IMG/VR virus record: IMGVR_UViG_3300031707_000094
Coordinates: 1 to 34,429 of that record
DNA: 34,429 nucleotides
Strand: one strand, 5' to 3'
DNA from: a virus
A model generated the notes under the pieces. It had not been told where the DNA came from. It searched no databases and saw only the letters and a list, made by a program, of their open reading frames with translations. Shown here in pieces: positions 1 through 34,429 of the stretch (positions are counted from its first letter, which is position 1; each line of letters begins with the position of its first letter). The translations under genes were made by a program, and so were the position numbers.

Positions 1-107
1 GCAGACTTCATAACTATCCAGCCCTCCTCTTCGTTCGCGGGATGATCCACGCCGGAAGTCTCGTCCCAGCGCATGTCAACGATAAGCTTGTGAGCGCGAT
101 CTGCCAT
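1..107 (-). CDS. Partial hypothetical protein, cut by the window edge
   Basis: An open reading frame starts with ATG at 107 and runs off the left edge. The visible N-terminus begins MADRAHKLIVDMRWDE and is acidic (NEEEGW near the edge). It lies beyond the terminator at 160-200, so it would need its own promoter or read-through. No strong Shine-Dalgarno sequence precedes the ATG. I do not recognise the family. Confidence 0.4.
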   Translation of the reverse strand, partial: MADRAHKLIVDMRWDETSGVDHPANEEEGWIVMKS

Positions 108-159
108 CTCGAGTGCATTGTATCACATGGATACGCGTAGTGGCGTGTAATTCAAGCAT
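108..159. other. Gap between left-edge gene and terminator
   Basis: A GATACAAT-like -10 occurs on the minus strand at about 115-122, but no well-spaced -35 was found. Nothing else is seen. Confidence 0.3.
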
Positions 160-200
160 CAAAAAGAAAAAGGTCCTCCCAGAACCAACTGGGAAGACCT
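160..200 (-). terminator. Rho-independent terminator
   Basis: Read on the minus strand, AGGTCTTCCCAG, a TTGGTT loop and CTGGGAGGACCT form a 12-bp stem with one mismatch. It is followed at once by TTTTTCTTTTTG. This is a textbook intrinsic terminator. It follows the gene ending at 309 and so closes the leftmost transcription unit, which includes the thrombospondin-repeat protein, the tRNA and two or three small genes. Confidence 0.9.
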
Positions 201-279
201 CTTCTAGGGGAAGACCAAATACAGAAGCTGGGGTATTAGATACGGACTGAGGTTAGGAATCCCGTCCGAGGCAAATTCA

Positions 280-366
280 GAGCGTCTGTGGTCAACGAGA
301 GGGCGTCTCTATGAAGGTAGCCTATGGGTAATCACGTCGGGCGTTAAATGCGAGTCGCCAGCGAGA
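280..366 (+). ncRNA. Conserved 87-nt element, copy 1 (possible structured RNA)
   Basis: This segment aligns without gaps over 87 nt to the minus strand of 6763-6849 (about 69 of 87 positions identical by hand count). Its first 30 nt are nearly identical to 30239-30268. The conserved core is TCAACGAGA flanked by GCGTCT and GGGCGT, which can pair with G-T wobbles. A second small hairpin, CTAT-GAAG-GTAG, follows. The right part overlaps the 3' end of the minus-strand gene 309-578. Whether the functional molecule is RNA or double-stranded DNA, and which strand acts, is inference. Confidence 0.45.
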
Positions 367-578
367 CCGGGCACAGGAACACGCTGCACCGTGACCTCCA
401 GCTTGTGACTGACTCGCAGATGCGCTTGCAAGGCCTCGAGCGCTGTCGCCACGCTCGTTACCGACGTGATGCTGATCTTACAGTCGAAACACGGACAGGC
501 CACGGTCCAGGTATCTACCAAGGTGTTATCACGTCTGGATGCTTGGCCTTCTACGACCGTGACCTCTATCGTGTTCAT
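309..578 (-). CDS. Small putative zinc-finger protein
   Basis: An 89-residue protein. The middle carries CPCFDC, then HLRVSH about 25 residues later, a Cys2-His2-like spacing that could hold one zinc ion. The start overlaps the stop of the membrane gene 575-763 by four bases (ATGA), so translation is probably coupled. The last 20 residues are encoded by the conserved 87-nt element, and the stop falls inside it. The C-terminus may therefore have been acquired when that element landed or may be shaped by it. Last gene before the terminator at 160-200. Function unknown. Confidence 0.6.
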   Translation of the reverse strand: MNTIEVTVVEGQASRRDNTLVDTWTVACPCFDCKISITSVTSVATALEALQAHLRVSHKLEVTVQRVPVPGLAGDSHLTPDVITHRLPS

Positions 579-763
579 GCCTTTGTGTTCTTGTCCCTCA
601 ATACCACCAGCCCGGCCAGCAGGATCTCTACCTCGGCCTGGCTCTTCTGGCGCCGCGCCTTGATAAACCTGGTGACCTCGTCAACCAAGCCTATGGCACT
701 TAGAAACGTGATGGTCGCCGCGCCGCCCATGAGGATCTGAATGAAGATGTTGTCATAGAACAC
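575..763 (-). CDS. Small single-pass membrane protein (holin-like size)
   Basis: A 62-residue protein starting at GTG 763, chosen because AAAGGAGG lies 8 nt upstream. One hydrophobic segment spans about residues 5-27 (from IFIQILMGGAATITFL). A basic stretch, KARRQKSQ, follows, and then a second mildly hydrophobic segment. Size and topology resemble small phage holins or spanin-like proteins, but nothing diagnostic is present and no endolysin is adjacent. It follows the tRNA and is coupled to 309-578 by an ATGA overlap. Confidence 0.65.
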   Translation of the reverse strand: MFYDNIFIQILMGGAATITFLSAIGLVDEVTRFIKARRQKSQAEVEILLAGLVVLRDKNTKA

Positions 764-821
764 GTACTTCGCCTCCTTTGAAGATGATGTACAGAATGTC
801 CAGCGTAAGCATGAAGAGCAT
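753..821 (-). CDS. Possible 22-residue hydrophobic leader peptide
   Basis: A short frame, MLFMLTLDILYIIFKGGEVRVL, ends by overlapping the GTG start region of 575-763. It contains, in frame, the strong AAAGGAGG that serves the next gene. It could be a coupled membrane micropeptide or chance. Its own ribosome-binding site is weak (TAAGG only 2 nt away). Confidence 0.25.
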   Translation of the reverse strand: MLFMLTLDILYIIFKGGEVRVL

Positions 822-850
822 GACCTTACACAGAACCCGGGTCAACCCGG

Positions 851-928
851 TGGTACCGGCGGAGGGATTCGAACCCCCGACACGCGGATTAAGAGTCCGC
901 TGCTCCGACCTGACTGAGCTACGCCGGC
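851..928 (-). tRNA. tRNA-Lys (anticodon CTT), CCA encoded
   Basis: The minus strand folds as a full cloverleaf: acceptor GCCGGCG with CGCCGGT (one G-T pair), D-stem GCTC/GAGC, anticodon stem GCGGA/TCCGC around loop CTCTTAA (anticodon CTT, reading AAG), and T-arm GGGGTTCGAATCCCTC. The discriminator base is A and CCA is encoded at 853-851. It sits inside a protein-coding unit, between 945-1169 and the small membrane gene, and is probably processed from that transcript. AAG-rich late mRNA would be the expected beneficiary. Confidence 0.95.
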
Positions 929-944
929 ACACTGGTCATTCCTC

Positions 945-1169
945 CTAGTAACCGCCCGTGCCGGCCGGCGGCGGTTCGCCCGTGTTGGCAGGTCCCCATG
1001 GCCTGCACTCAGCCGACTCGACGTACCGGAACTTGCCTGCGCCGTTGCCGTACTCGGGGTCCCAGATCAGAAACTGGGCGCGCCATGGTCCGCTGTACTG
1101 CACGTCGTAGACAGTGTAGGTATGAATCTGATCTCCGATCTCGACTGTTACCTTGAACAGACCTCCCAT
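945..1169 (-). CDS. Hypothetical small beta-rich protein
   Basis: A 74-residue protein beginning MGGLFKVTVEIGDQ, one base after the stop of the thrombospondin-repeat gene. It is rich in aromatic and beta-forming residues (VYDVQYSGPWRAQFLIWDPEYG) and ends in a Pro-Gly tail, PPPAGTGGY. There is no signal peptide or known motif. The position suggests it is co-translated with the surface protein upstream and might act with it. Function unknown. Confidence 0.6.
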   Translation of the reverse strand: MGGLFKVTVEIGDQIHTYTVYDVQYSGPWRAQFLIWDPEYGNGAGKFRYVESAECRPWGPANTGEPPPAGTGGY

Positions 1170-1170
1170 G

Positions 1171-2844
1171 CTAATTATCCCTCAGTCCTGATATGCAGTA
1201 CAGCAGGGACCAAACAGCCACCGCCGCTGCAATAAGGCCCAGGCAAATAGCTGCCACTGCCAAAGCCGCGTTGGCAGTACTATCAACGAGTCCGCCACCG
1301 CCGTTGTTCGGGACAACCGACGGAATCTCTGGCGTCTGAGTTATCGCCGGGGTCGCCGTTACCGCAGGTACCAGCGTCGGTGTAAGCGTAGGCGTGAACG
1401 TAGGCGTCTGTGGTGGCCTAGGCGTCGGGGTTATGATCACGGTAGGGGTAACCTTAGGCGGTGACGTTGGGGTAGCCCTAGGCGTGACCACAGGCGTTAC
1501 CGAAGGAACCGCGGTCGGCCTCGGGGCTGGCGTCTTGGTTGGTTCGGGAACGGGTATGTACGTCGGCACCGGTGTCGGTTCGACAGTCGGTTCTGGTGTC
1601 ACTGTAGGTTCCGGTGTTGGCGTAGGCGTCGGGCATGCTCCCTCAACTAAGCCCTGCTGCGCAGCTTCGAACTCAGTGACCTCGATTGTCTGACCATCGA
1701 CGCACACGGTAATGAGGCCGCAATCGTCGGTGTCAACCAGCCCAGAATCATCACGTACATTGGTAGGATATGCCCCGTTGTAGCAGATGTCGTGAAAATC
1801 ACATGCATCACCCAGGCCATCACCATCTGTATCGGCCTGGGTTGGGTTAACGACACTAATGCAATTGTCTACATCGCCACAGATGCCGTCGGTTTCGATG
1901 TCATTATTGGGGTCGTTTGGGCAGAGGTCGCCGCAGTCGGCGGTACCATCATCGTCGGTGTCGGTGTCAACAATTCCACATCCACAAGCACCTAGCGTGA
2001 TTTTGGTGGAATCAGCGGGGCATGCGTCATTGCAGTCGGCAGTACCGTCGCTGTCGGAATCAGTGTCAGCAGTACCGCAGCCACAGATGCCGGCCTCGGT
2101 CTTGCCAGGGTCGGCAGGACACTGGTCCTCGCAGTCGAGAACGCCGTCGTTGTCACTATCGGTATCAGCCACCTCACAACCGCAGATGCCTGGCCCGACC
2201 TTATCAGAGTCAGCGGGGCATAGGTCATTACAGTCAGCCGTGCCATCGCCATCAGAATCAATATCGGTGGTACCACAACCACAGATACCAGGCGTGGTCT
2301 TACCGAAGTCGGCAGGACACTGATCGTTACAGTCTGAAACGCCGTCGCCATCGGAATCAGTATCGGCCATGTTGCAACCGCAGGTACCCGGAACGATCTT
2401 AGCAGGATCGCTAGGGCACCGGTCGTGGCAATCGAGGGCGCCATCGTTGTCGGTGTCGGGGAAGCCCTCGTCGACCAGGGTGTCGCCGTCGTTGTCGAGG
2501 CCGTCGCAGGTCTCGGTCGGAACCACACAACCATTATTCCATATCGCTCGGCCCGCCGCGTCCCAGTTCTTGCCGACAAAGGTGCAGAGCACCCCATCTT
2601 TGTCGGTGTACTCATACGACGGGATAATGTCCGCGCCATGCTCGCTCTCGTGACTGTTCTTGTTGCGGCCAGCCGCTGCGAAGTCAACGTTCTTCAGTTC
2701 ATAGCCGTTTTTGGCTGTGTCCGCCGGGTTCGCGTGACAGATGTCCACCTTGTGTTCGACCTTAGCCGTCACCGCACTCGTGGACAGCACAAGAGCAGTC
2801 GCCAGGGCTAGTCCCACTAGTGCTCCTAGCAATAACCTCTTCAT
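1171..2844 (-). CDS. Secreted, membrane-anchored surface protein with thrombospondin type 3 repeats
   Basis: A 557-residue protein. Residues 1-28 form a signal peptide (basic MKRLLLGALVGLALATALVL). Residues 30-85 hold an ICHANP...H...DIIPSY region seen in bacterial surface proteins. A MopE-like CDGLDNDGDTLVDE sits near 113-126. Residues 130-350 carry at least five copies of a 34-36-residue unit of the form CPADxxKxxPGxCGCGxxDxDSDGDGxxDC: thrombospondin type 3 calcium-binding repeats with regular cysteines. Residues 404-508 are a Pro-Thr-rich linker, and 526-549 a membrane anchor followed by a short cytoplasmic tail. It would sit on the host surface, stiffened by calcium. AGAGGAGG precedes the ATG, and promoter copy 1 lies just upstream. 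Surface modification or superinfection exclusion is plausible but unproven. Confidence 0.85.
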   Translation of the reverse strand: MKRLLLGALVGLALATALVLSTSAVTAKVEHKVDICHANPADTAKNGYELKNVDFAAAGRNKNSHESEHGADIIPSYEYTDKDGVLCTFVGKNWDAAGRAIWNNGCVVPTETCDGLDNDGDTLVDEGFPDTDNDGALDCHDRCPSDPAKIVPGTCGCNMADTDSDGDGVSDCNDQCPADFGKTTPGICGCGTTDIDSDGDGTADCNDLCPADSDKVGPGICGCEVADTDSDNDGVLDCEDQCPADPGKTEAGICGCGTADTDSDSDGTADCNDACPADSTKITLGACGCGIVDTDTDDDGTADCGDLCPNDPNNDIETDGICGDVDNCISVVNPTQADTDGDGLGDACDFHDICYNGAYPTNVRDDSGLVDTDDCGLITVCVDGQTIEVTEFEAAQQGLVEGACPTPTPTPEPTVTPEPTVEPTPVPTYIPVPEPTKTPAPRPTAVPSVTPVVTPRATPTSPPKVTPTVIITPTPRPPQTPTFTPTLTPTLVPAVTATPAITQTPEIPSVVPNNGGGGLVDSTANAALAVAAICLGLIAAAVAVWSLLYCISGLRDN

Positions 2845-2861
2845 TCATACCTCCTCTGCTA

Positions 2862-2916
2862 TTTCCCTTCTATCTCGTCCTATACATAAGACGCTCGAGA
2901 AGGGCGTTTGTTACAA
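2862..2916 (-). promoter_or_regulatory. Conserved promoter-like element, copy 1
   Basis: On the minus strand: TTGTAACA, then CTTCTCGAGCGTCTTA, TGTATAGG and AGAAGGGAAA, 18 nt before the ATG of the surface protein. An A/T-rich block, AAATTTGTTTTCAAAA, lies just upstream. It is one of six copies in the window, each directly ahead of a gene cluster. A standard -35 box is not evident, so a phage-encoded or modified RNA polymerase factor is possible. Confidence 0.75.
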
Positions 2917-2944
2917 GGTTTTGAAAACAAATTTCCACGTCTTC

Positions 2945-3646
2945 TTACTGTACCCGGGTCGCCGCCGCAACGCCCTCGGCGAAGTGCTGGCGGAACAAGT
3001 CCGGCAGGCGCTCGCTGATGCGTTCGGAAGCCTGTGCCCCGAGCAAGAACCCGTGTTGGATGAACAACCAGAGCAGGGCATTGCTGTAGATGTTATGCGC
3101 CTCTAGGCCCTTGTCTGGCATCAGTTCCACGCCCTGGAAGTCCAGGTCCCGCAGTTCCTCATCGGTTGCCTTGAAACGCATGCCCAGCGAGATCCCCCAC
3201 TTGTAACCGCGGTCCTCAGCAACCACAACGGTTAGACCGCCGATGCTGGGCCTAGACATAAGCGTCTGGGCCTCGGCCTCGTACCCGAGTCTGAAGTCTT
3301 CGAGAAATGCCTCTGGAACCTGCGCCGTCAGGTAGCCACGCGCCGCTAGGAAACCCATGGTGTAGGCGAGTCCAGGCGTCAGCTCATGCGGACTCACGTC
3401 GTGCTTGACCACGTGCGTCTTACCCGATGCCCGTCGCCGCGTGGATTCGGGTTCCCAGTAAGGCATCGCTTGCTTGACAAGCAGGTTTACAGCGATCGCC
3501 TCTTGGATGGCCTTGGTCAAGACCTGGGTGTGCCCGGCCCGTTCGCCATCCAGGTACTCGACAAGCATCGTCGAGCCGCCAGATTCTCTGACCACGTACT
3601 CGCCAAACGAGTTACGGAACCGGTCGCCTACGTGAAACTCAATCAT
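2945..3646 (-). CDS. Hypothetical 233-residue phage protein
   Basis: I place the start at ATG 3646 (MIEFHVGDRFRNSFGEYVVRE), where it overlaps the stop of 3639-3848 and follows a GAGG. Longer readings into 4123 would run through two other well-supported genes. The N-terminal 50 residues look like a small beta-barrel (KOW/SH3-like: GDRF..GEYVV..GGSTMLVEYLDGE). The rest is helical, including a SPHELTPGLAYTMGFLA segment. It is the last gene of the unit led by promoter copy 2. Function not recognised. Confidence 0.65.
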   Translation of the reverse strand: MIEFHVGDRFRNSFGEYVVRESGGSTMLVEYLDGERAGHTQVLTKAIQEAIAVNLLVKQAMPYWEPESTRRRASGKTHVVKHDVSPHELTPGLAYTMGFLAARGYLTAQVPEAFLEDFRLGYEAEAQTLMSRPSIGGLTVVVAEDRGYKWGISLGMRFKATDEELRDLDFQGVELMPDKGLEAHNIYSNALLWLFIQHGFLLGAQASERISERLPDLFRQHFAEGVAAATRVQ

Positions 3647-3848
3647 GTCGCCGACCTCGCTTTCGCTTTTCCTCGCGCACCTGCAAGAGGTGCTCGTCAA
3701 GTTGCGCGAACGGGACGTTCGTGATGCTCCCATCGTGAAGATGTACCGGGATGATGGTGCAGGAGTTGAAGTAGTCCAGCGCCTCTTGACTGCTCGGAGG
3801 GTACAGGTTCCGCGACCCCTTCCCGATGACTTGTTCCTCATCGTCCAT
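3639..3848 (-). CDS. Hypothetical 69-residue protein
   Basis: Starts at ATG 3848 with an excellent AGAGGAGG six bases upstream. The sequence begins MDDEEQVIGKGSRNLYPPSS and ends in a basic tail, REEKRKRGRRHD. The central part (FNSCTIIPVHLHDGSITNVPFAQLDEH) could form a short beta-sheet. It overlaps the genes on both sides by a few bases, typical of a coupled phage operon. No family recognised. Confidence 0.65.
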   Translation of the reverse strand: MDDEEQVIGKGSRNLYPPSSQEALDYFNSCTIIPVHLHDGSITNVPFAQLDEHLLQVREEKRKRGRRHD

Positions 3849-4026
3849 TCGAAACCTCCTCTACTAAGACTGTACCCGTACCGTTCAACAACATCAGCCG
3901 TTTTGCGTAGCAAGCGGGGCACCCAAGCACAGGATGCCAACAATCCGTGCAGAAGATATGATGGCACACTAAGCAACCCAGAGTGGCCCCATTCCCACAC
4001 CAGTGACACGTGTTCTCGTAGCTCAT
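3838..4026 (-). CDS. Small zinc-finger (treble-clef or RING-like) protein
   Basis: A 62-residue protein from ATG 4026, which overlaps the upstream stop as ATGA and follows AAGGGA. Cysteine pairs are regularly spaced: CHWC, CLVC, then HH..C..C, then GCPAC, enough to bind two zinc ions in a cross-brace or B-box style. The remainder (LLNGTGTVLVEEV) is a short beta strand pair. Small zinc proteins like this are common in phage early regions and often act as protein or nucleic-acid adaptors. The target is unknown. Confidence 0.65.
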   Translation of the reverse strand: MSYENTCHWCGNGATLGCLVCHHIFCTDCWHPVLGCPACYAKRLMLLNGTGTVLVEEVSNGR

Positions 4027-4280
4027 CCTCTTCCCTTCGCACGGTATCCCGCCAGCTTTCCTCTGATACACGTCTCGGCCCCAGCCTGCGGCGGAGGAAA
4101 CTCGTGGTGCGGCATCCTCTCACGCTCGCGCTTCCAGCGCAACAGAACAGCCTCGGTGATCCCGAACTCGGTCATCCACTGTTCACGCAGGCACCGCAAG
4201 TTGTTCGTGATGTTCGCGTAAGCCACTGCGTAGCGCCGACACGCCTCGTAGTCTGCCATCGGAATCTGGGGGATTGTCAT
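4023..4280 (-). CDS. Hypothetical 85-residue helical protein
   Basis: Start set at ATG 4280 (MTIPQIPMADYEACRRYA), with AGGAAG upstream, just after the stop of the protease gene. The middle is helical with many basic residues (LLRWKRERERM) and a C-terminus rich in Arg and Gly. An upstream TTG at 4298 is open but would overlap the protease gene and has no better ribosome-binding site. No family recognised. Confidence 0.55.
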   Translation of the reverse strand: MTIPQIPMADYEACRRYAVAYANITNNLRCLREQWMTEFGITEAVLLRWKRERERMPHHEFPPPQAGAETCIRGKLAGYRAKGRG

Positions 4281-4284
4281 GTCC

Positions 4285-5496
4285 CTACTTCCTATCAAAG
4301 CCCGTTACCAATGATCGGTCGGAGTCCGTTGGAAAGTTGCCCGCCACGTAGTACATCACGCTCGGTGCGTCAAGGTGTTCTAGACCGGCGAAGTGGCCCC
4401 ACTCATGAAGCAGTACTTTTTTGCTCAGAAGCGGTCCGAACGCCGCCACGTCGAAGACGCCCGAGTTGATCTCTATGTTGCCGCGGTAGTCATAGAGTCC
4501 GCCGAACTGCTGGCCGTGGAAGACGCGAACCGTGATACTCAGATCGGGGTCTGTACAATCTTCGGAACCCTTGACGCCCCAGTAAGCCTCCACGGTCTCA
4601 AGTGCCCAAGCGGTCGTAACCCCAGCCCCCGCCTCGTCAACGAGACAAGCCGTGTACCGCGAGTCATTCGCATGTACTGAAGTCGGGGTTGGCGATGGGG
4701 TAGGCATCAGAACGGGTGCGCCAGATCCGCACACTACTACCAGGTCATCGCGGTAGTACTCGCCCTCCACCAGAGGGCAGGCCATGTAGGGATGCCCATC
4801 CAGGTCAAGCCAGCCCAGGTGATGCCCCAGCTCGTGCGCGATTACGATTGACCAGTCTCCCGAGACACGTGCCCAACAACGTGGGTTGATAAGAACTCCG
4901 TCTAACTCAGGGTGATCAGTGAGCCAACCGACGGGCTTCGCCGCAGGCACCCATGTCCAGTCAATCCCTCCGGGGTCACTGGTATCTGTGAACCAGTCGC
5001 CTGCGAATTGAACCGTGATACCACCGTTTCCCAACGTGAAAGGAACACACCCGAGAACATCAGTCAACCTAGCGACTCCTCGAACCATCGCGTCTTGAAG
5101 TACCGGATCCGAGGCTGCTATGTTCTTCGCGAAACTACATGGGACAACCAGTACAGGCGCCAGTGTTGGAACCGGGACCGGAGCCTCGGTTGGCACCGTT
5201 ACCTGCTGCTCGATAACTGGAGCAAGAGGAACCGGAGTAGGCTGAGCAAGAGTCGCCGTGTAGTCTGTATTGATCTTGTCCCCGCCCAGCATCGGCAACC
5301 GTATGTCGCTCTCGTCTTCGCACCACACTACAGGCGAAACGGTCTGGTAGACATCGGCCAGGCACTCCCCTGGCTGAGTGTACGAAGTCATGGTGGGAGC
5401 GGAAGTTAGGACGGTGTTAGTCGTCCCTACTACTAGCGCACCTGCGACCGCGACGACCATTATGACTGCCAATCCTTTGAAGCCCCAGATCATCAT
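4285..5496 (-). CDS. Membrane-anchored double metzincin-like zinc protease
   Basis: A 403-residue protein from ATG 5496, which overlaps the upstream stop (ATGA). Residues 6-26 are an N-terminal membrane anchor or uncleaved signal. Residues 84-116 are a Pro/Val-rich linker. The first catalytic region has HELGHHLGWLD at about 221-231, an HExxHxxGxxD pattern like snapalysin, with Asp as third ligand. A second linker (PTPSPTPTS) leads to a second region with HEWGHFAGLEH at 364-374 and a Met-turn SVMYY at 379-383, the classic matrixin/metzincin signature. It should act outside the cytoplasmic membrane. Two metzincin centres of different ligand type in one chain is unusual. Roles in cell-wall or surface-protein cleavage are possible. 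Confidence 0.85.
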   Translation of the reverse strand: MMIWGFKGLAVIMVVAVAGALVVGTTNTVLTSAPTMTSYTQPGECLADVYQTVSPVVWCEDESDIRLPMLGGDKINTDYTATLAQPTPVPLAPVIEQQVTVPTEAPVPVPTLAPVLVVPCSFAKNIAASDPVLQDAMVRGVARLTDVLGCVPFTLGNGGITVQFAGDWFTDTSDPGGIDWTWVPAAKPVGWLTDHPELDGVLINPRCWARVSGDWSIVIAHELGHHLGWLDLDGHPYMACPLVEGEYYRDDLVVVCGSGAPVLMPTPSPTPTSVHANDSRYTACLVDEAGAGVTTAWALETVEAYWGVKGSEDCTDPDLSITVRVFHGQQFGGLYDYRGNIEINSGVFDVAAFGPLLSKKVLLHEWGHFAGLEHLDAPSVMYYVAGNFPTDSDRSLVTGFDRK

Positions 5497-5771
5497 CGCC
5501 ACACCCACGCACCGGTCGGATTCTTGTAGGCAACTAGGTCACGCACGTCGCTTGTCTCGAGCCAGGCGCTCGCTGACTGCCACGTCAAAATCCCAATGTA
5601 GGCGCCAACCGCGCTCACGATCTCGACATGTCCGAACTTGTCACGCGCCACGTGCCTCTCCTTGATACCTTCGCAGAGAGTACCAGCCGGCGTCACGGCC
5701 TCATGCAGCAAGATCACTCGGCAGTTCTTGTCTCTCACGTACAGTGTTCTAACAGTTCTCATCAGCGTCAA
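5493..5771 (-). CDS. Hypothetical protein, paralogue of 9741-10049
   Basis: About 92 residues. Start uncertain: TTG 5771 lies 4 nt after AAGGAGGT, ATG 5762 lies 13 nt after it. It shares an ordered set of motifs with 9741-10049: VILLHEAV / VALLHDAV, RDKFGHVEIV / RDKLGRVVLV, GAYIGILTW / GAFLGYAEW, SASAW / GASAW and the identical ending NPxGAWVW. The pattern suggests a small beta-domain. The stop overlaps the double-protease start. Function unknown. Confidence 0.65.
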   Translation of the reverse strand: MTLMRTVRTLYVRDKNCRVILLHEAVTPAGTLCEGIKERHVARDKFGHVEIVSAVGAYIGILTWQSASAWLETSDVRDLVAYKNPTGAWVWR

Positions 5772-5784
5772 TTTACCTCCTTAC

Positions 5785-6102
5785 CTAACCGTTCAAGTGC
5801 TCTACTTCGCACAACCGATCCCAGAATCCGCCCCCGTGGCACTCGCCCTTGCCCTGACGCACCCCGTCTACGTAGTCCAGATAGTGGGTAAACTCGTGGG
5901 TGAGTGTGTCCTTGCGAGTCCACTGGCACGGGTTGAAAACGAAGATCGTCGGTCTATCTTCCGGAGTGTGCGGCCGGTAGAAGTACCCGAGAATGTTACC
6001 CCCCATGATTGCGACTTCCAGGCCAGGCATGGCCACGCCATGTTCTGAACATAACGCGTCGAGTTGAGCCTGGAGTTTCTTTGTAATCCGAGGGTGAAGC
6101 AT
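5785..6102 (-). CDS. Small HExxH zinc metallopeptidase (SprT/ImmA-like minimal fold)
   Basis: A 105-residue protein. The catalytic motif HEFTHYLDY lies at about residues 69-77, preceded by the TLT strand-helix, and a likely third ligand is in CHGGGFWDRL near 93. Such minimal gluzincin-like domains occur in SprT and ImmA/IrrE-type proteins. The length is short, so this may be a bare catalytic core. No signal peptide, so it should act in the cytoplasm. The gene starts 2 nt after the stop of 6105-6377. Substrate unknown. Confidence 0.75.
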   Translation of the reverse strand: MLHPRITKKLQAQLDALCSEHGVAMPGLEVAIMGGNILGYFYRPHTPEDRPTIFVFNPCQWTRKDTLTHEFTHYLDYVDGVRQGKGECHGGGFWDRLCEVEHLNG

Positions 6103-6104
6103 TT

Positions 6105-6377
6105 CTACTTAACCTCCACGGAACCGTTGCGTATTTCGGTGTCAAATCCGGCGGCCTTGAGAGCCGCTTCTACCTGGGCGAGCGTGTATTCGCCGTAGAC
6201 GAAGACACTGATGGGGCAACCAGGCGTGTGCCACCCGAGACCGTAGCCCTGACCGTTGCCCATGCACTGAACCTCGCATCCATTGATGTTGTACTGGGCT
6301 TTCGGTGCGAGGCGCTTCGGAATCCCGGCCCGTCTGAGAGCCATTCCGATCGTCTGGGGCGTTGCTATCTTCGTCAT
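6105..6377 (-). CDS. Leader gene of unit 2, hypothetical 90-residue protein
   Basis: First gene after promoter copy 2, with AGAGGAAGACA immediately before the ATG, the same leader ribosome-binding site used after copies 3 and 5. The N-terminal 30 residues (IGMALRRAGIPKRLAPKA) look helical, and the second half (FVYGEYTLAQVEAALKAAGFDTEI) resembles a small alpha-beta domain. It ends EVK-stop, where GAGGTTAAG also supplies the ribosome-binding site for the HExxH gene. Confidence 0.65.
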   Translation of the reverse strand: MTKIATPQTIGMALRRAGIPKRLAPKAQYNINGCEVQCMGNGQGYGLGWHTPGCPISVFVYGEYTLAQVEAALKAAGFDTEIRNGSVEVK

Positions 6378-6390
6378 TGTCTTCCTCTGT

Positions 6391-6437
6391 ATTCCCTTCC
6401 TATACAGTAAGACGCTCGAGGAAGTCCCCTGTTACAC
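6391..6437 (-). promoter_or_regulatory. Conserved promoter-like element, copy 2
   Basis: Minus strand: TGTAACAGGGGACTTCC, CTCGAGCGTCTTAC, TGTATAGGAAGGGAA, then the leader gene 14 nt on. The upstream block ATAGTCTGCGATTCC is shared with copies 4 and 5 (TAGTCTGCAAATT). It drives the unit 6377 to 2945. Confidence 0.8.
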
Positions 6438-6457
6438 GATTTCAGAGGAATCGCAGA

Positions 6458-6736
6458 CTATATTTTGTACCCCGTCCTCGTCCTCACAAGGACCCGGTCC
6501 TTCTCGCGTTCAATGACCGGCAGAACGTCCGTCACGATGCCGATGCGTAGCGCGCCCGGGAACGCCTCTGGATGCTTACTCGTGAACACGGCCGCATTAC
6601 CGACGCTCATCGCCAACGGGCCGGTAGCCTCGCTGATGCTAATCGTCGCATTGCCGACGATCGTTATCTTCTCGGCCTCGATCGGGGCCTGCACCCAGCC
6701 GGTCTTGAGTGTATGAATGTCCAAGATAAACCTCAT
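6458..6736 (-). CDS. Hypothetical 92-residue beta-rich protein
   Basis: Starts at ATG 6736 with GGGAGGA nine bases upstream. It is mostly beta-forming (MRFILDIHTLKTGWVQAPI; ITIVGNATISIS; RIGIVTDVLPVIE) and ends in a basic strand, RVLVRTRTGYKI. The pattern suggests a compact barrel. Its 3' end runs into the upstream part of promoter copy 2. It follows conserved element copy 2 and is the last gene of unit 3. Function unknown. Confidence 0.6.
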   Translation of the reverse strand: MRFILDIHTLKTGWVQAPIEAEKITIVGNATISISEATGPLAMSVGNAAVFTSKHPEAFPGALRIGIVTDVLPVIEREKDRVLVRTRTGYKI

Positions 6737-6762
6737 CTTTAAGTCCTCCCTTTCAACTCTAA

Positions 6763-6849
6763 TCTCGCTGGCGAGTCACGTTTGGCGCCCGACGTGAATA
6801 CCCACAGGCGGGTCCCGTAGAGGCGCCTTCTCGTTGACCACGGGCGCTC
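6763..6849 (-). ncRNA. Conserved 87-nt element, copy 2 (inverted)
   Basis: Minus-strand sequence from 6849 begins GAGCGCCCGTGGTCAACGAG and aligns ungapped to 280-366. Relative to copy 1, changes at the proposed first stem keep pairing (GCGTC/GGCGT becomes GCGCC/GGCGC). GGCG near position 61 and CGCC near 77 can pair in both copies. It fills the gap between 6879-7253 and 6458-6736. Orientation is opposite to the other three copies. Confidence 0.45.
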
Positions 6850-6878
6850 ACGAGTTACGCCTGTCTATTCTCGTGTCC

Positions 6879-7253
6879 CTATGCCCGTATCTGATTCTCC
6901 CAATACCGGCAGATTTGCTCGACGTTGGTGGGAATGTCCAGGTCTTTGTCCAAGTACTCTTGGGCCCGGTCCTGCCAGTATCCGCACTTGCGCTCAGCCG
7001 TGTGAAACCCCGTGTGATCAAGGACAGGTCCACCGTAGGCCAGGTAGTGCACGTAGTAACTACACTCCATGCGCTCGCACGGGCTCAACCTCCTGAGCAA
7101 GTCAAGTACCTCTTCATAGGCCCGCGCTCGGCCTTTTTCGAACTGAACTTCCTCGGCGTCGCCGAAGGAACGGTAGTCATTCTCGAGTCGGTCATTCAGT
7201 TTGACGAGCCGTTCTTGCAGTCGCTCTTTCAACGCATCAACACACGCCGTCAT
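6879..7253 (-). CDS. Hypothetical 124-residue coiled-coil protein
   Basis: Starts at ATG 7253 after AAGGGAG, overlapping the upstream gene by 17 bases. Residues 1-60 are strongly helical and charged (LKERLQERLVKLNDRLEND; YEEVLDLLRRL). The second half holds several Cys, His and aromatic residues (CERMECSYYVHYLAYGG; HTAERKCGYWQD), possibly a metal site. It probably works with its neighbour 7237-7641, which is also coiled-coil. No family recognised. Confidence 0.65.
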   Translation of the reverse strand: MTACVDALKERLQERLVKLNDRLENDYRSFGDAEEVQFEKGRARAYEEVLDLLRRLSPCERMECSYYVHYLAYGGPVLDHTGFHTAERKCGYWQDRAQEYLDKDLDIPTNVEQICRYWENQIRA

Positions 7254-7641
7254 CCTTCTCTCCCTTCTCGAGACTGTCCAGCAGGTCCAGAAGTTCCTGG
7301 GTCTTTTGCTCCAGATCCATGAGCGCGTCCAGGATCTCCGTGTTCTCTGGCGTTCGCTTCACGGCATCAAGAACCTCATGCAGACCCTTCTGCACCTGTC
7401 GGGCAATGGCGTCTTCGTCTACAGATCGCCGCAGTTGTTTGAGCGCTTCCCGCTGGATCGCGTCCTCGTGCATACCGAGAAACGTCTTCGCCTGACGTCC
7501 TTGTTCCGCATCGGCCTCAGCAACCTCTGTCGGTGTCGGACCGTACAACAGTCTGTACAAGTCCTCATCCAACTCGTGCGCCGGGATCATGCAGTCGTTG
7601 GGATCCTCGCGCCAGGTCTTTACATCCAGCGGATCAAACAC
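7237..7641 (-). CDS. Hypothetical acidic coiled-coil protein
   Basis: 134 residues from GTG 7641, chosen for AAGGAGG six bases upstream and its overlap with the upstream stop. The N-terminus (FDPLDVKTWREDPNDC) leads into long charged helices (REALKQLRRSVDEDAIARQ; MDLEQKTQELLDLLDSLEK) with clear heptad spacing of Leu. An adaptor or inhibitor role is possible. No enzyme motif seen. Confidence 0.65.
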   Translation of the reverse strand: MFDPLDVKTWREDPNDCMIPAHELDEDLYRLLYGPTPTEVAEADAEQGRQAKTFLGMHEDAIQREALKQLRRSVDEDAIARQVQKGLHEVLDAVKRTPENTEILDALMDLEQKTQELLDLLDSLEKGEKDDGVC

Positions 7642-7924
7642 TGCTCGCCTCCTTCTCCAGTAGGTCGTCGATGTCCTCGCCGGCATCGTTGTACCACTCG
7701 TGCCACTCGCCATCATCCCCGTATATTTCCAGACCGCCGGCATTGCTTTCGACCCGGCTGTTCTGAAGATCGGCCTGGGCCAATGTCCTGAGCCAGCGAC
7801 AAGCATCGGGCACCGATTCCACGATGTAGTACTCGGAGACGCCTGGCACATTGCGTATCCACCACACACGCATGTCGCCCTCTTTTGCGTTGATAACCTT
7901 GTCGACCTGGATCACTTCCGCCAT
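7634..7924 (-). CDS. Hypothetical 96-residue acidic protein
   Basis: Starts at ATG 7924 with AGAGGGG nine bases upstream. The sequence contains DMRVWWIRNVPGVSEYYIV and then a very acidic C-terminal half (IYGDDGEWHEWYNDAGED). The charge suggests a nucleic-acid mimic or protein-binding role, but that is speculation. Overlaps the next gene start by 8 bases. Confidence 0.6.
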   Translation of the reverse strand: MAEVIQVDKVINAKEGDMRVWWIRNVPGVSEYYIVESVPDACRWLRTLAQADLQNSRVESNAGGLEIYGDDGEWHEWYNDAGEDIDDLLEKEASSV

Positions 7925-7926
7925 GA

Positions 7927-8292
7927 CTAGCAACCCCTCTTCTCGGCCACACCGAGAAACGCGACCACGGTCGCGGCGACCTGGTTGTACCAACCGCGTG
8001 GAAAGAACTCGCGGTCCTTGTATTGTTTCTCAGTGATCATGTCCCACTCGCTGGTGTTGGCGTACGTGACCGTCAACTGGTCACTGTTCCTGCACTCGGC
8101 AACGAACGCCGCGGCCTGACCGCCGCGGGGACCACTTACCACAACCCAGAAGCAGAACCCGTTCTCGCGCCCGTTGTGCCACGGCTCGCTGAAGACCTCC
8201 AGTTTCTCGTCGTCGCTGTAGTTATGCAGGATGTCCTCTACCGCGACCTCCACTGCCTGTGCCGGCAGGTACTGCCTGACTAGTACGCTCAT
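7927..8292 (-). CDS. Hypothetical 121-residue alpha-beta protein
   Basis: Strong ribosome-binding site AGGGAGGT eight bases before ATG 8292. The central segment FCFWVVVSGPRGGQAAAFVAE and the later FPRGWYNQVAATVVAFLGV suggest a compact alpha-beta fold with conserved aromatic residues. No catalytic signature. The 41-nt gap upstream contains GGGTACAGT, a 9-mer that recurs in the window. Confidence 0.6.
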   Translation of the reverse strand: MSVLVRQYLPAQAVEVAVEDILHNYSDDEKLEVFSEPWHNGRENGFCFWVVVSGPRGGQAAAFVAECRNSDQLTVTYANTSEWDMITEKQYKDREFFPRGWYNQVAATVVAFLGVAEKRGC

Positions 8293-8332
8293 GTTACTCT
8301 ACCTCCCTATCTGACTGTACCCCTACGGTGGT

Positions 8333-8611
8333 TTACCGACGTACCTTCTCCCCAGCCGCGAGATCAACCCATACTTCGGGCGACCGCGACCGGAAAGCTT
8401 TCCGGAGAACGTCGAACTCGTCTGGTGTCAACTCCAGCGTGATGCCGGAGTATCCATTGCTAACGCAGATGAACCGTTCGGGCGAACAGTTGCAACGCGG
8501 AATGCCGCAACCACAGTTGCTCAACCGAAAGAACGGCACCTGCACTTGCGAGCCACCACCTAGTGCAGCGTTCTCGGCATCGGTGCGGATCCGGAATGTC
8601 TTAGCCCTCAT
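8333..8611 (-). CDS. Hypothetical 92-residue Cys-containing protein
   Basis: Starts at ATG 8611, overlapping the stop of the DUF4241-like gene, with GAGGAAG just upstream. Contains CGCGIPRCNC at about residues 35-44, a dense cysteine cluster that could bind zinc or an Fe-S cluster, then beta strands (FICVSNGYSGITLELTPDEF). Ends in a helical, basic tail (EVWVDLAAGEKVRR). Family not recognised. Confidence 0.6.
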   Translation of the reverse strand: MRAKTFRIRTDAENAALGGGSQVQVPFFRLSNCGCGIPRCNCSPERFICVSNGYSGITLELTPDEFDVLRKAFRSRSPEVWVDLAAGEKVRR

Positions 8612-9371
8612 CGTCTTCCTCACCTTCGTTCTCTGCCTCGTCATCGTCGTTGTCCTCGAGGAACCGAACCTCGATAGCGACCGGGTTCCCACGAGTGTTC
8701 CGGCGAACGTAGACGGGGTAACTACCGTCTCCGAGGCCCGTGCCGCTGACAACGCCCTTGGCGAAGTCGAAGAACTTCAACTCATTGTCCCACTGCCCAT
8801 CGGGACCCTTGTAGCGCTCGAGGAGCTTCTCGTAATCCAGCGGGAAGCTCGAGACGCATCCGATGAACATCTGGCCCGAGTCCACGCCGTTGTCTTCCCC
8901 GACGTGTTCCCATGCAGATGTGAAAGCACAGTCGCCGAGCCGTGTCGCCCGCAGGATACTGACCCTCTCGCCCCAGCCGCCCTCATCACCGATGACCGCC
9001 TCAGCGATCCACTCGCCGGCGCAGTCATCAAAGACGATTCCCAAACGACCCATATCCTCAGGTGCGTCGTCGGTATCGATGTAGCAGGGGTCCGCGACCA
9101 CGATCTTGTCTAGGACCGTGAACCGGTGCTCCTTGGTAGTTGCCGGTACGAGGGGTGTCACGACCTCGACTTCCTCTGCCGACTCGTCGTCGGCGTATTC
9201 CAGGGTGACCTGAAGCAGGTGGTCGTAGTCGCCTTCGACTGCGCGTGCGAGATACTCCTTAGCCGCCTCGGGTTGACCCGAGCGCTTGAGCGCCTTCGAT
9301 ACCCGAGCCATGATGCTGAAGGCATTGCCGTCCTCGCCGACTAACCTGACTTGAACTTTCGTGTGCGCCAT
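8601..9371 (-). CDS. DUF4241-like protein with an N-terminal phage-conserved domain
   Basis: 256 residues. Residues 1-60 (VQVRLVGEDGNAFSIMARVSKALKRSG, then GDYDHLLQVTLEY) match a small domain common in phages and plasmids. Residues 80-240 resemble DUF4241: VADPCYID, GGWGERVSI, VDSGQMFIG, then GDGSYPVYVRRNTRGNPVAIE. The last 20 residues are almost all Asp/Glu. DUF4241 has no established activity. The joining of the two domains could be functional or an old gene fusion. Good ribosome-binding site, GGGAGGAAGG. Confidence 0.75.
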   Translation of the reverse strand: MAHTKVQVRLVGEDGNAFSIMARVSKALKRSGQPEAAKEYLARAVEGDYDHLLQVTLEYADDESAEEVEVVTPLVPATTKEHRFTVLDKIVVADPCYIDTDDAPEDMGRLGIVFDDCAGEWIAEAVIGDEGGWGERVSILRATRLGDCAFTSAWEHVGEDNGVDSGQMFIGCVSSFPLDYEKLLERYKGPDGQWDNELKFFDFAKGVVSGTGLGDGSYPVYVRRNTRGNPVAIEVRFLEDNDDDEAENEGEEDDEG

Positions 9372-9385
9372 CTAACCTTCCTCCC

Positions 9386-9514
9386 TTAGCTCTCTGCCAG
9401 CGCCTCAAGGATGCCCTCCTTGTGGGCGTCGATAATGTCTCGACGTGTGAAGCCCTCGGCGAGCATCTTCTTGAGCAGGCAGGCTATCCTCATTCGTTCC
9501 ACGTTCCATGTCAT
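9386..9514 (-). CDS. Tiny hypothetical protein (42 residues)
   Basis: Found by reading the gap: ATG 9514 to TAA 9386. Sequence begins MTWNVERMRIACLLKKMLAE and is a helical hairpin with mixed charge. GGAGGTCAAGTAAG immediately precedes the ATG, so the ribosome-binding site lies inside the end of the upstream gene. Coupled translation is likely. Function unknown. Confidence 0.6.
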   Translation of the reverse strand: MTWNVERMRIACLLKKMLAEGFTRRDIIDAHKEGILEALAES

Positions 9515-9515
9515 C

Positions 9516-9641
9516 TTACTTGACCTCCAAGGCCCGTCGAATCATGTAGGTAAGGGCACTGTGGGCAGCCGGCCCGACCGCTGGCATCGGGCGGAACGGC
9601 TGCCTTAGTGCCTTGATGGAGGTGTTGTTCTGTCGTTTCAT
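9516..9641 (-). CDS. Leader gene of unit 3 (41 residues, basic)
   Basis: First gene after promoter copy 3. ATG 9641 is preceded by GAGGAAGACA. The protein starts MKRQNNTSIKALRQPFRPMP, is basic and Pro-containing, and ends EVK-stop, where GAGGTCAAGTAAG is the ribosome-binding site of the next gene. A longer frame to 9725 only translates the promoter itself and is not used. Confidence 0.6.
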   Translation of the reverse strand: MKRQNNTSIKALRQPFRPMPAVGPAAHSALTYMIRRALEVK

Positions 9642-9653
9642 TGTCTTCCTCGA

Positions 9654-9700
9654 TTTTCCCTTCCTATATATAAGACGCTCGAGGAACGCCAGTGTTACAG
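9654..9700 (-). promoter_or_regulatory. Conserved promoter-like element, copy 3
   Basis: Minus strand: TGTAACACTGGCGTTCC, CTCGAGCGTCTTA, TATATAGGAAGGGAAAA, 12 nt before the leader ATG. TATATA is a reasonable -10. The upstream A/T-rich block is AAAATTCTTTTCC. It drives 9641 to about 6458. Confidence 0.8.
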
Positions 9701-9740
9701 CCTTTCGGAAAAGAATTTTGAACAATTTTTGCGTGGGACC

Positions 9741-10049
9741 TCAGTGCCACACCCATGCGCCGTGTGGGTTCCTATGGGCTATCCGGCCACGTCCATAGTC
9801 CGTGGAGGCCCAGGCGCTGGCGCCGAACCACTCGGCGTATCCGAGAAACGCTCCGGTCGGTCCAACCAGTACAACACGACCGAGTTTGTCGCGTATCGCG
9901 GTTCCCGTACCATCCGGCTTCACGGCGTCATGGAGCAGGGCCACCTCAGCGTGCTTGTTCCTGACGTGCAGGATCTGCTGACCCTGCTGAGACCGCTTGA
10001 GCCAATCAGCCTTGCGCGGGTCTTCGGTAACGGTAACTACCGTCGTCAT
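9741..10049 (-). CDS. Hypothetical protein, paralogue of 5493-5771
   Basis: 102 residues from ATG 10049, with AAGGAGGG eight bases upstream. An N-terminal extension (MTTVVTVTEDPRKADWLKRS) is followed by the domain shared with 5493-5771: VALLHDAVKP, RDKLGRVVLVGPTGAF, GASAW, and the C-terminal NPHGAWVWH. The conserved Trp-rich ending and the RDK-G motif suggest a ligand- or protein-binding surface. Family not recognised. Last gene of unit 4; it stops about 40 nt before promoter copy 3. Confidence 0.65.
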   Translation of the reverse strand: MTTVVTVTEDPRKADWLKRSQQGQQILHVRNKHAEVALLHDAVKPDGTGTAIRDKLGRVVLVGPTGAFLGYAEWFGASAWASTDYGRGRIAHRNPHGAWVWH

Positions 10050-10063
10050 CTTACATTCCCTCC

Positions 10064-10237
10064 TTATCGAAGCGCCTCTACCAACTTGGCTATCGACGCC
10101 GTATCCATGGCCGTGAACTTCTGAACGGCGACTATAGCCACAGCCGCCATCGCGCCGTAACCTGCGAGCGTAGCGACTGCCCAGAGTTCGACCGAGCCGC
10201 GTGAACCACTTTTCCACGCCCGACTCGTCTTCGTCAT
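10064..10237 (-). CDS. Small membrane protein
   Basis: 57 residues from ATG 10237 (MTKTSRAWKSGSRGSVELW). One membrane segment spans roughly residues 16-37 (WAVATLAGYGAMAAVAIVAV), then an amphipathic C-terminus. A GTG at 10249 is closer to the GGAGGT and is an alternative start. The AAGTAAGATG junction favours the ATG. It follows a 28-residue gene by one base. Confidence 0.55.
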   Translation of the reverse strand: MTKTSRAWKSGSRGSVELWAVATLAGYGAMAAVAIVAVQKFTAMDTASIAKLVEALR

Positions 10238-10238
10238 C

Positions 10239-10325
10239 TTACTTGCCACCGTGACCTCCGTACCTCCGCGGGTTGAACCTGATAACCAGTCCGAGTCTGA
10301 ACAGTGTCGCTTCCAACTGCGTCAT
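10239..10325 (-). CDS. Micro-ORF, 28 residues, basic
   Basis: ATG 10325 to TAA 10239, protein MTQLEATLFRLGLVIRFNPR followed by a Gly/Arg tail. The start is preceded by GGAGGTAAGTAAG and the end supplies GGAGGT for the gene downstream. Both junctions have the AAGTAAGATG form found between many genes here, which supports a real gene. Function unknown. Confidence 0.5.
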   Translation of the reverse strand: MTQLEATLFRLGLVIRFNPRRYGGHGGK

Positions 10326-10326
10326 C

Positions 10327-10503
10327 TTACTTACCTCCGATGCGCGTCCAGGCGTCGTAGGCCTGGTTGAAGCACTTCCGGGCCGCCTCGGCCTCGAGCG
10401 TTATGTACTTCTCTCGCGGTTCCTGTAGGTGCTCGGCATGTGCTCGCTGGTAGGCGATTCCTACCTCGTGGATGATGCCGGCTGCCGTGTTTGTGTTTAA
10501 CAT
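10327..10503 (-). CDS. Leader gene of unit 4 (58 residues)
   Basis: ATG 10503 with GGGAGGAA six bases upstream, directly after promoter copy 4. Protein MLNTNTAAGIIHEVGIAYQR, then a helical acidic middle and an end AYDAWTRIGGK. It looks all-helical. The stop overlaps the ribosome-binding site of the micro-ORF downstream. No family recognised. Confidence 0.6.
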   Translation of the reverse strand: MLNTNTAAGIIHEVGIAYQRAHAEHLQEPREKYITLEAEAARKCFNQAYDAWTRIGGK

Positions 10504-10519
10504 TTTCGTTTCCTCCCTT

Positions 10520-10565
10520 TTTCCCTTCCTATAAGTAAGACGCTCGAGGAAGTCCCCTGTTACAG
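10520..10565 (-). promoter_or_regulatory. Conserved promoter-like element, copy 4
   Basis: Minus strand: TGTAACAGGGGACTTCC, CTCGAGCGTCTTAC, TTATAGGAAGGGAAAAA, then the leader gene. Upstream TAGTCTGCAAATTCC is shared with copy 5 and, with one change, copy 2. It drives 10503 to 9741. Confidence 0.8.
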
Positions 10566-10599
10566 GGTTTGGGAGGAATTTGCAGACTATTTTAGACCG

Positions 10600-10904
10600 T
10601 CTATCCATGCGCTACCTTGACCGCATGAACCGCCTGTAATTTGCTCAGGATGTGGATTCTAGAGACTCTAGATACGGAGCAGTTGCAAGCGTCTACAGGC
10701 CTCGCTGATGGGCTAAAATGACGCTCAGGAAGGCGCCTTAGAGACCGCAGAACGCTCGAGAATCCGCTTGCATCTCTGCCTTTTGACACTAGTGGCGTTT
10801 TAGAACCCCGGAACCCTCTGGGCTTCCACAGACGCTCTAAGGGCGTAATCCTAGCCTCGCCAGAATCAACGAGAAAGCGTCTCTGGAAAGTCGGCAGGGC
10901 GTTC
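10600..10904. promoter_or_regulatory. 305-bp gene-free region rich in GCGTCT/GACGCTC boxes
   Basis: No convincing gene. It holds a palindrome, TCTAGAGACTCTAGA, at 10658-10672 (7-bp arms). It also holds repeated GCGTCT or its complement at 10689, 10720 (GACGCTC), 10752 (ACGCTC), 10830 (AGACGCTCT) and 10876, the last inside conserved element copy 3. The same octamer GAGCGTCT is the core of the six promoter elements. An operator cluster or a replication-linked region is possible. Confidence 0.4.
10865..10902 (+). ncRNA. Conserved element, copy 3 (partial)
   Basis: Contains TCAACGAGAAAGCGTCTC, matching the core of copies 1, 2 and 4, then CTGG-AAAG-TCGG, a possible small hairpin at the same place as in copies 1 and 4. 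The 5' strand of the first stem is not clear. It lies immediately after the stop of the GHKL gene. Confidence 0.35.
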
Positions 10905-12425
10905 CTATAGGGTTGCATTTGATGGGTTCTCGCCGGCCTTCTTCTTGCCTCTCTGGTCAGTCCAGCGAAGGTGTTCCTTGAGTTCGGCAATGTCGTCTGA
11001 ATAGTCTTCCAACATGATGTGAAACAACCGCGCGCCCAGCGCCGACAATCGGTTAACGTAGGCACGGCCGTGCGGAAGGTCCTCGCCGTCCGGCCCGTGA
11101 TGCCCCAACTCGTGCAGGATCAGGTCGGTCACGTCCGCGGTGATTCGTCCAAAGAAGTCCCGAGGCAGTGTCGCCACATTAAACGACAGCAGTCCAACCC
11201 GGTAGGTCGCTACATACTTCGCGCGCGGCAACCTGTAGAATCGCACCGTAAGACCATCTAAGCCTACTAGGTGGCGCGCCAGCGCCCGGGCATAGGCAGC
11301 CACACGGAGCATGTCTTCGTCCGGCTTCACTTCGTCCACACTGACTGGTGTGACACCGAACTCGTCAGACGAGTACTTAAAACCAGCCCGCTTGTATCCC
11401 TCGCGTTCCGCCTTCGACAACACCTGCGGAGGTACCACTACATACCCGGCCTCGATAGCCTCCTCGTTGGCCACCGGATTGGATGACCAAAGAACCACCT
11501 TGTCGCCGAACCGCAGGCGCGCTGCCTTCTGAACCGTCTCGCTGCGGGTATCACTGTCCTCAAGCGCTTGTTTCATCCAGTCTTCGCCGGTATCACTGAC
11601 TGTTAGCAGGTCAACCGTAGCGTTCAGAACCGCGGCGTAGATGTCCTGGAGGAAGTAGTTCGAGACCGTGTCTCGCTCCGGTGGCATCGGCACCTTCTGC
11701 CGAACATCGGCCGAGTAAGGGGCCTCGATGCGCTGTACCGGACAGCCCAACTCAAAGAGCCAGGCGCCCTCGTCTGCCGGTTCGTAGATGACGATATCAG
11801 TCGTGCGGTACCCTGTCTTAAGTGGTTCGCCCGGGCGAGTCTGAATGACCGTGTTGAGACAAGACTGGGTCCGGGCAATCTCCTGTGGTCGCCCGATCTC
11901 CTCACCGTTGACCGTGAACCTGAGACCGAGCGGTGGAACAAGCCGGCGCAACATCGTCACGCAGGCCTGGATCTCGTCGACCTTCGCCGGCAGATCCAAT
12001 GCAATGTACGTCCCAGCCGCGCGCTTCCGACGCTTGCTCACCTTGCGATCGCCGCTGCGCGGAAACTCGACTGTTCCGCTGGTCGTCTCGATTCGGCCCT
12101 CATAAGCCAGGGCCATGATTTCCTTCTCACCCATGTTGAACCGACCGGCCACTTCCGGTTGCCCGCGCTTGGGGGTACTGCGGAAAAGGGTGTAGGCGTC
12201 TTCCAGATGCTGGAAGCCCTGCCCGTCGTCCTCTACCGTCACCCGCACGGCGCGCCGGCCCTTGATCGGGTTCGCCGTAACGTGACAGACCGTCGGTCGC
12301 TGCACCACGTCATCGCGAGCACACTCGTCAAAGACGTTGACCGGTAGTTCCTTGACGAGACGCCACAGGTCACGTCCGCCTTGAAGTTCCTTCATGCCCT
12401 CAACATCTACCTCAAACCGAGCCAC
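10905..12425 (-). CDS. GHKL-type ATPase fused to an HExxH metallopeptidase-like domain
   Basis: 506 residues from GTG 12425 (AAGGAGG six bases upstream). The N-terminal ATPase shows the Bergerat-fold motifs: N-box with Asn30 (ELPVNVFDEC), VEDDGQGF at 64-71, GRFNMGEKEIMALA at 94-107 and a Gly-Thr strand (AAGTYIALDL) at 137-146. This is like MutL, Hsp90 and type II topoisomerase ATPases. Residues 160-290 could be the transducer domain. The C-terminus carries LILHELGHHGPDGEDLPHG, with HExxH at 438-442 and a possible third ligand at His452. ATP-driven conformational change coupled to proteolysis is a reasonable guess. Last gene of unit 5; it overlaps the basic peptide 12412-12543. Confidence 0.8.
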   Translation of the reverse strand: MARFEVDVEGMKELQGGRDLWRLVKELPVNVFDECARDDVVQRPTVCHVTANPIKGRRAVRVTVEDDGQGFQHLEDAYTLFRSTPKRGQPEVAGRFNMGEKEIMALAYEGRIETTSGTVEFPRSGDRKVSKRRKRAAGTYIALDLPAKVDEIQACVTMLRRLVPPLGLRFTVNGEEIGRPQEIARTQSCLNTVIQTRPGEPLKTGYRTTDIVIYEPADEGAWLFELGCPVQRIEAPYSADVRQKVPMPPERDTVSNYFLQDIYAAVLNATVDLLTVSDTGEDWMKQALEDSDTRSETVQKAARLRFGDKVVLWSSNPVANEEAIEAGYVVVPPQVLSKAEREGYKRAGFKYSSDEFGVTPVSVDEVKPDEDMLRVAAYARALARHLVGLDGLTVRFYRLPRAKYVATYRVGLLSFNVATLPRDFFGRITADVTDLILHELGHHGPDGEDLPHGRAYVNRLSALGARLFHIMLEDYSDDIAELKEHLRWTDQRGKKKAGENPSNATL

Positions 12426-12543
12426 GGCTCGCCTCCTTCTTTACGTGCATCTGACCACGCTGTCTCTTGGGAGTCCGCTTGTAATGGTCCTTCTTGCCGA
12501 CGTGCAACCCTCTCTTGGCTTCATGGCCCCTGCGTCCTGGCAT
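12412..12543 (-). CDS. Small highly basic protein
   Basis: 43 residues from ATG 12543, beginning MPGRRGHEAKRGLHVGKKDH; about a third of all residues are Lys or Arg. It could bind nucleic acid or be a small internal protein. The start follows GGAGGCGAAGTAGAG and the gene overlaps the GHKL start by 14 bases. The extreme composition makes any family assignment unsafe. Confidence 0.5.
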   Translation of the reverse strand: MPGRRGHEAKRGLHVGKKDHYKRTPKRQRGQMHVKKEASRGSV

Positions 12544-12545
12544 CT

Positions 12546-12929
12546 CTACTTCGCCTCCGGCCAGTAACAGGTACAGTTGCAGCCAGTGCTTGCTGAGCAA
12601 CTCCACAATCCCCGGCGATACTTGGAGTGGAAACTGCGAGGATGCCCACACTGACATAGGACCACGTTCTTAACCACGTACTTCCGATGACACTGGCTGC
12701 CAACGGGGAACCAGCCCTGACTGTCGGGGTGGTTTGGATCAGTTGTCCACTCGCCATCAATCGTGATAATGCCTCCGTGCGCCACTGACTTGACTGGAAT
12801 GTCCTTTCCGCAGATGGCGCAGGGATAACCGTCGAAATGACCGCGTCGGTGCGACGGACTCTCTAGACGTTTGTAGTAACGGTCGCCCCAGGGTGGCACG
12901 GAGTAGATGTCATTACGCGGAATAGCCAT
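12546..12929 (-). CDS. Zinc-binding protein with two Cys clusters
   Basis: 127 residues from ATG 12929. The first cluster is CAIC near 36-39 followed by a distant Cys-His (GSQCHRKY). The second is CQCGHPRSFH and a CNCTC run near the C-terminus. This fits two zinc sites. The rest (IITIDGEWTTDPNHPDSQGWF) is beta-rich, and SQCHRKY resembles zinc-binding domains that recognise nucleic acid. It lies one base after the stop of the GIY-YIG nuclease gene. Function unknown. Confidence 0.65.
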   Translation of the reverse strand: MAIPRNDIYSVPPWGDRYYKRLESPSHRRGHFDGYPCAICGKDIPVKSVAHGGIITIDGEWTTDPNHPDSQGWFPVGSQCHRKYVVKNVVLCQCGHPRSFHSKYRRGLWSCSASTGCNCTCYWPEAK

Positions 12930-12930
12930 C

Positions 12931-13257
12931 TTACTTCGCCTTCCGTTCCGCTTGACAGATAGGGCAGAGCGTGCGCCCCACGTTCTTGTGGTGCCGCTTG
13001 ATATGACTCTCAAGTTTCCGCGCGGCCCAGACGCCGTCGCATTTCCACACCCGGGCGAGCCGCCACGTGATTCCGGCATTGGTGATGACCTGCATCAACC
13101 GCGACCCGTTGCCGTGGGCGTGTCGTTCGAGTCGCGCCGTCAGATCCTTGGTACTGCCGAGATAGTGCCGAGCGTGCTTGTAAGGTGTATCGAAATGAAT
13201 GAGGTAGACCACATTCTTGGTTGCCCGGCTGTTAGGTCGACTGGCGACGTCTGTCAT
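12931..13257 (-). CDS. GIY-YIG endonuclease
   Basis: 108 residues. The fold-defining motifs are visible: VVYLIHF for GIY, HYLGSTKDLTARLERH for YIG plus the catalytic Arg, and ARKLESHIKRHH with the catalytic Glu. The length is that of a bare nuclease domain with a short C-terminal CPIC tail. Members nick or cut DNA (UvrC, T4 endonuclease II, homing enzymes); here the target is unknown. ATG 13257 overlaps the previous stop (ATGA). Confidence 0.85.
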   Translation of the reverse strand: MTDVASRPNSRATKNVVYLIHFDTPYKHARHYLGSTKDLTARLERHAHGNGSRLMQVITNAGITWRLARVWKCDGVWAARKLESHIKRHHKNVGRTLCPICQAERKAK

Positions 13258-13559
13258 TCCAACCCGCCCTGTTCGACCACGTCTTCGTCCTCGCGGTTAC
13301 CTTCGAAACCCACTACCTCAACCACCCGTCCCGTCAGATGACCCGGCAGGTGCTGCACGGCCCAATCGCCGAAGCTGTAAGTGCTGCTGTATCGGAGAAC
13401 CGCCCCGCAGGTCTGGCACTTGATATAGGTCGGGCGTTCGGCGCCGTTGCGGGCGTAGAGGTGTCCACCGATCGGCATCAACCAAGTGAAACCGTCTTCC
13501 TCGGACTCGGCGTAGTGGCTAGACGCCCTGGTCTTTTCGTACTCAGCCTTGTTGTTCAT
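13254..13559 (-). CDS. Hypothetical protein with one zinc-finger-like motif
   Basis: 101 residues. The centre reads IKCQTCGAVLRY, then HLPGHLTG about 20 residues on, a Cys2-His2 arrangement. An aromatic patch GFTWLMPIGGHLYARN precedes it, and the C-terminus is acidic (REDEDVVEQGG). GAGGAGAATGTAG stands before ATG 13559. Likely a small zinc-binding adaptor. No family name can be given. Confidence 0.65.
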   Translation of the reverse strand: MNNKAEYEKTRASSHYAESEEDGFTWLMPIGGHLYARNGAERPTYIKCQTCGAVLRYSSTYSFGDWAVQHLPGHLTGRVVEVVGFEGNREDEDVVEQGGLE

Positions 13560-13865
13560 CTACATTCTCCTCATGAACCGCCGAAAAGGCCGAGACCGTT
13601 CGTACTGTGCCTTGTCTTCGGCAGCCTGCCTCTTCCCGGCCGCTATCGCCTCAGTGGCCTCGGTGCCTTCTAGGACTGTCAGGTCCTTCAACTGCACCAT
13701 CCACTTGGAAGAGTAGGTGTGGCGAATGTCGCTTACCTTCTTGTTGAACTGAACAACCGCTGTACCCGAGTCCTGGTGAACGATGGTGATGTAACCCCGG
13801 CATTCGTTGTAAGGCATCCAGAGGCATCCTGTTACCTTGACTGCTGCACCACGCTTGATGTTCAT
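13560..13865 (-). CDS. Leader gene of unit 5, SH3/KOW-like small protein
   Basis: 101 residues from ATG 13865, preceded by AGAGGAAGACA. The N-terminus, RGAAVKVTGCLWMPYNECRG followed by YITIVHQDSGTAVVQF, has the alternating strand-Gly pattern of a KOW/SH3-type barrel, suggesting nucleic-acid or protein binding. The C-terminal third is a charged helix ending in RSRPFRRFMRRM. First gene after promoter copy 5. Confidence 0.65.
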   Translation of the reverse strand: MNIKRGAAVKVTGCLWMPYNECRGYITIVHQDSGTAVVQFNKKVSDIRHTYSSKWMVQLKDLTVLEGTEATEAIAAGKRQAAEDKAQYERSRPFRRFMRRM

Positions 13866-13878
13866 TGTCTTCCTCTGT

Positions 13879-13926
13879 ATTTCCCTTCCTATTAAGTAAG
13901 ACGCTCGAGGAAGTCCACTGTTACAA
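13879..13926 (-). promoter_or_regulatory. Conserved promoter-like element, copy 5
   Basis: Minus strand: TTGTAACAGTGGACTTCC, CTCGAGCGTCTTAC, TTAATAGGAAGGGAAAT. The upstream block CAGTCTGCAAATT matches copies 2 and 4. The stop of 13921-14157 lies inside the element. It drives 13865 to 10905. Confidence 0.8.
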
Positions 13927-14157
13927 GATTTTCGAACCAATTTGCAGACTGTTTTCGGCCGGAACCGTCTCCAACCAGGTCCGCTTTCCGCGACCGATCC
14001 CCAGTGGTTTGATCTCATTGGGTTGACCCCGGGCGAAGTCTCGCACCGCGTTCAGACTGTAACTCGTAAAGAGCGGAACGCCGAGCCACTGGAAGCCGTT
14101 CCACTGTTCTCCTCGCCACACGGCGTAGGGCGACCTACCGCTCAGAATTGTTCGCAC
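13921..14157 (-). CDS. Hypothetical 78-residue protein
   Basis: GTG start at 14157 after a weak AAGAG. The sequence has SPYAVWRGEQWNGFQWLGVP, an aromatic-rich segment reminiscent of tyrosine/tryptophan-rich small phage proteins, then a basic C-terminus. The end lies within promoter copy 5. Last gene of unit 6. Function unknown; start less certain than most. Confidence 0.5.
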   Translation of the reverse strand: MRTILSGRSPYAVWRGEQWNGFQWLGVPLFTSYSLNAVRDFARGQPNEIKPLGIGRGKRTWLETVPAENSLQIGSKIL

Positions 14158-14160
14158 CTC

Positions 14161-14541
14161 TTAGTCCATTCTCGAGTAGGGGTAAGCCGTGATGCCCGCG
14201 TCGCGTAGGACCGTGGCAAAGGCGTGGGCGTAGGCCTCCTTGCGCGTCATTGACTGACCGTACTCGCCGACCCAGATCGTGACACCGCCGTAGTAGCTGT
14301 CGTGCTTAGCCAGGTTCTGCCGCTTGAGCCAGTTGGCGAATCGGCAGTTACCCGGGCGTACGATGATCCATGCGAAACCACAGACGCCCTCGGGAACGAA
14401 GTACCTGGGCTTCGTGGAGTCAATCTCGTCGGTAAGTCCCACGGCCGTGCCGACCACCATGGGGGTGGGCGTCGCAGCCTTCGCCGCCGCGTGTCCAGCG
14501 ATTGCAGCCTTCTTGTACAGTCCCTTGAAACCTTGACTCAT
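14161..14541 (-). CDS. Hypothetical 126-residue protein
   Basis: ATG 14541 follows AGAGGAGGACAAGCG. The N-terminus MSQGFKGLYKKAAIAGHAAA is basic and helical. The core GVCGFAWIIVRPGNCRFANW and GGVTIWVGEYGQSMTRKEAY appears to be an alpha-beta domain with conserved Cys, Trp and Tyr. Similar small proteins of unknown role occur in phage accessory regions. A GTG at 14565 is rejected because it precedes its own ribosome-binding site. Confidence 0.6.
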   Translation of the reverse strand: MSQGFKGLYKKAAIAGHAAAKAATPTPMVVGTAVGLTDEIDSTKPRYFVPEGVCGFAWIIVRPGNCRFANWLKRQNLAKHDSYYGGVTIWVGEYGQSMTRKEAYAHAFATVLRDAGITAYPYSRMD

Positions 14542-14554
14542 CGCTTGTCCTCCT

Positions 14555-14920
14555 CTAATAGCCACGGGCTATGCGGTAACCGTAGCCGCTAACGTCATCG
14601 AAGAGTTTCTCGGCATCCTGTTCGGTCTCGACGCCGGCCAGAATTCGCTTGAGCAATCTGGCCTTGGTATCGTCACGACTACGCAATGTACGCTCTATCT
14701 TTGCCCGCTGTTCCGCATCGCGCTTCTCGCGCCGTGCCCGACGTCGCTCGGGATCATGGATGGTACAATAGGCCTTGGACGATTCGCACTCACCCCAACG
14801 GTTATAATCGCGTAACACCGTCGCGTCGTTGGTGCACTGGTGGCTCCAGCCACGCCCGCCAAAGATGTGCTCTGAGCACCTAATGGCCTTGCCGGTCGCA
14901 TCCAGAAGTTTCGCCGCCAT
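14555..14920 (-). CDS. Zinc-finger protein with charged helical tail
   Basis: 121 residues. N-terminal metal site: RCSEH, then SHQCTND and YCTIHDPERR at about residues 14-58 (Cys, His, Cys, Cys, His). Such ribbons are common in phage and actinobacterial small proteins. Residues 60-95 are a highly charged helix (RRRARREKRDAEQRAKIER). GAGGTCAAGTAGAG precedes ATG 14920, overlapping the upstream end. Nucleic-acid binding is likely. Confidence 0.65.
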   Translation of the reverse strand: MAAKLLDATGKAIRCSEHIFGGRGWSHQCTNDATVLRDYNRWGECESSKAYCTIHDPERRRARREKRDAEQRAKIERTLRSRDDTKARLLKRILAGVETEQDAEKLFDDVSGYGYRIARGY

Positions 14921-14922
14921 CT

Positions 14923-15183
14923 CTACTTGACCTCTTTCAGAATGAACTTAACCTTGAAGTAACTGGTGGTTGGCCACGAGTGGAAGTCTTCGTATGCCTC
15001 CACAACGACCGCCCCAGGCACCGCCGCGAGAATCCTCTCGGCGTACTTCTCGGCCGACTTTCCACACCTGTAGAAGTAGGCCCACCAGGCGCTGAATGTC
15101 CCGTCCTTGTGAGCGATGATGCGGTCGGGATAGGCCCCGCCTTCTGCCAACTGGCGCTCGATCTGGTCTGTCTTGCTGCTCAT
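14923..15183 (-). CDS. Hypothetical 86-residue alpha-beta protein
   Basis: ATG 15183 with AGAAGGAGG eight bases upstream. Sequence MSSKTDQIERQLAEGGAYPD, then FSAWWAYFYRCGKSAEKYAE and a beta C-terminus (TTSYFKVKFILKEVK). It has the feel of a compact alpha-beta sandwich. The KEVK-stop ending supplies the next ribosome-binding site. No family recognised. Confidence 0.6.
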   Translation of the reverse strand: MSSKTDQIERQLAEGGAYPDRIIAHKDGTFSAWWAYFYRCGKSAEKYAERILAAVPGAVVVEAYEDFHSWPTTSYFKVKFILKEVK

Positions 15184-15197
15184 CCGATTTCCTCCTT

Positions 15198-15470
15198 CTA
15201 CCGCTGGCAAGCGTTGCAAGCCTGGCAACAACCGCGCTTGGGGCAGGGCCCCAGGGCCTTCGGCGTCCGTGTTGCGTTGTCAGGACAATCAACAGGCTTG
15301 TCGTACCAATCTTTCCTGTCAATCACTGGGCGGCCTTCCTCACCCGGCCGCAGGCAACTTGCGTGGACGAGACCGTCGGCAACCTTAAAGGCGGTGTGGT
15401 CCAGGTCAACGATGAAAAAGCGTTCGCCGCAGCGGGCGCAGGGCCCCTTTGCGATTATGGTAGCCGCCAT
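15198..15470 (-). CDS. Zinc-ribbon protein, Cys-rich
   Basis: 90 residues. N-terminal CARCGERFFIVDLDHTAF, then HASC, form one plausible zinc site. The C-terminus has a tight Cys cluster (CPKRGCCQACNACQ). It starts one base after the preceding stop, with GAGGTCAAGTAAG as ribosome-binding site. Probably a DNA- or RNA-binding accessory protein. Function not shown. Confidence 0.65.
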   Translation of the reverse strand: MAATIIAKGPCARCGERFFIVDLDHTAFKVADGLVHASCLRPGEEGRPVIDRKDWYDKPVDCPDNATRTPKALGPCPKRGCCQACNACQR

Positions 15471-15471
15471 C

Positions 15472-15681
15472 TTACTTGACCTCCTCTGTCCAGCCTTCCC
15501 GCTGGAGCTTTCGTTGGCAGGTGCCGCAGACGAACTTGCGGGTCGTGACGCCGTTGAACCAGGTCTTCGTCATCTGAACCCTGCCGTTGCGGAAACACTG
15601 TTCGCCGTGCGGGTAACCCTTCTGGCTCACTCGGAACTCGCACCGCCGAGTCTCTGTTTGCCGTGTCTGCTGCGTCTTCAT
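15472..15681 (-). CDS. Leader gene of unit 6, small zinc-finger protein
   Basis: 69 residues from ATG 15681 after AGAGGAAGAT. Contains RRCEFRVSQ, GEQCFRNGR and FVCGTCQRKL, i.e. four cysteines and a His in a zinc-ribbon arrangement at about residues 13-60. First gene after promoter copy 6. The end EEVK-stop carries the ribosome-binding site of the next gene. Confidence 0.65.
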   Translation of the reverse strand: MKTQQTRQTETRRCEFRVSQKGYPHGEQCFRNGRVQMTKTWFNGVTTRKFVCGTCQRKLQREGWTEEVK

Positions 15682-15693
15682 ATCTTCCTCTGT

Positions 15694-15740
15694 ATTTCCC
15701 TTCCTATATATAAGACGCTCGAGGAGGCCCGCTGTTACAA
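15694..15740 (-). promoter_or_regulatory. Conserved promoter-like element, copy 6
   Basis: Minus strand: TTGTAACAGCGGGCCTCC, CTCGAGCGTCTTA, TATATAGGAAGGGAAAT. The upstream A/T block is AAAATTCCCTTCC. It separates the virion module from the accessory region and drives 15681 to 13921. Confidence 0.8.
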
Positions 15741-15899
15741 CCCTGGAAGGGAATTTTGAAAGAAATTTTGACCATGCGATACCTGGCCTTCCTATGTCTA
15801 CTGTACCCTCTTTTGTAAAGGGTTGGAAGACAAAAAGCCAAGGGAGTTTCACTAACCGAGTAGGTAAAAGTTAACCGGGGATATCTCGTGTGCTTTAGA
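15741..15899. other. Boundary between virion module and accessory region
   Basis: No gene. Contains the A/T-rich upstream block of promoter copy 6 and one GGGTACAGT 9-mer (15800-15808, minus strand). A weak hairpin ACCCT/AGGGT near 15803-15821 is not a convincing terminator, so where the virion transcript ends is unclear. Confidence 0.4.
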
Positions 15900-17630
15900 C
15901 TACGCCGTCCCCAGGAATCGAACAAACGGAGTCTTCCAGGGCGAACACGCGGTAAAGTTCACGGGGTCTATCGTGGCCGGTGCCGCGCCGCCCACGATCG
16001 TTAGCACGCCTTCTAGATCGGGTTCGTTGGCAATGTGGGGATAGTAGTCAATGTTACAGCTGTGAACATTTATGTTCTTAGCACTCGTGGCATAGACCGA
16101 ATGACAGATGAGAATGATGTAGTTCCCGGCCCTAAGCGCCACAGGAGATGCAAGAGTAATTGTTCTAACACCAGTACCGGCCCCGCACACGTCCACGGGA
16201 CTATCCCAGTACTTTGTCTGCCCATCCTCGGAGTAGAGAGCGATCCTAATGGCGCTCGTTGCACCCCCACCAGAGTTGATATAGTACATAATCTTGGCGA
16301 CAACAATGGGTTTGGGTACCTGAATTACACCCACGTTTGCAGAAGTAACATTTGCAGGTAGCGCTTGGCCTGAAGGAGCAGCCACAACAGACGCCACGGG
16401 CTGGGGATACATCGAACGCACCTTGCCGGCCTTCGTGTCAACGTAGTTCTTGGTAGCCGCATCCTGAGCGTACGTAGGGTCAGTCACGCTCCGGATAGGT
16501 TTGTTGTACGCGCTGATCTCCGACGCGGTGACTGTAAATTGCTCGGCCCCTGCTATGTAGATGAGCCACTTGGCCTGGGCCACGTAGTACATGAGGTAGG
16601 TGTTCGCATCGTACATGTAGTACAAGAAGCCGGACTGAACCCCGAACTTTGCACTCGGCCAGGACGTGGGATTTGGCCAGAAAAACCCATCCTTGATCTT
16701 TGAGCCATCAACCAGAACGCCTGCGGCCGGCGTCTTCTCCGTGATCGTATCGACCGCTATTTCAGCAGGAAGATCTGTGGGAATCGGCACACGAACTGTC
16801 AGCGCGCCCGGATTAACAGAAAGACCGGCCTCTGACGAGATCGTTCCCCCGGATTCCGTCAGCGAGCAGACGGAAGCGTTCGTCCAAGCAACTCTTGTAC
16901 CAGACACCTCATCCAACTGCCACCAGGTTTGTAGAGGATGATTCACGCCCACGTCTTCGATCAGATACTGCCCGTCATCCCCAGCCACTCCCAGTTCAGC
17001 GAAGTCCCGTCCTATGCCTCCGTTGTAGAGCCAGGTCAACTGTGCCGCCGTCAGGTTGACGCCTGTCGGCTTCCAGATGGCCACCGGACCGACGTCGCCG
17101 CCGAACCAGTAACTGATGCCGGAACTGACGTGACGCCCGACCTGGAAGTCTCCAGTGCTATCACGGATCCCAGCGATCGCGGTCGTATCGTGCGTCCCTG
17201 CATTGACCGAGATACCTATCACGTTTCCGGTAGGGTCGTGATACATGTGCACCATGCACCAGGTACCCGCTGGAACATCGCCGAAGGTAGTAGCCGTGGC
17301 GTTCGCAGTAGCAGTGTTTGCCAGGTTGCGCGCCCGAAAGACGAACTTGCTCCCACTCACCAGAAGCGCATACTCAAAATCGGGGCCGGTAAGAACATCG
17401 ACCCCCTTGAAGATGATTCCTTGTGCGTCGGCAGGAGTCCCAACCTTGACCCATGCCACCATGTCAAAGTAGATGTCGCCTACGGAGAGATATGCGTGGT
17501 CTACACGTACTAGGTAGCAATGGTTGGCAACCGTGAACTTAGCAGCCAGATCGCCCCGGGGTCCCACGAGTATCTTGTGGGCCGGTACCGTGTCGGGTAG
17601 GTCCTCAAAGTGTGTCTCTTGAATACCCAT
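15900..17630 (-). CDS. Tail-fibre or receptor-binding protein with LamG-like domain
   Basis: 576 residues from ATG 17630 (AAGGG five bases upstream). Residues 30-215 look like a concanavalin/LamG jelly roll (FDMVAWVKVG; GTWCMVHMYHDPTGN; IRDSTGDFQVGRH; DVGPVAIWKP; TWLYNGG), a fold that binds sugars or proteins. Near 390-400 is DAATKNYVDTKAG, a short motif typical of phage fibre and distal tail proteins. The C-terminal 180 residues are another beta domain (MYYINSGGGATSAIRIALYS). It ends the virion module. Confidence 0.75.
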   Translation of the reverse strand: MGIQETHFEDLPDTVPAHKILVGPRGDLAAKFTVANHCYLVRVDHAYLSVGDIYFDMVAWVKVGTPADAQGIIFKGVDVLTGPDFEYALLVSGSKFVFRARNLANTATANATATTFGDVPAGTWCMVHMYHDPTGNVIGISVNAGTHDTTAIAGIRDSTGDFQVGRHVSSGISYWFGGDVGPVAIWKPTGVNLTAAQLTWLYNGGIGRDFAELGVAGDDGQYLIEDVGVNHPLQTWWQLDEVSGTRVAWTNASVCSLTESGGTISSEAGLSVNPGALTVRVPIPTDLPAEIAVDTITEKTPAAGVLVDGSKIKDGFFWPNPTSWPSAKFGVQSGFLYYMYDANTYLMYYVAQAKWLIYIAGAEQFTVTASEISAYNKPIRSVTDPTYAQDAATKNYVDTKAGKVRSMYPQPVASVVAAPSGQALPANVTSANVGVIQVPKPIVVAKIMYYINSGGGATSAIRIALYSEDGQTKYWDSPVDVCGAGTGVRTITLASPVALRAGNYIILICHSVYATSAKNINVHSCNIDYYPHIANEPDLEGVLTIVGGAAPATIDPVNFTACSPWKTPFVRFLGTA

Positions 17631-17652
17631 CTTTACCCTTCAAAGAATTCAT

Positions 17653-17688
17653 AGGGAGAGGAAGCGCAATCAAGCACCGCCTCTCCCT
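17653..17688 (-). terminator. Perfect 9-bp inverted repeat between virion genes
   Basis: AGGGAGAGG at 17653-17661 pairs with CCTCTCCCT at 17680-17688 around an 18-nt loop. On the transcribed strand the hairpin is followed by ATGAATTCTTTG, with no T-run, so this is more likely an attenuator, RNase stabiliser or processing site than a full terminator. It would separate the small abundant proteins from the fibre gene. Confidence 0.5.
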
Positions 17689-17712
17689 ACGCTTTGGGTT
17701 CAGTACCCGAGA

Positions 17713-18036
17713 CTAGGATTCGCCATCATCCCAATCAACCTTGAGTTGACTGGTTGCATCGATCTCGATAGAGTAGACCGGGAACTCGCCCTCACCGGGG
17801 TCGGTCTTGAGGTAGCCACGGGCTGCATCAGCCATGGCATCGAGGTTATCGTGGATCGCGGTCACGGCGAGCATGGAGTTAACCACCTCACCCTCTCCGA
17901 TAGGCCGTGCGGCCGCAGCCACACAACTCGCCCGGTCGATGACTTCTGTAGTACCTACGTCGTTGATCGCGGCGATTAGAGCGTCGCCATCACCCGCAAA
18001 CGCCAACGGGTTCAGGGTCATTACCTGCATAGCCAT
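17713..18036 (-). CDS. Small virion-module protein, paralogue A
   Basis: 107 residues from ATG 18036 (AGGAG eight bases upstream). Closely related to 18065-18379 along its length: MAMQVMTLNP against LAPQLMILDP, VIDRAS against IIDRAG, ARPIGEGEV against ARPITAGEV, DNLDAMAD, KTDPGEGEF and VDWDDG. The hairpin downstream suggests high expression. A capsid decoration or fibre-associated role is possible. It is too short for an HK97-type major capsid protein. Confidence 0.7.
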   Translation of the reverse strand: MAMQVMTLNPLAFAGDGDALIAAINDVGTTEVIDRASCVAAAARPIGEGEVVNSMLAVTAIHDNLDAMADAARGYLKTDPGEGEFPVYSIEIDATSQLKVDWDDGES

Positions 18037-18064
18037 TGTTGTTTCTCCTGTTCGCGGATACGGT

Positions 18065-18379
18065 CTACAGACCGTCATCCCACTTGACGGCGAGCTTGGT
18101 GTCTTCGTCGACTTCGATAGCGTACACTGCGAACTCACCCACCCCTGGGTCAGTCTTGATGTACACGCGGTCAGCGTCTGCCATCGCGTCGAGGTTGTCC
18201 TTTGCTGCACTGTCGTCGAGTTCGGTGTTGGTTACCTCGCCGGCAGTGATTGGCCGAGCAGCCGCATCAACAGAACCCGCGCGGTCAATGATGTCAGAGC
18301 CCGCGTTGATTGCAACGATCATCTCGTCACCCGTCAGCGGAACAGCGTTCGGATCCAAAATCATCAATTGTGGCGCCAA
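18065..18379 (-). CDS. Small virion-module protein, paralogue B (TTG start)
   Basis: 104 residues. I place the start at TTG 18379: AAGGAG stands eight bases upstream, exactly as in the paralogue, and the two N-termini then align (APQLMILDP / AMQVMTLNP). It shares DNLDAMAD and KTDPGVGEF with paralogue A. The C-terminal KLAVKWDDG also resembles the end of the collagen-like protein upstream (KLAVDWDD). Likely a tandem duplication. Role unknown. Confidence 0.7.
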   Translation of the reverse strand: MAPQLMILDPNAVPLTGDEMIVAINAGSDIIDRAGSVDAAARPITAGEVTNTELDDSAAKDNLDAMADADRVYIKTDPGVGEFAVYAIEVDEDTKLAVKWDDGL

Positions 18380-18421
18380 TTTCGTTTCTCCTTGAGCTTT
18401 GAGGAAAAGCACCCCACTAGG

Positions 18422-19273
18422 TTAACCTACCGGTGTATCGTCCCAGTCCACGGCCAGTTTCCCGTCTGGCGTAGCGTAGATGTTAAGAACCCGACACTGA
18501 CCCGACGGCGGATCAGAGACAATTCCCTCCCCAGCCGTAATCAACTCACTCTTCGGGATCGTTGTCCAAGTATGCTTGGCGCTCCGGATCACCACGTCAC
18601 CAGGCTGAGGTGTCTTATCTACTGCGAACCCACCACCACCCACGTTTATTATACCACGTCCTACAGGCCCGCGTTCACCCTTCGGACCAACCACGGTCTC
18701 GCCAGGCGGACCTGGTGGACCAACGATGCTGTCGCCCTTCTCGCCCCGTGGTCCAACGATGGTCTCGCCGGGAGGACCGGATGGTCCGACGATGCTCTCG
18801 CCAGGAGGGCCGGGTGGGCCGACCACGGTCTCACATGGAGGACCAGGCGGACCGACAACAGTATCACCCATATCGCCCTTCGGACCAACGACACTCTTAC
18901 CGGGAGGACCGGATGGTCCGACGATGCTCTCGCCAGGAGGGCCGGGTGGGCCGATGATACTCTCGCTGGACGGTCCAGCCTCCAGGATGATCGGTTCGGG
19001 TCCTTCGTTATCAGCGACAGGTAGTTCAACAGGCGATTCGACAACTGTCTCTGGAGCCGGTTCGTACCTGTAACCACGGCTCGCCAACTCAGCCAAAACG
19101 AGATCACGTACGGCCGCGGCATTCTCAGTTGGCGCTTCCATTTTGGTCAGAGTGGAAAGCGCAGTTCGCATCTGATGATGCACCTCAAGTAGGTTATCAT
19201 CGCTGCACTGTCGCAGCATCCCGACGACTTCTACCCGGTCCAGTTTTGTTTCGCCGATCTGAGTCATGAGCAT
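18422..19273 (-). CDS. Collagen-like virion protein with 11-residue repeats
   Basis: 283 residues from ATG 19273 (ATG 19267 is an alternative). Residues 1-70 are helical ([20 protein letters not shown]). A Pro/Glu-rich stretch leads to about nine repeats of the form [11 protein letters not shown], i.e. three Gly-X-Y triplets plus two hydrophobic residues, a periodicity of 11 rather than 3. One repeat has [11 protein letters not shown], Cys where Gly is expected. The C-terminal domain ([37 protein letters not shown]) ends in the motif shared with the two paralogues downstream. Collagen-like phage proteins usually form trimeric fibres. Confidence 0.8.
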
Positions 19274-19280
19274 CAGTTCC

Positions 19281-22200
19281 TTATACAGGGAATGCCTTTC
19301 GACGTGCCCATCCGCCCATTGAGTAGCCGCGGATCTTGCCTTCCTTGACCAATCGCCATCCGAGGTCGTTCCACACGACCCCCATGAACACGCTGTTCGC
19401 CGGAATGACGTGAGTAACATGCTCGCCTGTTGGCAAATCCATGTCAATCTTGGTCTCAAACGGCCAAGACACGATGTCGACCCACTCGCCGATCGTTGTC
19501 ATAGAACCCGTGACGAGTCCGTGCTGGAGATAGATGTTCCGGTCATTAGAACGCACGTAGTTCCACTGAGAATTTTGAAGCGTGTCTGCCGTCACGGCCT
19601 CGTTGTGCGCATCGAACTCAGGGTCCTTGAGTTGGTCATCGGTCGCCTTGTAGAGAATGCCAAAGGTGTACCGTTTCTCGTCAGTGGCCTTGACAAACTT
19701 CGTAAAGAACTCGCCGTCAATCTTGGCGTCAACATCTGTCCACGCCAGCAGCTTTGGCTGGTCCTCGGCCTTGTTCGAGAGCGTCTGTCCGTCGCTACCA
19801 AACTCGCCGAAGTCTACCTTCTCGCCGGCCTTGAGAGCATCGATTGTGGGTCGCCCGATATGTGCAAAGATCAACCGTTCAACGCCTGCGGCCTTCGCCT
19901 TCTGACTTACCTGAAGCACGTTCATGTGACCGCCTACGCCGCCAGCAAAATGAATCGGTTGACCCCAGCTCGCGGCGTCAGCAAACATGATGTACGCGTC
20001 CTTGGCCCAGGCCGGAAACTCGAAGAACTCCGGTGCCCATACGACCTGAGTTTTGCCGTCGTCAATCACGTAGCCAAACGTCTTGTGACCTGTGTGCTTG
20101 GTCGGCTCCATGGTTATCGCCAGGCCGCCCTTGCGGAAGGAACTGTTGCGCCCGACCGTGCCGTGTGCCTTCGCCATGGCTCGACGTGTTGCCGTCTGTT
20201 CATCGCCAGAGTCGGTCCACAACCAAGCATCCAGAGCGCCATCGGGTTCGCTCTTGCCGATGCTGTTCTTGCCTCCGTCAAACATCACGCGCACGTCGCC
20301 GCATTCTACCAGCAGTCCGGCCGGCTTGTACTTCGGCGAGTCCTCTGCGCCCACGCCCAACAGCGTTAGTTTCATGCCGGCTGCCTTGGTTGTACGCCGA
20401 CCCTTGCCCACCATATCATCAAGAACCGCCCACTGATCAACATCCTTGATGTCCAACGCCGCGAGTAGGTCATCGCCGTGATCGGCCAGGGTAATGAAGT
20501 ACGGGCCGTGTGTTTCGTCACCCCACACGAGGTACTTCTGGTCCTTGCCCCGTAGTTCCTTGATAACGTCTGCCAACTTGTGCGCCGCGGCGTAGGGCAC
20601 GGTACCGGTCGGTCTGTCAACCAACCACACCCGCTGACCGCCGCCCATCGGCGCAAACATGATGACAAGACGGCCCTTGAGTTTACCGTCCTGCATGAAC
20701 AACTCGAGCATGTGTTCGCGAGCACAACCCAGCCGGTAGTGTCCCGTCGTCTGTGCAAAGAACCGCGCCCACTTCTGGGACGTCGCACCCACCTCTGCCG
20801 GAGCGCTCGAGTACGGCTTACCAACGCCGACGTCCAGCCATCCCTTCGGCTGGGCCAGTTTCCACGTACCCTGGAGGTTGTCATCTGGATTCCAGTCAAT
20901 CAACCGGTCGTGATTCGGCAGACCCTTGTTATCGGTGACCTTACCGAGAAAGACCGTAAACCCGAACAGTGCATCGTCGCCCTCGAACCGCGCATCGCCG
21001 TGCAGCGAGTGGTCAGTGTTAAGCAGGTCGGCCTCTAGCAACTTGGCCTCGTCCGCGCCGAGTCCACGCCAGTGATGCTGGTAGACGTAACGCCCGCTGC
21101 CATCAGAAGGCAATGCGTCGAACCAACCTGCGCGCCAGTATGTCTCGCCGTTGGTCTCGTCGTCGTTACTCGCTGCTGCATGTACCGGACTCAACTTAGA
21201 AATGCCAGCCAGTTTTACCGCGTCTGCCACGTCGCCATGGAACTTACCATAGAACTGAGACTGCTTCTGACCCGAACGCAGAAGCGCACTCGGGTGGTAG
21301 GTCACGACGATCGGTGTGCCCCCGGGCGTCTTGTAGTCCTTCCCGCGCCACTCGTCAATCGACGGAAGTATCTCACCCGTCAGCGCCCCAGCCGCGATCG
21401 CGCTGATGGCGAGTACTGCCTTTAGGTGCGGCAACTTGTCGAGTTGTCGTAGCATAAGTGTACCGCGTTCCTCCAGTGTGCCCTCGCCGCTACCGTCATA
21501 AACGTTGGCCCACCAGACCTGCTCGGGGTCCACGCCCATGCCAGTCAGAACCTTGCGCAGGAAGATACCGCTCGGCCCAACCAGCGGCCGTCCTTCTTGA
21601 CGTTCAATCCTCCCAGGACCATCGCCCACAATCGCCAACGCCGCATCGTTCGGACCGTAGGGCAATACCGGCTTGCTACCGCCGGCGACCGACATTCGAG
21701 CCTCGTCCGGCTCGTTGTCATCGTCGTCCTTCTTGAGCATCTCCTTCAACACGCCGAACCGCCGGCACAGACTAATGGCCTGGGTCAACGTGTAAGGACC
21801 GCGCGACTTGTCAGGACCCAGCGGTGTCGGCTTGCCCCAGGCAGCCGTGCCGTCGGGATAGAGAAGCAACTCCTCGATTCCCACGTTCAGCGTGTCACCG
21901 ATCTCGGCCAGTTTCTCCTTGCTTACGAAGGTCTTGCCTAGCGGGAAAACGCCGTCACCATCGAGTTCCATTAGACCCGCTAGGGGCGAGTCAAGCGGCA
22001 CCGATAGGCCGCACTCGTAGACCCAACCATTGGTTACTGGAATAGGCTTAATGACCACAACCTTGAGTTCCACGTAGATCTTGCTCTTGGCGTAGTCATC
22101 GGTGGCGCCGAACGTGTAAGGCATCGACAGTGTTCGCGTCACGATGCCCTCGACTGCCGGACCCGGGAACGCCAGTGCCTTCTTGGTAGCCGCAAAAAGC

Positions 22201-23891
22201 TCGGCCTCTGTCTTGACCGAGACCTGCGGCAGTACGATAAACCGGCTGCCGCCGACCGCCCGTTTCCACGCCTTCAGGTACTCGAGTCGGTCAACGAACG
22301 GTTCGGTGTGAACGTCAACGTCGTTGAAATACAACACATCGTACATGAACACGTAGAAGTCAGCCTTCACGTTACCGGCCAACGCCGACAGAACGTCCGG
22401 CCGGGCCAGAAACTTGCCACCGGCCTTGGCACAGAGTTCACCCTCTACGATGTAGGTCGTGTCTGCGTTCTTGAGTTGGTCAACCAGGTCAGGTACCTGC
22501 TTTGAGCGATCCTCCTGAGCGTCTTCCAGATAGATCAGCGGGTCCTTCCCCGGTGCCCCGTGAAACATCGCACGTAGTCCGTCGACCTTGGGTGACACAA
22601 GCAGAGAACCTTGCTCGGTGACCTTCTTTTCGCCCCAGTCCTTCCACAACTCAGTCACGTCCTTGAAGTCAGTGTACCCCAGCATTGTCGGCTTCTGTGC
22701 CTGGTACCGTGTATAGGGTTTGAGCGTGATCTTTGTAAACGGCGCCTCAGGTGGTTCCTCTGGTCGCGCCAACCGGGCCAGCGCCGCTGAACGCATCTGA
22801 AACGTGTCGCCGTCATGCGCAACTTCGCCGAACGGAATACGTTCGCCAGCCTTAAGTGCCGCGAGTACCGTCCGTCCTGCACCCACAAATACCAGTCGCT
22901 TAACTTCATGCCGCTTAGCAAACTCGGCGATAGTCAGTAGAGCCATGTGTCCACCGTCTGCAAACCGAGTTGTTCGATTCCAGGCCATCGCCCCTGCGAA
23001 CATGAGGTCCGCACCATCGGCTATACCCGGAAACTCGAGGAACCGCGGAGCCCACACGACCTTGCGGTTAGCGGCCGTAACAACGTAGGCGTAAGTCTCG
23101 TGTGCCTTGTGCCGCACCGCCCGAGGTTCAATTGACACGTCGCCAGAGTAGAAGAAACTCACGACCGGAGCCGCGTTGTGCCCCTCTGCGGTATCACGGA
23201 TCTCGCGCATTCCGATATGCTGCGGGTCCGTCACGAGCCAGGCGTCAATGTCACCCGTAGGCGCACCGTTATCAAGCATCACGCGCCGGCCACCACACTC
23301 CACCAGTAGTCCAGGATGCTGCGTCGTGCCCATGAGCGTAAAGCGCAGTCCACCAGAGGCCTTGATCAGTTCAACCTCACCGTCACTCACGCGCAACACC
23401 AGGTCGAACAGCGGCATGTAAGGTCCGTCATGCGGTCCCTGTGGATTGAACAACAGATGCAGATCCTTGCCGGTCTTGTTTGGATCCAGCATTCGCCTGA
23501 CCAACAGGTACAGGTTCTCGCGCCAGTACTTCGGTTGGTCAACGTCGTCGCGGATCAGCACATCAAGGTCATGCGCCTCATCCAACCCCAGGCGCGTCGC
23601 ACTACCTACGACTGATACGTAGTCCGGTACGAGGACCAGATCGCGTTCCTTAAAGTTAGGCGCTGGATACTGAGGTTGACCCGCCTCGATCGGCGTCTGG
23701 TGTTTCATCCCGCGCCGTGTCATCTCGGCCGCAATCCAATCATGTGCCGTCACAATGGCCTCTACCGCGCGCCCGTTCGACACCGCGTCTGTGTAGGCCT
23801 CGTGAGTCTGTCGATGCAACGCCAATAGTTCAACCGGAAAGAGACGTCGCAATTGACGCGGCGTAATACTCGCTAGATCAAGTGTTGCCAT
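19281..23891 (-). CDS. 1536-residue fusion: nucleotidyltransferase-like, DNA ligase, UDG-like, LigD phosphoesterase-like and XkdF-type protease
   Basis: Order by residue. 85-170: nucleotidyltransferase signature VVGSATR, DLDVLI (108-110), LFDLV (163). 180-365: degenerate metallo-beta-lactamase-like region. 400-700: ATP-dependent DNA ligase with SPKVDGLR (nucleophile Lys435), IVEGEL, VFMYDV, VEGIVTR, VELKVV, then an OB-like domain ([15 protein letters not shown]). 748-890: family-4-like uracil-DNA glycosylase, [17 protein letters not shown] and TYHPSALLR. 920-1125: LigD-type 3'-phosphoesterase, RYVYQHH and LHGDARFE (His964, Asp966, Arg968). 1172-1372: a second metallo-beta-lactamase-like region related to the first. 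1397-1533: XkdF-type assembly protease, [11 protein letters not shown], His1457, Ser1524 in GYSMGG. It lies in the virion module at the place of an assembly protease. The individual domains are firm to moderate; the joint function is inference. Confidence 0.85.
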
Positions 23892-23894
23892 CTG

Positions 23895-24416
23895 CTACAC
23901 CCTCTCAGAAATAGCGACCTCGTCAAAGGTCACGGCATAACTCGTGCTGGCTGACTCGCCGTAGATTCCAGCACGGCCCTGTGACAACGACTGCTCAGTG
24001 TCCTCAATGGCCGTAACCAGAACCCACACTCCACCAACCCACTCCTCGACCGAAAGTTGATATTCATCAACGCGAAAGCGCGTCCTAATGTAGGAGTAGT
24101 ATGACTGTGCCGAGACGATAGTCGCGAGCGTCGTAATGGCCCCGTTAACTACCTTCTGAACGTAGTAGGTTCGCGGACCGTAGACTCGCAATCGGTAGCA
24201 GTTAAGCGCTGTTGGGTCAGAACGCAATACTAATCCGCCGCGCGTATTGGTATCAACCCCCATAAGCAACGAGGCCACGACCTCGGAATTGGCCAGATCG
24301 CTACGTCCGGTCCACAACATCAGTTTTGAACCAGACAATCGACATCGTTTCGAACCGCCTTCGTCAACGATCGCCTGCCCCCCACTGCCGGTAATTGTCC
24401 AGTCTGTCTTAGCCAT
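23895..24416 (-). CDS. Lectin-like (LamG/concanavalin-fold) virion protein
   Basis: 173 residues. The strand pattern and motifs (NTRGGLVLRSDPTALNCYRL, then YIRTRFRVDEYQLSVEEW, QGRAGIYGES and YAVTFDEVAI) match the jelly-roll domain that binds glycans in many secreted proteins. It stops three bases before the start of the 1536-residue protein. It may decorate the capsid or tail and bind host surface sugars. Ribosome-binding site weak (GGTAGGCG). Confidence 0.65.
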   Translation of the reverse strand: MAKTDWTITGSGGQAIVDEGGSKRCRLSGSKLMLWTGRSDLANSEVVASLLMGVDTNTRGGLVLRSDPTALNCYRLRVYGPRTYYVQKVVNGAITTLATIVSAQSYYSYIRTRFRVDEYQLSVEEWVGGVWVLVTAIEDTEQSLSQGRAGIYGESASTSYAVTFDEVAISERV

Positions 24417-24419
24417 CGC

Positions 24420-24845
24420 CTACCACACTCCCTCAAATCCCTCTGCAAACAACGGACTGAACGGGTGATCAACAAACCATCCCGTTTCAAATCCTTCTGC
24501 AACTAATCGGGCATCGAACTCCCGTAGACTGTACCACCCGATCTCAAAACCATCAACAGCAAGTTGTGCCCAGCCCTCAATCGCCAGCGGCCAACCTACG
24601 TCGAAGCCCTCAGTCATGAGCGGATCAAACCCCAAAGCAGTGAACCAGTCAGTTTCAAAGTCCTCTGTGAACAGGGCAGGATCGGGGGGGGGGGGCATTG
24701 GGACCTGCCACCCGTACTTCGCGAAGTACCACTTATCCTCCGCCAACGTATAGAGTTCGTGTCTTCGTTCCTCATCGTTGAAGCCGAGAAGATCCTCGCC
24801 TGGACTCACCGGTCGCGTGGCATTCGTCCACACACGTATCGTCAT
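24420..24845 (-). CDS. Virion-module protein with EGF(D/E)-x-G-W repeats
   Basis: 141 residues from ATG 24845. After a 45-residue N-terminal part and a proline run (MPPPPDP, encoded by twelve consecutive C), five repeats of about 20-22 residues follow: EDFETDW, EGFDVGW, DGFEIGW, EGFETGW, EGFEGVW. Each begins with an acidic-Gly-Phe core and ends in Trp. The spacing suggests a rod of short beta repeats, perhaps binding a partner virion protein. The C-tract could slip and change the frame. Family not firmly recognised. Confidence 0.65.
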   Translation of the reverse strand: MTIRVWTNATRPVSPGEDLLGFNDEERRHELYTLAEDKWYFAKYGWQVPMPPPPDPALFTEDFETDWFTALGFDPLMTEGFDVGWPLAIEGWAQLAVDGFEIGWYSLREFDARLVAEGFETGWFVDHPFSPLFAEGFEGVW

Positions 24846-24872
24846 ATCACAAGCCTTTGGGGTTAGAACTTC

Positions 24873-25532
24873 TTACCACTGAGGTTCTGCCACCGCAGAC
24901 TGAAGTGGCTCACGCCTTGCCCACGGTCCGGCGTCGGCCGGCAGCCGTGGTACTTCATACCGCTCACACAACTTCTGTTCTACCCATGCCAGGTCAGTTC
25001 GAAATTGAAGTTCCGCCGACATGCCGTACAGGAACTCGTCAGGCATAGGCAGGTCATGGCGGCACTTGGTCTGGCCACCACAAAGACGTCGCAATACCCA
25101 GCAGTCCTGCCGAAGTCCAGAGTACACGCCATACTCATCGTGCCCACAAGGAGGCCGCACCCAGACCCGTTCGTCTACCCTGAGCGCCAGGATCTTCACG
25201 TGTTCGGCCCGCAGGACGCCGTCAGCGTGTTCGACTACCTTGCCGCTGACATCAAGTGCACCGACCACCAGGAGCATAACCCAAGGCCAGCCACCATGCG
25301 AACGCATAGTCTTCAGAAACAGCGGTTGCATGTACGGCAGCGGGTAGTCACCGTTGACTACGTGAATGCCGTGCAGTTGACTCAGGCGATTCACGTTTAG
25401 ATCATCTTCGGGCGGTTGATCAGCTGTTAGTTCGGGACCGTCCCAGAAAGTCGATTGATACGACGATTGAAGGATCGGCAGTCTGGTCTCGGGCACGATC
25501 CGTACACGCCACTCTCTGAAAACTATCTGCAT
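24873..25532 (-). CDS. Hypothetical 219-residue virion-module protein
   Basis: ATG 25532 after GAGGTTGGG. Mixed alpha-beta sequence (VFREWRVRIVPETRLPI; WPWVMLLVVGALDVSG; HVKILALRVDERVWVRPPCG), with several Cys in the second half (DCWVLRRLCGGQTKC). It lies between four tiny genes and the repeat protein, so a structural or assembly role is likely. No named family can be assigned. Confidence 0.6.
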   Translation of the reverse strand: MQIVFREWRVRIVPETRLPILQSSYQSTFWDGPELTADQPPEDDLNVNRLSQLHGIHVVNGDYPLPYMQPLFLKTMRSHGGWPWVMLLVVGALDVSGKVVEHADGVLRAEHVKILALRVDERVWVRPPCGHDEYGVYSGLRQDCWVLRRLCGGQTKCRHDLPMPDEFLYGMSAELQFRTDLAWVEQKLCERYEVPRLPADAGPWARREPLQSAVAEPQW

Positions 25533-25539
25533 CCCAACC

Positions 25540-25701
25540 TCAACTGAACAACGCCAGCAACGCGATCGCCAACGCAGACAGTCCCACGACCGCGCCGGCC
25601 ACCGTTCCCACGGTATTCCAGATGACCATCGAACGTGTCCAGCCGGTCATCTGCGCCGCTGTTAACAGTTCAAGCAGGCGCTCATCGCCTTCGGTCGTCA
25701 A
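25540..25701 (-). CDS. Small membrane protein (53 residues, TTG start)
   Basis: Found by reading the gap. TTG 25701 has AGGAGG six bases upstream. Sequence TTEGDERLLELLTAAQMTGW leads into one membrane segment (VGTVAGAVVGLSALAIALLA) that runs to the C-terminus. Size and topology resemble small holins or inner-membrane virion proteins. Overlaps the end of 25682-25843. Confidence 0.55.
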   Translation of the reverse strand: MTTEGDERLLELLTAAQMTGWTRSMVIWNTVGTVAGAVVGLSALAIALLALFS

Positions 25702-25843
25702 CTACCGCCTCCTGCTTTCGCCGCGCCTGCTCGGCGCGTCTCTGTCCGAGCCGATCAAGCAAGATACAAGACTTTCCGTCTGTCCGCATCTTGCGTCGGT
25801 TGGCGAGCCGGCGTTCGCGTTTCTCGCCTCTGGTATCGCTCAC
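25682..25843 (-). CDS. Small basic protein (53 residues)
   Basis: GTG 25843 overlaps the preceding stop as GTGA; TGA at 25682. Sequence MSDTRGEKRERRLANRRKMR, then LLDRLGQRRAEQARRKQEAV: one long Arg-rich helix. It could bind DNA or a head protein. Coupled on both sides by overlaps, which supports a real gene despite its small size. Confidence 0.5.
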   Translation of the reverse strand: MSDTRGEKRERRLANRRKMRTDGKSCILLDRLGQRRAEQARRKQEAVVDDRRR

Positions 25844-26010
25844 GCCGGCGCCTTCTCTCGTGTGTCTTCCCGTACAGGCCGTGGCAAAACAACAGGACGC
25901 ACAGGCACCTCAACCGGCACAATGAAAGGATTGCCGTGCCGCTGTGGTTCCTGTGTCGTACGTTTGACGGGCGCCCGCGTGCCGTCTGTTAGAGATCCCA
26001 CTGAGTACAT
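25840..26010 (-). CDS. Small Pro/Val-rich protein (56 residues)
   Basis: ATG 26010 with GGAGAAG eight bases upstream, five bases after the previous stop. Sequence MYSVGSLTDGTRAPVKRTTQ, then FIVPVEVPVRPVVLPRPV, an extended Pro-Val tract. An ATG at 26127 in the same frame is rejected because it would overlap 26015-26167, which has the better ribosome-binding site. Function unknown. Confidence 0.5.
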   Translation of the reverse strand: MYSVGSLTDGTRAPVKRTTQEPQRHGNPFIVPVEVPVRPVVLPRPVREDTREKAPA

Positions 26011-26014
26011 TGTA

Positions 26015-26167
26015 TCATCTTCTCCGTCCGGCGGTTCGCTGTGCGCCTCTTCGTGCGCGGCGCCTCGCTTTAACTGGCGGCGTAGTCTTATGCGCCGCAT
26101 GATCCTCGACAAACGCCTTCCAAGCATCTCGAATGACCTTAGGTGAGGGCCTGTATTCTACGGCCAT
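26015..26167 (-). CDS. Small basic protein (50 residues)
   Basis: ATG 26167 with AGGAG eight bases upstream, placed 11 bases after the stop of the head-morphogenesis gene. MAVEYRPSPKVIRDAWKAFV is followed by an Arg-rich tail (KARRRARRGAQRTAGRRR). The tail is protamine-like and suggests binding to DNA or RNA in the head. Probable gene, function unknown. Confidence 0.5.
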   Translation of the reverse strand: MAVEYRPSPKVIRDAWKAFVEDHAAHKTTPPVKARRRARRGAQRTAGRRR

Positions 26168-26178
26168 GCTGACGTCTC

Positions 26179-27798
26179 CTATTCGACCGCTGACGGCACT
26201 GTAAAAACATCTACCTGTTTTAAGGTGATCTTGGTTACCATAAACGGTAGATCAGCCCATCGAGAAACCTGTTCGCTCGACACCACTTCAAATTGACCGC
26301 TCAAGATGACCTCGTGTTCCCATATCGTTTGAGAAGCCGCAGAAATTGGTAGTCCTCGATGAGCCTCAACTACATATTCCACGCCACCTGCCAAATTAGG
26401 ATTGGCTCTGAGCGCGTCTAGTTCCGGCAAAAACCCACCGGCATGTCCCTCTGAGTACGAAGCCGAACCAAGAGGAATATCAATGGTTTCTCCCACAACG
26501 TGTTTCGCTACAAAAGACTTTTCAACCTCTGCGGTGGGAAACTCCAGGCCCCGATAAACGGGTTCTGTTTGAAGAGGCTGTTTGCTAATCGTGTTTAGAA
26601 GTATCCGCGCACGATCTGCATACTCCTTATCAAACTCTGGTTGGCCTTGAAGTATGTGAGTAGCCATGTCCCGAGTTCTTCCAGCACCATCCATGTGCTG
26701 AGCGTATGCTCCAATCGCGTCCAACATATCGCGGCCCTCTGGAGTCTGACTCAATGTTTGTCTGGTCGCCGCATTGATCTGCTCTGCCACAGCCTCTGTA
26801 CTATTGTAGAGCTGGTTACTCGCATCTGTCAGCAACATTCCCTGTGGATCCACCAAGCCCATCTCAGGAATTGACACCGAGCTCGGTGGCGGTAACCAAC
26901 CCTGAGTATTAGCTCCAACGTCGCATCGGCAGTTAGGATGAAACGGCGGCATCGGCCCGGTCCGAAAGCCCGTCGCAATATCTACCCAGCCCTCTGCCGC
27001 GGCGTCCATACAAGTATCGCATACCGGGTTAATGCTCGCTGCTGGCGACCCTGCGGCCGTCAGTAACCGATACTCATCGATGCCATTTTGTTTCATGGTG
27101 TTCAACGCCGTCTCACCGTAGGCCCGGGCAGTCTCAGTACGTGCGATCTGCTCAGCCTTCCATGATGCGACGTCACCCAGTTGATCTTTTACCTGCCCGG
27201 CCGCCTGCGCGATCGTCATCGGATTACGCGGGTCGGTTGCGTTGACCAACATACCGGCCACGTCCTGCGCGTGGGTTCCGGCAACGTTGCCAAGCATAGC
27301 CTCAGAGTCACTAACAAGACCAGGATACAGTTCTCGCCACATGGCCTCGGTGTCGGTCCACACTACCTGCGTTAGACCAAGGTCCCCAGCCGCGGCTAGC
27401 GAACCAGCCTGCGCCGCCCCAGCCAACGCTGCCTTGAGTTCCTCTGGTGACACGTCCATGGCGTCAGCAACCATTGGACCTAGGATGGCGTTGACCTGCG
27501 CCGAAAGATCGGTATAACTGGCCTTCGCCATACTGGCCGGCGTCGCGCCCTGCGCCGCCCACAACTGTCGAGCCACCACCACGAGTCCCGAGATCTTGAG
27601 CGAATCATCCATGTGCGCAATGAACTTCTTAGCCGCGGCCTGAACCCGTAGTTCAGTTGTACGCCGCCGCAACGCTTGAGTCTCCCAACTCACGTGCGAT
27701 GTTCGAGAGGCCTTCCAGAGCCACTGAAGATGCTGGTGTAGTTTGAACACCTGCGCCCTCAGTTGCTTGCGCCTAGTGGGAGTGATCTGTATCGTCAC
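26179..27798 (-). CDS. Phage Mu gpF / SPP1 gp7-like head morphogenesis protein fused to ADP-ribosyltransferase
   Basis: 539 residues from GTG 27798 (GAGGAAC nine bases upstream). Residues 200-295 hold the minor head protein signature: IARTETARAYGETAL, CDTC at 260-263 and PPFHPNCRC at 284-292. Residues 400-530 read as an R-S-E class mono-ADP-ribosyltransferase: Arg416 in VYRGLEF, SASYS at 445-449, and the E-x-E pair EHE at 494-496. Portal-associated ejected proteins with such toxin-like domains are known in other phages. They are thought to enter the host with the DNA and modify host enzymes. It overlaps the portal gene end by 26 bases, and four tiny genes follow. Confidence 0.85.
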   Translation of the reverse strand: MTIQITPTRRKQLRAQVFKLHQHLQWLWKASRTSHVSWETQALRRRTTELRVQAAAKKFIAHMDDSLKISGLVVVARQLWAAQGATPASMAKASYTDLSAQVNAILGPMVADAMDVSPEELKAALAGAAQAGSLAAAGDLGLTQVVWTDTEAMWRELYPGLVSDSEAMLGNVAGTHAQDVAGMLVNATDPRNPMTIAQAAGQVKDQLGDVASWKAEQIARTETARAYGETALNTMKQNGIDEYRLLTAAGSPAASINPVCDTCMDAAAEGWVDIATGFRTGPMPPFHPNCRCDVGANTQGWLPPPSSVSIPEMGLVDPQGMLLTDASNQLYNSTEAVAEQINAATRQTLSQTPEGRDMLDAIGAYAQHMDGAGRTRDMATHILQGQPEFDKEYADRARILLNTISKQPLQTEPVYRGLEFPTAEVEKSFVAKHVVGETIDIPLGSASYSEGHAGGFLPELDALRANPNLAGGVEYVVEAHRGLPISAASQTIWEHEVILSGQFEVVSSEQVSRWADLPFMVTKITLKQVDVFTVPSAVE

Positions 27799-29293
27799 GC
27801 GCCATCAGTTCCTCAACGTCTGTACTCAAGGCCTGCATGAGTTCATCTGCGGCCTCGAGTCGCTTGATGATTTCCTCCTCCATGTGTAGGCCCAACGGAT
27901 GGTCTACCGTCGCAGCCGCCACAACAGGGGCGCCTCCGAACTGCGCCAAGAACTCAGCAAGCGTGACATCAAGTCCGTCGCGATCTCCTAGACCCAACCG
28001 AGAACGCCCCTCATTCAGTGTAATGAGGTTAGACTTAACCTGGATTGTAATCACGTTGGTGTCCATGAGTTCGTCTGACAGGTCCAAAGACTCAAGCGTG
28101 GCTTCCCACTGAAGGTCGGTACTAGCGGGTAGTCCCTTGGCCTTCGGATACTCCACCGCCAAGAACTTGTTCAGCCGGTCACACAGGACAGTTTGTCCCG
28201 GGGAGACCACGCCGTTCTTGTAAGCGAAGATGATGTCGGCTGTCACGCTGCCTCCCAGCGAACCACGGGTTACATAGCCCAACCTGTCGGGCGGCATTCG
28301 ATGCGCGATGAGAATGTTACGGTCAGTCAATTCTAGCAGACGCGTAAAGTGCAGATCATTCTGGGGCAGGGTCATGCGTTCCACGGTCACGTTCACGCCA
28401 GCGCCGGCGATAGGCAGGATCAAGTTACGGTGCGGATCCGCGCCAGCCGCATGCTGGGTCTTGAGTTCCTCGGTCAGGTTATTGGCCAGTTGTTCAAGCT
28501 TATCTTCGTCAACGCCGCTGATCACGATCAAGTGACGCGGTTCCCGAGCGTTGCTGAAGAACTTAACGTTGTAATCACGGGCCGCAAGGGCCAGTGCGAT
28601 GTGTCCCAACGCTGCAATGTAGGCCGGGATCCCGTACCACGTCGACCGCCGAGACGGCTTGCGGAAGACAAGAAACTCATTGGCAAGTTTATCGAACCCG
28701 ACGCCTTGCCAAGCCATGCGCCCGTCGCTAGCCAAGATTTGTTCCTCGAAGGTGTTCCACCGCTTGAACCAGATGAACCTGCCGCCACGCATCTGGAGAA
28801 ACCGCTTGTTATCTTCATGCGCCCTAACGGTGTGCGCCGGTACGTGCCACATCTTGCGCACAATACCGCTGGGGTCACGTCCAACCTCAAGAATTCCCCA
28901 GCCAACTGTCTCGTAGTCCAGCCACATGGCCTCGAGGATCTCAATGAACGTGGCGTCACACGCCAATCCCTCCAGCCAGGCCTGCATCTCGTCTTTGTAC
29001 ACCTCGTTGGCTTCCTCAATCAGAGGATTCCATTCGACCCCTGACGCGATAACATCAACAGCCTTCTGTTCCAAGGCCGCCGCATGTATCGGGTGTGACT
29101 CGGACAACAACACGAGTTGTTCCAGCGAGTAAGGAGGCATCCTGACCAGAGTGCCGTACGTCGCCATGCCCGTGAACGGGTCTTCAGTCAGCTGCTTAGA
29201 CCGCACCTCGTCGTTGGGATCTACGAAGGCCTTGGCCTCAGACCCCCACCAGACGGCCTTGATAAGACGCTTGGGCTCCTCTTCGTCTGCCAT
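27773..29293 (-). CDS. Portal protein
   Basis: 506 residues from ATG 29293, two bases after the preceding stop. The pattern is that of a phage portal (SPP1/DUF935-like): acidic start, GILEVGRDPSG, LANEFLVFRKPSRRS, YGIPAYIAALGHIALA, then HRMPPDRLGYVTRGSLGGS (wing and stem region), and a C-terminal acidic coiled helix (EEIIKRLEAADELMQALS). It forms the dodecameric DNA gate in the head vertex. Immediately followed by the Mu-gpF-like gene, the normal order. Confidence 0.85.
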   Translation of the reverse strand: MADEEEPKRLIKAVWWGSEAKAFVDPNDEVRSKQLTEDPFTGMATYGTLVRMPPYSLEQLVLLSESHPIHAAALEQKAVDVIASGVEWNPLIEEANEVYKDEMQAWLEGLACDATFIEILEAMWLDYETVGWGILEVGRDPSGIVRKMWHVPAHTVRAHEDNKRFLQMRGGRFIWFKRWNTFEEQILASDGRMAWQGVGFDKLANEFLVFRKPSRRSTWYGIPAYIAALGHIALALAARDYNVKFFSNAREPRHLIVISGVDEDKLEQLANNLTEELKTQHAAGADPHRNLILPIAGAGVNVTVERMTLPQNDLHFTRLLELTDRNILIAHRMPPDRLGYVTRGSLGGSVTADIIFAYKNGVVSPGQTVLCDRLNKFLAVEYPKAKGLPASTDLQWEATLESLDLSDELMDTNVITIQVKSNLITLNEGRSRLGLGDRDGLDVTLAEFLAQFGGAPVVAAATVDHPLGLHMEEEIIKRLEAADELMQALSTDVEELMARDDTDHSH

Positions 29294-29295
29294 CT

Positions 29296-29697
29296 TTACA
29301 ACTCCAGTTCTACTCTCATGTTGTATGCCGCCGCGGCAATCCACGCGATGAGTCTAACCTCATCCCGACCGAACAAGTCGGCAGAGGCCCCTGTACGACT
29401 CACGTCGTACGTCGCCAAGGGATGACACCGCATCACGCCCGCCGGTCCGTCAATATCAGCGTCAATGAAGACCCGAAAGTCACCCTCATCGGCCTGCCGC
29501 CATCCCACGTGCCAGTGTATCACAGTTAACAACCCGCGGTTAACCTGCCGTCTAGCACGCTTAACCAGGCCCTCAACGTGCCTAACAACAGGATAAATGA
29601 CGCCCTGCCCGGCTGCCAACCCTAGTTTAACCTCGCGCCTAGAGCGGCCGTCCCGGGTTTTGGTCCACTGACCTACGCATTTGCCCACAGATGCCAT
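29296..29697 (-). CDS. Hypothetical 133-residue protein before the portal
   Basis: Candidate start ATG 29697; its ribosome-binding site is poor, and the reading frame follows directly from the 49-bp repeat region. N-terminus basic (KTRDGRSRREVKLGLAAGQG), middle VIYPVVRHVEGLVKRARRQV, later FRVFIDADIDGPAGVMRCH and a helical end (EVRLIAWIAAAAYNMRVELE). A tail-completion or head-closure role (HK97 gp10 type) is conceivable from size. Family not proven. Confidence 0.55.
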   Translation of the reverse strand: MASVGKCVGQWTKTRDGRSRREVKLGLAAGQGVIYPVVRHVEGLVKRARRQVNRGLLTVIHWHVGWRQADEGDFRVFIDADIDGPAGVMRCHPLATYDVSRTGASADLFGRDEVRLIAWIAAAAYNMRVELEL

Positions 29698-29755
29698 GCC
29701 GCTTTTACTGTACCCGCACGCCTCGGCGAGCCACGCCCGCGCCGTCCATATTCAA

Positions 29756-30206
29756 CCCAGCCAGTGCGCTAAATTGCACCACCTGAGTAGTACCGTTTTT
29801 AAGCCCAGCCAGTGCGCTACTTTTGCACTACTTCGGTAACGCAATTTTTGTGCCGGGCCAGTGCGCTAATTTTGACCCTCTCGAGTAGTGCAACTTTTGA
29901 ACCCAGCCAGTGCACCAATTTGCGGCACTGAAGAGGCACAATTTTTGCGCCCAGCCAGTGTAGTGCCGGAGACCTTCTCGAGAGGTTGGGATTTTGACCG
30001 CCCACTCAGTGCGCCAGTTGAGCCACTACGGTGAGTGGGAATTTGACTACCCAGCCAGCCTCACCAACTGAGCCACCGAAGAGGCTGGGATTTTGCACCC
30101 AGCCAGTGTGGTACCGTAGACTCTCCGTAGTGGTGCAACTTTTACGCCCACTCACGGTGGTACATGTGAGCCTCTGAAGTGGTACAGTTCGTTTTTAACA
30201 CACAAA
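29756..30206. repeat. Tandem array of about nine imperfect 49-bp units
   Basis: Units begin CCCAGCC or CCCACTC at 29756, 29804, 29853, 29902, 29950, 30001, 30050, 30098 and 30147, a period of 48-51 bp; a tenth degenerate start is at 30207. Each unit reads CCCAGCCAGTG, a variable middle, and an A/T end such as AATTTTTG. Several units can fold back: unit 6 CCCACTCA/TGAGTGGG, unit 7 CCCAGCC/GGCTGGG, unit 5 CCCAGCC/GGTTGGG. The period is not a multiple of three, and no gene runs through it. It lies between the terminase cluster and the portal. Confidence 0.9.
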
Positions 30207-30238
30207 CCCAGCAACTTGCATAGCCTATATCTGGATTT

Positions 30239-30306
30239 GAGCGTCTGTAGTCAACGAGAGGGCGTCTCCGGAAAACCGGCAAGGGGAATACACGTCGGGT
30301 ATTAGA
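30239..30306 (+). ncRNA. Conserved element, copy 4
   Basis: The first 30 nt (GAGCGTCTGTAGTCAACGAG and on) are nearly identical to copy 1 at 280. The second hairpin position reads CCGG-AAAA-CCGG, a perfect 4-bp stem where copy 1 has CTAT/GTAG. The tail CACGTCGGG is also shared. It follows the stop of 30327-30578 and sits at the edge of the 49-bp array. Confidence 0.45.
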
Positions 30307-30326
30307 GGCAGGTTCTAGGACCGTCC

Positions 30327-30578
30327 TTAACGAATTCGGGTCGTCAGGTCACTCGTCTCTCGAGACAGGATCTCGTCCCGCTCTTCACGATGCTTGGCCC
30401 AGAATATCTTGGCCGCCGCGCTGACCCGCGCCCGCGTGGTCTCGTCGTAGTGCTCGGGCTTGCGGTTGTCAAAGACTCGAGTTTCGTGGCACTTCGTACA
30501 CACACCTTTTGATGTCGGCCCCTTTGGTGTCCCGATTATCCAGTGATGTATGCAGGGTTCCTCGTTTGTCTTGCCCAT
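30327..30578 (-). CDS. Small zinc-ribbon protein (CxHHW...CTKC type)
   Basis: 83 residues from ATG 30578 with AGGAGG eight bases upstream. The motif PCIHHWIIGTPKGPTSKGVC is followed by TKCHETRVF and is a common small zinc-binding module in phages and environmental bacteria (Cys, His-His, CxxC). The C-terminus is a charged helix (RVSAAAKIFWAKHREERDEI). A DNA-binding or regulatory role is likely. Position next to TerL suggests a small terminase-like helper is possible, without proof. Confidence 0.7.
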   Translation of the reverse strand: MGKTNEEPCIHHWIIGTPKGPTSKGVCTKCHETRVFDNRKPEHYDETTRARVSAAAKIFWAKHREERDEILSRETSDLTTRIR

Positions 30579-30590
30579 GTCGAACACCTC

Positions 30591-30785
30591 CTAGCGCACG
30601 AGCACAGCGTTGATGCGTTCAATCTCGTCAAGCCTGAACGTGAACGGCTTATGAGTCTCGGGGTCGAAGGCCAAGAAGACAGGAGCCGGTCCATACCGCT
30701 GTGTTTCTCTCAACCAGGCCGCTACCACAAGCGCCTGCCGATCGCCCTTGAGCGTAATCTCGAGTACCCCGGAAAGGTAGATCAT
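30591..30785 (-). CDS. Hypothetical 64-residue protein
   Basis: ATG 30785 with TGAGGTGAA upstream, ten bases after TerL. Sequence MIYLSGVLEITLKGDRQALV, then PAPVFLAFDPETHKPFTFRL: a small beta-rich domain with a C-terminal helix (DEIERINAVLVR). Conserved-looking but not recognised. Confidence 0.6.
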   Translation of the reverse strand: MIYLSGVLEITLKGDRQALVVAAWLRETQRYGPAPVFLAFDPETHKPFTFRLDEIERINAVLVR

Positions 30786-30794
30786 GACTTCACC

Positions 30795-32171
30795 TCAGAA
30801 TCTAATGATCGGAAGCGGCTTGCCTCCGTGGAACTTCGTTCTCCCTGCAGCCACCTGCCAGGCCAGGGCAATCGCCACGATCTCGTCAGGTGGATGCCCG
30901 GTACCATACAGGTCATTCCGTAGACAGTAACGATGAGCCGCCATGAGAGACGTCGCCCGCGGCAAAACAATGTCACCCTTCTCGGCAGCCGTCTCGTAGT
31001 CAATGAACATCTTGCTCTTGTTACGTCCGCTGATCACGTAGTCAATGACGTGCGCTTCAATGTATGAAGCTACCACGTCGCCCAACCCCGTTGCATCATG
31101 AATTCCCTTGCCCGGGTACCGCGTCATGCGGTCATTGAAGTGCCGGATCAGTAGTGGCCAAGGCTCGCGCCACCGTCGTTCGTAGGCCACTAACCGCGCC
31201 GGCGCACAGTCAACTCGCAGCGTTGCAATGGCGGTCAAGTCCCGCTTCCGCGCCCAGTCTGCCGAGGTAATGTAACTGGCGCCCTTTTTCGGTGACTCTA
31301 TCTCATAGTACTGATTCAACATATCGTTCAGAGGCTCGCCCCGGAACAGCATGTCAAGCATCAGTTGACTAAAAACTGAACCACCCTCGCTCGGCGTCTC
31401 GAGTTCGTACTCAACGCGCCACATCGAATCTGAGACCTCAGTGCGCTTGCGTTCTATCTCAGACGCCGGCAGCCAACTGCCCGGATTGTCATCGTGCTTG
31501 ATCACCTCGCGCCAACACCAACGTCGCACTGGCCAACCACGATCATTGGCCCGCTTGAGCACCTCGGTCATCGTACCCGACTCGTGCTGGTGCGTCGAGA
31601 CGATCACAGTCTGCGCTGGCAACGTCGTGTCAGTCGTCAATGTCTGGCCCATAGCGGCGTCCAGAATCCTGAGATCCATCTCGTCGGCTTCGTCCAACCG
31701 CAGACGATGAGGGTGAGGACCACGTGCCGACCGCTGCGATGCCATCAACGCCCGCGCCCAGTTTCCTATTTTAGTCTTCGTGACCCATGACCCCGGCTCG
31801 GTTGCCAGGTAGATGTCGGTTGCCGTCGTGTAGGAATTACCGAGCGAGATCTCATGTCGCCAAGCATAACCCATTGCTTCGTGCACGCGCCGAGACTGTT
31901 CACCCGAACCGCCGAGTACCACAACGTTAAACCCACCCAGTAACTCGAGACTCGCCAACGCCGCTAGCATCATCGTCTTGCCTGACCCGCGCGTGGCGTG
32001 CCAGACAGTGATAGGCGCCGGTGCAAAGAACGCCTCGCACAGGGCGTCAAAGGGAGCAACGTGTTCTGGACAACAACCACGTTCGGGAAAGGTGAGACCA
32101 AATCCCTTCTTGAGAGTTTCCCGAAGGTCGTTCTCGGTCTCGAGTTTAAGTCGAAATGGTTCCGATTCCAC
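30795..32171 (-). CDS. terL: Large terminase subunit
   Basis: 458 residues from GTG 32171, overlapping the RusA-like stop. ATPase half: Walker A HATRGSGKT at 58-66, Walker B HRLRLDEADE near 155-163, and STHQHESGT at 192-200 as coupling motif. Nuclease half (RNase H fold): Asp305 in ITSADWARKR, Asp359 in GIHDATGLGD and Asp429 in GHPPDEIVAIALA. It cuts concatemeric DNA and pumps it into the head. The length is at the short end of the family, but both halves are complete. No small terminase was identified. Confidence 0.95.
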   Translation of the reverse strand: MESEPFRLKLETENDLRETLKKGFGLTFPERGCCPEHVAPFDALCEAFFAPAPITVWHATRGSGKTMMLAALASLELLGGFNVVVLGGSGEQSRRVHEAMGYAWRHEISLGNSYTTATDIYLATEPGSWVTKTKIGNWARALMASQRSARGPHPHRLRLDEADEMDLRILDAAMGQTLTTDTTLPAQTVIVSTHQHESGTMTEVLKRANDRGWPVRRWCWREVIKHDDNPGSWLPASEIERKRTEVSDSMWRVEYELETPSEGGSVFSQLMLDMLFRGEPLNDMLNQYYEIESPKKGASYITSADWARKRDLTAIATLRVDCAPARLVAYERRWREPWPLLIRHFNDRMTRYPGKGIHDATGLGDVVASYIEAHVIDYVISGRNKSKMFIDYETAAEKGDIVLPRATSLMAAHRYCLRNDLYGTGHPPDEIVAIALAWQVAAGRTKFHGGKPLPIIRF

Positions 32172-32647
32172 TAGAGTGACTCATGACTGTGATAACGCCG
32201 TACCTGAACGTACACCCCGGTCTTAGGACTAGCGGCAAGGTTTTTAGAACTAGAGGTCATCGGGCACTTAGGACTAGCGGCCCAGATCTTGGTGGCCCGT
32301 GCGTGGATGACCTGCGCGTCGTCCTTGTACATGACCCCTGTAAGCGCATCAAGGATAGCGCGCAGATACTTATCGACATCACCGTCTCGCTCACCGTACG
32401 GATACTCACGCTCTGCTGACTTCGGCCGTCCCAGATAAAAGGTCGCCCGAATCACGAGCGCCCCGTCTAGCAGGGGATCATCCCCCACCGTCTGAGAAGC
32501 CTTGTCATGCACCGCCTTCTGCCACGTGACGAGACCCTTGGGTCCGACGAAGTTGATGCGCCCCGTCTTCGAGTTCCTGAACGCAGACCAGGAACCCTTT
32601 GTTACAGGCTTGCCGTCAACCCAGAAGTAGTAGAGGAGCTGTCCCAT
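32171..32647 (-). CDS. RusA-like Holliday junction resolvase
   Basis: 158 residues from ATG 32647 (TGATG overlap). The N-terminal strand is DGKPVTKGSWSAFRN, the central strand ATFYLGRPKS, then the acidic catalytic core DGDVDKYLRAILDALTGVMY followed by KDDAQV and a downstream Lys strand (ARATKIW). These match RusA. The enzyme removes branches from replicating or concatemeric DNA before packaging, consistent with the neighbouring terminase. The C-terminus contains a short internal repeat (AASPK twice). Confidence 0.85.
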   Translation of the reverse strand: MGQLLYYFWVDGKPVTKGSWSAFRNSKTGRINFVGPKGLVTWQKAVHDKASQTVGDDPLLDGALVIRATFYLGRPKSAEREYPYGERDGDVDKYLRAILDALTGVMYKDDAQVIHARATKIWAASPKCPMTSSSKNLAASPKTGVYVQVRRYHSHESL

Positions 32648-33099
32648 CAATCCGCCTCAGCGTTGGCAACTAAACTGCTGCCGATGACTGTCAACAACTC
32701 ACGCCATCCTAGGTCAGCGATGTGACTTATCCTTACCGCGTCCTCATCGTCCACGACGTACCGAGCGATCCACCCGCTCTGATGCTGGCAGGGCGCGAGT
32801 ACTTCCACCTCGACGTGCGCGCACAAGCAGGTCTCGCCCCAGTGAAGTGGACACGTCAGTTGCCACAGAGGATCAAGGTTCTCGACACTGCCCACCGAGC
32901 CGATAACGTCCTTCTTGATCAGTCGAACCCGGTACCGGAACTCGGTTAGTCCACCCTCACCGACAAGATGCTTCAACCAGAAGATGTACTGCGCCTGTCC
33001 TCTGCCCGTTGCTCGGACGACAGCACAGTCGTAGACCTCACCGTCGAGAGGATCGTACTCCGCTTCGCCTGCATCAACGAAGTAAGCATTCAATATCAT
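32647..33099 (-). CDS. Hypothetical 150-residue protein
   Basis: ATG 33099 overlaps the upstream stop (ATGA). Sequence MILNAYFVDAGEAEYDPLDG, a middle with CPLHWGETCLCAHVEVE (Cys/His, possible zinc site) and an acidic helical end (DDEDAVRISHIADLGWRELL). Not recognised. It is coupled to the RusA-like gene. Confidence 0.6.
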   Translation of the reverse strand: MILNAYFVDAGEAEYDPLDGEVYDCAVVRATGRGQAQYIFWLKHLVGEGGLTEFRYRVRLIKKDVIGSVGSVENLDPLWQLTCPLHWGETCLCAHVEVEVLAPCQHQSGWIARYVVDDEDAVRISHIADLGWRELLTVIGSSLVANAEAD

Positions 33100-33326
33100 G
33101 GTACCACCATCACACAGACTTCCCTGTGCCCCTGCGCGAACATCCACTGAAAGAAATGCCACGAACAGAAGTTCAACTCCTGCCCCATCTCATCGTCAAA
33201 GACGGTTACCTCCGCAGGATGCGGCCAACCCATGCCCTCATCTTCAGGCCCACCGTCGCAACTGTACTCGGCGCCCATCCGTCTGATGGCAGTAACCTCG
33301 ATGGGTTCTAGCAGTTCACTTGTCAA
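33096..33326 (-). CDS. Hypothetical 76-residue protein (TTG start)
   Basis: TTG 33326 overlaps the preceding stop; AGGA lies ten bases upstream. Sequence TSELLEPIEVTAIRRMGAEY, then EVTVFDDEMGQELNFCSWHFF and a hydrophobic end (CVMVVP). Small beta-rich protein, function unknown. The start is less certain because TTG is rare and the ribosome-binding site is only moderate. Confidence 0.5.
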   Translation of the reverse strand: MTSELLEPIEVTAIRRMGAEYSCDGGPEDEGMGWPHPAEVTVFDDEMGQELNFCSWHFFQWMFAQGHREVCVMVVP

Positions 33327-33753
33327 CTTGCTTCTGTCCTTTAGACTTCAGACCGAATGACTTCACCATCTGAAGTGCAAATTCCCGCGCAAAGGCAGCC
33401 CGATCCTCGGGCGAAGCATCGCGCCGATTCCCGCCGCAGAAAATGCAGACCAACGGTTCGAACCCGGCGCAGTACTGACACGTCCTGTACTCCGGACGCT
33501 TGGTCCCACAGTGCACGCAGGTCGCCGTCTCATGCGGATGCCCCGCGTACCGATGCTTACCGCTGCGGCCCTTGAGACACTCGGGCATGACGTGCCGCAC
33601 CTGAAGCGCATCGAGCACAACCTTAAGCACCATGCCCGGAGGAACATCGGTCGGCAACGTGACCGGTCCCGGCTTTGCTCGCTTGACCGGCGTCGGTCGA
33701 AGGATCGGGATCCCAGCCTTGGTCTTGCTAGGTGGCGTCCAGAGTTTAGTCAT
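33316..33753 (-). CDS. Zinc-ribbon protein with two or three CxxC pairs
   Basis: 145 residues from ATG 33753 (AGGAG nine bases upstream). A Pro/Lys-rich N-terminus (TPPSKTKAGIPILRPTPV) is followed by a metal-binding block: ATCVHCGTKRPEYRTCQYCA, then PLVCIFCGGNRRD, six cysteines in three CxxC pairs. A helical tail (AAFAREFALQMVKSFGLK) follows. Likely nucleic-acid binding. Confidence 0.7.
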   Translation of the reverse strand: MTKLWTPPSKTKAGIPILRPTPVKRAKPGPVTLPTDVPPGMVLKVVLDALQVRHVMPECLKGRSGKHRYAGHPHETATCVHCGTKRPEYRTCQYCAGFEPLVCIFCGGNRRDASPEDRAAFAREFALQMVKSFGLKSKGQKQVDK

Positions 33754-34067
33754 CCCTTGCTCCTGTGTTTCGGTTGCACCGTGACCACTATCCGTTCCTT
33801 GTCAGTCAAGTTAAACGTCACACCACACGGGCATTCTACTATACCCGCCTCGAGTTCGGTGCTAAACACGCGACCGCAGCGACACGAGACCACCTTGATC
33901 GGAGCCGCGGCGTACTTGGCGTCGGCCTTGGCCTGCACCAACCGCTCTTTAAGGGAGGCTTTTGCATCTATGGGCGCTTTTATATCTAGAGCACGACGCA
34001 TCGGTAGATACAAACCTTTCCTGTAATCAAAATTGGGGATTCCGACGTGATAACCACGCGCCTTCAC
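33750..34067 (-). CDS. Small zinc-ribbon protein
   Basis: About 105 residues from GTG 34067. The start is uncertain because the ribosome-binding site is weak; internal Met at MRRALDIKAP is an alternative. The C-terminal half has SCRCGRVF and ECPCGVTFN, a classic Cys4 ribbon. The N-terminal half is basic and helical (KASLKERLVQAKADAKY). The ATGA overlap with the next gene suggests coupling. Transcription- or replication-related binding is plausible. Confidence 0.6.
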   Translation of the reverse strand: MKARGYHVGIPNFDYRKGLYLPMRRALDIKAPIDAKASLKERLVQAKADAKYAAAPIKVVSCRCGRVFSTELEAGIVECPCGVTFNLTDKERIVVTVQPKHRSKG

Positions 34068-34073
34068 GCCCTA

Positions 34074-34429
34074 CTAATAGGCGTCGGGGTCATCGGTAGG
34101 CGTTGGAGGCAGGTAGTCCAGAGGATTTGAGTCATCGGCCTCAGGTAGTTCATCAGTCGGAGGCTCATCAGTGAGTAGTCTATGACTTAACAGCTCAAGT
34201 TGAGCCGGCCGGAACCACCGCGGCACCCCACCGTTGGAAAGATCTACGAAGACGGCCGTCTCTCCAGCACCGTCCACCTCAACCGCGGTTACAATGCCCG
34301 AACGCTTGTGGTACTCAGGCATGTCAGGAGCGTTGACCCTAACCAGGTCGTGCTCAATAAGAACCTCGAGCACCTGAGCCGCCTGCTTAAGAAAACTCAC
34401 CACGCCCGTCCCGAGTTCGTTTAGTCCGG
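34074..34429 (-). CDS. Hypothetical protein, probably cut by the right window edge
   Basis: The frame remains open to the right edge (visible residues GLNELGTG precede the possible GTG-GTG start at 34403). Visible protein: helical SFLKQAAQVLEVLIEHDLVR, a beta part (SGIVTAVEVDGAGETAVFVD; PRWFRPAQLELL) like a small KOW/SH3 barrel, and an acidic Pro-rich tail (PTDELPEADDSNPLDYLPPT). Function unknown. Confidence 0.55.
   Translation of the reverse strand, partial: GLNELGTGVVSFLKQAAQVLEVLIEHDLVRVNAPDMPEYHKRSGIVTAVEVDGAGETAVFVDLSNGGVPRWFRPAQLELLSHRLLTDEPPTDELPEADDSNPLDYLPPTPTDDPDAY

Follow-up and report, generated by a model that had tools for sequence, protein, structure and literature searches.

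LigD-like DNA-repair domains fused to an XkdF-type head protease in divergent phages

We describe a single protein of 1536 amino acids, P0001, which joins an XkdF-type protease to a set of DNA-repair-like domains and whose core domain order recurs in several divergent lineages within IMG/VR and GTDB. The protein is encoded by one unbroken reading frame on the minus strand (19281-23891; the strand had not been given in the initial annotation) of the window, by which we mean the whole stretch analysed here, IMG/VR record IMGVR_UViG_3300031707_000094, positions 1-34,429. From its N-terminus it consists of a helical motif, a Pol-beta-like nucleotidyltransferase (NTase), a degenerate metallo-beta-lactamase fold (MBL) and an ATP-dependent DNA ligase with its OB domain, followed by a family-4-like uracil-DNA glycosylase (UDG), a LigD-type 3'-phosphoesterase (PE), a second degenerate MBL and the XkdF protease. 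Recurrence in quite different phages suggests a repair kit that is loaded into particles by attachment to the protease. We give an even chance to a delivery reading, in which P0001 is a polyvalent protein that uses its maturation protease to bring a LigD-like, Ku-less kit for repair and counter-defence into the head, from where the kit travels with the DNA; both the delivery and the enzymatic activity of this kit are what we infer. The features on which the argument draws are as follows.

30795..32171, minus strand: terminase large subunit gene, upstream of P0001 (phrog_2, 8.4e-15)
27773..29344, minus strand: portal gene, upstream of P0001 (phrog_12, 1.6e-31)
26179..27798, minus strand: MuF-like head morphogenesis gene, upstream of P0001
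19281..23891, minus strand: P0001, complete ORF of 1536 aa; frame backed by the syntenic ortholog P0005 and by relatives from multiple lineages
23694..23867, minus strand: N-terminal helical motif (LH...H....EM.RRGM), residues ~9-66 (alignment; helices at pLDDT 80-90)
23382..23654, minus strand: Pol-beta-type nucleotidyltransferase-like domain, residues ~80-170 (G96-S97, D108xD110, D163; motifs)
22776..23360, minus strand: MBL1, degenerate metallo-beta-lactamase fold in the variable slot, residues ~178-372 (Lactamase_B_2)
22071..22730, minus strand: ATP-dependent DNA ligase adenylation domain, residues ~388-607 (Lys435; Pfam, motif alignment)
21729..22070, minus strand: ligase C-terminal OB-like domain, residues ~608-721 (alignment; 58% identity to the tail kept in P0005)
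21204..21680, minus strand: family-4/UdgX-like uracil-DNA glycosylase, residues ~738-896 (D757, N796, H866; Pfam, PDB, NCBIfam)
20502..21149, minus strand: LigD-type 3'-phosphoesterase, residues ~915-1130 (H939/H940, H964, D966, R968, E970, H1060; family alignment, AlphaFold, Foldseek)
19779..20390, minus strand: MBL2, degenerate metallo-beta-lactamase fold, residues ~1168-1371 (Lactamase_B_2, likeness to MBL1)
19293..19706, minus strand: XkdF/Peptidase_S78_2 head-maturation protease, residues ~1396-1533 (D1427, H1457, S1524; Pfam, PHROG, alignments)

The frame starts with an ATG at 23891, with GAGAGGG and the stop codon of the preceding gene just ahead. As initially proposed, the gene lies in the virion module downstream of portal and head-morphogenesis genes, with terminase, portal and MuF all upstream in the window; no major capsid gene was recognised within the window. 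The C-terminus, annotated from the outset as an XkdF-type assembly protease, matched Peptidase_S78_2/XkdF at residues 1398-1531 above the Pfam cut-off (27.9 bits against 24) and at 33 bits in a further profile search, in which relatives scored up to 118 bits. Alignments showed that the catalytic H1457 (LQH) and S1524 (GYSxGG) are kept. P0001 is the sole XkdF of its record, as is the toolkit protein in each of eight records searched, where Peptidase_S78 was not found. By sequence and position, this domain is the head-maturation protease of the phage.

The complete ATP-dependent ligase claimed at first reading was borne out in its main features. DNA_ligase_A_M matched residues 427-604 (Pfam, 42.6 bits against a cut-off of 26.2), Lys435 of motif I lies within KVDG, and motifs III (VEGEL 482), IIIa (YDVLYF 517) and V (YAKSK 600) were all found ahead of the OB domain; motif IV reads EGIVTR 581, with Arg in place of the usual Lys. 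The ligase Lys and most motifs are preserved in all ligase-bearing members aligned, and in several relatives the ligase has its top score, or almost its top score, with LigD/NHEJ models.

Evidence for the LigD-type PE, likewise part of the initial annotation, came from alignment and fold, though profile searches were blank. The region had no match in Pfam, NCBIfam, PDB-sequence or LigD_N searches, with no LigD_N/TIGR02777 profile above cut-off, and its relatives gave weak, sub-threshold LigD_N/TIGR02777 matches; a search with the Pfam LigD_N profile over the whole window was empty as well. The AlphaFold model (pLDDT 82), searched with Foldseek against the PDB, matched 3n9b, 3p43, 3n9d and 3p4h (E 1.7e-5 to 3.6e-4, probability 1.00); these LigD 3'-PE structures were its only significant matches, the next, unrelated one having an E of 0.11, and no significant match was obtained in BFVD. 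The catalytic His...HxDxR...His pattern (H939/940, H964, D966, R968, H1060) is conserved in nine aligned relatives at 39-52% identity. An hhalign comparison with the LigD PE, using a single sequence or a small family, found the right register with statistics barely above those of shuffles; it was not counted as proof, and the fold search decided.

The UDG assignment stood at the level of the profile, with a Pfam match at residues 744-881 (51.6 bits against a cut-off of 24.3, 1.4e-13), a PDB match to 1ui0 (7e-11), NCBIfam matches to UdgX/family 4, and N796 and H866 retained, but its likeness to family-4 enzymes is incomplete: the motif A acid is Asp757 instead of their Glu, and the segment contains no Cys for an Fe-S cluster. 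In the relatives' UDGs the motif A acid is missing altogether. The proposed NTase region fared similarly, its GS...DxD...D motif being mostly conserved across nine relatives (the third carboxylate is absent in L191, L204 and L200) but its fold model being poor (pLDDT 61) and without any PDB match. Two degenerate MBL regions, also predicted, were recovered as Lactamase_B_2 matches in two stretches of P0001 (Pfam, 37.5 bits against a cut-off of 27) that are 39% identical to each other. The HxHxDH metal motif is lost in both, MBL2 reading TDSGDEQ, and by motif both are catalytically dead; a stand-alone MBL beside the L203 relative has THAHPDH. The N-terminal helical motif is common to most family members, has a similar counterpart in L092, a stand-alone 100-aa phage protein, and we regard it as a putative head-targeting module.

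To find relatives, we scanned IMG/VR with motifs and ran a single scan over GTDB genomes. In answer to the early suggestion to look for the architecture elsewhere, the core order NTase-[variable slot]-ligase-(UDG)-PE-XkdF was found at the head-protease position in several phage lineages. Three distinct lineages (the window; L199/L200; L191/L194/L204) carry the full set in the same core order, and L193, L196, L203, L186 and the archaeal virus ANMV-1 carry partial sets; in L186 the ligase is barely recognisable, and in ANMV-1 and L203 the toolkit is without XkdF in the same chain. Gene order in relatives runs TerL-portal-MuF-[toolkit protein]-...-MCP, and both portal and MCP were recognised there, one to each side of the toolkit protein. 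The toolkit block occurs joined to XkdF domains of two distant subfamilies, as expected were the linkage itself selected. The variable slot holds methyltransferases (Dam-type and other, in L199, L200, L196 and L203), an Acb1 anti-CBASS domain (L193, Pfam 79.6 bits) or an MBL. Scanning IMG/VR with the whole protein or with single segments recovered no relatives because exact 8-mers were too strict, tblastn against 50,697 phage records gave no match for the PE, MBL or NTase segment, and no other record had a full-length copy of the exact P0001 architecture including MBL2.

A syntenic sister phage, in which TerL, portal and MuF are conserved, encodes P0005, which keeps the NTase (with Asn as the second Asp of DxD), MBL, OB and XkdF; its ligase core, UDG and PE are absent, which marks these as cargo, not assembly parts. 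A Ku-dependent NHEJ system was dropped, as Ku was found in none of the 10 records searched, several of them fragments. Elsewhere, other XkdF proteins bear 2H phosphoesterase or Zeta-toxin domains, and ul36-type Lactococcus phages join XkdF to a coiled, scaffold-like C-terminus (the ul36-type row was left out of our reading of the XkdF tree). Annotations of 'DNA methyltransferase/prohead protease' were rejected as fusion precedents, since the proteins of Lactococcus 56701, RHph_Y1_11 and PPSC2 are XkdF without methyltransferase.

In the delivery reading, the protease would carry as its N-terminal extension a healing block of Pol-beta-type NTase, ligase, UDG-like lesion-recognition domain and LigD-type PE, together with exchangeable slots for counter-defence domains, occupied here by the degenerate MBL pair and in relatives by methyltransferases or Acb1. 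P0001 would enter the prohead by means of its protease and helical N-terminus, and on maturation the XkdF protease would cut the chain; the small protease fragments might then exit or break down, whereas the large folded enzymes would be retained alongside the packaged DNA and accompany it into the cell. There, 3' ends could be cleaned, nucleotides filled in or extended, and nicks, gaps or ends sealed before phage gene expression, the damage arising from packaging, the extracellular phase or host nucleases. Repair is probably not all that the cargo does, because some relatives carry Acb1 or methyltransferases in the same chain. Points against delivery include the weakened cargo (MBL ligands, UDG acid, ligase motif IV Lys, NTase carboxylates), the lack of Ku and the toolkits of ANMV-1 and L203 outside any XkdF chain.

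It is well established that tailed phages, T4 for instance, need to clear nicks and gaps from their DNA before it is packaged, and the enzymes might accordingly work in the prohead or at the portal on DNA being packaged, without delivery, the fusion serving only to place them. The position of the gene between MuF and MCP and a protease fusion that brings the domains into the prohead by design both agree with this, but the Acb1 and methyltransferase slots better fit a new host than a prohead, and the sister phage has the same packaging genes without the enzyme domains; we consider such packaging-time repair unlikely. Also unlikely, and rated slightly lower, is the view that the N-terminal domains are mostly scaffold-like or DNA-binding prohead filler with little or no catalysis. 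The lost MBL ligands, the replaced UDG acid in relatives, the NTase carboxylates lost in some, the missing sister ligase core, the hardly recognisable L186 ligase and the ul36-type scaffold-like fusion would all suit decay; however, PE catalytic residues are conserved in nine of nine aligned relatives and the ligase Lys and most motifs are kept, conservation that points to selection for catalysis and would not persist otherwise.

We think it improbable that the kit mainly blunts host anti-phage systems, breaking down or binding nucleotide signals, restoring DNA that defence nucleases have cut or methylating DNA, in preference to repair. This would account for Acb1 and the methyltransferases, for an MBL fold that is used by cyclic-nucleotide phosphodiesterases (P0001's MBL weakly matched NCBIfam NF041851), and has the polyvalent-protein precedent (PMC5512222), but what stays constant across the family is NTase-ligase-PE and not the anti-defence slot; moreover, P0001 had no PADLOC match and its MBLs lack metal ligands. 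An assembly or frameshift artefact fusing separate genes, suggested by a very long chain on a metagenomic contig whose MBL2 insertion is known only from P0001, is scarcely credible and is ruled out for the core architecture by its order in no fewer than three independent lineages that come from different samples and by P0005, which spans both ends in one frame.

Tentatively, and at a little under an even chance, we propose that these proteins represent an undescribed recurrent strategy of bacterial and archaeal tailed viruses, in which the head protease would load and release a Ku-independent, LigD-like machine for healing ends and nicks, with exchangeable counter-defence slots, that is delivered together with the genome and acts before viral gene expression. 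If true, repair of the incoming genome would be a virion function and the maturation protease would double as a cargo loader. The cargo slot, already with one known anti-CBASS domain, could be mined for others, and the toolkit fusion would offer a reason for the puzzling extra domains on many XkdF proteins.

Phages were already known to deliver effector proteins by injection, and in some, Corndog for one, end joining that involves a phage Ku appears to restore the DNA to a circle. The initial comparison with bacterial LigD, which likewise has an ATP-dependent ligase, a 3'-phosphoesterase and a nucleotidyl-transfer domain in one chain, was strengthened by the relatives' ligase scores and by a PE fold matching only LigD PE. 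Unlike LigD, P0001 has an NTase that is Pol-beta-like by motif (GS...DxD), not an AEP primase-type polymerase, and its order is NTase-ligase-UDG-PE, fused to a head protease with no Ku in the searched records. ANMV-1, an archaeal virus of ANME, likewise has NTase-ligase-PE in one 866-aa protein (AJP62006, annotated only as ATP-dependent DNA ligase), which adjoins a protein with a MuF-like C-terminus (NTase, PE and MuF there being read by motif) but differs in having neither UDG nor XkdF in the chain. Arthrobacter and Microbacterium 2H-phosphoesterase-XkdF proteins (e.g. Kovu gp20), annotated as RNA ligase or aldolase, have an enzyme domain ahead of an XkdF from the same subfamily and are encoded in the same slot of the genome, but at about 380 aa have one RNA-type 2H enzyme and no DNA-repair block. 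In Pakpunavirus SCUT-S2 virions, a 17.3 kDa 'putative methyltransferase' (ORF53) was seen by mass spectrometry (PMC6521218); ORF53 occupies the XkdF gene position and, by way of phage PPSC2, we infer that it is probably XkdF. A further precedent is that of polyvalent proteins of phages and conjugative elements (Iyer et al. 2017), for which packaging, cleavage by their own peptidase to free the parts, and injection were proposed (PMC5512222); that text mentions neither uracil-DNA glycosylase nor XkdF, 'prohead protease' once and ligases only in passing. Like them, P0001 is a large multidomain effector chain with a peptidase domain among virion genes, from a family that mixes peptidase, NTase, methylase and anti-defence domains near late genes, but whereas their processing peptidases are mostly zincin-like, in P0001 the peptidase is the head-maturation protease itself, joined to a LigD-like block.

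The giant protein is encoded in a 34.4 kb virus record of IMG/VR. Its coordinates in the initial annotation were exact, and we found the gene on the minus strand, downstream of the terminase (TerL), portal and head morphogenesis (MuF) genes on the same strand:

19281-23891, minus: giant protein ORF, ATG start, 1536 aa
26179-27798, minus: MuF-like head morphogenesis gene, upstream of the giant gene
27773-29344, minus: portal, upstream of the giant gene
30795-32171, minus: terminase large subunit, upstream of the giant gene

Although TerL, portal and MuF were clear, no major capsid gene was recognised in the window with PHROGs (phrog_1005 absent); this lineage may have a highly diverged capsid gene, or one lying outside the genes tested. 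The gene directly downstream of the giant gene (18422-19273, minus) encodes a collagen-like protein with GPPGES repeats, whose N-terminus carries a motif (NLLEVHHQM...) resembling the giant protein's N-terminal helical LH module; this hints that proteins bearing the module are directed to one common location. A stand-alone protein of 100 aa in a 101 kb phage contig (L092:3118-3420) also contains the module (GMKHQTP). Elsewhere in the window, 1171-2844 (minus) encodes a secreted-looking protein of 557 aa that is unusual for a phage: it has calcium-binding repeats of the thrombospondin type (DxDxDGxxD) and its tail is rich in Pro and Thr.

Pfam matched UDG, DNA_ligase_A_M, Lactamase_B_2 (in two stretches) and Peptidase_S78_2 in the giant protein, all above curated cut-offs, which bears out the proposed C-terminal XkdF-type protease and two degenerate metallo-beta-lactamase-like (MBL) regions. 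The latter are 39% identical (6e-41) and both lack HxHxDH; these losses look secondary because the stand-alone MBL adjoining a relative on a Chloroflexota MAG contig (L203) retains THAHPDH. The ATP-dependent ligase retains Lys435, along with motifs III, IIIa and V, and has Arg replacing Lys in motif IV. The uracil-DNA glycosylase (UDG) is near family-4 enzymes (PDB 1ui0, 7e-11) and retains N796 and H866; its motif-A acid is Asp757, and the Fe-S cysteines are missing. The nucleotidyltransferase (NTase) motif is mostly conserved in the alignment of relatives, but structure prediction and fold search gave no confirmation of the fold.

The LigD-type 3'-phosphoesterase (PE) had no match with sequence profiles, and its identification was upheld by structure prediction. 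Using nine family sequences as the alignment, AlphaFold gave a model (pLDDT 82, pTM 0.79) with five significant Foldseek matches in the PDB, all LigD 3'-phosphoesterases (E 1.7e-5 to 3.6e-4, probability 1.00); the best match beyond these had E 0.11, and no viral model in BFVD matched. As only one of five models was good (82 versus 57 and below), the fold rests on that model and the specificity of its PDB matches. Conservation among the nine aligned relatives extends to the catalytic His, the His-x-Asp-x-Arg pattern and the distal His.

Full-length queries returned no relatives of the giant protein. An alignment of both MBL regions matched one contig, a syntenic sister phage (identity to the window: TerL 68%, portal 70%, MuF 51%, a 219-aa protein 62%). 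Its 900-aa ortholog retains the helical N-terminus and the NTase, in which DxD has become DxN, together with one MBL, the ligase OB tail and XkdF; the ligase core, UDG, PE and second MBL are missing. Ligase, UDG and PE are dispensable in this phage. A DNA-level scan for the PE signature (HWRG-x20-HxDxRFE) found 19 places, and all nine with the window's exact spacing lie inside proteins of the giant-protein family. One scan of GTDB genomes added L203 and a Methanothrix MAG contig (L204). An NTase-ligase-PE protein carrying the annotation DNA ligase is also encoded by ANMV-1, which infects anaerobic methanotrophic archaea.

The architecture recurs in other phages. Counting loci of one lineage as not independent, we find the full order NTase-[slot]-ligase-UDG-PE-XkdF in three separate lineages (the window; L199/L200; L191/L194/L204), with partial sets elsewhere. 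The L200 contig stops inside PE, the L194 stretch starts within the gene, and the third lineage also has close but incomplete copies in L184 and L198. UDG is absent from L193 and L196, UDG and XkdF from L203, and L186 combines UDG-PE-XkdF with a ligase that can scarcely be recognised. The slot holds an MBL in the window, a methyltransferase in L196 and L199, a Dam-type methyltransferase in L200, and the anti-CBASS protein Acb1 (79.6 bits) plus a methyltransferase in L193. This Acb1 (L193:3237-7445, minus, residues 420-560, Pfam) has intact-looking HxT motifs inside a head-protease polyprotein and, if virion-borne, would act immediately upon entry. L203:5743-10831 comprises overlapping adjacent genes, one for an intact MBL and helical module, the second for two Dam-type methyltransferases, then NTase-ligase-PE, with a zinc ribbon where XkdF would be; this contig, which has a MuF gene, carries a split form of the family's system. 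Clear portal and major capsid genes flank the family gene in L193 and L196, with clear TerL and MuF also in L196. In all eight records searched, the family protein contains the single XkdF of the record, and Peptidase_S78 is absent. Domain content, head-module position, sole-XkdF status and recurrence are thereby demonstrated.

In the XkdF tree, the window's XkdF groups with proteins bearing 2H phosphoesterase or Zeta toxin, other members of its subfamily, separated from XkdF of L199, L196, L193, L191 and L186 by a branch of 3.6 changes per site (support 93/100). Despite this distance, the window's PE shares 39-52% identity with those of the same relatives, suggesting either repeated joining of toolkit and protease or very far divergence of the protease; with a small tree and long branches, this reading is suggestive only. 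Pattern searches found XkdF relatives in 403 IMG/VR stretches and, with the same patterns, none in GTDB genomes. XkdF proteins with C-terminal Zeta-toxin kinase domains (79-104 bits) occur in L029, L053 and L073; they may be toxins of the virion module joined to the head protease. In phrog_1530 and at L206:4878-5927, L207:5016-5654 and L208:3305-3757, proteins named 'DNA methyltransferase' or 'DNA methyltransferase/prohead protease' prove to be XkdF proteases that contain no methyltransferase, so the label has probably spread by misannotation. The 'RNA ligase' of phrog_14859 is a fusion of 2H phosphoesterase and XkdF.

For the giant protein's enzymes to be delivered with the genome, as initially proposed, the protein would be incorporated into the prohead and cleave itself, and its parts would be retained and then ejected; we give this an even chance. 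One precedent is a 17.3 kDa 'putative methyltransferase' detected in virions of Pakpunavirus SCUT-S2 (PMC6521218); by size and gene order it is probably the counterpart of the PPSC2 phage's XkdF gene. Repair by these enzymes at the time of packaging is unlikely, and it is quite unlikely that the N-terminal domains are decayed filler. Counter-defence as the main role is improbable.

We found no description in PMC full text of a UDG/ligase/maturation-protease fusion or of a LigD-type phosphoesterase with phage capsid genes. We place the family with the polyvalent proteins, a precedent for the proposed mechanism (PMC5512222), and its domain combination is unusual and recurrent. Corndog-type phages reportedly recircularise by NHEJ with phage Ku (PMC4351075), so that phages are known to need repair of DNA ends on entry; whereas those phages use Ku, this family has none in the 10 records searched (several fragmentary), and its ligase is brought by the virus.
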